Assembly: GCF_040438645.1 (NCBI RefSeq)
Contig: NZ_CP159253.1
Span: 3,658,001 to 3,722,000, forward strand
Length of the DNA: 64,000 nucleotides
Origin: Mesorhizobium sp. WSM2240
GTDB lineage: Bacteria; Pseudomonadota; Alphaproteobacteria; Rhizobiales; Rhizobiaceae
Reading direction: 5' to 3'
Both the position numbers and the translations under genes were made by a program. The notes beneath the pieces were generated by a model that saw only the letters and a list, made by a program, of their open reading frames with translations, did no database searches and was not told the origin of the DNA. The first letter of the stretch is position 1. Every line of letters begins with the position of its first letter. Shown piece by piece: positions 1-64,000 of this stretch.

Positions 1-250
1 TGGTTAGGTCGGCGGCGCGAACCGCAAAACCGTCGACGTTCGAACGATCGAAGGGAGGCACGTCGATGGGCGCAATGACATCGTTGGCAAGCGCCAGGCC
101 CAGCGCATCCGCCAGCATCCGTTCCTCGGCCGGGATCGGTCGCGGAAATAGCGCAGCCTCGAACCGGGCCAGCGCCTCATCGCGCGACAGAACCGTCAGA
201 AACTGCTCCTGGCCGGTATCTTGGCGGGTGGGAACTGGAGAACTGATCAT
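1..250 (-). CDS. MoeA-family molybdopterin molybdotransferase, N-terminal part (runs off the window)
   Basis: Only the first 83 residues lie in the window; the gene continues beyond base 1. Residues 67-80 read PPFDRSNVDGFAVR, which matches the MoeA motif PPFD-S-MDGYA near the N-terminus. MoeA proteins insert molybdate or tungstate into adenylylated molybdopterin. Start ATG is at 250, 11 bases downstream of the stop of the preceding MoeA-like gene, so the two are probably one operon with tupABC. In many alphaproteobacteria this gene is a MoeA fused to a periplasmic-binding-like domain, but the C-terminus is not visible here. The role is inferred from the motif and context. Confidence 0.8.
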   Translation of the reverse strand, partial: MISSPVPTRQDTGQEQFLTVLSRDEALARFEAALFPRPIPAEERMLADALGLALANDVIAPIDVPPFDRSNVDGFAVRAADLT

Positions 251-260
251 TGCAACGGAC

Positions 261-1391
261 TCATCTAAAAACGTGGAGCAGAAAGGCGCGCACCGGTGTT
301 CCGGCAGCATAACCCTCACTGCCGCCTGGGACGGCAAGCCATGCGTCCGCCGAGCGCATCGCTTCCAGCGAGAAATCCCCTATCGCAAGCGGCGCCCATC
401 TGTCTTGTTCCTGCTTCAGGAGGACGACCTCGGCCAGTCCGACCGCGGACGAGATTTTTCGCGCCAGCGGCAGGACTATGTCTCGCCGGGCACTCCTGCC
501 TGACAAGCGGTCGATGACCGGCTGAACCAGCGCGAGAAAGGCGGCAGAGGCCTGATCGGGCGCGCCGGGCAGAGCGATGATCGGGACCGCGTCGAGCCGG
601 CCGATAGCCGCGGTTCGGCCGGGCTGGAGCGCTATGTTGTGGGCGATGAGCGCCCCGCGCGCAGCAAGCGCTTCGGCTGTTACGTCGGCACGCCCCCCAC
701 CAGTGCCTCCAATCATGATGATCAGATCGCCGGCTGCACTCTTGAGGGCCTCGGCGAGGGAGCTGGCGTCGCGCGCGACCGTTTCTATATCGCCCACCGT
801 CGCGCCGGAGGCCCTTGTGCTGTCGGCGATAAAGTGCGCCGTCAAAGTCTCGCCCGCCGGGGCAGCGACATCGATCACGCGCACGTCCGGTGCCCGCACT
901 GCGATTTCGCTAGTCCCCACACTCCGCGCAGCCAGAAGGTCCGCGGCCGACAGCCTCTGCCCTGCGATGATGAGCGGTCGGCCGGCTTCCATGTCCTCGC
1001 CAGTGCGTCGCACGCCTTGGCCAGGAACAGCTTCCGCAAACACCTGGGGCATCGGGCCGCTGCTATCGATGAGGTCGGCGTCGAGAACGCAGTCGCATCC
1101 CTCCGGCATGGCGTCGCCTGCCTCTACCCACACCGGGACAGCCGTCAGCGGCAGCGGCGAATAGGACGACGCACCGGCAAGATCGAGCGCGCGACATGCC
1201 CAGCCATCCGCTTTTGCTGTGTCTCGGGAAGGCTGCGGGTGTGCCAGCAACGGCATGGCGGCGCCGACACGTCCGAGCGCCCGGTCGAGCGGCAAAAAAC
1301 TGGGCGCAACCGGCGCCAGTCCGTCGAGGAGTGCGCCAAGCGCCGCTTCGAGACTGGTCAGCGCGCCAATGGAAGGCTGCATTCTCATCAT
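261..1391 (-). CDS. MoeA-like molybdopterin molybdotransferase
   Basis: A 376-residue MoeA-family protein. Visible landmarks are a degenerate N-terminal motif (SRDTAKADGWAC, residues 55-66), a nucleotide-loop-like GGTGGG at about 228-233 followed by ADV, and ALPGAPDQ at about 273-280, which replaces the usual GLPGNP. MoeA enzymes catalyse the final metal insertion into the molybdenum or tungsten cofactor. The motifs depart from canonical MoeA, so this may be a specialised or regulatory paralogue. It sits between the tungstate transporter and a second MoeA gene on the same strand, so I infer a tungsten-cofactor role serving the nearby formate dehydrogenase. A two-MoeA arrangement suggests division of labour between metals or a heteromeric enzyme. 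Confidence 0.8.
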   Translation of the reverse strand: MMRMQPSIGALTSLEAALGALLDGLAPVAPSFLPLDRALGRVGAAMPLLAHPQPSRDTAKADGWACRALDLAGASSYSPLPLTAVPVWVEAGDAMPEGCDCVLDADLIDSSGPMPQVFAEAVPGQGVRRTGEDMEAGRPLIIAGQRLSAADLLAARSVGTSEIAVRAPDVRVIDVAAPAGETLTAHFIADSTRASGATVGDIETVARDASSLAEALKSAAGDLIIMIGGTGGGRADVTAEALAARGALIAHNIALQPGRTAAIGRLDAVPIIALPGAPDQASAAFLALVQPVIDRLSGRSARRDIVLPLARKISSAVGLAEVVLLKQEQDRWAPLAIGDFSLEAMRSADAWLAVPGGSEGYAAGTPVRAFLLHVFR

Positions 1392-1432
1392 GCCGGATGA
1401 TGGGGCAGATGCGAACCGCTTTGCAACCGACT

Positions 1433-2281
1433 TCAGGAGCGCTCCCGCTCGGCATTCGGAAAGAAAAGCTGCTGGCCGTCAATGTTGTATTCGGCAATCG
1501 CCTGCTGTCCTTCCGGCGAGATCAGCCAATCGATGAAGCTCTGGCCAAATTCGGCTTTGACGCTCGGATGCCTCTCCGGATTCACGAGCATGACGCCGTA
1601 CTGGTTGAACAGTCTTTTGTCGCCCTCGACGGCGATCTCCAGTTCGCCGCGGTTCTTGAATGAAAGCCAGGTGGCCCGGTCGGACAGTACATAGGCATCC
1701 ATGGCGCTGGCGGTGTTCAACGCCGCGCCCATGCCCTGCCCGATTTCCTTGTACCAAGGCCCCTCCATCGCAGCGATGTCGACGCCCGCCGCTTTCCAGA
1801 GCCTGAGTTCCGCGGAGTGGGTGCCGGATTTGTCGCCGCGCGAAACAAATGGCGCCTCCCTGCTCTGGATGGCTGTCAGGGCGGCTGCGATATCCGACGA
1901 TCCCTTGATGCCGGCCGGGTCGCTTTTGGGCCCGATCAGCACGAAATCATTGTACATCACATCGAAGCGTTTCACGCCAAAACCTTCTTCGACGAATTTC
2001 TCTTCCTGCGGCCTGGCATGGACGAAGACCACGTCTGCGTCACCCCGGCGGCCGGTGTCGAGGGCCTGGCCGGTTCCCTGCGCGACGACCTTCACCTTGA
2101 TGCCGGTTTTTTCGGTGAAGATGGGCAGTATGTGGCCGAACAGGCCCGAATCCTGCGTTGAGGTCGTCGACGCCACGACAATCGATTTGTCCTGCGCCAC
2201 GGCGGAAGCTCCGCCGACGGTGAGCACGACGAAAGCGGCAATTGCTGTAAACAGTCGACGGCTAAACACCGGCAGCTCCAT
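1433..2281 (-). CDS. tupA: Tungstate ABC transporter substrate-binding protein TupA
   Basis: A 282-residue periplasmic binding protein. The start at 2281 gives a clean signal peptide (RRLFTAIAAFVVLT... AVAQD); the open frame extends 41 codons further upstream but that part overlaps tupC and is not signal-like. The mature N-terminus, VVASTTSTQDSGLF, is the TupA signature; the TTS segment contributes oxyanion binding in this family. Other family features visible are the GDADVVFVHA and GDKSGTHSAE segments. It follows tupC by 7 bases on the same strand. Known members bind tungstate very tightly and in preference to molybdate; preference here is inferred from family similarity. Confidence 0.9.
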   Translation of the reverse strand: MELPVFSRRLFTAIAAFVVLTVGGASAVAQDKSIVVASTTSTQDSGLFGHILPIFTEKTGIKVKVVAQGTGQALDTGRRGDADVVFVHARPQEEKFVEEGFGVKRFDVMYNDFVLIGPKSDPAGIKGSSDIAAALTAIQSREAPFVSRGDKSGTHSAELRLWKAAGVDIAAMEGPWYKEIGQGMGAALNTASAMDAYVLSDRATWLSFKNRGELEIAVEGDKRLFNQYGVMLVNPERHPSVKAEFGQSFIDWLISPEGQQAIAEYNIDGQQLFFPNAERERS

Positions 2282-2288
2282 CTTGTAA

Positions 2289-3017
2289 TCAAAGGACGAG
2301 ATCGCCGCGGATGAAGGCGGCGGCTTCTCCGGATGAGGGACGATCGAAAAAATCACCGACGCTGGCGTGCTCGCAAAGTCGGCCGCGGACGAGGAAAACG
2401 ACATCTCCCGCGAGCCGGCGCACCTGGCCGAGATCGTGCGAAGCCATGACGACCTTCGTGCCCGATTGGGCGGCCATCAGGATGATTCTTTCGACATCCC
2501 TAGTCGCGGCCGGGTCGAGGCTTGCGGTGGGCTCGTCCAGAAGCAGGATCTCGGGCTCGCGCGCCAGTGCGCGGGCAAGCGCCACGCGCTGCTGTTCGCC
2601 GCTGGACAGACGCCGCGCAGGTCGCGCCGCAAGGCTCAGAAGGCCCACACGATCGAGAAGCTCCTCGGTGCGCGCCGCCCGACGATGGCGCGGACAACCG
2701 GCCTGCGCCAGTCCATAGGCTACGTTGGCGGCGACGGAGCGGCGCAGCATCACAGGTTTTTGGGCCAGGATTGCACGGCGCCCGAGCCCGCCATTAGTAC
2801 GCCCACCCCAGCTCACGCTTCCGGCGGAAGGCACTGCAAGTCCCATGCAAAGCCGAAGCAGCGACGTCTTGCCGGCCCCGTTGGGACCGAGCACGAGCGT
2901 CGGCGCGCCGGGCGTAATCGTCAGGCTCAGGCGGTCGAGCATAGTCGCAGCGCCGGCGCTGAGCGAAACGCGGTCAAGAACGAGGGGAAGGTCGGTAAGC
3001 GAGGCTCGCATCATCAA
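2289..3017 (-). CDS. tupC: Tungstate ABC transporter ATP-binding protein TupC
   Basis: A 242-residue ABC ATPase with Walker A GPNGAGKT (residues 44-51), signature LSSGEQQ (137-143) and Walker B with LLLDEPTASLD (158-168). The H-loop follows in MASHDLGQ. It powers import of the oxyanion captured by TupA through the TupB channel. The start overlaps the tupB stop by 4 bases, so the two are translationally coupled. The gene order tupB-tupC-tupA followed by moeA genes, all on the minus strand, supports a single metal-uptake and cofactor operon. Confidence 0.9.
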   Translation of the reverse strand: MMMRASLTDLPLVLDRVSLSAGAATMLDRLSLTITPGAPTLVLGPNGAGKTSLLRLCMGLAVPSAGSVSWGGRTNGGLGRRAILAQKPVMLRRSVAANVAYGLAQAGCPRHRRAARTEELLDRVGLLSLAARPARRLSSGEQQRVALARALAREPEILLLDEPTASLDPAATRDVERIILMAAQSGTKVVMASHDLGQVRRLAGDVVFLVRGRLCEHASVGDFFDRPSSGEAAAFIRGDLVL

Positions 3018-3739
3018 GCCGCCCGTTGCTCAGACCACAGTCGCAGGCCCCAGGCGGCGGCATTGATCGCAAGGATGAGGCCGATCAGGATGACGCCGAG
3101 CCCCATGGCGAGCGGCAGGTCTCCCTTTGAAGTTTCGAGCGCGATCGTGGTGGTCATGGTTCGCGTGAAGCCTTCTATATTGCCGCCGACGATCATTACG
3201 GTGCCGACTTCGGCAGCCGCCCGCCCGAAGCCGGCGAGCAGTGCTGTGATGAGGCTGAAGCGGCTGTCCCAAAGAAGGGTCGCCACCCGCCCGCCCGGGC
3301 CGACGCCCATCGCCGTCAGCTCATCGCGGTATTCGAGCCACAAATCCTCGATGGTCTGGCGCGCCAGCGCAGCGATGATCGGCAGGACGAGAAGCGCCTG
3401 CGCGATGACCATCGCGACCGGCGTGAACAGAAGGCCGAACTCGCCGAGCGGCCCGGATCGCGACAGCAGCAGATAGACGGTCAGGCCGACGACAACGGGC
3501 GGCAAACCCATAAAGCCGTTGAGAAGCACGACGAGCGCAGCACGTCCGGGGAAACGCGTAAGCGCCAGAAACGCCCCCAGCGGCAGTCCCACGACGGCTG
3601 CAATCGCAACGGCGGCCAGCGTGATCGTTAGCGAGAGACGCACTATGGAGACGAGCGTCGCGTCGCCGCTTGCTATGAGCTGCCATGCACTGAGGCTTTC
3701 CGACATTTCCAGCCAACCTGCGCTGCGTTTTCCTGTCAT
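3014..3739 (-). CDS. tupB: Tungstate ABC transporter permease TupB
   Basis: A 241-residue inner-membrane permease with about five hydrophobic segments and a cytoplasmic EAA-like loop (YRDELTAMGVGPGGRV) that contacts the ATPase. Length and the early VSIVRLSLTITLAAV segment fit TupB/CysT-type permeases. The start at 3739 is the longest option; an internal ATG at residue 12 (MSESLSAW) is equally plausible. First gene of the minus-strand tup operon and divergent from a regulator gene that begins 69 bases away. Confidence 0.85.
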   Translation of the reverse strand: MTGKRSAGWLEMSESLSAWQLIASGDATLVSIVRLSLTITLAAVAIAAVVGLPLGAFLALTRFPGRAALVVLLNGFMGLPPVVVGLTVYLLLSRSGPLGEFGLLFTPVAMVIAQALLVLPIIAALARQTIEDLWLEYRDELTAMGVGPGGRVATLLWDSRFSLITALLAGFGRAAAEVGTVMIVGGNIEGFTRTMTTTIALETSKGDLPLAMGLGVILIGLILAINAAAWGLRLWSEQRAA

Positions 3740-3807
3740 TTCTGCTGCATTTGTTCAGCATCAGTCAAACAATTGAACTTGCGCAGGAATATGCATAAAA
3801 CTGCAGG
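3740..3807. promoter_or_regulatory. Divergent promoter region, tupBCA / HTH regulator
   Basis: This 68-bp AT-richer gap separates the start of tupB (minus) from the start of the HTH regulator (plus). A TTGAAC at 3773-3778 with CATAAA at 3794-3799 could form a weak plus-strand promoter. No clear ModE-type operator was recognised. Its position makes it the obvious binding target for the regulator encoded beside it, which is an inference. Confidence 0.4.
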
Positions 3808-4683
3808 ATGGATTTGCTGACCACAGCGGAAGCCGCCGACTATCTGCGCCTGGGCGAACGCAAGCTTTATGAACTGGTCGCCGAAAACCGGATCCCCTGC
3901 AGCAAGGTGACGGGAAAATGGCTGTTTCCGCGTCACGAACTCGACCGGTGGGTTCTCTCGGGACTGGCTCGTCCTGAGGGAATGATTCCACCCGAGCCGC
4001 CGCCAATAGTCGGCGGCAGCCAGGACGACCTGCTCGAATGGAGCCTGCGCCAGTCGGGCTCCGGCCTCGCCTCGCTGACCGAGGGCACGGCAGGAGGCGT
4101 TGCGCGCCTTTTGCGTGGCGAAGTCGCCGCAGCAGCGATCCACTTCCACAATGATGCAGCCGATCCCAATGTGGATACCGTGCGCGCAATGCCGCGGCTG
4201 CACGATGCGGTGCTGGTCGGTTTCGCCCGGCGTGAACAGGGACTGCTGCTGCCGCCGGGCAACCCCCGATCGCTCAATAGTCTGGCCGATATCCTTGAAA
4301 GAAATGCCAAAATGGCGATGCGGCAACCTGGTGCCGGAGCCCATATGCTGCTGGATATGCTGATCGCCCGCGCCGGCGCCAGCCCGAAGGAATTGAACCG
4401 GCTCGAGCCGCCATGCCTGACAGGGCCCGATCTCGCTGCCGCAATTCGAACCGGGCGGGCCGATTGCGGCATCGCCACACGCGCGGCCGCGCGCGCCGCC
4501 GGCCTCGAATTCGTTCCATTGGCGTGGGAGAGTTTCGATCTGCTGATGCGGCAGCGAACCTATTTTCAGCCTTCGATCCAGGCGTTGGTCCGCTTTCTGG
4601 CCCAGGACAGCTTCGCCAGGCGTGCCGCGGAACTTACGGGGTACGATACGAACCCGGCCGGACAGGTCCGGTTCTTCCATTGA
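3808..4683 (+). CDS. Excisionase-type HTH regulator with fused substrate-binding-like domain (metal-responsive)
   Basis: A 291-residue protein. Residues 1-50 form an excisionase/MerR-like helix-turn-helix (LLTTAEAADYLRLGERKLYE... GKWLFPRHELDRW). The rest resembles the type II periplasmic-binding fold found in ModE-like and MoeA-fused sensor domains: it includes GSGLASLTEGTAGGVARLLRG, LARAGASPKEL-like and RADCGIATRAAARAAGLEFVPL segments. Proteins of this layout are regularly found beside tup or mod operons and are thought to sense the oxyanion. It is divergent from tupB, so I infer control of tupBCA and perhaps the formate dehydrogenase genes. The effector has not been shown from the sequence. 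Confidence 0.8.
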   Translation: MDLLTTAEAADYLRLGERKLYELVAENRIPCSKVTGKWLFPRHELDRWVLSGLARPEGMIPPEPPPIVGGSQDDLLEWSLRQSGSGLASLTEGTAGGVARLLRGEVAAAAIHFHNDAADPNVDTVRAMPRLHDAVLVGFARREQGLLLPPGNPRSLNSLADILERNAKMAMRQPGAGAHMLLDMLIARAGASPKELNRLEPPCLTGPDLAAAIRTGRADCGIATRAAARAAGLEFVPLAWESFDLLMRQRTYFQPSIQALVRFLAQDSFARRAAELTGYDTNPAGQVRFFH

Positions 4684-4725
4684 CACCGAGCGTCAATCGG
4701 GCGCCGGGCGCAACACCGTACCTAT

Positions 4726-4932
4726 TCAGCCAAGGTCGATATCACCTTCGACGACGTGGTGCAGACCGGCGCGTTCGGCCGTAATCACGGCCTTTACAGT
4801 AAGGCGCCCCTGGCCTTTAAGTCCCGCCTCCGCCACGGCCTTTTCGATCGCCTGCTGCGAGGTCACGCCGACCTGCTTCAGGAATTTGCGCATCGACACG
4901 TTGAAGGGATCGGTTTCCATGTTCTGAGTCAT
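4726..4932 (-). CDS. Small conserved protein, DUF6494-like
   Basis: A 68-residue protein. The start ATG at 4932 (MTQNM...) is chosen over longer in-frame options because GAGG lies 8 bases upstream and the family starts here. The sequence FNVSMRKFLKQVGVTSQQAIEKAV followed by a short beta-rich tail resembles DUF6494 proteins, which are small and of unknown function. It is convergent with the HTH regulator and divergent from the WD40-cytochrome gene. Nothing in it shows an activity; the family name is from memory and should be checked by profile search. Confidence 0.6.
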   Translation of the reverse strand: MTQNMETDPFNVSMRKFLKQVGVTSQQAIEKAVAEAGLKGQGRLTVKAVITAERAGLHHVVEGDIDLG

Positions 4933-5042
4933 ATCATTGCCTCGAATAGCTTGGACGCTGCGGCTCGTCGGGTTGCGATCACATGCCGCTTTCCGGCGAA
5001 AGACGCTGCCGGCTAGCGGAACACGGAAAGGTAGGGTGCGCA

Positions 5043-6329
5043 ATGCATAAGATGCTCGCAGTACCTTTGCTCGCTGCTGCTTTCCTCGGCGGCGCGGCGG
5101 CGCACAGCGCCGAACTGCGGGGGCATGGCGGTCCCGTGCGGGCGATCTCCGTGGCGCCAGACGGAAAGTCGGTGGTTACCGGCAGTTTCGACACCAGGGC
5201 GATTATCTGGTCGCTGGAGACCGGCGAAGCGCGCGAGGTGCTGCTTTTCCGTGAAGGTGAGGTGAATGCGGTCGCCTCTTTGCCGAACGGCCGCTTTGCC
5301 AGCGCTGGCGCGGATGGTCGCATAGCGATCTGGCAAATCGGCCAGGGCAATCCTGTCCGCATTCTGGAGGGTCATACCGGGCCTGTCGCAGATCTCGAAG
5401 TGTCGCCCAACGGTTCGATGCTTGCTTCCGCGTCCTGGGACGCCACCGTCCGGCTCTGGCCGCTTGCGGGTGGCGAGCAGCGCGTCTTCGAGGGCCACAG
5501 CGGCAACGTCAACGCGGTTGCCTTCCTGGCTGACGGAACCCTTGTCAGCGCCGGTTACGACGCGACAGTCATCTTTTGGCCAACCGAGATTGGGGCGCCG
5601 CCGGTTCGGGCACTCATGCCGACGCCGCTCAACGCGCTTGTAACAGCGCCCGGCGACCGCCTGTTCGTCGGAGGCGCGGATGGGCACGTACGGTTGCTCG
5701 ATCGGCGAGGCAAAGTGCAGTCTGAAGTTCAGGTCTCACGCAAACCCGTGATTGCTCTCGCCGCCACGCCGGACGCGAATTATCTCGCCGCCGCCGGCAT
5801 TGGTAGCGGAATCCTGTTGCTGGATGCCGAAAACCTCTCCGCCATCCGGACTCTCGAAACGTCCGGCGTGGAGGTATGGTCGCTTGCATTCACAGCCGGC
5901 GGCAAGACGCTTCTGGCCGGCGGCGCCGACAATTTGGTGCGGGAATGGAACGTCGAAACAGGTGCGCGCCTTGGGGCGGCAGTCGCCGGCAAGACCGATC
6001 CGATGGCCAGATACGCAGGTAATCCGGACGCGGAAGCATTTCGCGCCTGCGTCGCCTGCCATACGCTCGACCCGAACGACGGAAACCGAGCCGGTCCCAC
6101 ACTGCACGGCATCTTCGGCCGAAAAATTGCATCCGTGCCGGGCTACCATTATTCGCCCGCTTTCCGGAAAATGGACATTGTCTGGACACCGGAAACCGTG
6201 TCGAAGCTGTTCGAGTTGGGTCCGAACACCTACACTCCTGGCACTAAGATGCCTGAACAGACGATCAGCAACGCTGAGGATCGGGCAGCCCTGATCCGCT
6301 TTCTTCAGGCCGAGACTCGTACTGACTGA
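5043..6329 (+). CDS. Exported WD40-repeat protein with C-terminal class I cytochrome c domain
   Basis: A 428-residue protein with a signal peptide (MHKMLAVPLLAAAFLGGAAAHSA). Residues 25-320 contain about seven WD40 repeats (for example HGGPVRAISVAPDG...IIWSLETG, HTGPVADLEVSPNG...VRLWPL), predicting a beta-propeller. The C-terminal 103 residues are a mono-haem cytochrome c: haem motif CVACH at about 336-340 and a probable axial methionine in GTKMPE near 403. The start at 5043 was preferred to upstream in-frame codons because it begins the signal peptide. It is expected in the periplasm and lies in the formate dehydrogenase island, so an electron-acceptor or assembly role is possible but not shown. 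Confidence 0.85.
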   Translation: MHKMLAVPLLAAAFLGGAAAHSAELRGHGGPVRAISVAPDGKSVVTGSFDTRAIIWSLETGEAREVLLFREGEVNAVASLPNGRFASAGADGRIAIWQIGQGNPVRILEGHTGPVADLEVSPNGSMLASASWDATVRLWPLAGGEQRVFEGHSGNVNAVAFLADGTLVSAGYDATVIFWPTEIGAPPVRALMPTPLNALVTAPGDRLFVGGADGHVRLLDRRGKVQSEVQVSRKPVIALAATPDANYLAAAGIGSGILLLDAENLSAIRTLETSGVEVWSLAFTAGGKTLLAGGADNLVREWNVETGARLGAAVAGKTDPMARYAGNPDAEAFRACVACHTLDPNDGNRAGPTLHGIFGRKIASVPGYHYSPAFRKMDIVWTPETVSKLFELGPNTYTPGTKMPEQTISNAEDRAALIRFLQAETRTD

Positions 6330-6332
6330 GGC

Positions 6333-8372
6333 TCAGACCGCCTTGTCGCTCGAGACCTCGCGCTCCCGCAGATAGTCTTCCGTCGTTCGCGGCGGCGAAC
6401 GGCCAGGGCCGGCATAAGGGTCGAAGCCCTCATTCATGGCCGCATCGACACGGCAATTGTCGCACATCCGCACGAGGTCGAGTCGCTTCGCGTTCTCGCC
6501 TGCAAACATCCAGTGTTTGCCTTCGAGCTTGGCGACGATCCGCTCAACCGTGCTTCTGGTGCCGAATGGCTTTGCGCAGCGGATGCAGTTGTACGGCTCC
6601 TCTTCCTTCACGACCCGGCGCCGCGCGCTCCATGCCTGGAAATCCATCTGCGGCGTCAGCGTGATAACCTTTTCCGGGCAGGTTGCCGCACAAAGGCCGC
6701 ATTGCACGCACGCGCTCTCGGCAAAATACAAGGCCGGCTGCTGTTCGCTGTCGGAAAGCGCGCCCGTTGGACAGGCCGACACACATGAGAGGCAGAGCGT
6801 GCAGCCCTCGACATTGACTTCCAGGCCCCCGAACGGAGCTGCAGCAGGCAACGCCACGCGGTCGACCGGTGTCGGCGCAGCACGATGCAACTCGACCATC
6901 GTGCTTGCAAGCAGGCTGCGTTTTTTGCCGAGCGGCAGGAATGTCGCCGGGTGCCGCGAAGTAACGTCTGGGGCCATCAGGTCGAGCGCAGAGGCGAGGA
7001 TGTCGGGGTCGTCGGCTTCGATCAATCCGCAGACCTCCGCGCCATAACCGAGAGACCGGGTCAAAAGGTTGGCGATGGTGATGTTCCCGGCAACTCCCGA
7101 AAGCTCGTGCCTTGGCTTGGCCGAGCAGAGCGCCCTTACGGCGCAAGCGCCCCATGCGATTGGAGCCGTCCACGCTTCAATCCCCAATTGGGTTATCTCG
7201 TTCACGGCGACCGGCAGGACGTTTGGCCGTAGACCCGCCCCGAAGCGTGCGAGCGCATCGATCAGCGGCTCGCCATGACCGAGGTCATGGAAAAGCACGA
7301 TCGCGTCCAGACCTCCCGCCTCGCGGTAGGTGAGAAGAAGTGTCCGCAGACGCCGAAGCAGCGACTCGGCATCCGGCACCGCGTAAGCCGCAGCGCCGGT
7401 CGGGCACGCGGCCGCGCAGCTGCCGCAGCCGGCGCAGACTTCCGCATCGATTGCGACGTGGTTGCCGGCAGGCGCTATAGCCCCTGTCGGACACAAATCG
7501 AGACATCTGGTGCAGCCGGCGATACGTGATCTCGAATGGGCGCACAGATCGGCGGAAAAATCGATGAAGCGCGGCTTGTCGAACTCGCCGACGAGGTCGG
7601 CTGCCTTTGCTATCGCCGTGGCGACGGAGGCCCGGTCGCGGGGATCGGCCTTCAAATAGCCGTCGCGCAATTCATGGGCGGGGAAAAGCGGAATTCCGCC
7701 GGAGAGGTCAAGGACAATGTCCGCCTTCGAGACGGCGCCATCCCGCGGTGTCCCGAAGCGAAGCCGATCGCGCGAAGAGGGAGCGGGCGCCGCGAAATCG
7801 TCGACCGTCAGCTCGAAAGCGCCAAGGTAGCCGCGCGCGTTGCGGATCGTGCCCTGCATTACGGGAAAATCCCAGACCCGGTGCGGCGCGATTTCGTGCG
7901 GGCGGGTAAGCAGAACGGTCACGTCCAGCTTCTCGGCGAGTTGCCGGCCTGCATCGATCGCCGTCTCGTCGCAGCCATAGACCAGGATGACGCCATTGCT
8001 CGAAAGGGTAACGAGCGCGGGCGCCGAAGCGGGTTCGGCCGCCATGGCCAGCAGCGCCGCCGCCTTCGGGCCGGCGCCGGCAGCGCCCTGCGCCCAACCT
8101 GCCGTTTCGCGAATGTTGGCGAAAACCAGTTCGCCTCCGAAACCGAGTTCCTCTGCGACCTCGCTGAAAAGCGGCGCCTGCTGGGTGCAGCCGATGGTCA
8201 CCGCCTCGCCGCCGCTCAGGGCGTCGCGCACCCGGTCGAGCTCCGCGCCGCAGAACTGATCCCCGGCCTCCACCCGTGCGGCCGGGCATCCGCGGGCGAC
8301 GCTGTCACCGAAGTTCGGCATGCTCCGTTCGCAGGAGCAGATGAGGACGGTGCGCCGTTTATCCAGGCTCAT
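6333..8372 (-). CDS. Large multi-[4Fe-4S] ferredoxin-type protein of formate dehydrogenase islands
   Basis: A 679-residue, probably cytoplasmic protein. The N-terminal third resembles an ADP/NAD-linked oxidoreductase segment with no clear motif. It then has two clusters of ferredoxin motifs: one near residues 285-325 (CTRCLDLCPTGA and CAGCGSCAAACPTGA) and one near 535-580 (CTLCLSCVSACPTGA and CVQCGLCAATCPE). A further CIRC and a CDNC pair lie near the C-terminus. This predicts at least four [4Fe-4S] clusters. Homologues sit beside formate dehydrogenase genes in Rhizobiales. It is convergent with the WD40-cytochrome gene by 3 bases and divergent from the fdh operon. Electron transfer or enzyme maturation is an inference. 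Confidence 0.85.
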   Translation of the reverse strand: MSLDKRRTVLICSCERSMPNFGDSVARGCPAARVEAGDQFCGAELDRVRDALSGGEAVTIGCTQQAPLFSEVAEELGFGGELVFANIRETAGWAQGAAGAGPKAAALLAMAAEPASAPALVTLSSNGVILVYGCDETAIDAGRQLAEKLDVTVLLTRPHEIAPHRVWDFPVMQGTIRNARGYLGAFELTVDDFAAPAPSSRDRLRFGTPRDGAVSKADIVLDLSGGIPLFPAHELRDGYLKADPRDRASVATAIAKAADLVGEFDKPRFIDFSADLCAHSRSRIAGCTRCLDLCPTGAIAPAGNHVAIDAEVCAGCGSCAAACPTGAAAYAVPDAESLLRRLRTLLLTYREAGGLDAIVLFHDLGHGEPLIDALARFGAGLRPNVLPVAVNEITQLGIEAWTAPIAWGACAVRALCSAKPRHELSGVAGNITIANLLTRSLGYGAEVCGLIEADDPDILASALDLMAPDVTSRHPATFLPLGKKRSLLASTMVELHRAAPTPVDRVALPAAAPFGGLEVNVEGCTLCLSCVSACPTGALSDSEQQPALYFAESACVQCGLCAATCPEKVITLTPQMDFQAWSARRRVVKEEEPYNCIRCAKPFGTRSTVERIVAKLEGKHWMFAGENAKRLDLVRMCDNCRVDAAMNEGFDPYAGPGRSPPRTTEDYLREREVSSDKAV

Positions 8373-8473
8373 TCTGACTCCCGTGGCGCCACCATGTCCA
8401 CGCGGTAGCGCCGCTTCCTTGGAAGTATTATAAAGACAATAATGTCGCCGTCACCAAAATATGGACCGGCACC
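8373..8473. promoter_or_regulatory. Divergent promoter region between polyferredoxin and fdh accessory operon
   Basis: A 101-bp gap between two divergent genes. Its right half is markedly AT-rich for this genome (TATTATAAAGACAATAATG around 8426-8444), consistent with promoter elements. No sigma-54, FNR or other named site was recognised. As all following plus-strand genes to fdhC are closely spaced, this may be the main promoter of the operon. Confidence 0.4.
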
Positions 8474-9223
8474 ATGGCCCTAGGCACATCGAACAGCGCT
8501 CGTGCCCTCGACCTGCCGCCGCCTTACAACCTTGTCCCGCTGAGGGAGGCTGGCGACGCTTTTGCGCATGCCTGCGCCATCGCGGCAGACAAAGGCGCTG
8601 GCACGCTCGTTTGGGTGCGTCGCTACGATCTGGCCGAATTCGCAGTCGTGCTTGAGCCCGAGGAGCCCTTAGGGGAAGCGCAACGCGCCATCTATGCCGG
8701 AATGAACGCGCTTGCCGATGCGCTTGCGGCCCATGCTCCACCGTCGCGGCCCGTCGCTTTCGACTGGCCCGACACGATCCGCGTTGACGGCGTTCTCGTC
8801 GGAGGCGGTCGCCTGGGCTGGCCCGGAGGGGCCGGGGAGAACGAAATTCCGGACTGGCTCGTTTTCTCCGGGATGATCCGCACCGCCGTCATCAGAGCGC
8901 GCGAGCCGGGTCTGCGGCCGTTCCTTGGCGCGCTTGACGAACTCGGCTTCGATGCGATCGATACGAGCGAGATCATCGCGAGCTTCTCGCGCCATTTGAT
9001 GACTGCGTTCCATGAATGGGACGAAACCGGCTTCGGCTCGATCGCCAACCGCTGGCTCGACCGACTGCCTCAAAAGAGCGGTGAACATACAGAGCTTGCT
9101 GGCAACGGGGATCTGCTGATTTCCCAACAGGCCTCTCAGAGGCTGCGTGAGCGAAAAAGCTTGGCGGAAGCGCTTGCCAGGCCCTCCTGGCTCGATCCGA
9201 CGACGGGAACGCCATGGCTTTGA
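8474..9223 (+). CDS. Biotin/lipoate protein ligase-like protein
   Basis: A 249-residue protein resembling the LplA/BirA ligase superfamily: PVAFDWPDTIRVDGVLVGGGRLGWP matches the substrate-lysine region (WPNDI---G-K-GG) with the usual lysine absent. Family members attach lipoate or biotin to a lysine on carrier domains, but this branch is regularly found in formate dehydrogenase operons where its substrate is unknown. Altered motif residues suggest it may not be a normal ligase. It overlaps the next gene by 10 bases, consistent with one operon. Confidence 0.75.
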   Translation: MALGTSNSARALDLPPPYNLVPLREAGDAFAHACAIAADKGAGTLVWVRRYDLAEFAVVLEPEEPLGEAQRAIYAGMNALADALAAHAPPSRPVAFDWPDTIRVDGVLVGGGRLGWPGGAGENEIPDWLVFSGMIRTAVIRAREPGLRPFLGALDELGFDAIDTSEIIASFSRHLMTAFHEWDETGFGSIANRWLDRLPQKSGEHTELAGNGDLLISQQASQRLRERKSLAEALARPSWLDPTTGTPWL

Positions 9224-9756
9224 AGCTGCCGCAAACGATCCGCCTCGATCCTTCGGATACCTTTGTCTATTCGCGCGCCGCCGAACCAGGTGAATGGGCG
9301 GTGACCGGCACCTTTCTGTTCCACGGCGCCGACATAGACAAGCTGTCCGGCAAGGAGCGGCAGGCCTTCCGCGCCGGTTTCCTCGGTATCGACAGCTTCG
9401 GCTGGTCCACCCTCGCCGTGGTCACGGACGCGACTGCGCAGGATTGCTCTGCAGCCGTTGATCGGCTGGCCGAGCAGCTTGTGGCGCGGTGCGGCGCGCC
9501 AGACGCCGATACGGCGCGCGCCGCCGCCGAGGAGGAGATGGCCTTTGCGCAGTCGCTTTGCGATCATCCGGCGGGCACGCTGCTCGGTCTGCATCGCGCA
9601 AGCGAAGACGTTGGGATACGGGAGTCCTTCCGCACTCTGCACCGCAAGACGAGCCGGCTGGAGCCGGCAACCGCATTCCGCTTCCTTGAAATCGAGGAGG
9701 AAGACGCGACGACCGAAGAAGTCGACCTCCTTGCAATCGCCGGGAGGCGGAAATGA
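9214..9756 (+). CDS. DUF6505-family protein of formate dehydrogenase operon
   Basis: A 180-residue protein without signal peptide or membrane segments. Visible segments include RLDPSDTFVYSRAAEPGEWAV near the N-terminus and a basic C-terminus. It resembles DUF6505, a family known from fdh operons and without an assigned activity. Overlaps with both neighbours (10 and 4 bases) show tight translational coupling, which supports a role in making or regulating the formate dehydrogenase. The family assignment is by recall. Confidence 0.7.
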   Translation: MALKLPQTIRLDPSDTFVYSRAAEPGEWAVTGTFLFHGADIDKLSGKERQAFRAGFLGIDSFGWSTLAVVTDATAQDCSAAVDRLAEQLVARCGAPDADTARAAAEEEMAFAQSLCDHPAGTLLGLHRASEDVGIRESFRTLHRKTSRLEPATAFRFLEIEEEDATTEEVDLLAIAGRRK

Positions 9757-10775
9757 AGGATTTCTGGGTTTCCTCGGGTCATCACCTTCTCGACCGCGAT
9801 GAAGCCGGACGCCTGCTCGTCACCGACGCTTTTCTGAAGGCATATCTCGCGCGGCCGGAGCTTCTGCCGCCCGAATCCGCCTGCGAGGCGGAGTTGCGCC
9901 TGCATCACGAACTTTTGATGCATCATCCGCGCCGGCCGGTCGCGAAGGAGGAGATTGCCACTCTGGAGGATCCGGATGCGCGCGAGAACTGGGAGTTCAT
10001 GATCGCCTTTCGCGACCATGTGCTGGCCGCTCCCTCGCTCGAAGCCGCCTATCTCGCGCTGGCGCGCGGCTCAGGCGACAACAACAACATTCCGCCGCTT
10101 TTCATGAACCAGCTCGCGCAGGTCATCCTGCGCAATGCGCTGGACGGTCAGCACGATTCCTGCGTCCTGCGAGCCGCTGAGCTGTTTTATCGGCCGCAAC
10201 GCGTGACTTCTCATGAGGGCGCCGTGCTTCTCGCCGACGCCGAAACGATTGAACTGCATGAACAGAACCGCCACGCCTCCCCTCTCCTCAACATGCTCGG
10301 AGGCCCGGCTGTCACCGAACTCGAGATACTCGACGAGAAGAATTCCGAGAGCTACTTCGCCAGGAGCGATGCTTTCGACATGGTGCTCAAGCTCGGCGGC
10401 GCCGGCAGCCCGGCCCGACGTGGCCTCGCAACCGCAATGGAGATCTGGATACGCCATCTTCTTGCCGTCAGCGTAAAAATCGAGCCGGTGGAGCGGATCG
10501 AGGACGATGACTGGGCTTGGTTCGTCGGCCTCGACGCCGAAGCGACCCGCATTGGCAACACGCTCTGGGCCGGCAACGAACTCGATCCGGAAGCAGCACA
10601 GCGCGTCATTGCGCTATTCCGGCTTACCTTCTCCGACCAAGGCGAAGTCCGGCCGGAAGTGGGCGCCCGGCCCGTTTGGCTCATAATGGCCATGGCGCCC
10701 GACCGAACAATCCGCATGAAGCCGCAGAACCTCATCGCAGGCCTGCCATTTCGGGCCGCGGGGACGATGAACTAG
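9753..10775 (+). CDS. DUF6352-family protein of formate dehydrogenase operon
   Basis: A 340-residue soluble protein. The N-terminus (MKDFWVSSGHHLLDRDEAGRL) and the FRDHVLAAPSLEAAYL segment are typical of DUF6352 proteins found in the same operon setting. No enzyme motif, metal-binding motif or export signal is visible. Start ATG overlaps the DUF6505 stop. The constant genetic linkage with fdhA suggests an accessory role such as cofactor delivery or assembly, but this is inference only. Confidence 0.7.
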   Translation: MKDFWVSSGHHLLDRDEAGRLLVTDAFLKAYLARPELLPPESACEAELRLHHELLMHHPRRPVAKEEIATLEDPDARENWEFMIAFRDHVLAAPSLEAAYLALARGSGDNNNIPPLFMNQLAQVILRNALDGQHDSCVLRAAELFYRPQRVTSHEGAVLLADAETIELHEQNRHASPLLNMLGGPAVTELEILDEKNSESYFARSDAFDMVLKLGGAGSPARRGLATAMEIWIRHLLAVSVKIEPVERIEDDDWAWFVGLDAEATRIGNTLWAGNELDPEAAQRVIALFRLTFSDQGEVRPEVGARPVWLIMAMAPDRTIRMKPQNLIAGLPFRAAGTMN

Positions 10776-10787
10776 GAGATTTGCGCC

Positions 10788-11300
10788 ATGGTGCGGGAGA
10801 CGATGGTAGTTGGAGTGATCGTAGAGCGACGGGTGCTTGATAATCCCTGGATCGACCATGTCTGGATGCCTGTGGCCGTGCTGGCAGGCGCGCCGGCCGC
10901 GGCGCCATGGACTGTGCTGCACGTATCCGACGACCTGACACGCTTCTATGCCGGAGCCTTCGAACTCGAGCTCTTCGGGTCCGACACGGGCATGTACCGG
11001 GACAACCTTCGCTCGGGGCGGCCTAGCCTCTGGATCGCGCTCCGGTCCACCAACGCTCCACCCGGAGTCGCGCTGCACTTGGTGACCGCCAACCCGTTCG
11101 AGGGCGAGTCGCTGACGGAGGCTGGCACCGACATCATCGAAGCCGTCCCGATGCCGATCGAGCTTCAACAATGGTTGGCCGCGTTCGTCGAGGCGCATCA
11201 CGTCGAGCGTCCTTTCATCAAGCGGCAGCGCGACCGGGCGGACATTAATGCCATGGCGCGGCGGGGGCCTCATTCCGGATCGATGGATGACGCCGAATGA
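10788..11300 (+). CDS. DUF3305-family protein
   Basis: A 170-residue protein starting MVRETMVVGVIVERRVLDNPW, with the W-x-V-W-P-type segment DHVWMPVAVL characteristic of DUF3305. GGAG lies about 10 bases upstream of the ATG at 10788. DUF3305 and DUF3306 are almost always paired upstream of twin-arginine formate dehydrogenases; no biochemical function is known to me. It overlaps DUF3306 by an ATGA junction. Confidence 0.8.
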   Translation: MVRETMVVGVIVERRVLDNPWIDHVWMPVAVLAGAPAAAPWTVLHVSDDLTRFYAGAFELELFGSDTGMYRDNLRSGRPSLWIALRSTNAPPGVALHLVTANPFEGESLTEAGTDIIEAVPMPIELQQWLAAFVEAHHVERPFIKRQRDRADINAMARRGPHSGSMDDAE

Positions 11301-12010
11301 ACGCCGGGAACGACAATGTCTTCGCCCGCTGGTCGCGCCGCAAACAGGCGGCGCGTTACAGCGGGACTGAGGAGCCGGAGAAGGATCGGCTCGCGCCCGA
11401 GATAGCTGCGGCGCCTGCGGATGCCGATCCCGTCGAGGAGCAGCTTGCAACGGCGGAGCCGGAAACCGCCGAGGATGCCGAGCCGTTGCCCCGCATCGAG
11501 GACCTGACCGCCCAAAGCGATCTTTCAGCCTTCTTGCGCAAAGGCGTACCCAAGATGTTGAAGAGTGCCGCATTGCGCAAAATGTGGTCGCTCGATCCGG
11601 CAATCCGCGATCATATCGGGCCTTCCGAATATGCCTGGGATTTCAATAAGCCGGGCTCGATGGCAGGATTCGGTCCGCTGAAAGCCAAGAAATCCGCGGT
11701 CGAGTTCCTGTCGACGGTGAGCGGCGGCACACCGGCCGATCCACCGCGCGCGGCCGCGGCTTTGGAAGCGCCGGAGAACCCGCCGCAGACCGGCGTGGTC
11801 TTGGCGGACGAAGACGCGAACGCCGCACCCGAAGGTTCGGAGGCTGTCACGCCGGATGGATCGATCGAACCTGCAATGACCCCGGCAAGCTCCCAATCCC
11901 CCTCGCCTGACCAGACCGAGATCGCAAACAATCGCGAGGAAGCCGCCGCCGCCTCGAAATCCTCCCAGATCAACAGCCCGCGGCGCCACGGAGGTGCCTT
12001 GCCTCGCTGA
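11297..12010 (+). CDS. DUF3306-family protein
   Basis: A 237-residue protein. The N-terminus has FARWSRRKQAA, the hallmark of DUF3306, followed by an acidic Glu/Ala-rich stretch and a conserved core (LSAFLRKGVPKMLKSAALRKMWSLDPAIRDH). Residues after about 130 are low-complexity and rich in Ala, Pro and Glu. Start overlaps the DUF3305 stop. It is a predicted cytoplasmic partner of DUF3305 in formate dehydrogenase biogenesis; this is an inference from conserved gene order. Confidence 0.8.
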   Translation: MNAGNDNVFARWSRRKQAARYSGTEEPEKDRLAPEIAAAPADADPVEEQLATAEPETAEDAEPLPRIEDLTAQSDLSAFLRKGVPKMLKSAALRKMWSLDPAIRDHIGPSEYAWDFNKPGSMAGFGPLKAKKSAVEFLSTVSGGTPADPPRAAAALEAPENPPQTGVVLADEDANAAPEGSEAVTPDGSIEPAMTPASSQSPSPDQTEIANNREEAAAASKSSQINSPRRHGGALPR

Positions 12011-12114
12011 TTCGGACACGCTGCCGGTTTTGGCACAGTTGTTGTTGCAATCGCCCGGCAGGGGACTAGTATTCATCTAACCCACTCGTTGAGCGGCACG
12101 GTCGAGGTCAGAAG

Positions 12115-12795
12115 ATGAACCCAGACTTGCGCCTGGAGGAGGCAATCGGAACGTCGGGCGGAGCTGACTCTCTGGTTCTCGGCGTAAACGATGCTGGCGT
12201 CGACGACGTGAATGGCGCACGCGCGGATGAATACGCGCTGCTTGCCTCGCTTCTCCTGGCTGCTCCGGATGCCGATTTCCTATCGCGGCTTTCCCGCTTG
12301 CAGGGCGACACCGAGACGACGCTAGGCCTGGCTCACGTCGCGCTCGGAAAGGCCGCGGCTTCGGCCGCCCCGGAGGCGGTCCGTCGCGAATATTTCGAGC
12401 TTTTCATCGGAGTCGGGCGCGGCGAACTTCTACCCTACGCATCATACTACCTGACCGGCTTCCTCAATGAACGGCCACTCGCCCGACTGCGCGGAGATAT
12501 GAAGCGCCTCGGCCTTGAACGCGCGGAAGGCCATTTCGACCCGGAAGATCATCTCGGTACGCTCTGCGAGATCATGAGCGGCTTCGCCGGCGCACGTTTC
12601 GTGGTCGCGGCTGAGGACGAGCAGGACTTCTTTGAACGGCATATCGCGCCTTGGGCGGCACGCTTCTTCGCCGATATGGAAAACGCAGCATCCGCAAGGT
12701 TTTATCGGGCAGTGGGTGCGTTGGGACGGATATTCATCAACATCGAAGCCGAAGGCTTCGCCATGGAGGCGCGACGAGCGCGCGACCGCAGGTAG
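12115..12795 (+). CDS. TorD/DmsD-like molecular chaperone
   Basis: A 226-residue helical protein with the TorD-family core: LASLLLAAPDADFLSRL, EYFELFIGVGRGELLPYASYYLTGFLNERPLARLRGDM and FDPEDHLGTLCEIMSGF. These chaperones bind the twin-arginine signal of molybdo- or tungsto-enzymes and hold them until the cofactor is inserted. Its position just upstream of fdhX and fdhA fits a dedicated chaperone for FdhA. The ATG at 12115 follows a 104-bp gap after DUF3306, which might hold an internal promoter. Confidence 0.85.
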   Translation: MNPDLRLEEAIGTSGGADSLVLGVNDAGVDDVNGARADEYALLASLLLAAPDADFLSRLSRLQGDTETTLGLAHVALGKAAASAAPEAVRREYFELFIGVGRGELLPYASYYLTGFLNERPLARLRGDMKRLGLERAEGHFDPEDHLGTLCEIMSGFAGARFVVAAEDEQDFFERHIAPWAARFFADMENAASARFYRAVGALGRIFINIEAEGFAMEARRARDRR

Positions 12796-12839
12796 CGTCG
12801 CGCTGACTTGTTCGCATCGGCGCATAGGGAGGATGGCAG

Positions 12840-13061
12840 ATGCAGGAAAAGCGACAGACGGCGATGAACCGCCGCAAGTTCCTTCGAGCCTTTGGCGGCG
12901 CGTCCACCACGGCGGCGGTGGCAGCCGCCGCGACGACGCTCGCCCCCGAAGAGGCGCTAGCCTATGATCCCGGCGAGGAGGAGACGAGGGCCCGCTATCA
13001 TGAAACCGAGCACGTCAAGGCATTCTACCGTGTGAACGGTTACGAGACGTTGAAGAAGTGA
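12840..13061 (+). CDS. Small twin-arginine protein FdhX of formate dehydrogenase operon
   Basis: A 73-residue protein with a Tat motif (NRRKFLRAFGG, residues 10-20), an Ala-rich hydrophobic stretch and a short conserved tail (YHETEHVKAFYRVNGYETL). This matches the small 'formate dehydrogenase region TAT target' family. Start ATG has GGGAGG 10 bases upstream. It ends 7 bases before fdhA. The mature part is only about 35 residues and may act as a small subunit or export partner; its role is not established. Confidence 0.85.
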   Translation: MQEKRQTAMNRRKFLRAFGGASTTAAVAAAATTLAPEEALAYDPGEEETRARYHETEHVKAFYRVNGYETLKK

Positions 13062-13068
13062 GGGCGCC

Positions 13069-15981
13069 ATGCTGACCAAGCGCAAGAGCGGCCAAGCGAG
13101 CCGCACAAGATTGCAGACGCTGATGGGGACCGTCGCCTCGGCTCCCATCGACCGGCGAACGTTCCTTCGCCGATCCGGTCTCGCCGTGGGCGGAATCGCT
13201 GCCATCGGTTCTTTCCAGCTCGGCACCGTTCAAAAAGCCGCGGCCATAAGTCCGCCGCAACCGGGCGAGCCCATAGAACTCAAGAAAAACATCTGCACGC
13301 ATTGCGCGGTCGGTTGCACGGTTACCGCTGAAGTCCAGAACGGCGTTTGGACCGGTCAGGAGCCTTCGTGGGATAGCCCGATCAACCGTGGCTCCCATTG
13401 CGCCAAGGGTGCGAGCGTGCGCGAACTCGTTCACAGCGACCGCCGGCTGAAATACCCGCTCAAGCTGGTCGGCGGCCAATGGACCCGCGTTTCCTGGGAC
13501 GAGGCGATCGATGAGATCGGCGACAAGATGATGGAGCTCCGGGAAGCCTCGGGCCCGGACTCTGTCTACTGGATGGGTTCGGCCAAGTTCTCCAACGAAG
13601 GCACCTATCTCTTCCGCAAGCTCGCAGCCTTCTGGGGAACCAACAACCAGGATCACCAGGCGCGCATCTGCCATTCGACCACTGTCTCCGGCGTGGCCAA
13701 TACATGGGGCTACGGCGCGATGACGAACTCCTTCAACGACATCCGCAACTCCAAGACGCTCATCATCATGGGCGGCAACCCGGCGGAAGCGCATCCAATC
13801 TCGCTGCAGCACCTTCTGGAAGGCAAGGAACTCAACCACGCGAACTTCGTCGTCATTGATCCGCGCTTCACCCGTACGGCCGCGCACGCAACGGATTATG
13901 TGCGCCTGCGTTCGGGCACCGACATCGCCGTGCTTTGGGGCATGCTCTGGCACATTTTCCAGAACGGCTGGGAGGACAAGGAATTCATCGCCCAGCGCGT
14001 CTATGGCATGGACGAGATCCGCAAGGAGGTGGAGAAATACCCGCCGGACGAGGTCGAACGCATCTCCGGCGTGCCCGGTGAACAATTGAAGCGCATCGCT
14101 GAGATGTTCGCCACCCAGAAGCCGGCGACGCTGATCTGGTGCATGGGCCAGACGCAGCACACGGTCGGCACCGCCAATGTGCGCGCAAGCTGCATCCTCT
14201 GCCTGGCAACCGGCAATGTCGGCAAGCCGGGCGCCGGCGCCAACATATTCCGCGGCCACGACAATGTGCAGGGCGCGACCGATATCGGGCTCGATGTGGT
14301 TACCCTGCCGTTCTACTACGGCCTCACGGAAGGCGCATGGAATCATTGGGCGCGGGTCTGGGAGGTCGAATATGACGACCTTCTGTCGCGATTCGCATCC
14401 AAGGAGATCATGGAAACGCCGGGTATCCCGCTGACGCGGTGGTTCGACGCGACGTTGCTGCCCAAGGACGAGGTCCAGCAGAGCGACAATCTGCGGGCCA
14501 TGTTCGTGCAGGGCCACGCAAGCAACAGCATCACGCGTATTCCCGAATCCGTAAAGGGGTTGGCCAAGCTCGACCTTCTGGTCGTGGCCGACCCGCATCC
14601 GACCACCTGGGCCTCGCTCGCCGTTCAGGCAGGACGCACCGACAACACCTATCTTCTGCCGGTATGCACACAGTTCGAGACATCGGGCTCGCGCGTCGCC
14701 TCGAACCGCTCGATCCAATGGGGCGAGCAGATCGTCGCGCCCTCCTTCGAGCAAAAGGACGACTACCAGGTCATCTATCGAATGGCGCGGAAGCTCGGAC
14801 ATGCCGAGCAGATGTTCAAGAACATCGCCGTCGAGGACGACCGGCCGGTGCCCGAAGATGTGCTGCGCGAGATGAATCGCGGCGGTTGGTCGACCGGCTA
14901 CTGCGGCCAGTCGCCCGAGCGGCTCAAGGCCCACATGAAGAACCAGCACAAGTTCGACCTGGTTACATTGCGCGCGCCAAAGGACGATCCGGAAGTTGGC
15001 GGCGACTATTACGGCCTGCCGTGGCCATGCTGGGGCAAGCCGGAACTACGGCATCCGGGCACCCCGAACCTCTATAATACCGGTCTGCACGTGATGGACG
15101 GCGGCAGCCCGTTCCGCGCGCGCTTCGGCGTGGAGCGGAACGGCGAGACGCTCCTGGCGGAAGGTTCCTACACCGAAGGCTCGGAACTCACCGACGGATA
15201 TCCGGAGTTCACCATGGCCGTTCTGAAGAAGCTCGGCTGGGACAAAGACCTGAAGCCAGAGGAACTCGCCGTAATCGAGAAGATCGGCAACGACATCGAC
15301 AAGGTCTCGTGGTCGACCGACTTGTCAGGCGGCATCCAGCGCGTCGTGCTCAGCCATGGCTGCCATCCCTACGGCAACGGCAAGGCACGCGCGGTGGCGT
15401 GGAACCTGCCCGATCCCATCCCGGTCCACCGCGAGCCGATCTACACGCCAAGGGTTGATCTGGTCGAGAAGTATCCGACGCTTCCCGATGCCATGCAGTT
15501 CCGCGTGCCGAACATGGGCTTCACCGTTCAGCAGGCGGCCATCGAAAAGGGTATCGCCAAGGCTTTCCCGTTGATCCTCACCTCGGGCCGACTCGTCGAG
15601 TACGAGGGCGGCGGCGAGGAAACGCGGTCGAACAGGTGGTTGGCCGAGCTGCAGCAGGAGATGTTCCTGGAGATCAATCCGGCCGACGCCGCCGAGCGCG
15701 GCATCAGCGACGGCGGCTGGGTGTGGGTGACCGGCGCCGAGAACAATTCGCGGGCGCGGGTAAAGGCCCTGGTGACCGAGCGCGTCGGCAAGGGGGTGGC
15801 GTTCATGCCGTTCCATTTCGGCGGCTGGTTCCAGGGCGAGGACCTGCGGGCCAACTACCCCGAGGGCACCGATCCCTACGTGCTTGGCGAAAGCGCCAAC
15901 ACGATCACCACCTATGGGTACGATCCCGTGACGAATATGCAGGAGCCAAAGGCCACGCTCTGTCAGGTCCAGGCGGCGTGA
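13069..15981 (+). CDS. fdhA: Formate dehydrogenase, catalytic (alpha) subunit, Tat-exported
   Basis: A 970-residue bis-MGD oxidoreductase that oxidises formate to CO2 in the periplasm. It has a Tat signal (RRTFLRRSG, Arg29-Arg30). One [4Fe-4S] cluster is held by Cys76, Cys79, Cys83 and Cys111. The active-site segment QARICHSTTVSG places Cys201 (codon TGC at 13669) and His202 where selenocysteine-His lies in enterobacterial FdnG, so this is a cysteine enzyme. Other core motifs are GGNPAEAHP, SGTDIAVLWGM and the C-terminal MPFHFGGW. It is followed by Fe-S and cytochrome b subunits. The tungstate transporter and MoeA genes nearby suggest W rather than Mo, an inference. Confidence 0.95.
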   Translation: MLTKRKSGQASRTRLQTLMGTVASAPIDRRTFLRRSGLAVGGIAAIGSFQLGTVQKAAAISPPQPGEPIELKKNICTHCAVGCTVTAEVQNGVWTGQEPSWDSPINRGSHCAKGASVRELVHSDRRLKYPLKLVGGQWTRVSWDEAIDEIGDKMMELREASGPDSVYWMGSAKFSNEGTYLFRKLAAFWGTNNQDHQARICHSTTVSGVANTWGYGAMTNSFNDIRNSKTLIIMGGNPAEAHPISLQHLLEGKELNHANFVVIDPRFTRTAAHATDYVRLRSGTDIAVLWGMLWHIFQNGWEDKEFIAQRVYGMDEIRKEVEKYPPDEVERISGVPGEQLKRIAEMFATQKPATLIWCMGQTQHTVGTANVRASCILCLATGNVGKPGAGANIFRGHDNVQGATDIGLDVVTLPFYYGLTEGAWNHWARVWEVEYDDLLSRFASKEIMETPGIPLTRWFDATLLPKDEVQQSDNLRAMFVQGHASNSITRIPESVKGLAKLDLLVVADPHPTTWASLAVQAGRTDNTYLLPVCTQFETSGSRVASNRSIQWGEQIVAPSFEQKDDYQVIYRMARKLGHAEQMFKNIAVEDDRPVPEDVLREMNRGGWSTGYCGQSPERLKAHMKNQHKFDLVTLRAPKDDPEVGGDYYGLPWPCWGKPELRHPGTPNLYNTGLHVMDGGSPFRARFGVERNGETLLAEGSYTEGSELTDGYPEFTMAVLKKLGWDKDLKPEELAVIEKIGNDIDKVSWSTDLSGGIQRVVLSHGCHPYGNGKARAVAWNLPDPIPVHREPIYTPRVDLVEKYPTLPDAMQFRVPNMGFTVQQAAIEKGIAKAFPLILTSGRLVEYEGGGEETRSNRWLAELQQEMFLEINPADAAERGISDGGWVWVTGAENNSRARVKALVTERVGKGVAFMPFHFGGWFQGEDLRANYPEGTDPYVLGESANTITTYGYDPVTNMQEPKATLCQVQAA

Positions 15982-15994
15982 GTGGGAGGAAAAA

Positions 15995-16591
15995 ATGGCC
16001 AGGATGAAATTCCTTTGTGACGCCGACCGCTGCATCGAATGCAACGCCTGCGTCACCGCCTGCAAGAACGAGCACGACGTGCCGTGGGGCATCAATCGCC
16101 GCCGTGTCGTCACCATCAACGACGGCAGGCCCGGCGAGCGCTCCGTTACGATGGCCTGCATGCACTGCACCGACGCGCCCTGCGCGGCGGTGTGCCCGGT
16201 CGATTGCTTCTATACGACGGCGGACGCGGTGGTGCTGCATTCGAAGGATCTGTGCATCGGGTGCGGCTACTGCTTCTACGCCTGCCCGTTCGGCGCGCCG
16301 CAATATCCGCGCGTCGGCAATTTCGGCTCTCGCGGCAAAATGGACAAATGCACATTCTGCGCCGGCGGTCCGGAGGCGGATTCCACCGAGATCGAATATG
16401 CGAAATATGGCGCCAATCGGCTCGCTGAAGGCAAGCTGCCGCTCTGCGCCGAGATGTGCTCGACCAAATCCCTTCTTGCTGGCGACGGCGAGATCATCGC
16501 GGCGATCTACAAGGAGCGGGTGACGCAGCGCGGCTATGGCTCGGGCGCATGGGGCTGGCAGACCGCCTACGGCGAAACGATTACCGTCTGA
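15995..16591 (+). CDS. fdhB: Formate dehydrogenase, iron-sulfur (beta) subunit
   Basis: A 198-residue DMSO-reductase-type ferredoxin subunit with four cysteine clusters: CIECNACVTAC (near residue 13), CMHCTDAPCAAVC (near 56), CIGCGYCFYAC (near 88) and CTFC with a downstream CAEMC. These carry electrons from FdhA to the cytochrome b subunit. It has no signal of its own, as expected for hitch-hiker export with FdhA. The TGA stop overlaps a possible ATG of the next frame at 16591. Confidence 0.93.
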   Translation: MARMKFLCDADRCIECNACVTACKNEHDVPWGINRRRVVTINDGRPGERSVTMACMHCTDAPCAAVCPVDCFYTTADAVVLHSKDLCIGCGYCFYACPFGAPQYPRVGNFGSRGKMDKCTFCAGGPEADSTEIEYAKYGANRLAEGKLPLCAEMCSTKSLLAGDGEIIAAIYKERVTQRGYGSGAWGWQTAYGETITV

Positions 16592-16632
16592 TGAAGTGCT
16601 GGTTCTGCAGCGAGCCGAGGGAGGTGAAGAAA

Positions 16633-17652
16633 ATGCAGGTCTTGAAGCATGTTCGGCCGCTCTGGCCGGCTCTCGCCGCCATCGTTTTGAGCGTCGGCCT
16701 GCTGCTCGCTCCGGCAGGAGCGCAGGAGGGGCCGTCCGGGAGCAATCCCACAGCGCAATCGGTGAACGAGCAGCAGCTCCTCCAGGAACTGAACAAGATC
16801 CAGGGCCGCATCACCATTCCGGACGCGAAGGCCGCCACGTTGGAACAGCCGCGCGGGCGTGACTTCCGCGGCTTCCACGAAGGAACCCTGCCCTGGATCG
16901 GAGGGATCGCCATACTTGGAATGATCCTCTTGCTTGCGCTGTTCTTTTTCGTGAGAGGTCGTATCCGCACGCGGTCTGCGGAGTCGGGCGTCAAGGTCCT
17001 CCGTTTCAATGGCTTTGAGCGTCTGACGCACTGGGTGACGGCCACCGCCTTCATCGTCCTGGCGATCACCGGCTTGAACTTCGTTTTCGGCAAGCGCCTG
17101 CTGATGCCGCTGATGGGGCCAGATTCCTTCTCCGTATGGTCGCAATGGGCGAAATATGCCCATGACTTCTTCTCCTGGGCATTCATGCTCGGCATTTTGA
17201 TCATGCTGGTCATCTGGATTTGGGACAACCTGCCCGACCGCTATGACGCCCATTGGCTCAAGGTCGGCGGCGGCTTCTTCGACAAGTCGGAGAGGACACA
17301 CCCTCCGGCTGCCCGGTTCAATGCCGGTCAGAAGCTCATTTTCTGGGCGGTGGTCCTCGGCGGAATCGCCCTTTCGGTATCGGGACTCTTCATGCTGTTC
17401 CCGTTCACATATGCCGATGTGAACGGCATGCAATTGGCTCAGACGATCCACGCCACTGTCGGCGTGCTGATGGTGGCTGTGATCATCGCCCACATCTATA
17501 TCGGCACCCTCGGCATGGAAGGCGCCTACGAGGCTATGGGCTCGGGCACCGTCGACCTCAATTGGGCCAAGGAGCACCACAGCGTCTGGGTGGAGAAGCA
17601 GGGCGTCAAGACGGAACCATCTCAGCGGCCGTCGCCGACACCGGCCGAATAG
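16633..17652 (+). CDS. fdhC: Formate dehydrogenase, cytochrome b556 (gamma) subunit
   Basis: A 339-residue membrane protein. The start at 16633 is chosen because GGGAGG lies 9 bases upstream and a signal-like helix follows (ALAAIVLSVGLLLAPAGAQ); an in-frame ATG at 16591 would add 14 residues. Four more membrane segments follow, with histidines in FNGFERLTHWVTA and AQTIHATVGVLMVAVIIAHIYIG as likely haem b ligands. It passes electrons from FdhB to quinone. It is the last gene of the operon, 12 bases before an IS element. Confidence 0.92.
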   Translation: MQVLKHVRPLWPALAAIVLSVGLLLAPAGAQEGPSGSNPTAQSVNEQQLLQELNKIQGRITIPDAKAATLEQPRGRDFRGFHEGTLPWIGGIAILGMILLLALFFFVRGRIRTRSAESGVKVLRFNGFERLTHWVTATAFIVLAITGLNFVFGKRLLMPLMGPDSFSVWSQWAKYAHDFFSWAFMLGILIMLVIWIWDNLPDRYDAHWLKVGGGFFDKSERTHPPAARFNAGQKLIFWAVVLGGIALSVSGLFMLFPFTYADVNGMQLAQTIHATVGVLMVAVIIAHIYIGTLGMEGAYEAMGSGTVDLNWAKEHHSVWVEKQGVKTEPSQRPSPTPAE

Positions 17653-17664
17653 CGATTTCGCCTA

Positions 17665-18491
17665 GGCTCAGGACCTGTTAATTTCGATTGTGATGTGATT
17701 CACGGCTTCCAAAAGGAGGCTGTGATGGGTGATTTGTTTTTGCTGAGCGAGCGCCAGATGGCGCGGGTATCGCCGTTCTTTCCGCTGTCGCACGGGGTGC
17801 CGCGGGTCGATGACCGGCCAGTTGTGCGCGGCATCGTCTATGTGATCCGCAACGGTCTGGAAGGACGCGCCGACTGGCTACGGTCCGCACAAGACGCTCT
17901 ATAGCCGCTTCATCCGCCGGAGCCGGATGGGTGTCTTCGACCGCATCTTCGCCGGGCTCGCCGGCGAAGGGCCGAAACCCGAGCGTATCATGATCGACGC
18001 GACGCATCTGAAGGCCCACCGCACCGCGGCGAGCCTTTCTAAAATGGGGATGTTCCCCGTCGTATCGGGCGAACAAAGGGCGGTCTGAACTCGAAGCTTC
18101 ACACCGTTTGCGACGGCGAAGGCAGGCCGATCATCCTGCTCCTGTCGGAAGGCCAGATGAGCGACTACAAGGGCGCCCGTATCGTGCTCGGCGCGCTCCC
18201 ACCGGCCTCTCATCTGATCGCCGATCGCGGCTATGACAGCGCCTGGTTCCGGGAGGAACTCGAAGCCAGGGGCATCGAACCGTGCATCCCGTCGAGCCGA
18301 AGCCGAAAAGTCTCATACGCCTACGACATCGCCCTCTATCGTCAACGCCACAAGGTCGAGAACCTGTTCGCAAAGCTCAAGGACTGGCGGCGCCTCGCCA
18401 CCCGCTACGACAGATGCGCCCACACCTTCTTTTCGGCCATCTGCATTGCAGCCGCCGTCATCTTCTGGCTCTGATCAATGAGCCCTGCGCC
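17665..18491 (+). mobile_element. IS5-family (IS427-like group) insertion sequence, 827 bp
   Basis: The ends read GGCTCAGGACC (17665) and, on the opposite strand, GGCGCAGGGCTC (18491), imperfect terminal inverted repeats of about 18 bp. A TA dinucleotide flanks each side (17663-17664 and 18492-18493), fitting the 2-bp TA target duplication of this group. Length and the transposase fit IS427-type elements. It is inserted between fdhC and a nucleoside deaminase gene, and its last base supplies the G of the deaminase stop codon on the minus strand. Confidence 0.8.
17725..18474 (+). pseudogene. IS5-family transposase, broken by two frame changes
   Basis: Frame 1 gives MGDLFLLSERQMARVSPFFP to about 17857, then the expected WKDAPTGYGPHKTLYSRF continues one frame over to about 18055. 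After that the frame returns for GRTKGGLNSKLHTVCDG and the DDE-domain end (HLIADRGYDSAW, RQRHKVENLFAKLKDWRR). The first change looks like a 5-base loss in the usual NGLQWKDAP region. The second is a missing C in the CCCC run near 18053-18056. Some IS5 relatives use programmed frameshifting at about the second site, so only the first is certain damage. GGAGG lies upstream of the ATG at 17725. Confidence 0.8.
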
Positions 18492-18964
18492 TAAACCTTG
18501 CCCAGATGCTTCGGCCAGAATTCCTGGTGGACTTCGGCGGCTTCGTCTTCGAGGTTCGTCGGGCCAACCACAGTGACGGCACGCGCGCCGGTCTGCAACA
18601 CCGCCCGGCTAGGCACGTTCAACCCGATCCCAGCAATCTCGCCAAGCCGCGTTTCGGAGCACGCAAACACCATACGCCCGATACCCGACCAGTAGATCGC
18701 CCCGGAGCACATCGCGCACGGCTCAGTGCTGGTGTAGAGCGTGCAGTCAGCGAGAAAAGCAGAGTCGTAGTGCTGCGCCGCCAGTTTAACCAGGTTCATC
18801 TCGGCGTGGTTTGTCATATCGTGGCCGGTGAAGACGCTGTCTTCGGCGCGCAGGATGACTTCGCCTTCCTTTACCAGCACCGAGCCAAACGGTTCGTCGC
18901 CGTTTGCCATCGCGGATTTCGAGAGCGCAATCGCCTCGCGCAGAAACGGCTCGTGATTTTCCAT
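18491..18964 (-). CDS. Nucleoside deaminase (cytidine/deoxycytidylate deaminase superfamily)
   Basis: A 157-residue zinc deaminase. The catalytic motifs are complete: HAEMN (zinc His and catalytic Glu) and PCAMC (two zinc cysteines). The SVFTGHDMTNHAE and AIYWSGIGRMVFACSE segments place it near the guanine/tRNA-adenosine deaminase branch rather than CDA. Start ATG at 18964 with GGGGG just upstream; a TTG 4 codons earlier is possible. The stop codon TAG straddles the IS insertion: TA is the target duplication and G is the first IS base, so the original C-terminus may have been slightly different. Substrate is not determinable from sequence. Confidence 0.85.
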   Translation of the reverse strand: MENHEPFLREAIALSKSAMANGDEPFGSVLVKEGEVILRAEDSVFTGHDMTNHAEMNLVKLAAQHYDSAFLADCTLYTSTEPCAMCSGAIYWSGIGRMVFACSETRLGEIAGIGLNVPSRAVLQTGARAVTVVGPTNLEDEAAEVHQEFWPKHLGKV

Positions 18965-19042
18965 GAGAGCCCCCAAGAGTTAGAGTGGGATGATCTTCCC
19001 TCGGATCGGAGGGATTTCCAAGGGCTGCAAATCAGATTCAAG

Positions 19043-19102
19043 ATTCGGTGATCTGCATCGCTGCAACCGTCATCTTCTGGTTCTAATCAATGAGTCCTAA
19101 GC
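19043..19102 (+). repeat. Remnant of a second IS5-family 3' end
   Basis: About 60 bp matching the last codons and right terminal repeat of the IS at 17665-18491: the translation ...ICIAATVIFWF-stop mirrors ...ICIAAAVIFWL-stop, and ATCAATGAGTCCT mirrors ATCAATGAGCCCT. It has the same orientation. The deaminase gene therefore lies between two directly repeated IS ends. No other part of a second element is seen. Confidence 0.7.
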
Positions 19103-19313
19103 TTGGTGGATCATTCCTTGGGCCGTCGTCCGCATGGGCGACGGCAAAGTGTCCCTCGAAGCGCGAACAGCAGCGCCCTGCCGGGCATCTCCCCATCAAG
19201 GGCGCGTCTCCTCACCGGCGTTTTGGCGGAACCGCGATGACCGCCAATCTCCCGCTTGAGATGTCAGGCAGGGCAGAGGGGCGAAGGGGCTCCGAATGGA
19301 TCGCAACTGTGTT

Positions 19314-19529
19314 TTACGACGGCGGTTCCTCCGGCTCCGCTGCAGCGATCTCGCCACTTCCGGGATCCCCTGTCCAGGCCGTGCCAACGAGATTGTGGCC
19401 GGGATCACCCACGCGCGTGCTGGGCGTGCTGTAGACCTCCCAAGCCGGCCGCTGTTCCGCGTTCATGAAATACCCGGCGCCGAACGCGATCGCGATGGCG
19501 ACGACTATACCCGTCAATATCATGCCCAT
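19314..19529 (-). CDS. Small membrane-anchored hypothetical protein
   Basis: A 71-residue protein: an N-terminal hydrophobic segment (ILTGIVVAIAIAFGAGYFM) then a polar tail containing YSTPSTRVGDPGHNLVG. The ATG at 19529 is preferred because GGAG/GGCGGG precedes it; the frame stays open 51 codons upstream but that part is Arg-rich and overlaps noncoding sequence. Similar short proteins with the TRVGDPG motif occur in Rhizobiales, with unknown function. Expected at the inner membrane with the tail in the periplasm. Confidence 0.6.
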   Translation of the reverse strand: MGMILTGIVVAIAIAFGAGYFMNAEQRPAWEVYSTPSTRVGDPGHNLVGTAWTGDPGSGEIAAAEPEEPPS

Positions 19530-19590
19530 CCCGCCTTCTCCCTTTCTTCTCCACTCAACGGAAACCGCCGATGTCGAGAGTCCGCAGCGC

Positions 19591-20367
19591 TCACTGCGGC
19601 GTCTGTATTTGCTGCGCTGGAGCTTCCGGCGCGGTGGCCGGAGAATCTGCCTCGCTTTCCTGCGCCTGATATTGGAGATCAAGCGCCGTCAGTGCGAGCA
19701 ATGGTTCTGGCATGGGAGCGCCGGCAAGCCTGAGCTTCCTGGCTGCGTCCTGACATGCCGCTATGTCGTTGGCGTCGGCAAGTTCCTCGGCCCTGGCGAG
19801 GCTCAGCGGAACGTCTGCCTCCGCTTCCGTGGCGTCAATCGGTACCGGTGCGCTCAGGCTGGAGGTTTGCGGCGCATTCTCCACATTACCTTCCGCTGCT
19901 TGCTCGGTGTTCGCGTCCGGCGCCTCGTGTGCCGGACCGCTTTGCCCGGATATGTCCTGCGCGGAACCGCCCTCGGCGGCTGGCTCCGGCGGCACGGCCT
20001 CGCCCGAAGCCGGCGAGGAATCCTCCCCCGCGGCGGCGCTCTCTTCATCGGCTGCCACCGCCTCTTGATCCGCGGGTTGCGCCGGCGCATCGGCCGTTTT
20101 CTCTCCGGCAGGCTCCTCAGCTTTTTCCGAGGGCTCGTCCGGGGCAGCCGCTGTGGCGGGTGCGTCCCCCGGCGCAGCGGCTTCGGGCTGATTCTCCCGC
20201 ACGAAGGCAAGAAGTTCCTGGCAGAGGTTGGCGGGCCCATCTGCCTGCTGGGGAGCGGGCGTTGCGGTCTGGGCCGCCGGAGCAGCCGGCTCTGGCGCCG
20301 TGTTCGTCTGGGCCAACGAAGTTGACGCCGACAGGGCGAATATCCCTGCTAGGACCAATGTTCTCAT
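19591..20367 (-). CDS. Secreted Ala/Pro/Glu-rich hypothetical protein
   Basis: A 258-residue protein with a signal peptide (TLVLAGIFALSASTSLAQ). Residues 20-160 are low-complexity, rich in Ala, Pro and Glu and probably disordered, with one conserved-looking island (NLCQELLAFVREN). The C-terminal part (LADANDIAACQDAARKLRLAGAPMPEPLLALTALD) looks like a folded helical segment. Two cysteines might form a disulfide. No known domain recognised. It follows the small membrane protein gene in the minus orientation with a 61-bp gap and may share its transcript. Confidence 0.65.
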   Translation of the reverse strand: MRTLVLAGIFALSASTSLAQTNTAPEPAAPAAQTATPAPQQADGPANLCQELLAFVRENQPEAAAPGDAPATAAAPDEPSEKAEEPAGEKTADAPAQPADQEAVAADEESAAAGEDSSPASGEAVPPEPAAEGGSAQDISGQSGPAHEAPDANTEQAAEGNVENAPQTSSLSAPVPIDATEAEADVPLSLARAEELADANDIAACQDAARKLRLAGAPMPEPLLALTALDLQYQAQESEADSPATAPEAPAQQIQTPQ

Positions 20368-20654
20368 CGCTCAGGCTCCTCCCTGATGAAACTCCATCCG
20401 CTTGCCGTTAATACTAAACGCAGAGTGTGCCCGAACGATCCATGGACATGCAAGGCCTAATGCCGGCACGCTGTTCGACACCGGCGGGCAAGATGGACCT
20501 GTTGGACTCCAAGCTTGAGATCACGCGATCGGAGCCGGCGCGCTTGTGGGCCTGATAAGCGATGGAGGTATTAACTTTGCGGACAGCATCATCAGGGAAG
20601 CCTTGAGATGAAGCATGCCTGACCGTTGGCCGATACAGCCTCTGAAGGCCAATA

Positions 20655-21587
20655 TTAGCCGGTCGTTCGAATGAGGGCCTCGACTTCGGCTAACGTGGGC
20701 ATGGAAGGCGCCGTGCCAGGTCTCGTCACCGAAATCCCGGCGACCGCGCAGGCAAAGCGCACCGCTTCCAGCGGAGGCAGCCCGCGCGACAGTGCCGCCG
20801 CCAGGCCGCCATTGAACGCATCGCCGGCCCCCGTCGTCTCGACAACCGCTCCAGCCCGAAAAGCGGGAATGAGTGCAGACTGTACGGCCGAGTGGAGCAG
20901 TGCACCCTTCTCTCCCAGCGTGACAACGACCGTGCCAACGCCCATCGCAAGCAGCCTGTCGGCCGCGCGGCGCGCGTCATCAACGGTCTCGACCTTGATT
21001 CCGGTCAGTTCTTCGGTCTCGGTCTCGTTCGGAGTGAGATAGTCTGCGAGGCCAAAAATCCGTTCCGGCAGGCTCGCCGCGGGAGCGGGGTTGAGGATCG
21101 TCGTCGCGCCGGCCGCACGGGCGATCTCCAGCGCGTGCAGGGCGGCCTCGATCGGCTGCTCCAGTTGCGTGACGAACACGCCAGCGGCGCTGATGAGCGC
21201 GGCATTTGCATCAATGTCGGCGGCAGAGATCAGCGAGGCTGCGCCCGGACAGACGATGATCGCGTTGTTGCCGGTCGTCTCCTCAACGAAAATGTAGGCC
21301 GCTCCGGTATAGCTTTCAGGGGTCTCGACGACCGCCGACTTGACGCCGGCCTCCCTCCAGGTCGCCCTCGCCATCTCCGCGAAGGGATCGCGGCCGAGCC
21401 GCGTGATGAAGGTGACGTCCGCGCCCAGTTTGCCGGCGGCCACCGCCTGGTTCGAGCCCTTGCCACCAGGCCCGAGCTTGAAATCCGAGCCGAGAATGGT
21501 TTCTCCCATGCGCGGCGCCCGCGCCGCCCGGTAGGCCGTATCGGCGACGAAGACGCCGAGGATGACGACCGGCTTTTGCGTGATCAT
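20655..21587 (-). CDS. PfkB-family sugar kinase (ribokinase-like)
   Basis: A 310-residue kinase. The PfkB signatures are clear: GGKGSNQAVAAGKLGA (residues 41-56) and the catalytic TTGAGDAFNGG with the base Asp256. NPAP near 166 and NETE near 187 are typical of ribokinases. It phosphorylates a sugar with ATP in the cytoplasm; ribose is the usual substrate but the context (FucU-type mutarotase, MalK-type transporter) leaves the sugar open. Seven bases separate it from the mutarotase gene upstream on the same strand. Confidence 0.88.
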   Translation of the reverse strand: MITQKPVVILGVFVADTAYRAARAPRMGETILGSDFKLGPGGKGSNQAVAAGKLGADVTFITRLGRDPFAEMARATWREAGVKSAVVETPESYTGAAYIFVEETTGNNAIIVCPGAASLISAADIDANAALISAAGVFVTQLEQPIEAALHALEIARAAGATTILNPAPAASLPERIFGLADYLTPNETETEELTGIKVETVDDARRAADRLLAMGVGTVVVTLGEKGALLHSAVQSALIPAFRAGAVVETTGAGDAFNGGLAAALSRGLPPLEAVRFACAVAGISVTRPGTAPSMPTLAEVEALIRTTG

Positions 21588-21593
21588 CGAACT

Positions 21594-22049
21594 CTACCCG
21601 GCATCCGGCGGAATGACGCCCTTGCGGAAAGCGAAGCAGCCGTAGAAACGCCGCTCGCCCGTCTGGATGACGCAATAGGCCTGCTTGGCCCGCTCGTAGA
21701 AGGCATAACGCTCGATCGAGATCATCGGCCAGGATTTGCCCTCGGCCTCATCGATCGCCTTCTGGACCTCCTCCTGAACGGGCGGGATCTCATCCGGCCT
21801 GCCGACGATCTCCATACGGGCCGCGGCGTCCTCGACAAAGCTGTCGAGCGGATAGACGGAAAGGATTGCGGTTGCGGCCTCCGCCGCGCTCGTGTTGTCG
21901 ATCCTGAGCAGCTTGCCGAGCCGCGTCTGCCGGGCGACGGAATCGGACGGGAAGTTCGTGTCGGCGATGATCAGGTCGTCGCCATGTCCCATGGCGCGCA
22001 GCGCCTGCAGCACGTCCGCGTTGAGAAGCGGATGGATACCCTTCAGCAT
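21594..22049 (-). CDS. RbsD/FucU-family sugar mutarotase
   Basis: A 151-residue protein with the FucU/RbsD pattern: MLKGIHPLLNADVLQALRAMGHGD at the N-terminus (catalytic His region), DTNFPSDSVA, and the C-terminal RRFYGCFAFRKGVI. These enzymes interconvert sugar anomers so that the kinase receives the right form. Length fits FucU more than RbsD. It lies between the PfkB kinase and the ABC ATPase gene in the same direction, so it probably acts on the imported sugar. Confidence 0.87.
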   Translation of the reverse strand: MLKGIHPLLNADVLQALRAMGHGDDLIIADTNFPSDSVARQTRLGKLLRIDNTSAAEAATAILSVYPLDSFVEDAAARMEIVGRPDEIPPVQEEVQKAIDEAEGKSWPMISIERYAFYERAKQAYCVIQTGERRFYGCFAFRKGVIPPDAG

Positions 22050-22098
22050 TCAGCTAGACCCTCCGGGGTTGTCGATGGTTTGGCAGTGGCCGCCATGT

Positions 22099-23148
22099 TC
22101 AGATTCGCCGTCCGCTCTGCGGGTCGAACAGATGCACCACATCCTTGCGAGGCCGGAGGTGGAGCGAGTCGCCCGGCCTGAAATCATGGCGCTCGCGAAA
22201 CAGCGCGACGATTTCGCTTTCACCGAAGCGCAGGACGACCGTGGTTTCCGAGCCGGTGGGTTCGACCACCGAGATGCGCGCCGGGAGGCCGTCGTCGGCG
22301 ATTTCGAAATGCTCCGGCCGGACTCCGTAGAGGACCTCCTGGCCTTCGGAAACCGCGTGGCTGCCGGAAAAGGGCAGGCTCGCGCCGTCTATGACGACCC
22401 GCCCGCCCTCAATCTTGCCCTTCAGCATGTTCATCGCCGGCGATCCGATAAAACCAGCCACGAATACGTTGGCCGGCCGATCGAAGAGTTCGAGCGGCGC
22501 GCCCATCTGCTCGATCCGTCCGGCTTGCATGACGACGATCTTGTCGGCCATCGTCATCGCCTCGATCTGATCGTGGGTGACGTAGATCGTCGTCGTCTTC
22601 AGGCGCTGGTGCAGTTCCTTGATCTCGGCGCGCATCTGCACGCGAAGCTTGGCGTCGAGATTGGATAGCGGCTCGTCGAACAGGAAGACTTGCGGGTCGC
22701 GCACGATGGCGCGGCCCATAGCGACGCGCTGGCGCTGGCCGCCGGACAACTGGCGCGGATAGCGGTCGAGGTAGGGGCCGAGGTCGAGGATCTCCGCAGC
22801 CCTGCGGACGCGCTCGGCGATGACGGCCGGATCGGCGCGGCGCAATTTGAGCGCAAAGGCCATGTTCTGCGCCACCGTCTTGTGCGGGTAAAGTGCGTAG
22901 TTCTGGAACACCATCGCGATGTCGCGCTTGCCCGGCGGCAGATGGTTCACCACGCGGTCGCCGATGACGATCGCTCCGCCGGTCACCGCCTCCAGGCCGG
23001 CGACCATCCTGAGCAAAGTGGACTTGCCGCAGCCGGATGGGCCAACCAGCACGACAAACTCGCCGTCCGCTATGTCGACGCTCACGCCGTGCAGGATTTT
23101 CACGGCCCCGAACGCCTTCGATACATCGCGGATTGCTACTTGCGCCAT
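22099..23148 (-). CDS. ABC sugar transporter ATP-binding protein, MalK/UgpC type
   Basis: A 349-residue ATPase with Walker A GPSGCGKST (residues 36-44), Q-loop MVFQNYALYPH, signature LSGGQRQR (134-141) and FDEPLSNLD. The C-terminal regulatory domain (residues 240-349) with VRPEH and VEPTGSETTVVLRFG is the MalK-type OB-fold extension. It energises the importer whose binding protein and permeases are encoded divergently at 23426-27216. It is the first gene of the minus-strand arm that continues into the mutarotase and kinase. Confidence 0.92.
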   Translation of the reverse strand: MAQVAIRDVSKAFGAVKILHGVSVDIADGEFVVLVGPSGCGKSTLLRMVAGLEAVTGGAIVIGDRVVNHLPPGKRDIAMVFQNYALYPHKTVAQNMAFALKLRRADPAVIAERVRRAAEILDLGPYLDRYPRQLSGGQRQRVAMGRAIVRDPQVFLFDEPLSNLDAKLRVQMRAEIKELHQRLKTTTIYVTHDQIEAMTMADKIVVMQAGRIEQMGAPLELFDRPANVFVAGFIGSPAMNMLKGKIEGGRVVIDGASLPFSGSHAVSEGQEVLYGVRPEHFEIADDGLPARISVVEPTGSETTVVLRFGESEIVALFRERHDFRPGDSLHLRPRKDVVHLFDPQSGRRI

Positions 23149-23344
23149 CTTCCCCCCAGCGTCTCTTTTGGCCAGAAGCTAGTCAACAGGATCGGTCAAG
23201 TCCACAGCACAAATCGCGGTGGGACCAATTAGCCAGTCGCGTTGACTCCGGCCCGACTTCATCCATAGTGTCAGCCGCTTTCTAACGTCTTGATGTCCCT
23301 GACCGCCGACGGAAACGGCACGTAATTCAATCTATTGGCTGTTT

Positions 23345-23369
23345 CCGACCGGGTGGAACGGCCGGTCGG
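23345..23369. promoter_or_regulatory. Perfect inverted repeat in the divergent sugar-operon promoter region
   Basis: CCGACCGG at 23345-23352 and CCGGTCGG at 23362-23369 are perfect 8-bp arms around a 9-base centre. They lie 57 bp upstream of the binding-protein ATG, between the two divergent arms of the sugar operon (23149-23425). An operator for a local repressor is the likely reading; a leader hairpin is possible. No regulator gene is adjacent. Confidence 0.45.
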
Positions 23370-23425
23370 TGTCGGGAAATCAATTCGCTGCATTGCCCTA
23401 ATCATGTTCTGGGAGGAACGACGAC

Positions 23426-25084
23426 ATGAAGGTAGGAATCTACGAACAACTGGTGCGCGCCGGAAAGACCCGGCGCGATGTGCTCAAGGGCGCGGCGAGC
23501 GTAGCCGCTCTCGCAGCCGCATCGACGGGAGCGCTCGGCGCGCTGACCCGCCAGGCGTCGGCGCAAGACAATCTGCGCGCGCAAATCCTGCAAATACCCG
23601 GAGTCGGCAAGGGCTCGCCGACGGATGCGGATTGGCAGAAGGTTGGCGAGCTCTGCCTTGGCGCGACCAAAGCGGCCGTCAAGGAAGGCGAGTTCGCCGG
23701 TGTTGAGTTGACCTTCATGGGTCTCAACAACCAGAACCTGCATAACTTCCTGTTCCGCGGCTTCTTGAAGCCATGGGAGGCTTATACGGGGGCCAAAATC
23801 AACTGGATCGACCTCGCCCAGGCCGACTACAACGCGCGCCTGCAGCAGTCGATTGCCACCAGCACTGTCGATTTCGACATCATCGAGATGGGCGCGCCGT
23901 TCGAGGGCGATACCGCCAGCAAAGGCCTGCTCGACGAGATGCCCGATTGGGTCAAGACCCAGATCGAGGCGGACGACCTCGTCGGCTACCTGCAACCGCC
24001 GGTGGGCACTTGGGACGGCAAGACCTATCGCGTCACGATCGACGGTGACTGCCACACCTTCGCGTACCGCAAGGACTACTTGACCGATCCCGCGATCAGC
24101 GGCGCGACAGGCATGACCGAAGCGCCCACGACCTGGCAGCAGGTGAACGAGTTCAGCAAGAAGGTGAAGGGCCAGAAGGACCCGCTGACCGGGCTCGACG
24201 CCTACGGTTTCCTCGACCCGCTCAAGGGCTGGGGCGGCTTCGGCTTCTACTTCCTCGAAGACCGCGCAACCGCCTATGCCAAGCACCCGGACGACAAGGC
24301 CTGGCTGTTCGACCCGGACACCATGAAGCCGCGTGTCAACAATCCGGCCTTCGTGCAGGCGATCCAGGACGTCATGGATCTGATCGCAGCCGGCGCCTAT
24401 CCGTCGGACCAGATCAACGCCGACCCAGGCACAACCGCCTTCCAGCAGTTCCTCGCCGGCACCGGCGCGGCGCTGACTTGGTGGGGCGACGTGGGCTCCA
24501 ACGCCCGCACCTCCGATACGTCCGTGGTGGGCGACGTGGTGGGCTTTTCGATCAACCCAGGTTCGGACAGGGTCTACAACTCGAAGACCAGCGAGTGGGA
24601 GACGCCCGAAGGCGGCAATTTCGCGCCCAACATGGCTTACATTGGTTGGGGCGTCTATGTGACGAGCCGCGTCTCGGGCGACGAGAAAAAGCGCAAGGCG
24701 GCCTGGAGTGCGGCAGCGCACCTCGGCGGCAAAGACCTTTCGCTCTGGACCGCCGCCTATCCGTCCGGGTTCCAGCCTTACCGCCAGTCGCACTTCAATT
24801 ACGATGAGTGGGAGGCTGCCGGCTACGACCGCGCATTCATCGAAGACTACCTTGGCTCGAACGCCGACAGCTACAACCACCCCAACGCTGCGATCGAACC
24901 TCGCATCCCCGGCATCTTCCAGTACTACTCGGTCGCCGAGGACGAACTCGCGAAGGGCTTCGCCGGCCAGTACAAGTCGGCTCAGGAAACCGCGGACGCG
25001 ATTGCGGCAGCATGGGAAAAGATCACCGACCAGATCGGGCGGGAGAGCCAGATAAAGCTCTACAAGGCCTCTCTCGGTCTATGA
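23426..25084 (+). CDS. ABC transporter extracellular substrate-binding protein (family 1), Tat-exported
   Basis: A 552-residue solute-binding protein. The N-terminus carries a twin-arginine signal (KTRRDVLKGAASVAALAAAS). The mature part has features of family 1 sugar-binding proteins (NNQNLHNFLFRGFLKPWEAYTGAKINW, ...NADPGTTAFQQFLAGTGAALTWWGD). It is longer than usual (about 430 residues), which is seen in a subset of rhizobial sugar transporters. GGGAGG lies 9 bases before the ATG. Two permease genes follow. The ligand cannot be read from sequence; the neighbouring kinase and mutarotase point to a monosaccharide. Confidence 0.9.
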   Translation: MKVGIYEQLVRAGKTRRDVLKGAASVAALAAASTGALGALTRQASAQDNLRAQILQIPGVGKGSPTDADWQKVGELCLGATKAAVKEGEFAGVELTFMGLNNQNLHNFLFRGFLKPWEAYTGAKINWIDLAQADYNARLQQSIATSTVDFDIIEMGAPFEGDTASKGLLDEMPDWVKTQIEADDLVGYLQPPVGTWDGKTYRVTIDGDCHTFAYRKDYLTDPAISGATGMTEAPTTWQQVNEFSKKVKGQKDPLTGLDAYGFLDPLKGWGGFGFYFLEDRATAYAKHPDDKAWLFDPDTMKPRVNNPAFVQAIQDVMDLIAAGAYPSDQINADPGTTAFQQFLAGTGAALTWWGDVGSNARTSDTSVVGDVVGFSINPGSDRVYNSKTSEWETPEGGNFAPNMAYIGWGVYVTSRVSGDEKKRKAAWSAAAHLGGKDLSLWTAAYPSGFQPYRQSHFNYDEWEAAGYDRAFIEDYLGSNADSYNHPNAAIEPRIPGIFQYYSVAEDELAKGFAGQYKSAQETADAIAAAWEKITDQIGRESQIKLYKASLGL

Positions 25085-25198
25085 GCCAAAACGGGGTGCG
25101 CTCCCGCGCACCCCACCCCTTCCGGCAGGGTGACGGGATGTCCCACGCCGGAGCGCAGGACCGCCTGCGCGCAATCTGCCATCCGAACACGTGTGAAC

Positions 25199-26302
25199 AT
25201 GAACCAGGGTGATCTCCTCCACGTCGTCGCCGCCGACGACATATCAGCAGGGCGGCGGCGCTTCGGCCACGCGATCGTCTGGGGGGCGGCCCTCCTGCTT
25301 GCTGCCGTAGCCGCCGCACAGACCGCGCAGCGGACCGGGCTCGCGGATTTCGGCTTTCAGACCTGGCGGCCTACACTCTACGCCTATATCCTCTGGGCCA
25401 TCTGCCTGTGCTGGAGCCAGGTGCTGATCCGGGGCGAGCATGGCAAGCGCACGCTCTTCGTGCTTCCAGCCGCACTTTTCGTCGTATCGTTGACGGTGTT
25501 CCCGATCCTGTTCGGCCTGGTCATCGCCTTCTCGAGCTGGAACCTGTCCTCACCGCTCGGACGGCAATTCAACGGCCTCGACAACGTTCGGCAGATGTGG
25601 AGCGATCCGTTCTACTGGAACGCGCTGGGCAACATGGTCTGGTATTGCCTGGCAATCCTCGTGGAATACGCCATCGCCTTCGGCCTGGCGCTGCTGCTCA
25701 ATGCCGAGATCCGGGCGCGCAAGTTCTTCCGCGTGGCATTCCTCCTGCCGCTGATGCTTTCGCCGGTCGCTGTGAGTTGGATGATCGGCAAGTCGATGCT
25801 GGAGCTGCGCTTCGGCCCGATCGCGCGCTTCGCGCGATGGCTGGGCTGGGACAACCCATCCTTCTTCGGCTCGCCCGAAATCGCGCGGCTCACGATCATG
25901 GTGCTCGACGCCTGGACCTTCATCCCCTTCATGATGATCATGATCCTCGCCGGCCTACAGGCGATCCCGAAGGAACTGACGGAGGCAGCCCGCGTCGATG
26001 GAGCCGGCCCCTGGAAGACCTTCTGGGAAGTCACATTCCCGCTGATGCTGCCGGTTTCGGTCACGGCGATCCTGATACGTATCATCTTCAAGCTGAAGCT
26101 CGCCGACATAGTCATCAATCTCACCGCTGGTGGTCCTGGCGGAGCCACTGACACGGTGACGTCCTTCATCTTCCGGGAGTATCGCGACCGCTCGAATGTC
26201 GGCTACGGCACGCTGCTTGCGATGGTCTATCTCGTCATCATCATCATCGCGATGACAGCCCTGATGAAACTCGCCGAACGTTTCGCGAGGCCCCGAACAT
26301 GA
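25199..26302 (+). CDS. ABC sugar transporter permease, MalF type
   Basis: A 367-residue permease. The ATG at 25199 is chosen; an in-frame GTG at 25130 would add 23 residues without membrane character. It has about eight hydrophobic segments and the EAA loop TEAARVDGAGPWKTFWEVTFPLMLP that docks on the ATPase. An extra hydrophobic N-terminal pair (residues 20-75) precedes the usual MalF-type core. It overlaps the second permease by 4 bases. Confidence 0.9.
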   Translation: MNQGDLLHVVAADDISAGRRRFGHAIVWGAALLLAAVAAAQTAQRTGLADFGFQTWRPTLYAYILWAICLCWSQVLIRGEHGKRTLFVLPAALFVVSLTVFPILFGLVIAFSSWNLSSPLGRQFNGLDNVRQMWSDPFYWNALGNMVWYCLAILVEYAIAFGLALLLNAEIRARKFFRVAFLLPLMLSPVAVSWMIGKSMLELRFGPIARFARWLGWDNPSFFGSPEIARLTIMVLDAWTFIPFMMIMILAGLQAIPKELTEAARVDGAGPWKTFWEVTFPLMLPVSVTAILIRIIFKLKLADIVINLTAGGPGGATDTVTSFIFREYRDRSNVGYGTLLAMVYLVIIIIAMTALMKLAERFARPRT

Positions 26303-27216
26303 ACAAGCCTGTCTTCCGCGACAGCGAGAGCGATCTGTCGTTCCGAGCCGGGCGGTTTGCCGGTAAAACTCTGATTTACGCGTTGCTGCTCGCCTGGGCG
26401 GTCGTGTGCCTGTTCCCGATATACTGGACCGTGACGACCAGCTTCAAGACGGCGCCGAACGTCATGCAGGGTGCACTGGTACCCTGGGTCGACTACACGC
26501 CGGCTTGGCTCGGCTGGCGGTCGCTCGGGCTTTCACCCGAGACGATCGGCGTCGAAAGTACCGTTCGCAACGAGTTCATGAAACGCTTCCTCAACTCGAC
26601 GATCGCGGCGCTGTCTTCATCGACGATCGCTGTGATCCTCGGCTCCCTAGCCGCCTACGGCCTGTCCCGTTTCTCTTACCGCTTCCTCTTTATGAGGAAC
26701 CCGGACATTTCCTTCTTCTTTCTCTCGCAACTCATTCTGCCGCCGGTGGTGCTGGCCCTGCCGTTCCTCGTGCTCTACAGGGAACTCGCCCTCCTCGACA
26801 CGCGGATCGGGCTCGTTCTCCTTTACGCGCTAACTGTGATGCCGATCGTGATCTGGATCATGCGCGACCAGTTCGAATCGATCCCGACCGAGCTCGAAGA
26901 GGCCGCCCTGGTCGATGGCCTGTCCATATGGGGCGCGTTCTTCCAGATAATCCTGCCGATCGCGCTGCCCGGCATGGTAGCGGCCTTCATCCTGAGCCTT
27001 GTGCTGACCTGGAACGAGTATTTCTTCGCCGCGCTGCTCACATCGACTCATGCCAACACGCTGCCGGTCATGGTCGCTTCGCAAACTGGTAGCCAGGGCA
27101 TCAACTGGTGGGCGATGGCCGCACTCTCATTCGCCGCGATCCTGCCCCTCATCATCATCGGCGTGGTGTTGGAGCGTTATCTGATCAAGGGCATGACTGC
27201 CGGGGCGGTGAAGTAG
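26299..27216 (+). CDS. ABC sugar transporter permease, MalG type
   Basis: A 305-residue inner-membrane permease with six hydrophobic segments and the EAA loop LEEAALVDGLSIWGAFFQIILPIALPG near residue 197. The ending GVVLERYLIKGMTAGAVK is typical of MalG-type partners, as is the N-terminal CLFPIYWTVTTSFKT. It is translationally coupled to the MalF-type gene (ATGA). Together they form the channel of the importer. Confidence 0.92.
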   Translation: MNKPVFRDSESDLSFRAGRFAGKTLIYALLLAWAVVCLFPIYWTVTTSFKTAPNVMQGALVPWVDYTPAWLGWRSLGLSPETIGVESTVRNEFMKRFLNSTIAALSSSTIAVILGSLAAYGLSRFSYRFLFMRNPDISFFFLSQLILPPVVLALPFLVLYRELALLDTRIGLVLLYALTVMPIVIWIMRDQFESIPTELEEAALVDGLSIWGAFFQIILPIALPGMVAAFILSLVLTWNEYFFAALLTSTHANTLPVMVASQTGSQGINWWAMAALSFAAILPLIIIGVVLERYLIKGMTAGAVK

Positions 27217-27366
27217 TCGCAACGAATTTCTTCCAGGCTAGCGCCGGAAACTGCAGGGTTCGCCGCAGGTCACTGGCAGTATCTGTCAGGATTATTTTCC
27301 TGAAAGCTATCCCCACCCTTGCCGACCGGAGCGATAATTTCGCCGCATGTGTGGAAGGAGGCGGCG

Positions 27367-28086
27367 ATGGACTGGAATGCGGCGATCGAGAAGAATCGCG
27401 AGGCGCTGAAGCGCATTCTTGCCACGCTTGTCGCGATGGCTGCCCTGGCCGGCGGCGCCACCCTGCCGCGCCATCTCCACCGCGCCGTGCTCAGGCTGCT
27501 GCGTCCGGCCGAAGCCGCAGCGCGGCGGCTGATCATTGTGACGGCGCGCGGCCTCGTGGTGGCATTGCCGCAGGCGCGCCCGCGCAAGCCGAAGCTCAAG
27601 TCCCTGACCTGGCGCGACGCAGGCCGCGCCGGCGTCCCGGCGCCGTCGGAAAACCTTGCCCCACGCGCCCTGCCGCTGCCCCTGCTCGATCCGCTGCCGC
27701 GGTGGGGCCGCCGCGCGAGGCCGGCGGCCAGCGGCGTGCCGCGCATCTCGGTTCCCGGCTTCACCAGGCTCTTCCGCGTCCGCCCCCAGTCGCCCGACGA
27801 TCCGATCGACGCGACGCGGCTGGCCTCGCGCCTGGAGGCGCTGGCCTCGGCGCTCGACGACCTGCCGGGCCAGGCCCGGCGCTTCGCCCGCTGGCGGGCA
27901 CGCCGCGACGCAGCGGGCGCGCAAGCCCGGCAAGGTCGCCATGCAGGCCGGGCCCGCCGCCTGTGGCCGTTGCGCCCCGGGCGCCCGCCAGGTGGCCGCC
28001 GCAGGCCCGTTCATGAGGTCCACGAGGTTCTGAACGTCGTGCACGGGCTTGCCTTCTGGGCACTGCAGTCAACCGACACGTCCTAA
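27367..28086 (+). CDS. Arg/Pro-rich hypothetical protein
   Basis: A 239-residue protein of unknown function. The ATG at 27367 has GGAGG 6 bases upstream (GGAAGGAGGCGGCG). An N-terminal amphipathic/hydrophobic helix (EALKRILATLVAMAALAGGATLP) precedes a very Arg-, Ala- and Pro-rich body with no recognised domain; a short island is VPRISVPGFTRLFRV. Composition is more extreme than that of its neighbours. It is convergent with the FGGY kinase gene and is probably not part of the transporter operon, being 150 bp downstream. Confidence 0.55.
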   Translation: MDWNAAIEKNREALKRILATLVAMAALAGGATLPRHLHRAVLRLLRPAEAAARRLIIVTARGLVVALPQARPRKPKLKSLTWRDAGRAGVPAPSENLAPRALPLPLLDPLPRWGRRARPAASGVPRISVPGFTRLFRVRPQSPDDPIDATRLASRLEALASALDDLPGQARRFARWRARRDAAGAQARQGRHAGRARRLWPLRPGRPPGGRRRPVHEVHEVLNVVHGLAFWALQSTDTS

Positions 28087-28148
28087 AGGGCTTTGCTGGA
28101 TGCGAAAAGCGTTGGACGTACGGACGACCTGGAATCATCGGTTCCGTA

Positions 28149-29642
28149 TCATGTCAGCTCGGCCATCAGGTCCCTGTTGCGTGCGTAGAGTTCCTTGAAT
28201 ATGCGGTATTGGCGGTCATAGATCCCGCGGTGCCTGGGCTGCGGAACAATTCGCCTTTCCTCCGGATTCCAGCCGAGAATATCCCTTTTCCTGACGTCGC
28301 CGACGCCGAGGGCCGCGAGGAACGCGTCGCCGTAGCTCGCGCCGATCGTCTTGCGGCGAACCGTCTGGGCCATGGCTGAAATGTCGGACACCGCCTGCGA
28401 CCAGACGCGGTTCTTCGTGCCGCCGCCGACCGCAAGCAGCGAGCGCGGCATGTGGCCGATATCGCGATACGTCTCGATGATGTGATTGGTCCCGCAGGCG
28501 ATGCCTTCGAGCAAAGCTCGATACAAGTCGCCGCGGCTGTGAGTGAGATTGAGGCCGAAGATCGTTCCCTTGGCGTCGGGGTCATGGATCGGCGTCCGTT
28601 CCCCCGAAAAATAGGGCAGCATGACAAGGCCATTCGCGCCGGGCGGCGAGGCTTCCGCCTCCCGGGCCAGCTTTGCAAAGGCCTCGTCGGGGGCGAGGTC
28701 GCGTGCAGCCTGATCGCGAAACCAATGCGTCAGCGTGCCGCTGGTCGCCAGTCCCGCCATCGAAGCGTGCTCGCCAGGAAAGAGCCATGGCGCATACCAC
28801 AGCCTTGCATCCTCGATACGGTCCTTCGACAGCATGATCGTAAAGATGGTGGAACCGTACATCACCATCATGTCGCCTGTCCGCACGACCCCGACGCTCA
28901 GCGCCTCGGCAGCCGCGTCGATGGTGCCTGCGATCACGGGCGTCCCCTTGGCGAGCCCGGTGGCGCGCGCCGCCCTCGCGGTTACGTGGCCGGCTATGCC
29001 CGTCGTCCACATGATTTTCGGCAGACGCTCCGTTTCGATGATGCCGGGCGCGAGTTCGGTGCTCCAGCCCTGCTGGTCGATAAGATAGAGCGGCGAGAAA
29101 TTGGCGGCCGAATAGTGGTCGATGACGCATTGGCCAGTCAGCTTCTGGACCAGATACGTGGTGGAGGTGACGATCTTCGCCGCCTTCCGGAAGATCTCCG
29201 GCCGGTTCTTCTTCAGCCACAGGATCTTCGGTCCGACCGATTGCGAGGTCAGCGCGTTGCCGCAGCGGTTGAGTATGCGCTCGGCACCGATCGTTGCGTC
29301 GAGTTCCTCGATCTCCTTTGCCGCGCGTGTGTCGACGCCGTAGAGCGCCGCATTCGACAGCGCCTCACCATCCTCGTCCACCGGCAGCATACATGGTCCG
29401 ATGGCGCTCGCCCCGACAGCGCGAATGGAATTTGGAGCGATCCCGCTGTCGGCGAGCATCTTCTTGCAGATGAAGGTGAAGTCGCCCCACCAATCCTGCT
29501 TTGGCCGATGCTCCGCCCAGCCGGGCTGCGGCACCAGCATCTTGTGCGGCTTCGACGCGCTGGCGACGACGCGGCCCGATGTGTCGACGATGACGCCTTT
29601 CGATTCGAAGGTCCCGATGTCGATGCCGAGATAATGGTTCAT
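28149..29642 (-). CDS. FGGY-family carbohydrate kinase
   Basis: A 497-residue kinase. N-terminal LGIDIGTFESKGVIVD is the phosphate-1 loop; VIAGTIDAAAEALSVGVV and LAVGGGTKNRVWSQAVSDI are the phosphate-2 and adenosine motifs of the FGGY family. GSTIFTIML lies between. Members phosphorylate xylulose, ribulose, gluconate, glycerol and similar substrates; this one is closest in feel to xylulokinase-like proteins but the substrate is open. Its start overlaps the M42 gene stop (ATGA), so it is the third gene of a coupled btpA-M42-kinase operon. Confidence 0.88.
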   Translation of the reverse strand: MNHYLGIDIGTFESKGVIVDTSGRVVASASKPHKMLVPQPGWAEHRPKQDWWGDFTFICKKMLADSGIAPNSIRAVGASAIGPCMLPVDEDGEALSNAALYGVDTRAAKEIEELDATIGAERILNRCGNALTSQSVGPKILWLKKNRPEIFRKAAKIVTSTTYLVQKLTGQCVIDHYSAANFSPLYLIDQQGWSTELAPGIIETERLPKIMWTTGIAGHVTARAARATGLAKGTPVIAGTIDAAAEALSVGVVRTGDMMVMYGSTIFTIMLSKDRIEDARLWYAPWLFPGEHASMAGLATSGTLTHWFRDQAARDLAPDEAFAKLAREAEASPPGANGLVMLPYFSGERTPIHDPDAKGTIFGLNLTHSRGDLYRALLEGIACGTNHIIETYRDIGHMPRSLLAVGGGTKNRVWSQAVSDISAMAQTVRRKTIGASYGDAFLAALGVGDVRKRDILGWNPEERRIVPQPRHRGIYDRQYRIFKELYARNRDLMAELT

Positions 29643-30766
29643 TCGTAGTCGTCGCGGGCGAGGCTGAAGCCGCTATCGATCGATGCGATCCCTTCGACCA
29701 GCAGCGTCGTCAGGCGTCCCAAATCTCCGAGATCGCAGACTTCGAGCGAGGAATGCGAGTAGCGCATCGGAAAGCCGAGATCGATGGAGGCGACTCCCTG
29801 GCCGACGAGCTGCACATAGGACGAATCCGTCAGCGCGCCGGTGTGCGCGCTTCGTTGCAGCGGGATATTGATACGCCGGCTTGCGCCGTCGAACAGCGAC
29901 ACCAGCGCCGGATGCGGGATCGTGCCGTTGAGCGTTCCGCGGCCGTGGAATGAATAAAGACTCATCGCCGGCCCGCCACCCAGTCTTACGTCCCCGCGAT
30001 AGGCCATGTCCGGCGTATCGGTGGCCAGCAGCAAGTCGATTTGGATGGCGATGTCCGGCTGCAGCGCCTGCGCCGCCGTCAGCGCTCCGCGCAGGTTGAA
30101 CTCCTCCTGCACTGAAAAAACGAAATGCACCGTCGGCCGTTTCGGCCGCGCCATAAGCTGTCCTGCGACTTCGACGATGACCGCGCAGCCGGCACGGTCG
30201 TCGATGGACGTGCCGGCGATGCGGTCTTGTGAGAGTTCGACGCAGTGCGGTCGATAGACGACCGGGGAACCTATGTCGATACCGGCGGCGAGGACCTCGT
30301 CCCTACTGGCAAAGCCGGCATCAATGTAGAGATCCTGGTATGGTACGACCTTGTATTTCTCATCGGGCGTGGTCGCGTGGTGGCTCTTGTTGGCGATGAC
30401 ACCCGGCCTGTCGCGCCCTTCGCTGACACATATCAGCACTTCCTGTGAGGGCAACGCGCGCTCGGGGACCCCGCCAAGCCGCTCGACCCGGATAAAGCCG
30501 TCAGCCTCGATCTTGCGGACGACAAAGCCAAGCTGATCCATGTGTGTGAACAGCATGACTGACGGCGCGCCGTGGTCACCGTCGAGCGTTGCGATCAAAT
30601 TTCCCAGTCGGTCGGTTCGCGTCGACAGGCCGAGGGTTTTTAGCAAGCCGGCGATATGGCGGCGCACCCTCCCTTCATGGCCGGATAGGCCGGGGATAAG
30701 CATCAGGTCGCAAAGAAGCGCCCTCAGGCGCGCCTCAACCTCGCCGGAACGTTGGTCCGCCTTCAT
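29639..30766 (-). CDS. M42-family metallopeptidase-like protein (SgcX-like)
   Basis: A 375-residue protein with the M42 di-zinc layout: TLDGDHGAPSVMLFTHMDQLGF (first His-x-Asp), GTSIDDRAGCAVIVEVA (bridging Asp region), SVQEEFNLRGA (catalytic Glu pair), ATDTPD and MRYSHSSLEVCDLGDL (last His). Members are aminopeptidases or deblocking enzymes, but the E. coli SgcX protein in the sgc sugar operon belongs here. The coupling to BtpA/SgcQ and a sugar kinase suggests a role on a sugar-derived amide or glycoside rather than peptides. That is inference. Confidence 0.85.
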   Translation of the reverse strand: MKADQRSGEVEARLRALLCDLMLIPGLSGHEGRVRRHIAGLLKTLGLSTRTDRLGNLIATLDGDHGAPSVMLFTHMDQLGFVVRKIEADGFIRVERLGGVPERALPSQEVLICVSEGRDRPGVIANKSHHATTPDEKYKVVPYQDLYIDAGFASRDEVLAAGIDIGSPVVYRPHCVELSQDRIAGTSIDDRAGCAVIVEVAGQLMARPKRPTVHFVFSVQEEFNLRGALTAAQALQPDIAIQIDLLLATDTPDMAYRGDVRLGGGPAMSLYSFHGRGTLNGTIPHPALVSLFDGASRRINIPLQRSAHTGALTDSSYVQLVGQGVASIDLGFPMRYSHSSLEVCDLGDLGRLTTLLVEGIASIDSGFSLARDDYE

Positions 30767-31575
30767 GCGCCGCGAGCCGCGCGCGCCAGGCGCATGAATT
30801 CGGCCGCGCGGTCCGGATCGACCGGGTTCCAGGTGTTGCCGTCGACCTTGAGTGAAGAGCCGACGATGCAGCCGTCGGCAATCTTCAGGACATCGGCAAC
30901 GGTCGCGTGCTTGACGCCGGTGTTGGCGAGGACCGGCGTTTCCGGCAGCACCTTCTTCACAGCCTCGAGATCGCTCAGCGCCGCAGCTTCGCCCGTGATC
31001 TGGCCCGAGACAAGTATCGCGTCCGGAATGCTCGAAAACACAGCGCTGCGCGCACGGTCGGGCAGGCTGCGCCGGTCAAGCGAATGGGCGAATTCGGCCG
31101 ATACGTTGTAAAGCAATGCAAGATCCTGCCTGTGCAGCCTGTCGCGATACCGCATCGCCTTGCCGGCATCCGGGGTCCACGGTCCCATGTCGGAGGCATA
31201 GGTGCCGGTGAATATCTCGCGCACGAAGGCGGCTCCGGTCGCCGCCGCAAGCGCAATGGAAGACATGGGGTCCCACAGCACATTCACGCCGAAGGGAACG
31301 TCTATCCTGTCGCGCACCCGGCCGATGGCGTAGGCCATGGTCGCGGTCGAAGCGGCATCGACCTCGAACTCGTACGGCCGGTCGTTCTCGTTACCGAACA
31401 TGATCGCATCGAAGCCGGCTTTTTGCAGGGCTTCTATGTCCTTGCCGATGCCCTCGATAAGACCGTCGACCCCACGCTCGGTGTCGTACAGCGGTGATCC
31501 AGGCAGTGCGCCGAAATGCACCATGCCTATCACTGGCTTGCCCGCGCCGAAAACCTGCCTGAACTTTTGCGTCAC
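30763..31575 (-). CDS. BtpA/SgcQ-family TIM-barrel protein
   Basis: A 270-residue protein starting with GTG at 31575, supported by GGGGAGGG just upstream; the open frame extends 73 codons further but overlaps the divergent gene region and lacks family similarity. The sequence KPVIGMVHFGALPGSPLYD, GFDAIMFGNENDRPY and TGVKHATVADVLKIADGCIVGSSLK matches BtpA/SgcQ, predicted TIM barrels with a nucleoside or sugar-phosphate role. It is the first gene of the coupled operon and overlaps the M42 gene by 4 bases. Confidence 0.87.
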   Translation of the reverse strand: MTQKFRQVFGAGKPVIGMVHFGALPGSPLYDTERGVDGLIEGIGKDIEALQKAGFDAIMFGNENDRPYEFEVDAASTATMAYAIGRVRDRIDVPFGVNVLWDPMSSIALAAATGAAFVREIFTGTYASDMGPWTPDAGKAMRYRDRLHRQDLALLYNVSAEFAHSLDRRSLPDRARSAVFSSIPDAILVSGQITGEAAALSDLEAVKKVLPETPVLANTGVKHATVADVLKIADGCIVGSSLKVDGNTWNPVDPDRAAEFMRLARAARGA

Positions 31576-31667
31576 TGGCCCTCCCCATGTGCTTTCATTG
31601 ATGCTAGCAACCGCTGGAATCCATGTCCAATGGTTCGCAACTTCCACTAACCCAGATAGGGAATGCA

Positions 31668-32979
31668 ATGAGCGCGTCTGGCATTTTCGCTCGAATAGTC
31701 GCGCTGATCGGCGCCGTAGCGATACTTTTGCGGCACCGGGGCGACGGTTCGCAAGAGCAGGCCTTTGGCAGCGCGCCAACGATCCCGGCAGCAAGGCCTC
31801 AGGGTATCCCGACCCTTAAGATGCCGACGGCAAAAGGATGGACTGCCGGGCAGACGCCGGTCGCGGCGGCGGGGCTCCAGGTGAACGCCTTCGCAGCCGG
31901 ACTGAAGCATCCGCGCTGGATTCATGTCTTGCCGAACGGCGACGTGCTGACGGCGGAGGCGCTGAGCGTGCCGGGAGGAATCAAATCTGCTTTCGACTAC
32001 GCCATGTTCAGCACGATGAAACGCGCCGCGGCGGTGGGGGATAGCCCGAACCGTATCACGCTGCTGCGTGACTCTGATGGCGATGGAGTGGCCGAAACCC
32101 GCGACGTGTTCCTCGATGGACTGAATCAGCCGTTCGGCATGACGCTGCTGGGTGATACATTCTATGTCGGCAACACCGATGGCGTGATGGCTTTCCCCCA
32201 CGCGAACGGAGATACCCGCATCAGCGAGGGGGGACGGAAGCTGGTGGACCTGAAGCCGGGCGGGCATTGGACGCGAAGCCTGCTTGCAAGTCCCGACGGG
32301 CGGAAGCTCTATATCGGCGTCGGCTCGCTCAGCAATATCGGCGACAGCGGCATGGCCGTTGAGGAAGGCCGCGCGGCCATCCACGAACTCGACCTCGAGA
32401 GCGGCAGGAGCCGCATCTTCGCCTCCGGCCTGCGCAACCCTGTCGGCATGGCGTGGGAGCCGACGGCGGGGGCTCTCTGGACTGTGGTCAATGAGCGCGA
32501 CGGGTTGGGCGACGAAACGCCTCCTGATTATCTGACTTCGGTGCGCGACGGCGGCTTCTACGGCTGGCCCTATTGCTATTGGAACAGGATCGTCGACGAC
32601 CGGGTGCCGCAGGACCCGGCCATGGTCGCAAAGGCCATCACACCGGATTTCGCCCTCGGCGGCCACACCGCGTCGCTCGGCCTCTGCTGGCTTCCCGCCG
32701 GCACGCTGCCAGGCTTTCCGGACGGCATGGTCATCGGACAGCATGGTTCCTGGAATCGCAGCAAACTGAGCGGCTACAAGGTCGTCTTCGTGCCCTTCGT
32801 GAATGGACGCCCGTCCGGGCCGCCCCGCGACATTCTGACCGGCTTCCTCTCCCCGGACGAGCGAGCCTCCTACGGACGCCCCTGTGGGCGTTACCATTGG
32901 CCCGGACGGGTCGCTGTTGGTGGCGGACGATGTGGGCGACGTGATCTGGCGCGTGACGGCTGAGCCCGGCGCCACCTGA
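31668..32979 (+). pseudogene. PQQ-type sugar (sorbosone) dehydrogenase, C-terminus frameshifted
   Basis: The intact frame from 31668 encodes a signal-like N-terminus, then a beta-propeller of the soluble glucose/sorbosone dehydrogenase family: LKHPRWIHVLPNGDVLTAE, ITLLRDSDGDGVAETRD, GLNQPFGMTL, GLRNPVGMAWEP, VNERDGLGDETPPDYLTSV, YGWPY and GQHGSWNRSKLSGYKV. At the CCCC run 32879-32882 the frame shifts. Read as CCC it would continue YGRPVGVTIGPDGSLLVADDVGD... to TGA at 32977-32979, the expected family ending. As given, the frame ends in a scrambled tail at 32963. It may be a real pseudogene, a tolerated tail change or a sequencing error. Confidence 0.8.
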
Positions 32980-33098
32980 AGGACCGGAGCGATTCACGTA
33001 GGTCGCTTCAGGCTTGCCATCGTTCGCCTCGTGAGGATCCGAATTCGCGACCTCCAGTCGTCGAGGCAGGCGCTGGCGGCGGTCCCACAACGTTCCAG

Positions 33099-33305
33099 TC
33101 AGCCGCGATCGCCTACGCGCGCGAGGTTTATCTTCCGTTCGTTGATTTTCCGGATCGCGTCCATCACGGTTCGCGAAGTGGACGACGAAACCTTTGGCTG
33201 CCCCTTCAGCACGCGGTGCACCGTTGCGACGCCGACGCTGGCCGCCTCCGCGATTTCCTTGACGGTTCCCAGGCGTTCGAGCCCAATCGCCGGTTCGTAT
33301 GCCAT
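33099..33305 (-). pseudogene. LacI-family regulator, only the DNA-binding domain remains
   Basis: A 68-codon frame beginning near a LacI helix-turn-helix: TVKEIAEAASVGVATVHRVLKG followed by QPKVSSSTSRTVMDAIRKINER. LacI regulators are normally about 330-360 residues; here the effector-binding domain is absent, with a stop soon after the hinge. It neighbours other fragments of a sugar/inositol cluster on the same strand. A free DNA-binding domain could still bind DNA weakly, but decay is more likely. Confidence 0.75.
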
Positions 33306-33354
33306 CTCTATTCTCCTTGGCCGCGATGAGAAACGACAGGGCCGCGCGGCCGCG

Positions 33355-33860
33355 TCAGGTCTTGCGCTTCTTGTGGCGATAGACGTCCACGACCACGGCC
33401 GCGACGATGATCATGCCCTTGACGATCTCCTGGTAGTAGGCGTCGACCCTGAGAAAGGTGAAACCGGAGGTCATGACCCCCAGGATGATCGTGCCTATGA
33501 CCGTGCCGGTGATGCGGCCGACGCCGCCGGCGAGCGACGCACCGCCGATGACGGCCGCCGCGATCGCATCCAGTTCATAGATCACGCCCATGCCTGCCTG
33601 CGCGGTCTGGGCGCGTGCGGCGGTGACAATGCCCGCGAGCCCCGCCAACAGCCCCGCGATCGCATAGACGTAGCGCGTGTAGCGGAGCGCGACATGAAAG
33701 ATCGCCGCGATCGTGAGGAACACCACGACCGGCCAGATGCCCGTGCCGATGAAGGTGAAGTCTTCGGTGAGGCCGGAGACCGGCTGGCCTTTAGTGTACT
33801 ATTTCGAAACACCGCGCGCCGACACCATCATGCCGAGCGTCGCGATGAACGGCGGAATCC
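33355..33860 (-). pseudogene. RbsC-type sugar ABC permease fragment
   Basis: Reading the minus strand from 33860 gives IPPFIATLGMMVSARGVSK, then an in-frame TAG where homologues read LV, then YTKGQPVSGLTEDFTFIGTG. The C-terminal half follows (AGMGVIYELDAIAAAVIGGASLAGG, GFTFLRVDAYYQEIVKGMI). Two further defects are visible. The N-terminal third is missing at the junction near 33860, and an in-frame loss after RYTRY removes about 30 residues normally found before IAGLLAGLAG. The remaining part is a permease of the ribose/rhamnose/inositol import type. Confidence 0.75.
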
Positions 33861-33863
33861 TAG

Positions 33864-34022
33864 GAAGACCGTCTGGACAATGTCGGCCAGATCCGCGCAT
33901 TGCTGAGCGCGGGCTATGCGGGCCCGCTCTCTTTCGAGCCGTTCTCGCCGGCCGTCCATGAATGCAACGACCCCGCACAGGCGCTCGCAGACAGCATCGC
34001 TTTCATTCGAGCCCGGCTGTAA
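33864..34022 (+). pseudogene. C-terminal fragment of sugar-phosphate isomerase/epimerase (TIM barrel)
   Basis: Fifty-two codons in frame to TAA at 34020: DRLDNVGQIRALLSAGYAGP then LSFEPFSPAVHE and a C-terminal FIRARL. This matches the ending of IolE/MocC-like sugar-phosphate isomerase proteins (about 280 residues). The rest is absent; the fragment begins at the same junction (about 33860) where the opposite-strand permease is cut. An inositol-type dehydrogenase gene follows 52 bp later in the same direction, which fits an eroded inositol or rhizopine cluster. Confidence 0.7.
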
Positions 34023-34073
34023 GACGCTCGAACGACACGTTCGACATTGGCCATAGCTGTTATGAGGTGAGGA

Positions 34074-35075
34074 ATGACGATCGGTTTTGCACTGCTGGGC
34101 GCCGGGCGCATCGGCAAGGTTCACGCCAAGGCGGTGGGCTCCAACCCGCAGGCGCGGCTGGTGGCGGTGGCGGACGCTTTCGAAAAAGCCGCCAGCGACC
34201 TCGCCGGAGCCTATGGCGCGGAGGTGCGTTCGATCGACGAGGTCGAAAGGTCGCCGGACGTCGATGCCGTCATCATCTGCACGCCGACCGACACCCATGC
34301 CGATTTAATCGAGCGCTTCGCCAGGGCGGGCAAGGCGATCTTCTGCGAAAAGCCTATCGACCTCGACGTCAAACGGGTCAGGGAATGTCTTTCCGTGGTC
34401 GAGAAGACCGGCGCGACGCTGATGGTCGGCTTCAACCGCCGTTTCGACCCGCATTTCATGGCCGTCCGCCAGGCGATCGATGACGGCGCGATCGGCGATG
34501 TCGAGATGGTGACGATCACCTCGCGCGACCCGGGCGCGCCGCCCTACGACTACATCACCCGCTCCGGCGGCATCTTCCGTGATATGACGATACACGATTT
34601 CGACATGGCGCGGTTCCTGCTGGCCGAGGAGCCGGTGTCGGTATCAGCGCATGCGTCGGTACTCGTCGACGAAAAGATCGGCGAACTCGGCGACTTCGAC
34701 AGTGTCAGCGTCATCCTGTCCACCGCCTCGGGTAAGCAGTGCATCATCTCGAATTCGCGCCGCGCTACCTATGGTTACGACCAGCGCGTCGAGGCGCACG
34801 GCTCGAAAGGAATGATCGCCGCCGAAAACCAGCGCCCCGTGTCGATCGAGATCGCCAATGGGCAGGGCTACACCCGCCCGCCCCTCCACGATTTTTTCAT
34901 GACCCGCTACCTCGACGCCTATGCCAACGAGATCGCAAGTTTCATCGCGACGGTGAATCCCGGGGCGAAGCCTTCGCCTAGCGGCCATGACGGCCTGGTG
35001 GCGCTGATTCTCGCCGACGCTGCGCTGAAATCGGCGAAGCAGGGCACGACGGTCCAGGTCGAGAATCTCGACTGA
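34074..35075 (+). CDS. iolG: Gfo/Idh/MocA oxidoreductase, inositol 2-dehydrogenase-like
   Basis: A 333-residue NAD-linked oxidoreductase. N-terminal ALLGAGRIGKVHAKAV is the Rossmann loop; FCEKPIDLDVKRV carries the conserved EKP; GFNRRFDPHF and MTIHDFDMARFLL (catalytic Asp and His region) match inositol 2-dehydrogenase IolG. It would oxidise myo-inositol or a related polyol. GAGGTGAGG precedes the ATG. It seems intact although the genes around it are fragments, so it may survive as a solo enzyme. Gene symbol is by family resemblance. Confidence 0.85.
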   Translation: MTIGFALLGAGRIGKVHAKAVGSNPQARLVAVADAFEKAASDLAGAYGAEVRSIDEVERSPDVDAVIICTPTDTHADLIERFARAGKAIFCEKPIDLDVKRVRECLSVVEKTGATLMVGFNRRFDPHFMAVRQAIDDGAIGDVEMVTITSRDPGAPPYDYITRSGGIFRDMTIHDFDMARFLLAEEPVSVSAHASVLVDEKIGELGDFDSVSVILSTASGKQCIISNSRRATYGYDQRVEAHGSKGMIAAENQRPVSIEIANGQGYTRPPLHDFFMTRYLDAYANEIASFIATVNPGAKPSPSGHDGLVALILADAALKSAKQGTTVQVENLD

Positions 35076-35349
35076 AGCAAGCGACGTTGCGGTTGCACCA
35101 GGCGCGCCTCGATCGACTTCATCATTCCGATCGGCCGCTTGCTCGGCTACCGGACCACAGCGACGACAGCCATGCCGGTGGCAAAGAAACAGGACCTCGC
35201 CGGGAGAAAGCGGGGCATTGCAGTCATGACCTGCCCCATCGAGTCGGCTCGGGCGCGCCGGACGATTACGATGGCCTCGGAGAAACGTCGTTGCGTTGTT
35301 GGCGGGCTTGGGGTTTGTTCGCCGACATCGGCCAACCTGACATTTTTGC

Positions 35350-36978
35350 ATGATTTTTGAGAATCCCGAGGCGGACATCCCATCCAGTGCGGACGTATGC
35401 ATTGTGGGCGCGGGACCCGTCGGATTGGCGCTCGCCCTTAAATGTGCCAGCCAAGGGCTTACGGCGGTTGTACTTGAAGCTGGAGGCAGCGAAGGCGTTA
35501 ACCGCAACAATACGGCCCTCGGTGGGCTTGAAATAGTAACGCCGCATCATGCAGCCCCGGAACTCATCCGTGCTCAAGGAATCGGTGGCACGTCGCGGCT
35601 GTGGGGCGGTCGCTGCGTAACTCTGGACGACATCGATTTCGAACCGCGCCTTCATGTGCCATTTTCAGGCTGGCCAATCCGACCCGCCGAAATTGCCGCA
35701 TATTATGACGAAGCGCTGGCGTTTCTTGGATGCGACGTCGGTTCCGGAATTTGGCCGGACGAATATTCGAGAGCGGAAGGCGATATCTCGCACGGCACGT
35801 TGGAACGCTGGAGCGCCGCCCCTGATTTGAGCCGGCTTCATCGGGCGCCGCTGCGCAAATCGCGGAATGTCACAATCTACACGAACTGCACCGTCACCGG
35901 CATCAGGCTCGACCCGGAGGGGGCACATGCCGTTGCGCTATCTGTCCAATCGCGTAGCGGCCGCTCCTTCGAAGTTGAAGCCAAGACGTTTGTGCTGGCC
36001 GCCGGCGGGCTGGAGAACGCTCGGCTGCTTCTGGTGGCGCAACGAGATTGGCCGCAGAAATTCGGCGGGCCGGATGGCGCTCTCGGGCGCTTCTACTGTG
36101 GGCATTTGACCGGTTACCTCGCTGCGATCCGCTTCAATGATCAGAATTTCGCGAGACGGTTATGGTATCAACGAAATCGTGACGGCTCCCAACTACGGCG
36201 GCGGCTGGCTCTGAGCCGGGACGCGCAGCTGCAACACCGGCTGCTCAACACTGCGTTCTGGCTGGACAGTTATTCGGTAGCCGATCCAGCGCATGGCAGC
36301 GGCGCCTTGTCGCTAGTCTATGTCGGGCTCTCGATGCTTGGGCTTCATCCCCGGCTCGGCAACAGACTGGCGCCCTCGCCGACCGAGCCGCAATCCCGCA
36401 GCTACCGGCTGCATCTATCGAATGTGCGCAGCGACCCCAAGCTGATTGCAGGCACCCTGCACGTGATCTCGCAGCTGATGCGCAAGCGCCTCGGACAACG
36501 GATGTTCGCGCTGTTCAATCCTGGAAATCGCTACCTGCTACGCTACCACGCCGAGCAGGCGCCGAACCCGGAAAGCCGGGTTCAACTGGATGAGAAACAC
36601 ATTGGCTCCTTACCCGGTCTGCGTGTGGATTTCAGGATCCACCAGCAGGACATTGAATCCGTAGTCAGGTCGCACGAGATCCTGGACAGATGCCTGCAGG
36701 AGCAAGGCACCGGCCGCCTCGACTTTCTGGCAGGCCCGGAAAGCCGGAGCGAAGTCGTGCTCAAACAGGCGCTCGACGGCTATCATCAAATCGGGCTGAC
36801 CCGAATGTCCGAAAGCCCGGCGGACGGCGTCGTCGATCGCGACTGTCGGGTCCACGGCACGGTTAACCTGTTCATTGCCGGCAGCTCGGTGTTCCCCACC
36901 GCCGGGCAGGCCAATCCCACGCTTCCGGCAGTGGCGCTTGCGCTAAGGTTGGGCGACCTTCTGCCCCGGCTGCCGTAG
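35350..36978 (+). CDS. GMC-type FAD-dependent oxidoreductase
   Basis: A 542-residue flavoprotein. Residues 14-45 form the FAD-binding fold (DVCIVGAGPVGLALALK... VVLEAG); GIGGTSRLWGGRC is the second GMC motif; AAGGLENARLLL and the C-terminal SSVFPTAGQANPTLPAVALALR (with GMC His/Asn region) complete the family. It probably oxidises a sugar or alcohol. No signal peptide is seen and no Shine-Dalgarno is obvious before the ATG. It stands alone between a 274-bp and a 554-bp gap, so its pathway is not shown. Confidence 0.82.
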   Translation: MIFENPEADIPSSADVCIVGAGPVGLALALKCASQGLTAVVLEAGGSEGVNRNNTALGGLEIVTPHHAAPELIRAQGIGGTSRLWGGRCVTLDDIDFEPRLHVPFSGWPIRPAEIAAYYDEALAFLGCDVGSGIWPDEYSRAEGDISHGTLERWSAAPDLSRLHRAPLRKSRNVTIYTNCTVTGIRLDPEGAHAVALSVQSRSGRSFEVEAKTFVLAAGGLENARLLLVAQRDWPQKFGGPDGALGRFYCGHLTGYLAAIRFNDQNFARRLWYQRNRDGSQLRRRLALSRDAQLQHRLLNTAFWLDSYSVADPAHGSGALSLVYVGLSMLGLHPRLGNRLAPSPTEPQSRSYRLHLSNVRSDPKLIAGTLHVISQLMRKRLGQRMFALFNPGNRYLLRYHAEQAPNPESRVQLDEKHIGSLPGLRVDFRIHQQDIESVVRSHEILDRCLQEQGTGRLDFLAGPESRSEVVLKQALDGYHQIGLTRMSESPADGVVDRDCRVHGTVNLFIAGSSVFPTAGQANPTLPAVALALRLGDLLPRLP

Positions 36979-37532
36979 GTGACTTACGCGGATTTTGACT
37001 CGGTTCCGCAATGAATTCGGCGAATAGGTTGCCGAGATACGCGACAGCCCGTGCACCGCGAAATCTCCCGGATTACCACGCCTCGACCAGGATTCCGCTG
37101 GACCAACAAGTCTGTCACACTGTTCCCATGCGATGGCGATTCGCCATTGCCGTGATGACAGCGCGGGTGAGGTATGATTCCAAACCGACAGTTACGGACT
37201 GGATGCGAGATCACGGTTCCGTTCGAGGTTTCGATCGAAATCCGAGCATGCAAGGGCGGCGAGACCCGCTGCGTCCAGACGCTCACGCAGCACATGGAGC
37301 AATGTCAGGCCTGCGGCATCGCAGTTCCCGGTGACCTCATCGATCATCCCTGCTTCGGCTTTGATGCGGGTTGCCTGTCGGCCGAGGAGGAGCTTGAGGG
37401 CGGCCGGATAGCCGGCGTTGGTGAAAACCGGCTTCGTTAAATTTGAAGCAATAGCGTCCACTTCGCTCCAAGGCGGCCGCCCGCTTCGCCTTTGCAGCGG
37501 GCCATCCGCCTAATGAGAAACCGGCCAACCTG
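36979..37532. other. Intergenic stretch without a recognisable gene
   Basis: A 554-bp gap between the GMC gene and the doxX-like gene. Short frames exist on both strands (for example the minus-strand frame 37192-37461) but none has a convincing start, Shine-Dalgarno or family resemblance. It may contain eroded coding sequence. No terminator with a clear T-run was found. Confidence 0.5.
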
Positions 37533-38039
37533 TTATTGGCCCGCGATGCGCCGTGCGATCAGGTGATCCAGCGAAATCCGCCCCGGTCCCCAGGCCATGA
37601 TGCCCAGCGCCATCGCCGCCCAGGTTATATGCAGCGGCCAGCCGTCCGGCACGGTAAGCTGCACGACCAGCGTCATCAGCAGCAGCGCGAATGCAGCCAG
37701 CCGCGTCGCCAGGCCGAAAACCAGCAGAATCGGTAACAGGATTTCGGCCGAGCCGGTGGCGAACGCCACGACCGCAGGTGCGGGGAAGGGATAGGGGCCG
37801 CCCGGCAGATGAAGCTGGAACTCTGAGCTGAAAAGCAGCACGGCGACATCGTTCAGTTGCAGGAAGCCATCCCATTTATTCACCCCGGACCGCCAGAAGG
37901 GAACCGCAAGGGCGCAACGCAGGGCGAGTTGGGTCAGGGACGGTAGGGCCACCATGCGAATGATGGCGTTTACCCGTTCGGCGAACCAGACGATCCCCCG
38001 TTTGCCGTTTCCGGCTGCGGTCTGCCGATCAAAAGTCAT
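37533..38039 (-). CDS. DoxX-family membrane protein of bufferin operon
   Basis: A 168-residue protein with four hydrophobic segments; LRCALAVPFWRSGVNKWDGF and the AVVAFATGSAEILLPILLVFGLATRLAA core match DoxX proteins. Start ATG at 38039 with GGAGG 7 bases upstream; the frame extends upstream over bufC but in the wrong composition. Last gene of the bufABC operon, 2 bases after bufC. DoxX proteins are often linked to bufferin operons; the activity is probably redox related. Confidence 0.87.
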   Translation of the reverse strand: MTFDRQTAAGNGKRGIVWFAERVNAIIRMVALPSLTQLALRCALAVPFWRSGVNKWDGFLQLNDVAVLLFSSEFQLHLPGGPYPFPAPAVVAFATGSAEILLPILLVFGLATRLAAFALLLMTLVVQLTVPDGWPLHITWAAMALGIMAWGPGRISLDHLIARRIAGQ

Positions 38040-38041
38040 CG

Positions 38042-38842
38042 TCAACCTCCAGAATTTGCAACGGCAAAGGCTCCGGCATCGAGGAGCCCGGCGATATTGG
38101 TGGCAAGGTCGAAATCCGGGCTGTCTGCCAGCGCCGCCGCGGCGGCTGCGCCGAGCGGTTCTCCGGCGATGAGGCTCGTCAGAAAGACAGCACCGCCCGC
38201 CGGCAGGTGCCTGACGGTCACCTCCTGAACAGGCCTCGTCACCATCGCATCCTCCGGCCCGGCCGCCTCGATCCGCCCGACTGGGCCAGCACTCCGGTTG
38301 GCAGCGAAAATGGTCACCGCCGGGTAGTTCGAGCGCACGATCCGGGTCGCCGGATGAGGAATCAGAACGGTGTTGGCCAACCGCTGCGGTGGAATTGACG
38401 CCAGAATCTGGGGCGCCAGCGGTTCGGCGTCGGCGGCGTGGTAGGCGTCGAGCCAAGCCCGTTCGATCCGCGCAACGTCCGCCAGCCAGGGCATTTGCCT
38501 TGCGTGTTCATAGCCTTCGATAAACGCCGGAAAGTCGCGGCCATATTCGAACAATAGCGGCGAAGTAGGCGGGTTGGCGCGCACGTGAAAGCGCGCCAAC
38601 GCGCGGAAGAAATCCGCGCCCGTGATGCGCATCGTCGCGGGAAACGAAGCCGCCAGCGCATCGATCAGGCTGACCGTCACATTGTTGCGGTAGACGTTGT
38701 AGCGCTTTCCGGCCGCCTTGCCGTTCGGCCCGGCGATCGAGGCGGGAGTGGCGCTGGCAGGATCGAGCAGGGCGGGAGCAAAGACAGCCGCATAGCAACG
38801 CCGGCTGCCGAAATCCTGCTCGCGATATTCAACGGACTGCAT
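38042..38842 (-). CDS. bufC: BufC/HvfC-family RiPP accessory protein (DUF2063 DNA-binding-like domain)
   Basis: A 266-residue protein. The N-terminal part (YNVYRNNVTVSLIDALAASFPATMRITGADFFRALARFHV... PPTSPLLFEYGRDFPAFI) is the DUF2063 domain shared by HvfC/BufC; the C-terminal half is a beta-rich domain. It partners the MNIO enzyme BufB in modifying the BufA peptide and probably recognises the precursor. Start at 38842 (MQSVEYREQ, GGAAAA upstream) is favoured; an ATG 10 codons earlier is possible. It overlaps bufB by 14 bases. Confidence 0.85.
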   Translation of the reverse strand: MQSVEYREQDFGSRRCYAAVFAPALLDPASATPASIAGPNGKAAGKRYNVYRNNVTVSLIDALAASFPATMRITGADFFRALARFHVRANPPTSPLLFEYGRDFPAFIEGYEHARQMPWLADVARIERAWLDAYHAADAEPLAPQILASIPPQRLANTVLIPHPATRIVRSNYPAVTIFAANRSAGPVGRIEAAGPEDAMVTRPVQEVTVRHLPAGGAVFLTSLIAGEPLGAAAAAALADSPDFDLATNIAGLLDAGAFAVANSGG

Positions 38843-39749
38843 GGGCTTTTCCGGCTGCAAAACGTTGCGCATTACGGTCCAGGATCGCCTGAGCGGCGGC
38901 GGCTTCCGCCTTGAGGATGGGCCAGTCGGGGATGTCGCTGTCCCACTCGACCAGGGTCGGGATGGGTCCGCACTCGCCTGTCACGAGATCGAAGAGTTTC
39001 CAGACCGCGTCGGCCACAGGTCCGTCATGGCTGTCGATGAGCAGGAGATCGCCTTCGTCGTCTTTCTGTTCGGCGTGCCCGGCCAGATGGATTTCGCCGA
39101 CATGTTCGAGCGGAAAATCGGCGAGATAGCTCAGCGCGGAGTAGCCTTGATTGGTGGCCGAAACGAAGACGTTGTTGACGTCGAGCAGCAGGCCGCAGCC
39201 GGTGCGCCCGACCAGGCCGCGGATGAAATCGGCCTCTCTCATTGTCGATTCTCGGAAGACGACATAGGTCGACGGGTTCTCGAGCAAGATCGGGCGACCG
39301 ATCGCCTCCTGCACTTCGTCAATGTGATCGGCGACGCGGGCGAGCGTCGCCGACGTGTAGGGCAGAGGCAGCAGATCGTTGAAGTAAGTCGTGTCGTGCG
39401 TCGACCAGGCCAGGTGCTCGGAAACGAGCGCCGGCTCGTAGCGGTCGATGAGCGCCTTGAAGCGCGCGAGATGCGCCTTGTCGAGCGGCTGTGGTCCGCC
39501 GATCGACATGCATACCCCGTGGAGCGACACCGGGTAGTCGTGCCGGATCCGGGTGAGAGCATGGTGAGGGGCCCCGCCCGCCCCCATGTAGTTTTCGGCA
39601 TGGACCTCGAAGAAGCCGCCCTGCCCGCCGTTGGCGAGGATGGCCGGCAGATGCTCATGTTTGAGGCTCGTGCCCGCGAGCCCAGCGACGGGATGTGTCG
39701 GAAAGCGGAGCGCTTCTGAAGCGGGCGAAGCCGGGGCCAGAACATTCAT
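38829..39749 (-). CDS. bufB: BufB multinuclear non-haem iron oxidase (MNIO, DUF692)
   Basis: A 306-residue TIM-barrel enzyme with the MNIO ligand pattern: FFEVHAENYM, VSLHGVCMSIGG, ALVSEHLAWS, LLENPSTYVVF, LLLDVNNVFVSA, GEIHLAGHA, LIDSHDGPVADAVW and TLVEWDSDIP. Known relatives use two or three irons to convert cysteines of BufA into thiooxazoles. Start ATG at 39749 with GGAGG 5 bases upstream. It follows the (frameshifted) bufA and is coupled to bufC. Confidence 0.92.
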   Translation of the reverse strand: MNVLAPASPASEALRFPTHPVAGLAGTSLKHEHLPAILANGGQGGFFEVHAENYMGAGGAPHHALTRIRHDYPVSLHGVCMSIGGPQPLDKAHLARFKALIDRYEPALVSEHLAWSTHDTTYFNDLLPLPYTSATLARVADHIDEVQEAIGRPILLENPSTYVVFRESTMREADFIRGLVGRTGCGLLLDVNNVFVSATNQGYSALSYLADFPLEHVGEIHLAGHAEQKDDEGDLLLIDSHDGPVADAVWKLFDLVTGECGPIPTLVEWDSDIPDWPILKAEAAAAQAILDRNAQRFAAGKAHAVR

Positions 39750-39780
39750 CGTCGCCTCCGCTTTCGGGCTTGCATCCGGC

Positions 39781-40103
39781 TCAGGATGGGACGTCGCGCG
39801 CCAGCGGTTCCAGCGAGCCCTGGCGGTCTCCCGGCAAATCCATCGTAGTGCAGGTGCCGCCGTCCACGAACGTCCAGGCATTGCCCTGGTAATCGACGGT
39901 CGAGGTGCCCTGGCAGGTCGTGCCCGGACCAGCCGCGCAATCGTTCTGACCCTTCAAGGCCACGCCGTAGCACTTCTCCTTGCCCGCATCCATCGCCGCC
40001 TTCACTTCCGATTCCGACAGGGGGCGGCGGTGGCAAAGGACGCGAGCGCGGTCGCGACTGCGCCGGCCAGCATTGCAGCGCTCACGGTTGATTTCATATG
40101 CAT
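39781..40103 (-). pseudogene. bufA: BufA-type bufferin precursor (DUF2282), frameshifted at a C tract
   Basis: From ATG 40103 (or 40097) the frame gives a signal peptide ([26 protein letters not shown]) and then stops. One frame over, the expected mature part is intact: [52 protein letters not shown]. It has the four cysteines of BufA1 bufferins that BufB modifies and that bind copper. The break is at the C run seen as GGGGG at 40020-40024; one more base would restore a single 107-residue frame. As the rest of the operon and its promoter are intact, a sequence error is as likely as a mutation. Confidence 0.8.
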
Positions 40104-40160
40104 GTTTTCTTCTCCCGTTGGGTTGGTCAGCGCACCGCTCTTTGGGCGCGCAATGGTCAG

Positions 40161-40186
40161 TTCGATCCCGATGGGCCGTGTGTTAC
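40161..40186 (-). promoter_or_regulatory. SigF-type ECF promoter for the bufferin operon
   Basis: On the minus strand the sequence reads GTAACA, 16 bases, CGAA. The Caulobacter SigF consensus is GTAACC-N16-CGAA, so both boxes and the spacer fit with one mismatch. The -10 box lies about 58 bases before the bufA ATG. The adjacent plus-strand ECF sigma gene is the obvious source of the sigma factor. Confidence 0.75.
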
Positions 40187-40252
40187 GTCGCCGTGGTCAC
40201 ACAAATTCGTGATCGCCGGCAGTGGCGGTTTGGACAAAATTTTGCCGACGCC

Positions 40253-40278
40253 GTAACAAAGGGGCACGCGCAAACGTA
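40253..40278 (+). promoter_or_regulatory. SigF-type ECF promoter, probable autoregulation of the sigma gene
   Basis: GTAACA at 40253-40258, exactly 16 bases, then CGTA at 40275-40278. It has the same -35 box and spacer as the divergent buf promoter and one mismatch from the CGAA -10. It ends 20 bases before the proposed TTG start of the sigma gene. Two matching sites facing both operons support the assignment. Confidence 0.65.
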
Positions 40279-40297
40279 ACTCGGGAGCAAGGCAGGC

Positions 40298-40834
40298 TTG
40301 GACGGCAGCGAAGAAAGCGAACTTGCCCGGCTGATGCGCGCCGCGATCGCGGGAGATGAAAGAGCTTATGGCGAATTTCTCCAGCGGGCGGCCTGCCGCG
40401 TGCGCGGCTTTGCCCGGCGGAAGGTCGCGGGGGGCGGGATCGACCCGGAGGATATCGTGCAGGAGACCCTGCTTGCGATCCACATGAAACGCCACACATG
40501 GCGGGACGACGCGCCGGTGATGCCATGGCTTTACGCAATTGCGCGCTACAAGCTTATCGACGCCTTTCGCCGCCGCGGCCGCCGGGCGGAGGTGGAGATG
40601 GGCGAGATTTTGGAGAGTTTCGCCGAGCCGGAAGCCGAGACCGTCAGCGACCGCGAGATCGGCCGGGCCTTGGAGACACTTGCACCCGGCCAGCGTTCTG
40701 TCGTGGCGGCGATTTCCGTCGACGGCCGTTCGATCAGCGAAACGGCGAAAAATCTTGGCATGAGCGAGACGGCGGTGCGGGTATCACTCCATCGCGGCCT
40801 GGCGGCGATCGCCAGGCGGTTTGGACGGAGTTGA
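40298..40834 (+). CDS. sigF: ECF sigma factor, SigF-like
   Basis: A 178-residue sigma factor. Region 2 reads DPEDIVQETLLAIHMKRHTWRDDAPVMPWLYAIARYKLIDAFRRRGRR, and region 4 reads LAPGQRSVVAAISVDGRSISETAKNLGMSETAVRVSLHRGL. The start is taken as TTG 40298 because it keeps the usual short N-terminus; no better ATG lies upstream, and the next ATG (MRAAIAG) would trim 13 residues. An NrsF-like anti-sigma gene follows directly. With matching promoters in front of both this gene and bufA, it probably responds to metal stress as in Caulobacter. Confidence 0.87.
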   Translation: MDGSEESELARLMRAAIAGDERAYGEFLQRAACRVRGFARRKVAGGGIDPEDIVQETLLAIHMKRHTWRDDAPVMPWLYAIARYKLIDAFRRRGRRAEVEMGEILESFAEPEAETVSDREIGRALETLAPGQRSVVAAISVDGRSISETAKNLGMSETAVRVSLHRGLAAIARRFGRS

Positions 40835-40835
40835 G

Positions 40836-41474
40836 ATGGACACGCACGACCTGATCAAGGCCCTGGCAGCGGACACGCGACGCCCCGCAGCCTCCCTCTC
40901 GTCCGTGTGGTGGGGGGCAGCCGTCCTTGCGGTCGCTTTTGCCGCCGTCGTTTTCTTTGTGACGCTCGGCCCAAGACCCGACATCGCTGCCGCTGCCGAA
41001 ACACCCCGCTTCCTGTTCAAATTCGTTGCCACCGTCACGCTGGCGGCAAGCGCATTCGGCCTGGCGCGCGCGCTGTCGCGCCCGGGCAAAAGCTGGCGCA
41101 GGGCGATACCTTTTCTAGCCACCGCGCCAGTGCTTGTCGCTATTGCGGTCATCGTCGAACTCATTGCGCTGCCGCGGGACGCATGGTCGGCCAGGATGGT
41201 CGGCACGAACAGCCTGGTCTGCCTGACCTATATACCGCTGATCGGCATCGGCCCCCTCGCCATCTTCCTGCTGGCCTTGCGGCAGGGCGCGCCGACCAGG
41301 CCGCGGCTCGCGGGGGCGGTTGCGGGACTGGTTGCCGGCGGCATCGCCGCCACTCTCTACGCCGCCCACTGCACCGACGACTCGCCGCTTTTCGTCGCCA
41401 CCTGGTATACTGTCGCCATCGCCGGGCTTGCCCTTGTTGGAGCTGCCGCCGCCGATCGCTTCGTCCGTTGGTAG
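40836..41474 (+). CDS. nrsF: NrsF-type membrane anti-sigma factor (DUF1109)
   Basis: A 212-residue protein with a short cytoplasmic N-terminus (DTHDLIKALAADTRRPA) and six hydrophobic segments, the DUF1109/NrsF pattern. Two conserved cysteines, Cys129 (SLVCLTYIPL) and Cys179 (AAHCTDD), are 50 residues apart; in the Caulobacter homologue a cysteine pair is required for metal sensing. The ATG at 40836 follows the sigma stop by one base. It is expected to hold the sigma factor at the membrane until metal or oxidative stress frees it. Confidence 0.87.
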   Translation: MDTHDLIKALAADTRRPAASLSSVWWGAAVLAVAFAAVVFFVTLGPRPDIAAAAETPRFLFKFVATVTLAASAFGLARALSRPGKSWRRAIPFLATAPVLVAIAVIVELIALPRDAWSARMVGTNSLVCLTYIPLIGIGPLAIFLLALRQGAPTRPRLAGAVAGLVAGGIAATLYAAHCTDDSPLFVATWYTVAIAGLALVGAAAADRFVRW

Positions 41475-41532
41475 CATGCTGAGCGAGCAGACGCTTTGTT
41501 GGGTAGTTGTTACCACCTAGCGCAAAACGCGT

Positions 41533-42462
41533 TCAGCCCTGCAGGGGAGTTGCTTCCCAAGCACTGTTCTGCACCGACTGCCTCAAAAGCTTGAGTATCA
41601 GGGCGCGCACGGCTTCGAGCGCATAGGTCGCCGGCCGGTCCGCCATCTGGCAGAGGTACAACGTTCGTGACAGCTCGGGATCGGTGATTGCGCGAAAATG
41701 CAACGATCCGGTTTCAATCAGCTCGTACATGAAAAGCTTGGTGCCGATCGCGCATCCCAGCCCGGCTGCCAATGACGCTCCGATGGCATGGACGGAATTC
41801 ATCTGCAATTTCGCCCGGCCCTCCAGTTTCTTCAGCAGCCCGACATCGTCCATCAGCGCGCGCGCCGACAGCCCTTGCTTGAGCAGGATCAGGGGGAGGT
41901 CAAGGATGTCGGCGAACCTGATCGGATCGTCGGTGTCGCCAATGATGGCGCGGGTTCCGACAAGTACCATCGATTCCTCCAGGACGGCTTCGGTCTTCAG
42001 CCGCGTGTCAGCCGGCGGGTTGTAGACCAGCGCCAGGTCGACTTCGGAATCCATCAAGTGCAGAAGCGTCGAGCCAGACAGACTTTCTGACAGAGAAAGC
42101 CTGACCTTCGGGTAATCTTCAAGAATCTGCCGGGCGAGCGATACGCCGATCGCCTTGACGGCCGAATAGGCCATGCCGACGGAGACGTCGCCGGCAATGT
42201 CATCGCCACCCTCGCGGATGTCTTTTTCCGCCGCCGACATTGCCTTCAGGATTGATTTCGCGTGCGTATAGAGGCGCTCTCCGGCGGCCGTGGCTTGCAT
42301 GCCGCGGGGTTTGCGAACGAACAACGCCGTCGACAGCTCAGCTTCCAGATTGCCGAGATGGTGGCTGAGCGCCGACACGGCGACGCGGCACTCCACTGCG
42401 GCGCCGGCAAGCGTTCCCTGCTCGTAAATGGCCGCGAAGTAGCGGAGTTGGCGTGAATCCAT
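41533..42462 (-). CDS. LysR-family transcriptional regulator
   Basis: A 309-residue LysR protein. The winged HTH is at residues 1-60 (MDSRQLRYFAAIYEQGTLAGAAVECRVAVSALSHHLGNLEAEL) and a substrate-binding domain follows (GDVSVGMAYSAVKAIGVSLARQIL...). It is divergent from the CoA-transferase gene across a 98-bp AT-rich gap, which is the standard arrangement for a LysR regulator and its target. The likely inducer is the CoA-ester or dicarboxylic acid handled by the operon, an inference. Confidence 0.9.
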   Translation of the reverse strand: MDSRQLRYFAAIYEQGTLAGAAVECRVAVSALSHHLGNLEAELSTALFVRKPRGMQATAAGERLYTHAKSILKAMSAAEKDIREGGDDIAGDVSVGMAYSAVKAIGVSLARQILEDYPKVRLSLSESLSGSTLLHLMDSEVDLALVYNPPADTRLKTEAVLEESMVLVGTRAIIGDTDDPIRFADILDLPLILLKQGLSARALMDDVGLLKKLEGRAKLQMNSVHAIGASLAAGLGCAIGTKLFMYELIETGSLHFRAITDPELSRTLYLCQMADRPATYALEAVRALILKLLRQSVQNSAWEATPLQG

Positions 42463-42560
42463 ACCGTTCTATAAAACAGAATGCAGAGTTATAAACATTA
42501 TAATTTTGCTACTGCCTCGACAAGGCTATGGTCGCGCCTCCGTTGAGAGGAAGGGAACCA
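42463..42560. promoter_or_regulatory. Divergent LysR / CoA-transferase promoter region
   Basis: An AT-rich 98-bp gap. TTATAA-ACA-TTATAA at 42489-42503 is a 15-bp inverted repeat, and a further TATAAA lies at 42470. Such dyads suit LysR binding (T-N11-A type), although the exact site cannot be proven by eye. GAGAGGAAGGG just before the CoA-transferase ATG is its Shine-Dalgarno. Confidence 0.5.
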
Positions 42561-43745
42561 ATGGCCGAAACCTTCAGGCCGCTAGAGGGCATCAAGGTCG
42601 TCGAGATGAGCCACATGATCATGGGCCCATCCTGCGGCATGTTCCTGGGCATGCTCGGCGCCGACGTGGTCAAGATCGAGCCGCCAGAAGGCGACAAGAC
42701 GCGCAATCTCACCGGCATGGGAACCCCGTTTTTTCCATTGTTCAACCGTGGCAAGAAATCGGTACAACTCGATCTGAAGACCGAGGCTGGGCGCAAGGCG
42801 CTCGACCGCCTGCTGGCCAACGCCGATGTCTTCGTCGAGAATTTTCGCGACTCTTCGCTTTCAAAAATGGGCGCCGACCTCGGGGACCTGCGGGCACGTT
42901 TTCCAGAGCTCATCCTTGCCTCGCACAAGGGTTTTCTGAGCGGTCCATATCAGGAGCGGACCGCGCTCGACGAAGTCGTGCAGATGATGACGGGGCTGGC
43001 CTACATGACCGGACCAACCGGCCGGCCCTTGCGCGTTGGTTCGTCGGCGAACGACATCATGGGCGGGCTGTTCGGGGCCTTCTCGGTGCTGGCCGCACTG
43101 CTGGAACGCAAGGAAACCGGCAAAGGGCGCAATCTGCGGATCGGGCTGTTCGAAAATTGTCTGCTGCTGGTTGCGCAGCACATGGTGCAGTTCGAGCTCG
43201 AAGGTACCAACCCGCCGCCGATGCCCGAACGGACTTTCTCCTGGCCGGTCTACGATATTTTCCTGACCGCCGACGAGCGGCAGATATTCGTCGGCGCGGT
43301 CACCGAAGGCCAGTGGGCGTCACTCTGCAAGCTGCTTGAACTGGACGAGCTTCTTGCGGACCCACGCCTTCAAAAACGGATGGATCAGATCGATGCGCGG
43401 TCCTGGACGATCCCGATCGTGGCCAGGGCTATTGCCCGACGTTCGTCAGGGCCTTTGCTCGACGCCTTTGAGAAACTTGGGATTCCCTATTCCCCGATCG
43501 CCAAACCATCCGACATGTACGACGACCCTCATGTCATGCGCCCAGGCGGGCTCGTAGCCTCGAACACGCCTGATGGCCGGACGTTTCGCGCACCATCCCT
43601 GCCTTTCGACGTCGATGGCGTCATGCTTTCGGCAGGTGGCGATGTGCCAGCGCTCGGACAGGATACGTCGACGGTGCTGTCGGGCCTTGGCCTGAACGAA
43701 GCCGATATTGCGGCAGCGCGTGGTGCGGCAAGGGAGGCTGCATGA
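42561..43745 (+). CDS. CaiB/BaiF-family CoA transferase (class III)
   Basis: A 394-residue class III CoA transferase. The start region PLEGIKVVEMSHMIMGPSCGMFLGMLGADVVKIEPPEGD and the LKTEAGRKALDRLLANADVFVENFR segment are family hallmarks; the catalytic Asp lies in the ALDEVVQMMTGLAYM region. It moves CoA between acids. Start ATG 42561 is preceded by GAGAGGAAGGG. The following gene is an HMG-CoA-lyase family enzyme, so the acid is probably activated here and cleaved there. Confidence 0.92.
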   Translation: MAETFRPLEGIKVVEMSHMIMGPSCGMFLGMLGADVVKIEPPEGDKTRNLTGMGTPFFPLFNRGKKSVQLDLKTEAGRKALDRLLANADVFVENFRDSSLSKMGADLGDLRARFPELILASHKGFLSGPYQERTALDEVVQMMTGLAYMTGPTGRPLRVGSSANDIMGGLFGAFSVLAALLERKETGKGRNLRIGLFENCLLLVAQHMVQFELEGTNPPPMPERTFSWPVYDIFLTADERQIFVGAVTEGQWASLCKLLELDELLADPRLQKRMDQIDARSWTIPIVARAIARRSSGPLLDAFEKLGIPYSPIAKPSDMYDDPHVMRPGGLVASNTPDGRTFRAPSLPFDVDGVMLSAGGDVPALGQDTSTVLSGLGLNEADIAAARGAAREAA

Positions 43746-44686
43746 GGAGCATCGCCAGCATCTATCCGAACGATCGTGCCAGCCTGCGCGAGGTCGGACT
43801 TCGCGATGGGCTACAGTTGGTGAAATCCTATCCCTCCACCGCCGCCAAACTTGATTGGCTGACGCGCGAACATGCGGCTGGCGTGCGCCACTTCGAGGTC
43901 GGATCCTTTCTGCCGGCGGCGCGCATGCCGCAGTTCGCCGACATACGGGAGATGATTGCGGAAGTCGAAAATCTCGACGGAGCGCATTCTGCGGCGCTGG
44001 CCCTTAACGAACGCGGCGCCGAAGACGCCATCGGGACCGAAGTCGGCGAAATCGTCTGCGTCGTTTCGGCGACGGAGGAGCACAGCCAGGCCAACATGCG
44101 CCGCTCGCGCAACGATGCGGTCGCGCTGGTTGGCAAGGTGGCAGCCCTTCGCGAGGAGCGCGGACACAAGGCGATCGTCAATGCCGGTATCGCTATGGCC
44201 TTCGGCTGCTCGATTGCAGGCAGGGTAAATCCAGCCGAAGTGCTGCGTCTGGCGCAAGCGTGCCTTAACGCCGGCGCCGATATAGTCGGCATCGCCGACA
44301 CGGTGGGTTTCGCCGGGCCGAAGCAGGTCGCCGAATTATCCGTCGGGATGGCAAGGCTGTGTGGCGAACGACCTTTCATCGTTCATCTGCACGACACCCG
44401 GGGAATGGGCATCGCCAATGCTTCGGCCGCACTGGATGCAGGTTGCCGCGTCCTCGACGGTTCGTTGGGCGGGCTCGGCGGCTGTCCGTTCGCACCGGGC
44501 GCGACCGGCAATGTCGTGTTCGAGGACCTTGTGTTCCTGTGTGAGACCAAGGGCTTTCGCACCGGCATAGACCTCGATGCGCTGACGGCCGTACGCTCGA
44601 TCCCGCAGGCCGAGATGCCTCGGGAGCAATTTTACGGCGGCATCGCCAGGGCTGGACCGCCACGAACATTCGAATGGCGCGCCTGA
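43742..44686 (+). CDS. Hydroxymethylglutaryl-CoA lyase-family protein
   Basis: A 314-residue TIM-barrel lyase. LREVGLRDGLQ (catalytic Arg-Asp, residues 15-25), HLHDTRGMG (metal His pair, 215-223) and GGLGGCPFAPGATGN (catalytic Cys248) match HMG-CoA lyase. It would cleave a 3-hydroxy-3-methyl acyl-CoA such as HMG-CoA or citramalyl-CoA. Start overlaps the CoA-transferase stop (ATGA). With the TRAP genes that follow, this suggests import and breakdown of a branched dicarboxylate. Confidence 0.9.
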   Translation: MRSIASIYPNDRASLREVGLRDGLQLVKSYPSTAAKLDWLTREHAAGVRHFEVGSFLPAARMPQFADIREMIAEVENLDGAHSAALALNERGAEDAIGTEVGEIVCVVSATEEHSQANMRRSRNDAVALVGKVAALREERGHKAIVNAGIAMAFGCSIAGRVNPAEVLRLAQACLNAGADIVGIADTVGFAGPKQVAELSVGMARLCGERPFIVHLHDTRGMGIANASAALDAGCRVLDGSLGGLGGCPFAPGATGNVVFEDLVFLCETKGFRTGIDLDALTAVRSIPQAEMPREQFYGGIARAGPPRTFEWRA

Positions 44687-44733
44687 CCGGGAGGGTCGGA
44701 CGGTATACACAATCATCTCAGGGAGGAAATAAA

Positions 44734-45726
44734 ATGCGCAACACGACACTCTTCATGACAGCGGCGACGCTGTCGCTTACCGTTGCAGGCGCGGCTGAGG
44801 CGGCCACTGCCATGCGCTGCAGCCATCAGCTGCCGCCCGCGCATCACATCGCAGTGGTGGTCGACAAATGGGCCGCCGAAGTCGAAAAGCTCTCGGAAGG
44901 CGAACTCGACGTTCAGGTGTTCGGCGCCGACAGCCTCGTGAAGGCGAACGACAACATCCTTTCTGTCGCCAAGGGCGACATCGAATGTGCTTTCTCGCTC
45001 AACTTCCAGTGGGGCAAGACGCTGCCCATCATGAACGTTACTGTCGGCCCTTACACAATGTCGTCCATCGAGGCCTGGAAGAAATGGCCGACGTCGGAAG
45101 CCGCGGCCTTCCTTGAGGAGAAACTGGCGGAGAAGGGCGTCAAGAACATCGCCTGGATGTTCCAGACCAACGTCAGCGTCTTCACGTCCAAGGGCAAGCC
45201 GTTGCTCAAACCCGACGATTTCAAGGGCATCAAGATGCGCGGCATCGGCCCCGCCTTCGACCGCGGACTTACCGCGATGGGTGCAACCACCGTCGCAATG
45301 CCCGGCAGCGAGGTCTATCAGGCGCTGGCGACCGGTGTGATCGACGCCGCGGTGACCGATGTCGCCGCCGCTTATTCACGCAAATATTACGAAGTGCAGG
45401 ACCACATGACCGTCTTGCCCGTACTTGCGGCGTATTTGCACGGCTATGTCAATCCGGCCTGGTATGAGGGCCTGAGCGACAAGTCGAAAGCTGCCCTGAA
45501 GCAGGCCGGCGAAACAGCGGCCGGCTGGGCGCTCGACGCCTCGATAGAGGCATCCGCCGACGCCCCCAAGCAGCTCGAGGAGAAAGGCGTCAAGGTGCAC
45601 ATCGCCACCGATGCCGAGAACGAGGCATTCAAGGCGGCGATGCAGCCGGCTTTCGCGGAAGGATTCGCCGAGGAAGGCGGCGAAGACGGCAAGAAACTGC
45701 TCGACCTGGTTGGCAAGCTTCAGTAG
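44734..45726 (+). CDS. TRAP transporter substrate-binding protein DctP
   Basis: A 330-residue periplasmic protein with a signal peptide (TTLFMTAATLSLTVAGAAEA) and the DctP fold: MRCSHQLPPAHHIAVVVDKWAAEVEKLSEGEL, PDDFKGIKMRGIGPAF (ligand-carboxylate Arg region) and SEVYQALATGVIDAAVTD. GGGAGG lies 8 bases upstream of the ATG. It delivers a carboxylic acid to DctQM. Ligand is unknown but is probably the substrate of the CoA-transferase/lyase pair upstream. Confidence 0.92.
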   Translation: MRNTTLFMTAATLSLTVAGAAEAATAMRCSHQLPPAHHIAVVVDKWAAEVEKLSEGELDVQVFGADSLVKANDNILSVAKGDIECAFSLNFQWGKTLPIMNVTVGPYTMSSIEAWKKWPTSEAAAFLEEKLAEKGVKNIAWMFQTNVSVFTSKGKPLLKPDDFKGIKMRGIGPAFDRGLTAMGATTVAMPGSEVYQALATGVIDAAVTDVAAAYSRKYYEVQDHMTVLPVLAAYLHGYVNPAWYEGLSDKSKAALKQAGETAAGWALDASIEASADAPKQLEEKGVKVHIATDAENEAFKAAMQPAFAEGFAEEGGEDGKKLLDLVGKLQ

Positions 45727-45735
45727 CCGGCCACT

Positions 45736-46296
45736 ATGGCGGACGATTTCGAACCGACGGTCATGTCGGACCAGGTCGCGTCTTCGGACGAGGAGGCGCC
45801 GCGCGCCTCCTCGCTACTGGAGCGGGTGGTAGCCGCCATGTCGCTCGCCGGCGGAGCGATCAGCTGCCTGATTATCATTGTCGTGCTCGGGCTGACGGCC
45901 GTGAGCGTCTTCAACCGGTATTTCCTGGGTCGCCCCATCATGGGCGTCGATGAGGCAACGGGCTTCCTTGTGGTGGCGATCGTTATGTTCGGCGCAGCGG
46001 AATCCTTGCGGCGCGGCGATCACATCCGCATCGATATCCTGTTCGATCATCTCGGTCCCAGGCTGCACTGGTGGCTGGAACTATGGTCGTTCCTCGCGGT
46101 GCTTGTGGTTGCCGCGCTGTTGTTGATCACTTCCTGGCACACCGTGCTCTTCTCGCGCATGTTCGGCGCTTATTCGACCGGCTATCTCAGCATCCCAATG
46201 TGGATCCCTCAGTCGACAATGGTCATCGGCGCCATTCTACTCGGCTTGGTCGCGCTGTCGATGGCGCTGCGCCTTTTCAGGGTGCCGAAACGATGA
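45736..46296 (+). CDS. TRAP transporter small membrane subunit DctQ
   Basis: A 186-residue protein with four membrane segments (for example GAISCLIIIVVLGLTAVSVFNRYFLG and EATGFLVVAIVMFGAAESLRRGDHIRID). NRYF and HIRID motifs are typical of DctQ. It supports the DctM channel. Its start lies 10 bases after the dctP stop and its stop overlaps dctM by ATGA. Confidence 0.9.
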   Translation: MADDFEPTVMSDQVASSDEEAPRASSLLERVVAAMSLAGGAISCLIIIVVLGLTAVSVFNRYFLGRPIMGVDEATGFLVVAIVMFGAAESLRRGDHIRIDILFDHLGPRLHWWLELWSFLAVLVVAALLLITSWHTVLFSRMFGAYSTGYLSIPMWIPQSTMVIGAILLGLVALSMALRLFRVPKR

Positions 46297-47579
46297 CCAT
46301 CGTTCTGATCCTGGGCTTCCTCGTCATTCTGCTCCTGACGGGCATGCCGATTTTCGCGGCGCTAGCGCTGTCGTCACTTGCCATCCTTGCCATCTTCGAA
46401 GGCAAGATCGAAAGCATGGCGGACACTGTCTTTGCCAGCCTCAACAATCCGCTGCTTGCCACCATACCGATGTTCGCCTTCATGGCGCATGTGATGATCA
46501 AGGCCAAGGTCGTCGACGACCTTTTTGATATGGCCAATAAGCTGGTCGGTCATATCAAGGGAGGTCTCGGCTTCGCGACCATCCTGTCCTGCACGATATT
46601 TTCCACGATCTCGGGTTCGTCAGTCGCCACCGCGCTCACCATCGGCTCGACCGCGATCCCGCAGATGCAGCGCTTCGGTTACCGGCCGCGAGACACCTAC
46701 GGCATCATTGCCGCCGGCGGCACACTGGGCATCCTGATCCCGCCATCCGGGCCGATGATCCTCTATGCGATCGTCACCGACGCTTCGATCGGTGCCTTGT
46801 TCCTGGCCGGCTTTATCCCAGGGCTGATCATGGCGGCGACCTTCGCTGTCTTCTCCTGGTTCCAGGCGAACGCGCATGGCGAGACCAGAGCCCAGGCGTG
46901 GCCGGGCACACGCAATGTGCTAGCCGCGCTGTGGAAATCGATCTGGGCAGTGATGATGCCGCCCATTATTCTCGGCGGCATCTATCTCGGCATCTTCACT
47001 GCCGCGGAAGCAGCGGCTGTCGGCGCCGTCTATGCGCTGGCGGTGGCGCTTCTGGTCTACCGCAATGTCTCGGCGGCCGACCTTTGGGACTGCACCTGGC
47101 AGACGATGCGCACCAGCGCAATGCTGTTCATGATCATCGCCGCGGCAGGACTGTTCGGCCACGCCGTCACGATCATCCGGCTTCCAGCCGAGATCATGGA
47201 AGGCGTCACCGCGCTCGGTCTGTCGCAGACCGGCTTCATCTTGGTCGTCATGGTGGCGATCTTCATTCTCGGCATGTTCCTGGAAACCATCGCCATTATC
47301 CTGATCACCACGCCCATCATCATGCCGTCCATGTTGGCGCTCGACATCAATCCGATCTGGTATGGCGTCATGCTGATGGTCAACCTCGAACTGGCGCTGA
47401 TCACGCCACCGGTCGGCATGAATCTGTTCGTGCTGAAAGGCATTGCCAACGCCCGCTTATCGGAAATCGTCCGCGGCGCCGCACCTTATGTGCTTCTGAT
47501 GATCGCGGGTCTCTTCGTGATCTGGCTGTTTCCGCAGCTGTCGCTCTGGCTGCCGGAAAACGCCGGTTTCGGACGATGA
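46293..47579 (+). CDS. TRAP transporter large membrane subunit DctM
   Basis: A 428-residue protein with about 12 hydrophobic segments. FSTISGSSVATALTIGSTAIPQM, GGTLGILIPPSGPMILYA and ITPPVGMNLFVLKGIA are conserved DctM loops. Start ATG at 46293 is inside the dctQ stop; the frame is open further upstream over dctQ but that is a shadow. It exchanges the acid with sodium. It closes the CoA-transferase operon. Confidence 0.92.
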   Translation: MTIVLILGFLVILLLTGMPIFAALALSSLAILAIFEGKIESMADTVFASLNNPLLATIPMFAFMAHVMIKAKVVDDLFDMANKLVGHIKGGLGFATILSCTIFSTISGSSVATALTIGSTAIPQMQRFGYRPRDTYGIIAAGGTLGILIPPSGPMILYAIVTDASIGALFLAGFIPGLIMAATFAVFSWFQANAHGETRAQAWPGTRNVLAALWKSIWAVMMPPIILGGIYLGIFTAAEAAAVGAVYALAVALLVYRNVSAADLWDCTWQTMRTSAMLFMIIAAAGLFGHAVTIIRLPAEIMEGVTALGLSQTGFILVVMVAIFILGMFLETIAIILITTPIIMPSMLALDINPIWYGVMLMVNLELALITPPVGMNLFVLKGIANARLSEIVRGAAPYVLLMIAGLFVIWLFPQLSLWLPENAGFGR

Positions 47580-47675
47580 GATCTGCTCCGCGAAAGGGCG
47601 GCATTGGCAGGCCTCGATAAGGACGACTTGTCAAGGGTTTCGGTTGGCGCTTCGGAATAGTGGTGACTTGCCGGT

Positions 47676-48159
47676 TCAGAGCGTCCGAGCGAGGACTTCG
47701 AGCTGGCCTGCCGTCTGTTTCCAGCCTTCATGGAAGCCCATCTCCTCATGCTGTTTCCGCGCCTCCTCGTTCCAGTGCAGAGCGCGCACGACATAGCGGG
47801 CCTTGCCGCCCTCATCGGACATCTCGATGATCGTGGTCATGAAGGGGGCTACCGAGGGTTGGCCGGAGGGGATCCAGCCGGAGGTAAAGGCGTTGGTGAA
47901 CACCAGCCGCCGCTCCGGAACCGCTTCCAGGAATACGCCGACGCCGTCGGACTCCTCGCCGTCCGGGCCGCGCATGACTACATGAGATGCGCCGCCGGGG
48001 CGCGGGCTTCAGAGTCTTCACCTCGGTCGTCCAGAACCTGGGGTGGAACCATTGCTCCAGCAGCTTGGGCTCCGTCCAGCAACGCCACACATTTGCGCGC
48101 GCCGCGTCCAGCAGGCGCTCCAGCCGCAGCTCGTATCCTTCAGTTTTTTCGATGGTCAT
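47676..48159 (-). pseudogene. SRPBCC (AHSA1-like) protein, frameshifted
   Basis: From ATG 48159 (GAGGAAA upstream) the frame gives MTIEKTEGYELRLERLLDAA and WRCWTEPKLLEQWFHPRFWTTEVKTL. It then slips at the CCC/CCCC tract near 47997-48006. One frame over, the rest is intact: PRPGGASHVVMRGPDGEESD, GVGVFLEAVPERRLVFTNAF, ALHWNEEARKQHEEMGFHEGW to TAG/TGA at 47676. Removing one C restores a normal 160-residue SRPBCC domain. The family binds hydrophobic ligands. A single-base error or a recent mutation is possible. Confidence 0.8.
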
Positions 48160-48401
48160 CGGCTTTCCTCGTTTCCCTCGTTCAGCCAAAGTTGCGAGCC
48201 GGCCGAGGCCTCCTTGCCATATCGACGATACCGGACTTGTCCACGGCAGGAACATTCACCATAATGGTGTGGCGCGTATCCCAGCCTCATCGATGGGCGC
48301 GCGCAACATCGGATGAGGCCCCCTTTCGGCCTGTTTTCGTCCGTTCCAAATCGGCCGCCAACGTTTTGAGTCCGCAACCGGCCGACTTTTCGACAGTGAA
48401 A

Positions 48402-48452
48402 CTGGCGTGCTCCGGGAAATTTCCCGGTCTACGCCAGCCGTCTGATTTTTTT
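48402..48452 (+). promoter_or_regulatory. Long hairpin followed by a T-run in the leader of the HTH gene
   Basis: CTGGCGT (48402-48408) pairs with ACGCCAG (48431-48437), and CCGGGAAATTTCCCGG (48412-48427) is a perfect inner palindrome; only GCT/TCT between them fails to pair. Eight bases later comes a run of seven T (48446-48452), then GGAG and the ATG of the HTH gene. This looks like an intrinsic terminator or attenuator placed directly before a coding region. The palindrome could also be an operator. Confidence 0.55.
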
Positions 48453-48462
48453 GGAGAAACAC

Positions 48463-48726
48463 ATGAGTCACTCGAGCGATATCGTGCTCCCCGAGGCCGT
48501 TTCCAGCGCCATGGCCAATGGAATGCACATCGTCCGTGCGTACCGGGAGCATCTCGGATACACAGTTGAAGATGTGGCCGTCACCAGCGGCCTGATCGTC
48601 GAGGAAATCGAAAAGATTGAGGCAGGTCACCGGTTCGAAAAGGGATACCGGGACCGGATTGCCCGTGCGCTCGGCTTGCCGGACGGCATTTTTGACCGGG
48701 AAGCTGACATCCCTGAGGCCGCTTGA
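48463..48726 (+). CDS. Small helix-turn-helix (Xre-like) protein
   Basis: An 87-residue protein. ANGMHIVRAYREHLGYTVEDVAVTSGLIVEEIEKIEAGHRFEKGYRDRIARALGLP reads as an Xre-type helix-turn-helix: two helices around GYTVEDVAVTSGL and a downstream recognition helix. The ATG at 48463 has GGAGA 7 bases upstream and lies just beyond a 36-bp hairpin. It may bind that hairpin DNA and autoregulate. No partner gene is adjacent, so its targets are unknown. Confidence 0.7.
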   Translation: MSHSSDIVLPEAVSSAMANGMHIVRAYREHLGYTVEDVAVTSGLIVEEIEKIEAGHRFEKGYRDRIARALGLPDGIFDREADIPEAA

Positions 48727-48829
48727 CGGCACTGGCCTCGCCATCCGGCGCGAGGCCGCTACACCGCAGGCTTATCTTCGTGCGGTGGAGCTATCTGGTG
48801 CACTCATTCGGTTCAACGTCAATCGCCCG

Positions 48830-49080
48830 CCGGCAGGTGTTCCTGCATTGCCATTGGTCGAGGGTCGTCATGCGCATAGAGCTCGTCCATGCTGAACGAT
48901 TCCAGCTTGGCCAATGACGCCTGACCTGTTACGCGGCCGTCGCTGAGGATCACGACATCATCGCAGAACGAGATCGTGCTGCGATGATGGCCGGCCGATG
49001 ATTGCGGTCGCGCGGCCGTTGCGGATTTTGAAGCTCGCCGAGCGCAATACTTCCGGGCCTGGATCGGACCCGGGTTGCAC
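48830..49080 (-). pseudogene. Sugar ABC ATPase remnant, Walker A region fused to the C-terminus
   Basis: Minus-strand reading gives, in one frame, EVLRSASFKIRNGRATAIIG, the start of an ABC domain up to Walker A. Directly after it, in another frame, comes HHRSTISFCDDVVILSDGRV and a short tail (TGQASLAKLESFSMDEL). The latter is the H-loop and end of an RbsA/MglA-type domain. Roughly 130 residues between them are missing. It is a small deletion scar of a sugar importer, with no neighbouring transporter genes left. Confidence 0.5.
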
Positions 49081-49269
49081 CTCATGACTTGAACAGACCC
49101 GCTGTCGGCTTTCGCCTTTCGGATCACCCGTGAGGACTCCGGTACCATTCCACCGGCGCCAATAGCACCGTCAGGAGGGCGAATGTAGGCGAGCTTGTGG
49201 GCCAGAACTGCCGACCGTCTAACGATGCACCGCGTACCGCACGATGCACCGTGTGTAGCTCCTGATTTC

Positions 49270-50211
49270 TCAATCGATACTGTTGCTGGGTACCAGCAGG
49301 CGGCACACAAGCCCCTCGGAGCGGTACTCGATCTGGACAGTGCCACCAAGTTCGCGCTCGACCACCTGCTTTATCAATTTGGAACCAAAACCGATCCGAA
49401 CCGGATTCTTGATGACGGCCGGGCCTCCGCTCTCGATCCACTCCAGCCCAAACTTGCCGTTCGTCGTCCACTTGATGGTCACCATGCCATTCCCTGATAG
49501 GGAACCGTGTTTCGCTGCATTCGTGGCTAGTTCATGAAGGACCATCGACAGCGACAAAGCCGCTGATGGGCGCAGCGTTACATCAGCACCTTGCGTTTCA
49601 ATGCGGTCCCCATACGGCGCAAGAACTTGCGCCGACAACTCGCCAAGCAAGACTTTGCTCCACCCTTGCCTACAAAGGACGTCATGGGCGCCAGCTAACG
49701 CAACAAGGCGTCCCCTGAAAAGTTCAAGGAACAGCTCAACGTCCGTGGCCCCCCGCGCGGTCTGCGCACAAACCGACGTGACTGTCGCCAGCGTGTTTTT
49801 GACCCGGTGGTTCAGCTCGTTTATCAGCATCTTTTGGCGTTCGTTGTCTCGCGCCTGCTGAGCCAGAGCCACCTTGGCCATTGCGAGCCGATCGGCCTGA
49901 TAGAAGATGAAGGCCGCGATTGGAAACGCGACCAATATCGGAATCAGAATGGCTTCCGTCAGGTCCAACCAGTCAAAGGGAGCTTGAAAGATCGCCCGGG
50001 AAAGCAGGAATAAGCCAATAGCTGAACCGGTCGCTGCCGCCGTAGCTGCGAGAGCTCTTGGCGCCACGGAAAGCAAGCTTGGCGGTCCGCCAACCGCCGT
50101 GACGCTCGATTTCGGTTGCTCAGGATTTTCAGGAAGCACTGACGACAGCGCTGAAACCGACGGCACTTGCCGGTTTTCCGGCTGCCATTCAGCAAAGCCG
50201 TTGCTGGCCAT
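49270..50211 (-). CDS. HWE/HisKA_2-type sensor histidine kinase
   Basis: A 313-residue membrane kinase. Start at 50211 (MASNGF) has GGAGG 9 bases upstream; an ATG 8 codons earlier is possible. Two hydrophobic segments lie near residues 55-110 (ATAAATGSAIGLFLLSRAIF and AILIPILVAFPIAAFIFYQAD). The phospho-acceptor motif is INELNHRVKNTLATV, then LSLSMVLHELATNAAKHG (N box) and GFGSKLIKQVVERELGG. Such kinases often feed the alphaproteobacterial general stress response or act alone. No response regulator or PhyR gene is adjacent. Confidence 0.87.
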   Translation of the reverse strand: MASNGFAEWQPENRQVPSVSALSSVLPENPEQPKSSVTAVGGPPSLLSVAPRALAATAAATGSAIGLFLLSRAIFQAPFDWLDLTEAILIPILVAFPIAAFIFYQADRLAMAKVALAQQARDNERQKMLINELNHRVKNTLATVTSVCAQTARGATDVELFLELFRGRLVALAGAHDVLCRQGWSKVLLGELSAQVLAPYGDRIETQGADVTLRPSAALSLSMVLHELATNAAKHGSLSGNGMVTIKWTTNGKFGLEWIESGGPAVIKNPVRIGFGSKLIKQVVERELGGTVQIEYRSEGLVCRLLVPSNSID

Positions 50212-50345
50212 CAGCCCCCCTCCACACACACCCATGAAAGCAGGAGCCTCGGCCCGAGTCCAGAACCTTTACCGCCAACCGGCAGAAGTGGTTGCGAAAC
50301 CCTGCATAGTGGCGGCCGGAGATTCTGCAGCTTTGTCCCGTATGG

Positions 50346-51029
50346 CTACGCGCCGCGCCCGTAGTGTCGGATCACGGATTGCAGCCCAAGCGCCACGAGC
50401 ACAATCGCCACCACAAGAAGCGGCAACCAGGCCTGTTGGTCATCCATAGCCCAGAGCGTGAGGCTGCTGAGCACACACCAGAGCAACGGGATGGGAAGGA
50501 GGGTCGGAAGCAATCTGCCACGAGCCGCGAGCAGTAATCCCAACGTCACGATCGCCGTGGGATCAGGCGCAATGCCGAAGACTTCCGCGCTCGGCAACGG
50601 TCGTTCAGTGAGAGGTGGGAGAAGCGGATAAAGCACAAGGCCGCAGGTCGCGAGCAGCAGCCCGGCCCAGCCGGCGACGCCCCGCCGGTCGAAGGTCAGC
50701 CCGCCGCGTGTGATGGAGGCGATCGCCAGCATGAGAGCCTGCAGGGCAAAGATCGGGATGACGTAGGTGATCGCCCAGTTGATGGCAGCGTAGCGGTTCC
50801 ACAGGAAGGACCAGCCGACGAAGACCCAGAGCGTGGCAAGAAAAAATCCGATCAATCCGCCACCATGCTTCGGCCGCCGAAGCAGAACGAGGATGATCAC
50901 CAGCCCGGCGGCGACGGTGACGAGATGCAGCGGCCACAGCGTCTCATTCTGCAGTTCGAACATGCGCCAGTAGACGCGCGGCGAGAAGAGCAGAAAATCT
51001 TCGGGCCGATAGGTCCACCACTCCGACAT
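50346..51029 (-). CDS. DUF6064-family membrane protein
   Basis: A 227-residue protein that begins MSEWWTYRPEDFLLFSPRVYWR, a signature I associate with DUF6064, and has about six hydrophobic segments (for example LVTVAAGLVIILVLLRRP, IPLLWCVLSSLTLWAM). Function unknown. Start ATG at 51029 overlaps the stop of the aldo/keto reductase gene (TGATG), so the two are cotranscribed. The frame upstream is a shadow. Confidence 0.7.
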   Translation of the reverse strand: MSEWWTYRPEDFLLFSPRVYWRMFELQNETLWPLHLVTVAAGLVIILVLLRRPKHGGGLIGFFLATLWVFVGWSFLWNRYAAINWAITYVIPIFALQALMLAIASITRGGLTFDRRGVAGWAGLLLATCGLVLYPLLPPLTERPLPSAEVFGIAPDPTAIVTLGLLLAARGRLLPTLLPIPLLWCVLSSLTLWAMDDQQAWLPLLVVAIVLVALGLQSVIRHYGRGA

Positions 51030-51952
51030 CAGAGATCGCGGACATAGGCCGCCATTCGCTCGCGCATGTCGGCGTCGGGGAAAATACCGGATGCGGTCGC
51101 CACGTTCTCGCGGACATGATCGACGCGGGTGGTAGCGGGGATAGCAACGGTTACGGCCGGATGCGAGAGGATGAACTTCAGGATAAGCTGCGCCCAACTC
51201 GCGGCGCCGATTTCGTGCGCCCATTCGGGCAGCTTTTCGCGCTCCAGCCGTCGTGTCAGTGCGCCTTGCTGAAAAGGCCGATTGACGATGACGCCAGTCC
51301 CGCGCTCTGCCGCGAGAGGCAGGAGCCGCTCCTCCGCCTCGCGGTCGACGATGTTGTAGGTGAGTTGCACGAAGTCGAGCGGCTGGGTGCGCATTATCTG
51401 CTCGAAAAGATCGTGCCGGCGGCCCTCCGAAGTGGTGATGCCGACATAGCGTACCTGCCCGGACGCCTTCATCTCGAACAGGGTCTGCAGATGCGCTTCC
51501 CAGGCGACGAGATTGTGGACCTGGATGAGGTCGAACTGCCTGACGCCCCAGAAGCGGCGCGATCGTTCGATCTGCGCGGGCCCGTCCGCGGCGGACGAGG
51601 TCCAGACTTTCTCAGCCGAGAACAATGTCCGGGGCCGGCCGAGCCGTTCGAGGCCATAGCCGATGACGGGCTGGGACGAGCCGTACATGGGCGAGGAGTC
51701 GATCACCCGCCCGCCCGCCTGGAAGAATGCGCCCATGACGTCCGCGCATTCGGCCCTGAGCATCGGGTCATCGCCAACATTGAAGGTAATCCACGTGCCG
51801 AGCCCAATCGAAGGGATCTGTTCACCCGAGGACGGGATGGAACGCGCCAGGGGTGCGGTGGCCTGACCCATCGCGCTCGGTGGCAAGATCGATGCAGATG
51901 CAAACCCGGCGGCGGCCTGAACGAATGTTCTTCGGCTCATCGTCATGCGCAT
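51029..51952 (-). CDS. Exported aldo/keto reductase-family protein
   Basis: A 307-residue protein with a Tat-like signal (SRRTFVQAAAGFASASILPPSAMG). The AKR barrel follows: SIGLGTWITFNVG, AGGRVIDSSPMYGSSQPVIGYGL (catalytic Asp/Tyr region), VHNL, GQVRYVGITTSE and AIPATTRVDHVRENVATASG. It reduces or oxidises carbonyl substrates, but periplasmic export is unusual for an NADPH enzyme, so an alternative redox partner may be used. It shares a transcript with DUF6064. Confidence 0.85.
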   Translation of the reverse strand: MRMTMSRRTFVQAAAGFASASILPPSAMGQATAPLARSIPSSGEQIPSIGLGTWITFNVGDDPMLRAECADVMGAFFQAGGRVIDSSPMYGSSQPVIGYGLERLGRPRTLFSAEKVWTSSAADGPAQIERSRRFWGVRQFDLIQVHNLVAWEAHLQTLFEMKASGQVRYVGITTSEGRRHDLFEQIMRTQPLDFVQLTYNIVDREAEERLLPLAAERGTGVIVNRPFQQGALTRRLEREKLPEWAHEIGAASWAQLILKFILSHPAVTVAIPATTRVDHVRENVATASGIFPDADMRERMAAYVRDL

Positions 51953-52214
51953 CTCCGTTGCCCCGTCAGTTTGCTACGCCGGGAAAATAGCGCGGCAGGA
52001 CCGAATGACGAAGACGATCGGCGCAGGTCACAACCAGCATTCCCCACCTCGATCGCCAGGAGCCCATCCGACGAACCAATTTCAGACACCGGTTCTTATC
52101 GGAGATATAACAGAGTGACTGTGCCCGCCTGCGCAGTAGCTCTCATGGCCAAGGGGACAATCTCATTTTGGGTTAGTGCCTGACGGGCGGTTTGAGCCCG
52201 CCAGGCACTTCGCA

Positions 52215-52769
52215 TCAGCTGTTCCAGACGCTGACCTTCATCTCGACTGCGTTTGGCTGCACTTCGACCGACACGGGCTTGTTGCCGGCTGCATAGCCGT
52301 CGATCTCATATTGGACCTCAAAGCCGAAACCAATCGAGCGAAGCGCTCTGACGGGGCGGAAACCTGGAATGCCGCCCTCCACCAGCACCCGGACTTCGCT
52401 GGGAACCGAACTGAGCGGCACCTCATGCGCGACAGACTCCACCTGTCCGTCGGGATAGACATCGACCTCGACGCGCCGGCTTGTGTCCCGATCGACACCG
52501 GAAATCTCAACGATGCGCTGGCGGTCTTCAACCTCGAAGCGATAGGACGCAAAACGCGCCTCCGGCGCCACCGTGCGCGCGGATTTCAGGGCCGCCCGCG
52601 CAAGCTGCAGCCCGGCATCCGAAGTCTTGTTCTCAGCACTCGTAGCTGAGCCGGTCCGACTCCGGTCCTCGTCTGCGGAGCGGTCGGGGTGAAGTTGACC
52701 CCGATCGAACGGCCTGCCGACGCCACGTCCGTCCCATGCACCTGCTGGACCGCGCTCGGCGGATTTCAA
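52215..52769 (-). CDS. Hypothetical protein with possible PepSY-like fold
   Basis: A 184-residue frame. The first ~50 residues are compositionally odd (RGPAGAWDGRGVGRPFD) and probably not native. From about residue 52 a conserved-looking region follows: LARAALKSARTVAPEARFAS, YRFEVEDRQRIVEISGVDRD and VDVYPDGQVESVAHEVPLSS, reminiscent of PepSY domains. It may be an N-terminally truncated periplasmic protein joined to foreign sequence. It borders a region of scrambled fragments, which supports damage. Confidence 0.5.
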   Translation of the reverse strand: MKSAERGPAGAWDGRGVGRPFDRGQLHPDRSADEDRSRTGSATSAENKTSDAGLQLARAALKSARTVAPEARFASYRFEVEDRQRIVEISGVDRDTSRRVEVDVYPDGQVESVAHEVPLSSVPSEVRVLVEGGIPGFRPVRALRSIGFGFEVQYEIDGYAAGNKPVSVEVQPNAVEMKVSVWNS

Positions 52770-52839
52770 TTGCCGCCCGCCCTCGCGCTCTATGTTGCGG
52801 CCGGACGAACCGCGCGCTGCACGATCACGCGGAGTCCGA

Positions 52840-53106
52840 TCGCGTTCCCACGCCTCCGATCATCTTCAAGGGCCGGTTACGTCACCGCGGCTACCGCCGC
52901 GGGCGCATGGCGGCGGCGCGATCATCAACATGGCGAGCCGGGCCAGTCAGCGCGGCTATGCGGCCGACGCGATGCCTGCCGGGAGGTAGTAGAAGGCGTG
53001 CTGGCAAACAATGCCGGCGTCAACCGGCGTGACCTTCTTTCGCTGACGGAGGAAGATTGGCGGCTGAGCTTCGCGGTCAACCTTGATGCGGCAACGCAGA
53101 CGATGA
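52840..53106 (+). pseudogene. Scrambled fragments of an FAH hydrolase and a short-chain dehydrogenase
   Basis: Three short matches lie in different frames. HDHAESDRVPTPPIIFKG (about 52820-52875) matches the fumarylacetoacetate hydrolase motif. GGGAIINMASRASQRGYA (about 52912-52960) matches the catalytic segment of an SDR. VLANNAGVNRRDLLSLTEED then FAVNLDA (about 52998-53090) is the earlier SDR NNAG region. Their order is reversed relative to a normal SDR. They look like debris of a sugar-acid degradation cluster after rearrangement. Confidence 0.55.
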
Positions 53107-53394
53107 TGATGACAACAACAACAGGGGCAGTTAAGGCTCTAAACAAGCGGCCTCGCGAGGCGGCGACGCATTCTTAAGGCCGCTGGCCACCTGGGCCGTC
53201 GGGCCAGGACATGAGAAGTTGATCGCGCCTGTCTTAACTGTCCGCTTCTGGTCAACTCTCCTCCCGGCGAAGCATTTGACGCAGCGACTTTACCGCCGCG
53301 CAAATTGGTCCCGATTCTGAGCCTCCAATCGTCCCAAGGAGGATAGCCAGCCAGCTAGTCCGACTGACCGTTCTCACCAAGCTCTAACCTAACG
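53107..53394. other. Intergenic sequence, nothing recognised
   Basis: About 290 bp after the SDR debris. No frame is convincing. It contains no clear terminator or repeat; the region just downstream (53395 onward) does carry repeats and a Pho box. Confidence 0.4.
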
Positions 53395-53430
53395 CTATCC
53401 AGAATCTAATCAGCGGCTATCCGAAATCTA
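53395..53430 (+). repeat. Two 14-bp direct repeats, 22 bp apart, in the polyP-operon leader
   Basis: CTATCCAGAATCTA (53395-53408) and CTATCCGAAATCTA (53417-53430) differ at two places. Start-to-start spacing is 22 bp, two DNA helical turns, which suits a dimeric regulator. A reverse copy of the CTATCC half (GGATAG) is at 53341-53346. They lie 42 bp upstream of the Pho box. Confidence 0.5.
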
Positions 53431-53471
53431 GCCAGACTCCCACGAAGCTTTAGCCGGCTAGCTTCATATAG

Positions 53472-53489
53472 CTGTCATCAGACTGTCAC
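53472..53489 (+). promoter_or_regulatory. Pho box (PhoB-type operator)
   Basis: CTGTCAT-CAGA-CTGTCAC: two 7-bp direct repeats separated by 4 bp. This is the PhoB operator pattern (CTGTCAT-N4-CTGTCAY) known from enterobacteria and rhizobia. It lies upstream of the DUF4956 and VTC polyphosphate polymerase genes, functions that fit phosphate control. The distance to the first large gene is 214 bp, with a short leader ORF in between. Confidence 0.7.
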
Positions 53490-53643
53490 GTTTCGGAAAT
53501 GTGTTCGAGCAAGTCGTTGATCTTCAAGGCTCAAGCGACGCCAGCCGTATCCACAATTTCTGACTTTCCGACTGGAATGGAGACGGGACCGTTCCGTTTT
53601 CCATTCAGCGCCACCTATGGCGCCACGAGAAGCAGGAGCTGAA

Positions 53644-53706
53644 ATGTACCCCGTTTTACTTACCCCGGCAGCATCACCAGGCGCGCCGATGGAGAGGACG
53701 CGATGA
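53644..53706 (+). CDS. Possible 20-residue leader peptide upstream of DUF4956
   Basis: ATG at 53644 is preceded by AGGAGCTGAA, a good Shine-Dalgarno. The frame runs 20 codons (M-Y-P-V-L-L-T-P-A-A... to R) and its TGA overlaps the ATG of DUF4956 as ATGA, which suggests translational coupling. It has no recognisable domain. It could set the translation rate of the operon. Evidence is only ribosome-site quality and the overlap. Confidence 0.4.
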   Translation: MYPVLLTPAASPGAPMERTR

Positions 53707-54296
53707 TCCTCTCTTTCACGCAAGCCCTTCAGGATCCGCTCGCGGCCCAGGCGATCAGGTTCCTGCTGAACCTCGTTGGAATGATGCTCCTTACCTTCGG
53801 CATGTACTACCGGCGCTACCGAGACAAGGAGTTGGTGACGGCGGCCGCGCTGTTCAACATTTTCGTTTTCGCGGTGCTCACCGTCCTGTCTTCGGTGAAT
53901 TTCAGCGTTGCCGCGGGCTTCGGCCTGTTCGCCATCCTGGCGCTTTTCACTCTGCGCTCGGAGCCGCTCAGCAAGACCGAGATGACCTACTTCTTCGGCA
54001 GCGTCGCCATCGCGGTCATTTCATCGGTGCAGGGAACGACGCTGCCCTTCGCGACGATGATCGTCCTGTTCGTGCTCGTCGGCGCCTACGTGGTCGATCA
54101 TCCGAAGATGCTGCAATCCGTCAGCGGGGCCAAGGTCACGCTCGACAAAATCCACCTGACGCTGCTGTCAGACCCCGAATCCATGCGCGCCGAACTCTCG
54201 GAGCGGCTCGGGGTCACGGTGCTGTCCTATCAGGTTCTCCAACTCGACTACATCACAGAAATGGCGAGGCTCAATGTCTTCTATCGCAAACACTGA
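53703..54296 (+). CDS. DUF4956-family membrane protein
   Basis: A 197-residue protein with about four hydrophobic segments in the N-terminal two-thirds (IRFLLNLVGMMLLTFGMYYRRYRD, AALFNIFVFAVLTVLSS, GFGLFAILALFTLRSEPLSKTEMTYFFGSVAIAVIS) and a soluble C-terminal domain. This is the DUF4956 layout. Members are regularly next to VTC-domain proteins and are thought to help polyphosphate handling, but no activity is proven. The stop overlaps the VTC gene start region by 23 bases, so expression is coupled. Confidence 0.88.
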   Translation: MILSFTQALQDPLAAQAIRFLLNLVGMMLLTFGMYYRRYRDKELVTAAALFNIFVFAVLTVLSSVNFSVAAGFGLFAILALFTLRSEPLSKTEMTYFFGSVAIAVISSVQGTTLPFATMIVLFVLVGAYVVDHPKMLQSVSGAKVTLDKIHLTLLSDPESMRAELSERLGVTVLSYQVLQLDYITEMARLNVFYRKH

Positions 54297-55101
54297 CGCG
54301 CGGCTGGAGCGGATTTTCCATCCAATCAGCCTCGCTAGCCTCAACTCCAAGGCAGAGATGCTGGAGCGGTTGGACAACAAATATGTCGTCGGCGCGGGCG
54401 TACTGCATCGCGCGTCGGCGGAACTGGCAAGACATTTCGATATTCTGGAGATCGAGGGCCGCCGGTCCTTCACCTATGAAACCTGCTATTTCGACGGTGC
54501 GGACCGGCGAAGCTATTTCGATCACCATCAGGGAAGGCGGCAGCGCGCTAAAGTCCGGATCCGGAAATATGTCGATGCAGGGCTTTGCTTCGTCGAGGTG
54601 AAGCTCAAGGACAAGCGCGGCGCCACGATCAAGAAGCGCCTGCCCTACAAAGCCGGCAAGTTCGGCGTTCTCGACGAGACCGCGCTCGCCTACGTTCACG
54701 ACGTCTATTTCGACCAGTACCGCCAAGAGTTCCCGTACGCGCTCTCGCGGGTCCTCGACATGCGCTATGTCCGCATGACGCTCGTGGCGAAGCAAGGCGG
54801 CGAGCGTATGACGATCGACAGCGGAATGCGGTTTTTCGCTCCCGGCTCGTCGCATGCGATCGACGACGACCACTTCATCCTTGAAGCAAAGTCCGCAAAT
54901 GGGAACGGAATAGCCGACCGCATTCTGCGCGCCATGCACCAGCATCCTACCAAGCACTGCTCGAAATATTGCACCGGCATCGCCATCCTCAATCAAGGCA
55001 CGAGGCACAACAAGTTCCTTCCGGCTCTCCGCAAGCTCGGGAGCGTGCCTGCGCCGCAAATGCCTGAAAACCCCGGGCGACAAATTGGGGTAGCCGCATG
55101 A
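54274..55101 (+). CDS. VTC-domain polyphosphate polymerase-like protein
   Basis: A 275-residue CYTH-type tunnel protein. NKYVVGAGVLHRA, ETCYFDGADRRSYFDHHQG, QRAKVRIRKY, LCFVEVKLKDKRGATIKKR and the acidic DDDHFILEAKSANGN carry the alternating basic and acidic residues that line VTC tunnels for ATP and polyphosphate. In yeast, VTC4 makes polyphosphate from ATP. It overlaps DUF4956. With a Pho box upstream I infer phosphate-controlled polyphosphate formation; a different polymer is possible. Confidence 0.88.
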   Translation: MSSIANTDARLERIFHPISLASLNSKAEMLERLDNKYVVGAGVLHRASAELARHFDILEIEGRRSFTYETCYFDGADRRSYFDHHQGRRQRAKVRIRKYVDAGLCFVEVKLKDKRGATIKKRLPYKAGKFGVLDETALAYVHDVYFDQYRQEFPYALSRVLDMRYVRMTLVAKQGGERMTIDSGMRFFAPGSSHAIDDDHFILEAKSANGNGIADRILRAMHQHPTKHCSKYCTGIAILNQGTRHNKFLPALRKLGSVPAPQMPENPGRQIGVAA

Positions 55102-55126
55102 CAGATCGCAAAGGAATGATGATCTT

Positions 55127-56083
55127 ATGACCAAACGAAAAGGATTTAGCCGCCTGTTCGGCGGTCTCACGCTGGCTGGGGTGCTGCTGGTTTCGACGTC
55201 GCTGGCCAGTTCGGCCCAGCCGAGTCTGGAAACGCTGGACAGCGTGGATATTCCTGTCGAGGGCGCTGACGGCGTCAGGATCGAGGAACTTTCAGGCCTG
55301 TCCTGGGACGAGGATGAGCAACTTCTCTACGCCGTTTCCGACGGCGGCGTCCTTCATCACTTTCGCGTTCGGCTGGAAGGATCGCGCATTGAGGGGATTG
55401 AATCCGTCTTCTCCACTCCTCTCACAACGGAGGCGAGCGAGACCTCCGGCAAGCCCGTCACCAACGCCGAGGGACTTACGACCATCAACGACGACAATGG
55501 CCAGCGGTCCGACAGCGAACTTCTGATCGCGTTTGAAGACGGGCCTTCAATCGCCCGCTTTACGCCACGCGGCGAGTGGATCGCCAATGCCGCCCTGCCC
55601 GCCCCGCTCGCGGACGAGACGCAATACGGCAAGAAGAATAGCCGTCTCGAAGCGGTCGCGTTCATTGAGGGTCACGGGATACTGACAGCGCCGGAACGGC
55701 CCCTAAAAGGTCAGCCGGAAGGCCGTCACACGCTCTATGCGGCAAGCGGAACGACCTGGTCTTTCGCAGCCTCCCAGCCCGACAGCAGACTGAAAGCCAT
55801 CCAGAAGTTGCCGGACGGCAATCTACTTGTCCTGGAGCGGACCCGCGAGGAAAAAGGCGGCGCACCGACGGCGCGGCTGCGCTATCTCGACTTCGCCAAG
55901 TGCTCCGCAAAACGGGAGTGCCAGCTTGCCGAGCTTTCAGCCGAGCCCGATGCGATGCTGGTCGACAATTTCGAAGGAATGGCCCGCCTGGCGGATGATT
56001 TGTTTCTGATCGTCACCGACAAGACAAGGAAGGACGCCGAACCGACGACCTTCGTCCTGTTCAGGGTCAAGGCGACGCCGTGA
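55127..56083 (+). CDS. Secreted phytase-like esterase-family protein
   Basis: A 318-residue protein with a signal peptide (LFGGLTLAGVLLVSTSLASSAQ). IEELSGLSWDEDEQLLYAVSDGG, NAEGLTTIN, DSELLIAFEDGPSIARF and DNFEGMARLADDLFLIVTDKTR place it in the esterase-like activity of phytase family, a beta-propeller group. It may release phosphate outside the cell, which fits the Pho-linked operon. It starts 25 bp after the VTC gene, so it is the third gene of the operon. Confidence 0.82.
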   Translation: MTKRKGFSRLFGGLTLAGVLLVSTSLASSAQPSLETLDSVDIPVEGADGVRIEELSGLSWDEDEQLLYAVSDGGVLHHFRVRLEGSRIEGIESVFSTPLTTEASETSGKPVTNAEGLTTINDDNGQRSDSELLIAFEDGPSIARFTPRGEWIANAALPAPLADETQYGKKNSRLEAVAFIEGHGILTAPERPLKGQPEGRHTLYAASGTTWSFAASQPDSRLKAIQKLPDGNLLVLERTREEKGGAPTARLRYLDFAKCSAKRECQLAELSAEPDAMLVDNFEGMARLADDLFLIVTDKTRKDAEPTTFVLFRVKATP

Positions 56084-56114
56084 AGCCGCAGCAATCGGCT
56101 GCGCAATTCTTTCC

Positions 56115-56140
56115 AATTTCTAACCTGAATACTGTGCACC
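56115..56140 (+). promoter_or_regulatory. Element shared with the NSSS-repeat gene promoter (TAACCTGA)
   Basis: CAATTTCTAACCTGA followed by CTGTGCACC here resembles, on the opposite strand, CAACTTTTAACCTGA followed by CTGTCACCA at 58757-58780. Both are next to genes of the same putative system: the kinase here and the NSSS-repeat protein there. It may be the binding site of the response regulator. The match was found by eye and its significance is untested. Confidence 0.35.
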
Positions 56141-56267
56141 CTTCGTGCCATAGTCGTCGAGACCGGACGAACCGGCCGCCGATTGCACGACGGCTACTAC
56201 CCCGGCCACGTGCGCATAATGCATTTCGTGAGCCCGATCCTTGGGTTCTCAACGCCGATGGACGCAG

Positions 56268-57926
56268 ATGGGCATCAGGTCTCGCATTCTTCTTTTTCAG
56301 CTCATCGTCGTGGCGTCGGTCTTGATGATGGCCGCCATCGTGTTCATCACCATCCGCTCGACGACCTATTACATGGAGCGCGTTCAGTGGGCCAACCACC
56401 AGTTGGGAGCCGTCACGGCGCTTACGGTGAACGCCAATCGATATTCCGAGCAGATCGCCGAATTCCTGTTGATTGGCGAACCGGAGCGCCCCGACTACGA
56501 CAGCGCCCGTGCCGAGCTCGAGGCAGGATTTGATGCGCTGGAGAAGCTGACCAGGGGCGAGGCCGAGTTCCTGGTAGGCACCAGCGAACAGGAGGACGGC
56601 GGCGACGAAATCTTCCGCATCACGCGCATGCGCGCCCTCTACGGAGAAATCAGCAAAGCAACCGCCAGGGCAATCGATCTACGCAATCAGGGGCGGCAGG
56701 AAGATGCGATCAACGTCTTTCGCCGTGATATCGAAAACCGTTTCGACGCCGAGTTCGAAAACATATTGGAGGCCGCCAGGCGCGATGAAGCGGAAGAGGT
56801 CGCGCGGGCGGAACTACAGGCAGAAGCATTGTGGCAGCGCCTGACCTGGATCACGGCGGGCCTTGCGCTGGCCGCGGTGGTCCTCTGCTTTGTCGCCGCT
56901 TTCCTTCTCGTCCGATCACTGATGCGCCCGATCGGCCTTCTGACCCAAGGCGCCGAGGCGATCGGGCGGGGTGAACTCGACCACCGGATCGGCTACGACA
57001 GCAGCGATGAACTCGGCGTGCTTGCGCGACGCTTCAACGCAATGGCGGCCAATCAGGAGGATCAACGCGAACGGCTGCTCGAAGCGCGCGCGGATCTCGA
57101 GCGGCAAGTCACCGCCCGTACGGCCGAACTCGCCGCGGCGAACCAGCGGCTGACCGACCTCGACCGGTTGCGGGTGCAGTTCCTTGCCGACATCAGTCAT
57201 GAACTGCGCACCCCGCTGACCGCTCTTCGCGGCGAGGCTGAGATTCCGCTGCGCCACGGCTCGAAGCCCGAAGCGGTTTACCGCGATGCGCTCGAACGGA
57301 TCGTCACACAAAGCCTGGAGATGAGCCGGCTCGTCGACGATCTGGTTTTCCTGTCCCGCTCGGAAACCGATACGATCCGTTTCGAACCGCGCCGAACGGA
57401 CCTCGTGACCATCGTCGCCGATGCGGTCCACGACGGCGAAATCCTTGCGCGCGCCAACGCCATTGCGATCAAGGCGGACTATAGGACCGATCCGGTCTGG
57501 GTCACCGCCGACGCGCAGCAGCTCAAGCAGGCGCTCGTCATACTTCTGGACAATGCCATAAAATACTCACCGCGCGGCCGCCCGGTGAACTTGAGCATGA
57601 CCGTTTCGGATGGGCATGCCAAGATTACCATACGCGACAAGGGGCTGGGCATTCCGGCCGAGGAAATACCAAAGGTGTTCGAGCGATTTTACCGCGGCCG
57701 AAGCCCAAAGACGTCACGCCAGCCCGGCAGCGGTCTCGGCCTCGCGATTGCGAAATGGCTTATCGAGAAGCATCAGGGCGAGATCACGCTCACCAGCGAG
57801 GTCGGGTCCTTTACGGAAGTCGTGGTTCGCATTCCATGCGCCGACGCAAGCCAAGCTCCGGATGACAAGGCCGGCGCCGGCGCGATTGCTTCGAGAAAAA
57901 CTCGTGTGAAAACCAGCGCCGAATAA
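56268..57926 (+). CDS. Membrane sensor histidine kinase
   Basis: A 552-residue kinase. TM1 spans about residues 8-30 and TM2 about 193-215, enclosing a periplasmic helical sensor region (32-190) of unknown ligand. HAMP follows (216-268), then a coiled segment, and the H-box DISHELRTPLTALRGE with His311. ATP-binding boxes are LDNAIKYS, DKGLGIP and GSGLGLAIAKW. The ATG at 56268 (MGIRSRILL) is preferred to a TTG 9 codons earlier. It pairs with the response regulator 52 bp downstream. Confidence 0.92.
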   Translation: MGIRSRILLFQLIVVASVLMMAAIVFITIRSTTYYMERVQWANHQLGAVTALTVNANRYSEQIAEFLLIGEPERPDYDSARAELEAGFDALEKLTRGEAEFLVGTSEQEDGGDEIFRITRMRALYGEISKATARAIDLRNQGRQEDAINVFRRDIENRFDAEFENILEAARRDEAEEVARAELQAEALWQRLTWITAGLALAAVVLCFVAAFLLVRSLMRPIGLLTQGAEAIGRGELDHRIGYDSSDELGVLARRFNAMAANQEDQRERLLEARADLERQVTARTAELAAANQRLTDLDRLRVQFLADISHELRTPLTALRGEAEIPLRHGSKPEAVYRDALERIVTQSLEMSRLVDDLVFLSRSETDTIRFEPRRTDLVTIVADAVHDGEILARANAIAIKADYRTDPVWVTADAQQLKQALVILLDNAIKYSPRGRPVNLSMTVSDGHAKITIRDKGLGIPAEEIPKVFERFYRGRSPKTSRQPGSGLGLAIAKWLIEKHQGEITLTSEVGSFTEVVVRIPCADASQAPDDKAGAGAIASRKTRVKTSAE

Positions 57927-57978
57927 AAGCAGAGGGAAGCGCCTGCCAGCGACAGGATCCCGGATAAAGGTGGTGTCA

Positions 57979-58653
57979 ATGTCAAGAATTCTGCTGGTAG
58001 AGGATGACGACCGCATCGTGGGCTTTATCAAGCGAGGGCTCGAAGCGGAAGGTTACCTGGTCGATCTTGCAAGCAATGGCGAGGATGCATTGGCGATGGT
58101 TCGGGAGGCGTCCTATTCGCTGATCGTTCTCGACCGTCTGCTTCCCGGAATTGATGGTCTCGAAGTGTGCCGGATGCTGCAGCGCGAGCGGCACAAGAAT
58201 CTCGTCCTGATGCTCACGGCGAGGGACAGCCTGCAGGACAAGGTCGAGGGGCTGAAGGGAGGCGCCGACGACTATCTGACCAAACCCTTCGCTTTCGACG
58301 AACTGATCGCTCGAATCGAAGCCTTGCTTCGACGCGGCCCCGGCGCGACATCGGATCCGCTGCTGAAGGTCGGCGACCTCACTCTCGACCCGGTCGCCAA
58401 AAAGGTTAGGCGCGGCGAGCGCGAGATCAGTCTGACGGCCAAGGAATTCAGGCTTCTAAATTATATGATGCTGCATCCCGGAGCCGTCATCAGCCGCACA
58501 CGGCTGCTGAACAATGTCTGGGATCTGAGCTTTGACCCCGAAACAAAGGTGGTCGATGTCTACATACGCTATCTCCGCCGCAAGATCGACGGCGCTGAGG
58601 AACACCCGCTTATCAAGACCGTGCGCGGCTTCGGCTACGTCATATCTGCTTGA
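57979..58653 (+). CDS. OmpR-family response regulator
   Basis: A 224-residue regulator. The receiver has acidic Asp9/Asp10, phospho-acceptor Asp52 (IVLDRLLPG), Thr80 and Lys102 (YLTKPF). The C-terminal winged helix is REISLTAKEFRLLNYMMLHPGAVISRTRLLNNVWD... VDVYIRYLRRKIDG. It is the partner of the upstream kinase. OmpR-family proteins bind 7-4-7 direct repeats, and such repeats are seen both upstream of DUF4956 and upstream of the NSSS gene, so it probably controls one or both. Confidence 0.92.
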   Translation: MSRILLVEDDDRIVGFIKRGLEAEGYLVDLASNGEDALAMVREASYSLIVLDRLLPGIDGLEVCRMLQRERHKNLVLMLTARDSLQDKVEGLKGGADDYLTKPFAFDELIARIEALLRRGPGATSDPLLKVGDLTLDPVAKKVRRGEREISLTAKEFRLLNYMMLHPGAVISRTRLLNNVWDLSFDPETKVVDVYIRYLRRKIDGAEEHPLIKTVRGFGYVISA

Positions 58654-58758
58654 GGCCGAATTTTGAACGCCGAGAACTGCATCCGGTATGTGGCGGCCTC
58701 GTTCAACTGTCTTAGAAATTTTCCCGGCTAAAAAGATCATATTGAAAGTAAGAGCGTG

Positions 58759-58776
58759 GTGACAGTCAGGTTAAAA
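58759..58776 (-). promoter_or_regulatory. Half Pho-like site: TTTTAAC-CTGA-CTGTCAC on the minus strand
   Basis: On the minus strand this reads TTTTAAC, four bases, CTGTCAC. The second half is identical to the second half of the Pho box at 53483, and the spacer length is the same; the first half matches poorly (3 of 7). It also contains the TAACCTGA shared with 56121. Taken alone the evidence is weak. Confidence 0.3.
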
Positions 58777-58792
58777 GTTGGATAGAAGCGTT

Positions 58793-58829
58793 TTATTTCG
58801 GGATTATTTCCACATTTCTACGTTATTTC
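58793..58829 (+). promoter_or_regulatory. Two tandem 7-4-7 direct repeats (TTATTTC) upstream of the NSSS-repeat gene
   Basis: TTATTTC occurs at 58793 and 58804, then ACATTTC at 58812 and TTATTTC at 58823. Each pair is 11 bp apart (7-bp unit plus 4-bp spacer), exactly the geometry of OmpR/PhoB-family operators. They lie 55-91 bp before the ATG at 58884. The response regulator gene just upstream is the best candidate to bind here. Confidence 0.5.
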
Positions 58830-58883
58830 ACAGTGGTCGCACAGGAGCGACTGCAGCGCGTGACGATCAACGGAGAAAGCATC

Positions 58884-59375
58884 ATGAAACCCACTCATAA
58901 AATCGGCCGCATGATTGCCTTTGCAATCGCCGCCGCGACCGGAACAGCGGTATCAGGAGGCGCGCAAGCGGCCGTCAAGCCGCATATGGTCGAGACCGGC
59001 GGCATCAGGAGCATCCTCGGCGCGAAGCAGGTGGCGCCGAAGACGCTGCCTGGAACGGTTGAGGCTCAGGGGGAAAAGTTGCTGCAGTTCGCCGGCAACA
59101 GCTCGTCGAATTCCAGTTCGAACGGGTCGTCGAATTCGAGTTCCAACAGTTCGTCGAATTCCAGCTCGAACAGTTCGTCGAACTCGAGCTCCAACAGCTC
59201 GTCAAATTCGAGCTCCAACAGCTCGTCAAATTCGAGCTCCAACAGCTCGTCGAACTCGAATTCCAACAGCTCGTCCAATTCTAGTTCGAACCAGTCGGAT
59301 GACGGCCGCTCAAACCGCGGTTCCAGATCAAACCGGTCGGGCCGGAACCTGATTAATTTGCTGTTCCAACGCTGA
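58884..59375 (+). CDS. Secreted protein with Asn-Ser-Ser-Ser tandem repeats
   Basis: A 163-residue protein with a signal peptide (GRMIAFAIAAATGTAVSGGAQAA). After a short linker (VETGGIRSILGAKQVAPKTLPG... LLQFAG) come sixteen N-S-S-S tetrapeptides (the third is NGSS and the fourteenth NSNS), then NQSDDGR and a basic, Asn/Arg-rich end (GSRSNRSGRNLINLLFQR). It has no cysteines. No family is recognised. The polar, uncharged repeat suggests a flexible extracellular linker or sugar/metal-phosphate interacting surface. The basic tail could bind polyphosphate or anionic polymer, an inference. The ATG has GGAG upstream. Confidence 0.75.
   Translation: MKPTHKIGRMIAFAIAAATGTAVSGGAQAAVKPHMVETGGIRSILGAKQVAPKTLPGTVEAQGEKLLQFAGNSSSNSSSNGSSNSSSNSSSNSSSNSSSNSSSNSSSNSSSNSSSNSSSNSSSNSNSNSSSNSSSNQSDDGRSNRGSRSNRSGRNLINLLFQR
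59097..59288 (+). repeat. 24-bp tandem DNA repeat (8 units) inside the NSSS gene
   Basis: The 192-bp block alternates AACAGCTCGTCG-like and AATTCGAGCTCC-like 12-mers, that is eight 24-bp units of two tetrapeptides each. Codon choice is similar but not identical between units, so the repeat is not perfectly young. Copy number is likely to vary by slippage, in steps of four or eight residues without frameshift. Confidence 0.85.
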
Positions 59376-59383
59376 CGGCGTTT

Positions 59384-59405
59384 GGGGACCGGCCAGCCGG
59401 TCCCC
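59384..59405 (+). terminator. Hairpin terminator after the NSSS-repeat gene
   Basis: GGGGACCGG (59384-59392), loop CCAG, CCGGTCCCC (59397-59405): a perfect 9-bp GC-rich stem beginning 8 bases after the stop codon. It lacks a long T-run (GTCTCCC follows), so termination may be partial or the hairpin may stabilise the mRNA 3' end. Confidence 0.6.
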
Positions 59406-59502
59406 GTCTCCCGGTGACGACGCGACTCCCACATTTGCCGTCTGCATTGTCACGGTCTTACCATTCATCGGCGGCCGCCCACCCGCCCAACCGAGGTGAC
59501 AA

Positions 59503-60216
59503 ATGCTCGCCCGCTTCAGCAAAATTTCGCCGAAAATCGCTTTCCTCTGCCAACCGTCGGATGTGGGCGTTATCGCCGAACCGCGGCCCGCCAAGGCCGC
59601 CCTGCCCGACTGGTTCCGCAAGATCGCGCCGATCGATCTGGAGCATGTCGGCGCGCGCGACAACGGCATCACAATCAAGCGCTGCATGCCATTTCTGGAC
59701 GCGCTGTCCACCGGCTGGATCTTGCCGTTAGCCGCGGAGGTGCGGCTGGAGATCAAGGAAGGTGGGGAAACCGTTGATTTCGGCTGGGAGTTCGACCGTA
59801 CGATGGTCAGCAATCACAGCCCGCACCAGATCACAGGCCATCCCAGCACGCCGCGGCCGCCGTGCAAATTCCACAATTACTGGGCGATCCGGACGCCGCC
59901 GGGATGGAGCTGCCTGTTCGTGCCTCCGCTCAACCGGCCGAATGGCGTTTTCGAGGCAGTCGCCGGCATAGTGGACACCGACACCTATGCCGCGCACATC
60001 CACTTCCCCTTCTTCCCGATCGGCCCCGATGGCGTGCACATCATCGAAAAGGGCACGCCGCTGGTGCAGATCTTCCCGTTTCGCCGCGCCGACGCCGCGA
60101 TCCAATTCGAGGTGCGCGCCGAGACAATGGAAGAGGCAAGCGAGCGGGAACGCGTTTATCGCAACACCATCGCCGGCTCGGGCTGGTATCGAAAATTCGC
60201 GCGTGCGAAGCGGTGA
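59503..60216 (+). CDS. Conserved hypothetical protein, DUF6065-like
   Basis: A 237-residue cytoplasmic protein. LPDWFRKIAPIDLEHVGARDNGITIKRCMPFLDALSTGWILPLAAEV and FVPPLNRPNGVFEAVAGIVDTDTYAAHIHFPFF are its most conserved-looking parts; the closing segment resembles a cupin-like or phage-type fold. I associate it with DUF6065, function unknown, with relatives in phages. It follows the NSSS gene by 127 bp and may be unrelated to it. Confidence 0.6.
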   Translation: MLARFSKISPKIAFLCQPSDVGVIAEPRPAKAALPDWFRKIAPIDLEHVGARDNGITIKRCMPFLDALSTGWILPLAAEVRLEIKEGGETVDFGWEFDRTMVSNHSPHQITGHPSTPRPPCKFHNYWAIRTPPGWSCLFVPPLNRPNGVFEAVAGIVDTDTYAAHIHFPFFPIGPDGVHIIEKGTPLVQIFPFRRADAAIQFEVRAETMEEASERERVYRNTIAGSGWYRKFARAKR

Positions 60217-60409
60217 GCCGGCTCCGCATCCATATAGTGGCTTGCTTGGGCCTACCCAGCGGTTTGACACCACGTCACGCCAAGGTCGGCTTCCGGGTGG
60301 CGAATTGGGAGCACGAGGGGCTTATCGAGTCATGAGTTCCGATTCGGGGAATGCGAAGCTCAGCCTTGGCTGTAGCAATCAGGAGAAAGAAGCGGCAAGA
60401 AATAAAACT

Positions 60410-60931
60410 TCACCCCGGCCAATCGAAGCTCTGCGCGGCCCGGACCATAGCCGCCGTCGCCGGACTGTAGGACCGGCCCGGAACGCTGGCCAGGGACACA
60501 GTGCGCGCCACCGCGGGTTCGATTAGCGGACGCTGCAGAAGTTCAGGCGATGTCACGGAGTACTCAGGCATGAAGGCGAAGCCGATCCGCGCCAGAACCA
60601 TTGACTGCACCCAATCCTCGCGCTCGGAGCGAAAGCGAGCATAAAGGCTGATGTTCTTTTCTCGGCAGACACTTATCACCATGTCCCGCATTTCGCAGGA
60701 CAGACGATCAACGTAGGGTTGTTCAGAGAGTTGATCCAGCCGGATCGCATTGAGTCCAGCAAGCCGGTGATCCGGAGGAAACACCACGACGTAGCGCTCG
60801 CTGTAGAGATCATGTACACGAAACGCCGCTCCCAATCCATCCAGCGGATTGAGAACGGCCAAGTCGAGGTCGCCCTGCTCCAAACTGTCTAATTGGCTTT
60901 TGATTCTTGCCGAAGCTTTCACAGCGATGCC
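60410..60931 (-). pseudogene. LysR-family regulator, only the effector-binding domain remains
   Basis: About 174 codons from a TAG near 60934. The reading frame matches the C-terminal half of LysR proteins: DLDLAVLNPLDGLGAAFRVHDLYSERYVVVFPPDHRLAGL and FMPEYSVTSPELLQRPLIEP. The N-terminal HTH (normally about 130 residues) is missing; a GTG at 60922 could start a truncated product. Function is doubtful. A DUF1127 gene starts just beyond the break. Confidence 0.7.
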
Positions 60932-60947
60932 CTAAGGCAACTGCCGC

Positions 60948-61187
60948 TCACAGGCGCGAGCGGAATTCATCCAGGCGCAACCTGCTGATTTCGCGGTCGA
61001 CGATCGCTGTGATGTCGTGGCGTTTGATGCCGATATCGCGCAATTCACGATCGTCGAGGCGCTGCAGATCCTTGAGAGCCAGGCGCCGGCGCTCGCGGAT
61101 ATGGAAAAAGTCCACGAGCCTGGTGAAAAACGATGCCGCCGGCCTTGTCGGAGCGCGGATTTGGTCGAATTCGGCGCAAGAGGCCAT
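60948..61187 (-). CDS. DUF1127 (YjiS-like) small protein
   Basis: A 79-residue protein with the DUF1127 core RRRLALKDLQRLDDRELRDIGIKRHDITAIVD, arginine-rich. Such proteins regulate phosphate and carbon metabolism and RNA turnover in Agrobacterium and Rhodobacter. Start ATG at 61187 (GGTGAGG upstream); a GTG three codons earlier is possible. It is divergent from the GcvA-like gene. Confidence 0.85.
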   Translation of the reverse strand: MASCAEFDQIRAPTRPAASFFTRLVDFFHIRERRRLALKDLQRLDDRELRDIGIKRHDITAIVDREISRLRLDEFRSRL

Positions 61188-61306
61188 GATCCTCACCTTT
61201 CAATGCAATTTGAAGTTCGAATGTGAGATCGATTATACGCCATTGAAAATTGGGCAAGAAGCGAGTAGTTTTCACAGAATCAGATAGGTTTATTTGAAGA
61301 TGACCG

Positions 61307-62224
61307 ATGCCCCATATTCCTGGCACGCGGCCCCTGCAGGCGTTCGAAGCGGCAGGGCGGCACCTGAGTTTTACGCGCGCAGCCAATGAGCTGCATCTGA
61401 CGCCGGCGGCAATCAGCCATCAGATCAAGGAATTTGAGGATCAGGTTGGCTTCGAGCTGTTCCACCGGACCAGCCGCACCATGCGACTGACGGAGGCCGG
61501 CGAGGTCTTGCACGTGGCAACGATCGAGGCGCTCACGGGACTGACACGCGCGGTGTCGCGCGCCCAGAAAATGGCGCGCGGTTCTTCACTGTTGAAGGTC
61601 ACGGCCGACGCGCAATTTGCAGCAAAATGGCTGATGCGGCGTGTGGACGGGTTCAGGAAAGCCTGTCCCAATATCGAGTTGAGATTCGATATTTCTTATG
61701 AAGTGCGGGATCTGGAACTCGATGACGTCGATATCGCCATCCGTTTCGGTACCGGAAAATATCCAAGACTTTGCGCCGACCGCCTGTTTGACAACGTCAT
61801 AATCCCCGTCTGCAGTCCCCGCCTGCTGAAATCCGGGCCGCCGCTGAAAGAGCCGCGCGACCTCTTCAAACACACACTCGCCCACATCGAATGGTCTCGC
61901 CGGGGTGTGACGTGGCCCAACTGGCGAATGTGGATGGCGGCGGCCGGCATCGACGATTTCGACGATAGCCGCACAATCGTCTTCGGCACGTCGACAGATG
62001 TCCTGCAGGCCGCGATCGACGGAGATGCGGTCGCACTTGCCGATTTTGCTATGGTCGCCAACGATCTTTCGGAAGGCAGGCTGGTGCGCCCGTTCCAATT
62101 GGGAATCAAGGTGGCTCCGGAGTTCGCCTACTTCCTTGTCTATCCCGAAAACATGGCCAACGACCTCCGCATCGTTGCTTTCCGATCATGGATTATCGAC
62201 GAAGCTTCAAAGACGCACGTATGA
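61307..62224 (+). CDS. LysR-family regulator, GcvA-like
   Basis: A 305-residue regulator. HTH: PLQAFEAAGRHLSFTRAANELHLTPAAISHQIKEFEDQVGFELFHR, typical of GcvA/AmpR-type LysR proteins. The effector domain includes LLKVTADAQFAAKWLMRRVDGFRKACPNIELRFD and DVDIAIRFGTGKYPRL. It is divergent from DUF1127; a 119-bp gap carries AT-rich sequence (GATCGATTATACGCCATTGA) suitable for its operator. The target is unknown. Confidence 0.88.
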   Translation: MPHIPGTRPLQAFEAAGRHLSFTRAANELHLTPAAISHQIKEFEDQVGFELFHRTSRTMRLTEAGEVLHVATIEALTGLTRAVSRAQKMARGSSLLKVTADAQFAAKWLMRRVDGFRKACPNIELRFDISYEVRDLELDDVDIAIRFGTGKYPRLCADRLFDNVIIPVCSPRLLKSGPPLKEPRDLFKHTLAHIEWSRRGVTWPNWRMWMAAAGIDDFDDSRTIVFGTSTDVLQAAIDGDAVALADFAMVANDLSEGRLVRPFQLGIKVAPEFAYFLVYPENMANDLRIVAFRSWIIDEASKTHV

Positions 62225-62389
62225 CACGCAATAGGCCATCTCCTGCACGGCATCTGCGGCTGCCAGGCGAGCGAAGAACGCTCTGGGCGCAGTCCAGGCG
62301 CAGGAGATCACAGGCGAACCGGGGAATTTCCCCTTAGCTCGAATCCGCTCGCTAAACCAAAATGGACCATCACAGTTGGCCATCTGGCC

Positions 62390-63058
62390 TCAACTCTCGC
62401 GCAGCAACTGTTGTGCGATGCGCCAAGCCTGCTCGACATGATGCCGCGCTGCCGCCTCGGCCTCATCAGGATTACGAGACCTGATCGCATTCATGATGGC
62501 GGTCATCTCGTTGATCGCCGGCTCGCGGCGGTTCGTCGAAGCGATGGTCATCGACCGCAGTTGATTGATGCGGACATTCAGCCCTTGCACAATTTCCCAA
62601 GCAATTTGCTTGCCAGCCACCTCGAAAAGCTCTTCGTAAAATTTCGTCGTCGCTCGCATCACCTTGACCGCCTCGCGCGACGCCCACGCCTTGAGTAGTC
62701 CTTCCAAGGCGCGGTCGAGACTGGCGATCTGGCTGTCTGTCGCGGACTGGGCGCAGGCGCGGGCTGCGATCCCCTCGAGAAGCGCGCGCAATTCGTAAAT
62801 CTCGTCGGTGCGGTCCAGATCCGGTCGCGCCACGGCAGGCCCGTGTCCCGGTATCATCTCGACGAGGCCCTCGGTTTCCAACTGGCGCAGAACCTCGCGC
62901 ACCACCGATCGGCTAACCCCAAGCTGGTCGCAAAGCGGCCGTTCAATCAGCCGTTCGCCAGGTTGGAATCGAAAGTCCATGATTGCCTCGCGCATGCGCT
63001 CCAGTGCCAGCGCCCGCAGGGTTTTGGTTGAGCGGTCGATCCGAAGCGTTTCGTCCAT
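62390..63058 (-). CDS. GntR/FadR-family transcriptional regulator (FCD domain)
   Basis: A 222-residue regulator. The winged HTH spans residues 15-75 (ALERMREAIMDFRFQPGERLIERPLCDQLGVSRSVVREVLRQLETEGLVEM); the FCD ligand domain follows (LRALLEGIAARACAQ, FYEELFEVAG... ARHHVEQAWRIA). Start ATG at 63058 fits the family; the frame upstream is a shadow. A perfect 12-bp palindrome lies 79 bp upstream in the gap before the divergent DUF1185 gene, a likely operator. Confidence 0.9.
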   Translation of the reverse strand: MDETLRIDRSTKTLRALALERMREAIMDFRFQPGERLIERPLCDQLGVSRSVVREVLRQLETEGLVEMIPGHGPAVARPDLDRTDEIYELRALLEGIAARACAQSATDSQIASLDRALEGLLKAWASREAVKVMRATTKFYEELFEVAGKQIAWEIVQGLNVRINQLRSMTIASTNRREPAINEMTAIMNAIRSRNPDEAEAAARHHVEQAWRIAQQLLRES

Positions 63059-63136
63059 TGATGCGGGAACCTTTCTGTGGGCGCCAAGAAAACAGATTCG
63101 ACAGTCGATTGACAAGGCGCATGGTCCGACTGTAAT

Positions 63137-63148
63137 ATGGTATACCAT
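63137..63148. promoter_or_regulatory. GntR-type operator palindrome (ATGGTATACCAT)
   Basis: ATGGTATACCAT is a perfect 12-bp palindrome between the GntR gene and the DUF1185 gene. FadR-subfamily operators usually read T-GT-N(0-3)-AC-A, and TGGTATACCA fits with G-T and A-C arms. It overlaps the expected promoter of the divergent gene, 48 bp before its ATG. Confidence 0.65.
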
Positions 63149-63195
63149 CATACAGATGCAAGCAAAGCCGCCGCAAAGCCGGCTGAAGGAAGTCC

Positions 63196-63783
63196 ATGAC
63201 GCCCGCCGTTCGAAAGATTGTCACCTATGTCGAGAACACACTGATCGAGGGTGGCAAGGCAGCGCCGCGGCCACTGCGCCTGATCGGCGTTGCGGCGGTG
63301 CTCGATAATCCATGGGCCGGGCGCGGCTTCACCGAAGATCTATCGCCGGAGATTCGGGCCTACGCCCCCGTGCTGGGCGAAATGCTGACCAGTGAAATTC
63401 TCGCTGTCGCCGGTTCAGGCGATGCGATCGAAGGTTACGGCAAGGCCGCGATTTGCGGCACCGCCGGGGAGATCGAGCATGCTTCGGCGCTGATCCACAC
63501 GCTGCATTTCGGCAATCACTACCGCCGCGCGGTCGGCGCCAAGACCTATCTGGCCTTCACCAATCTGCGTGGCGGACCGAACACCCCGATCATGATCCCG
63601 TTGATGGACAAGAATGATGAGGGCCGTCGCTCCCATTACCTGACAGTGCATTTCCAGATCGGCGATGCGCCGGGCCCCGACGAACTCGTCGTCGCGCTTG
63701 GCGCGTCGATCGGCGGCCGGCCGCATCACCGTATCGGCGACCGCTATCAGGACCTAAAGGAGGTCGGCAACCTCCATGGCTGA
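63196..63783 (+). CDS. DUF1185-family ('amino acid synthesis') protein
   Basis: A 195-residue protein. IVTYVENTLIEGGKAAPRPLRLIGVAAVLDNPWAGRGFTEDL and AICGTAGEIEHASALIHTLHFGN match the family annotated as 'amino acid synthesis' (DUF1185), for which no reaction is established. Genes of this family often occur in pairs with an alpha/beta hydrolase under a GntR regulator, as here. The stop overlaps the hydrolase start. Confidence 0.85.
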   Translation: MTPAVRKIVTYVENTLIEGGKAAPRPLRLIGVAAVLDNPWAGRGFTEDLSPEIRAYAPVLGEMLTSEILAVAGSGDAIEGYGKAAICGTAGEIEHASALIHTLHFGNHYRRAVGAKTYLAFTNLRGGPNTPIMIPLMDKNDEGRRSHYLTVHFQIGDAPGPDELVVALGASIGGRPHHRIGDRYQDLKEVGNLHG

Positions 63784-64000
63784 GCGATTTGTCATGCCGG
63801 CCCCCATTCGCGGCAAGGCGCCCGACGCTACCGGCTATATCCGCGCCGGTTCTGGCGAACCTCTGCTGCTGATCCATGGGGTCGGCATGAACGCAACGAT
63901 CTGGCAGCCCCAGATCAAGCTTTTGAAAAGCCGCTACGACGTTATCGCCATCGACATGCTCGGCCACGGCGAATCGAGGTTGCCGCCCGAAGATGCCGTT
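63776..64000 (+). CDS. Alpha/beta hydrolase, N-terminal part (runs off the window)
   Basis: The first 75 residues are visible. GSGEPLLLIHGVGMNATIWQPQIKLLKSRYDVIAIDMLGHGESRLP has the oxyanion HG and the strand before the nucleophile elbow of alpha/beta hydrolases. The catalytic serine lies beyond the window. Start overlaps DUF1185 by 8 bases, so both are in one GntR-controlled operon. The substrate is unknown, probably an ester or lactone. Confidence 0.8.
   Translation, partial: MAERFVMPAPIRGKAPDATGYIRAGSGEPLLLIHGVGMNATIWQPQIKLLKSRYDVIAIDMLGHGESRLPPEDAV

Follow-up and report, generated by a model that had tools for sequence, protein, structure and literature searches.

Does the run of phosphate-linked, regulatory and repeat-protein genes at this locus make up one system, or do separate modules lie side by side? 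The window, which is the whole 64,000-nucleotide stretch of DNA analysed and is carried by a 6.7-Mb genome, had been given a preliminary description as a single module that senses an envelope or phosphate signal and makes or exports polyphosphate, with the repeat protein as an extracellular partner.

Layout of the locus

All the features named in the preliminary description are present, every one on the + strand, as judged from Pfam and the sequence. They are arranged as follows:

53472–53489, +: Pho box CTGTCATCAGACTGTCAC, a match at all 14 scored positions, 231 bp ahead of DUF4956 and kept in Mesorhizobium alhagi (M. alhagi)
53644–53706, +: leader ORF of 20 codons, function uncertain; its TGA overlaps the DUF4956 ATG
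53703–54296, +: DUF4956 membrane protein (PF16316; model pLDDT 77.6)
54274–55101, +: VTC-type tunnel domain, putative polyphosphate polymerase (PF09359; predicted structure)
55127–56083, +: secreted phytase-like protein (PF13449; signal peptide by eye)
56268–57926, +: sensor histidine kinase, with the sensor part preceding the HAMP domain (Pfam; sensor kinship)
57979–58653, +: OmpR-type response regulator (Pfam); start taken at ATG 57979, the ORF opening at GTG 57970
58740–58883, +: conserved promoter-like block with GGTTAAAA-TTGGA-AGA at 58769–58786
58884–59375, +: secreted NSSS-repeat protein (repeat tract; signal peptide by eye)
59384–59405, +: 9-bp perfect hairpin without a T-run, between NSSS and DUF6065
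59503–60216, +: DUF6065 protein (PF19541), constant neighbour of N/S-repeat proteins, beyond the range described earlier

The Pfam scan, which covered nine window proteins, gave matches above the cut-offs for DUF4956 (155.6 bits), VTC (99.9 bits against a cut-off of 23) and Phytase-like (98.0 bits). It likewise identified a kinase with HAMP, HisKA and HATPase_c domains and a partner with Response_reg and Trans_reg_C domains, which together make up an OmpR-type two-component system. As PhoR-PhoB by NCBIfam equivalog the pair falls below the cut-offs, with 192.6 of 334.2 bits for the kinase and 221.6 of 296.2 bits for the regulator. The leader ORF has the same length in M. alhagi with many residues changed, as seen by eye, and thus may serve only to couple translation.

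The short gaps reported earlier hold between DUF4956 and VTC (23-nt overlap) and between VTC and phytase (25 nt), but not before the kinase (184 bp) or the NSSS gene (230 bp). The supposed closing hairpin does have a perfect 9-bp stem, but it lacks a T-run, and the 58-nt stretch that holds it is no more stably folded than its shuffles (z -1.10). Moreover, the range described earlier ends short of DUF6065, which accompanies the NSSS protein more constantly than any other gene product.

The reading we favour, and consider moderately probable, is that two modules stand side by side and sometimes travel together: a phosphate-starvation polyphosphate operon (53472–56083) and a set consisting of the two-component system, the NSSS protein and DUF6065 (56268–60216). 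The phosphate-controlled polymerase part of the single-module description is retained, but the kinase, regulator and NSSS genes form a separate module closed by DUF6065.

The NSSS-repeat protein, DUF6065 and the kinase

The NSSS protein carries 65 residues of NSSS repeat with a period of 24 bp. The tract uses both serine codon boxes (TCG 21, AGC 9, TCC 8, AGT 5 and others), which would fit selection on the amino acids. Searched against a large protein set, the N-terminus gave one match, to a protein of 99 residues on a contig of 573 bases. The block upstream of the gene is conserved by eye in six of seven NSSS upstream regions; a CTGTCA-like half-site before the gene was rejected as a candidate, being not kept in M. 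alhagi. In the Phyllobacterium locus L161 (NZ_CP017941.1, 11247–11594), the gene table is incomplete: it shows an antisense ORF alone over the NSSS gene, and the sense ORF with the repeat and a signal-peptide-like start is missing.

DUF6065 (35.3 bits against a cut-off of 26.6) is matched in 45 of 394 genomes of the window's own family and in 15 of 295 Rhodobacteraceae genomes. Its relatives were sorted by identity rather than by a tree, with 59% and above taken as near and 41% and below as distant. Within about 1.5 kb of near relatives, an N/S-repeat ORF with a signal-peptide-like start is found in 31/33 scanned loci, or in 26/28 when five previously seen loci are left aside, while the 12 scanned loci of distant relatives, 15 further places and one fragment being left out, contain no N/S tract. 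The tract is downstream and oppositely oriented in 16 loci, downstream with the same orientation in 9, and upstream with the same orientation in 6; the link thus survives rearrangement. The N/S proteins near DUF6065 differ outside the repeat. The two exceptions are L172, which has an Asp-repeat subtilase and no N/S tract, and L198, with no N/S tract within 15.5 kb. Outside the 33, L096 holds a partial DUF6065 (58% identity) and an Asp-repeat subtilase, again with no N/S tract.

Twenty wider loci were drawn from the 33, two of them shortened by contig ends. They contain a subtilase in 11 cases, an anti-sigma factor in 12 and an ECF sigma factor in 13, against 0, 0 and 1 of 40 controls. No match to the window kinase above 30% identity occurs in these 20 loci, and the NSSS–DUF6065 pair thus does not require the two-component system. 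By sequence, DUF6065 gave nothing clear as to fold or enzyme class, the sole match being a PHROG without known function, and no relation to kinases appeared in the sequence searches made. Among open-licence papers we found none on DUF6065 or its pairing with NSSS, and nothing relevant on Asn/Ser repeat proteins in Rhizobium; a salt-stress transcriptome study of M. alhagi (PMC4302635) contains none of five terms looked for.

The sensor part of the window kinase is 95% identical to one of Allomesorhizobium camelthorni, and it is matched in 6 of 394 family genomes, 5 of them strongly; in this genome search and in that of the Rhodobacteraceae below, no more than 8 or 10 candidates were scored in each genome. 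Twelve kinase loci including the window were compared and split by kinase identity. Among the seven with at least 73% identity (the window, L011, L161, L162, L166, L168 and L169), NSSS and DUF6065 occur in six, the sole exception being L162 of R. leguminosarum (kinase 84%), which has a match to neither; a VTC gene lies within the stretch only in the window and L011. In four loci the kinase, regulator, NSSS protein and DUF6065 occur together and the stretch retrieved lacks VTC. Among the five kinases at 36–46% (L163, L164, L165, L167 and L170), NSSS and DUF6065 accompany one (L167) and VTC none. The claim that a VTC system includes the kinase, the regulator and the NSSS protein thus finds no support in the window's lineage, where VTC is near two of seven close-kinase loci.

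Several of these loci show further features. L167 (genome G002; G002:C329 was covered only as this locus) contains a second NSSS–DUF6065–kinase–regulator set with a different gene order and a more distant kinase (46%). L163 and L164 come from plasmids of Paracoccus and Rhodobacter; here the related kinase comes after an HlyD adaptor and a peptidase-domain ABC transporter, which suggests a connection with the export of proteins. At L165 4824–6742, a Gly/Ser-repeat protein lies beside a surface lipoprotein assembly modifier, with a related kinase as neighbour. Related kinases are also accompanied by a protein family that has a P-loop-like motif and matches nothing in Pfam (L077 11433–12587 and relatives), annotated "dethiobiotin synthase" in Paracoccus and present in 12/78 VTC loci.

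Taken tentatively, NSSS and DUF6065 could be a new two-part system of Rhizobiales and Rhodobacterales. DUF6065 might modify, or gate the export of, a secreted Asn/Ser low-complexity surface-layer protein under envelope-stress regulators, either the kinase–regulator pair or an ECF sigma/anti-sigma pair with the Asp-repeat subtilase, and in some species the layer might be coupled to exported polyphosphate.

Association with VTC loci

Another explanation, which we judge unlikely, is a single integrated system, in which the state of the envelope or of phosphate is sensed by the two-component system and NSSS partners polyphosphate on the outside, perhaps as a matrix that holds it together with calcium. 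The counts below come from 78 VTC loci, gathered by two peptide patterns of a narrow alignment, so that they hold for this proteobacterial clade; the stretches range from 3 to 21 kb. The preliminary description had taken a lack of co-occurrence of the repeat protein and kinase with VTC and DUF4956 in related genomes as grounds for refutation. Such a lack is what the window's lineage shows, but not the Rhodobacteraceae, where a kinase with a related sensor is found (16/78 VTC loci against 0/40 controls, the controls being 40 stretches of 20 kb from four VTC-carrying genomes).

Across 295 Rhodobacteraceae genomes, VTC occurs in 12, the sensor (E < 1e-30) in 9 and both in 4, in three of which they lie within 7 kb. 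The sensor is thus present in 4/12 genomes with VTC versus 5/283 without (Fisher p = 0.00018; p = 0.002 without the centre genome, which was picked for having both). At E 1e-3 it is found in 13/295 genomes (4/12 with VTC, 9/283 without), and a separate count gave a sensor match in 7/21 VTC genomes. With a sensor profile built without the window's genus, the window kinase is the only match in its own genome, and a weak one (E 3.4e-6); on 101 relatives this profile also gave stronger matches, and four such genomes (G062, G083, G090 and G097) have no VTC match.

Low-complexity secreted proteins are likewise concentrated near VTC, in 19/78 loci versus 0/40 controls, or 23 in 854 kb versus 0 in 800 kb, as counted by a home-made signal test with no gene-by-gene curation that included Asp-repeat subtilases and left out Asp/Arg tracts. 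EF-hand (poly-D) proteins occur in 9/78 VTC loci, and two Tabrizicola loci (L060 and L071) hold VTC, DUF4956, kinase, regulator, N/S repeat and DUF6065 all together. These observations favour integration, but in the window's lineage the kinase–NSSS–DUF6065 set is mostly without VTC nearby, DUF6065 occurs in just 3/78 VTC loci, and none of the 20 wide DUF6065 loci, 19 of which have an N/S tract, contains DUF4956. Eight Rhodobacteraceae stretches with a related kinase and no VTC match (L089–L094, L096 and L097; one of just 3.4 kb) are devoid of N/S tracts, and two contain Asp tracts; this speaks against a kinase–repeat link in that family and slightly lowers our confidence in the favoured reading.

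Subtilase, ECF sigma and anti-sigma genes are found near both VTC and DUF6065. We read the two kinds of neighbourhood as envelope modules that mix and match; a common task is possible. In L055, L064, L066, L072 and L083, secreted Gly/Ser- or Asp-rich proteins adjoin VTC and have in common, by eye, a C-terminal stretch like IYYxNGWxE...YxLxDxxxRxVxR; a NarL-like kinase–regulator pair (clusters of 7 loci) lies near them.

The polyphosphate operon, the proposed model and known systems

Coming back to the reading with two modules, the first, with its DUF4956, VTC and phytase-like genes, is probably an operon for a membrane-coupled polyphosphate polymerase under the control of PhoB. DUF4956 is present in 77/78 VTC loci and the phytase-like gene in 39/78. 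The exact match of the Pho box stands out, since among 880 control segments, each 300 bp long, taken at any position and mostly coding, not one scored 13 or higher. Pho boxes recur before the DUF4956–VTC pair, with 40 of 77 upstream regions (one of the 78 being too short) at 11/14 or higher versus 2.35 expected from shuffles. A conserved Pho box stands at the operon start, as in a Pho regulon, and the claimed phosphate control of these genes is supported by this recurrence across VTC loci.

The window VTC protein is 88–89% identical to its M. alhagi counterpart. Its predicted model has yeast Vtc4 as best structural match and a tunnel fold nearest to Vtc4. The sequence profile gave a weak match in the PDB (Vtc2, E 0.42). 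VTC was the sole Pfam domain found at E 0.01, with no SPX domain. R95, R97 and E204 are invariant in 70 VTC sequences. The DUF4956 model contains helices and a C-terminal beta-alpha-beta-beta domain; it has no clear match among solved structures, and against the MgtC profile weak matches were obtained for 31/72 members (best E 0.0041; hhalign probability 20%). No open-licence paper on DUF4956 together with polyphosphate was found. The fold and the near-constant pairing support the earlier claim of a polyphosphate polymerase with DUF4956, the activity being predicted. Gram-positive Pel loci, where a homologue sits with CotH, suggest that the VTC homologue could instead be a different tunnel enzyme, for instance a triphosphatase or, for a surface polymer, a nucleotide-using transferase. 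We hold this to be quite improbable, given that the top 13 Foldseek rows and the top 7 VIA rows are all VTC structures and that the genes have phosphate-gene neighbours and Pho boxes.

From the observed gene content, predicted VTC fold, Pho boxes and conserved neighbourhoods, we propose the following model. Upon phosphate starvation, PhoB would bind the Pho box and switch on the first module. The VTC domain would make polyphosphate from ATP at the membrane, where DUF4956 would anchor it and probably hand the chain on to the outside; there the secreted phytase-like protein would probably free phosphate. The module would act as a second polymerase next to PPK1, which is also encoded elsewhere in the window genome; among 26 VTC genome entries, that of Ruegeria haliotis (G102, with locus L057) is the lone case without a PPK1 match. 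In the second module, the two-component system would control the secreted, probably disordered NSSS protein and DUF6065, and the likeliest role of DUF6065, which has no evident signal peptide, is to modify or handle the repeat protein ahead of its export. Our confidence is highest for PhoB action and falls through the polyphosphate product, the DUF4956 conduit and the two-component system acting on NSSS to DUF6065 acting on NSSS.

If the model is true, many Proteobacteria have a second, phosphate-controlled membrane polyphosphate polymerase that works like the yeast vacuolar one, which would offer a genetic handle on polyphosphate outside the cytoplasm. NSSS and DUF6065 are unknown genes whose pairing is conserved; they are easy to overlook (one record annotates the wrong strand) and open to direct genetic test.

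Like the eukaryotic VTC complex (Vtc1/3/4), the window protein has a tunnel polymerase domain at the membrane. In Vtc4 (PMC9911596), the catalytic residues are R264, R266 and E426; their likely counterparts are R95, R97 and E204, as assigned from the motif and not from a residue alignment. Unlike the eukaryotic complex, the window protein has no SPX domain, DUF4956 replaces the Vtc membrane domain, and a Pho box would take the place of inositol pyrophosphate control. Gram-positive Pel loci, according to two papers (PMC7112168, PMC12345266), have CotH–polyphosphate polymerase–DUF4956 accessory genes, and so likewise pair a VTC-type gene with DUF4956. S. intermedius mutants in SIR_1592 (MgtC/ACT-like), which we take to be probably the DUF4956 homologue, and in the CotH-like gene are reported to have an altered Pel level and to aggregate less. 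In contrast to these loci, the window has a Pho box and a phytase-like partner, and Pfam found no CotH among its nine scanned proteins. The VTC/CotH/DUF4956 literature found among open-licence papers also includes a Clostridium locus. The CotH–CotB/CotG spore coat module, described in PMC7821199, encodes a serine-rich repeat protein with its modifying protein; it resembles NSSS–DUF6065 by analogy only, as a repeat protein with a putative modifier, but DUF6065 has no kinase relation in the searches made. Finally, the PPK1 polyphosphate kinase has the same presumed product as the window VTC protein and belongs to an unrelated family.
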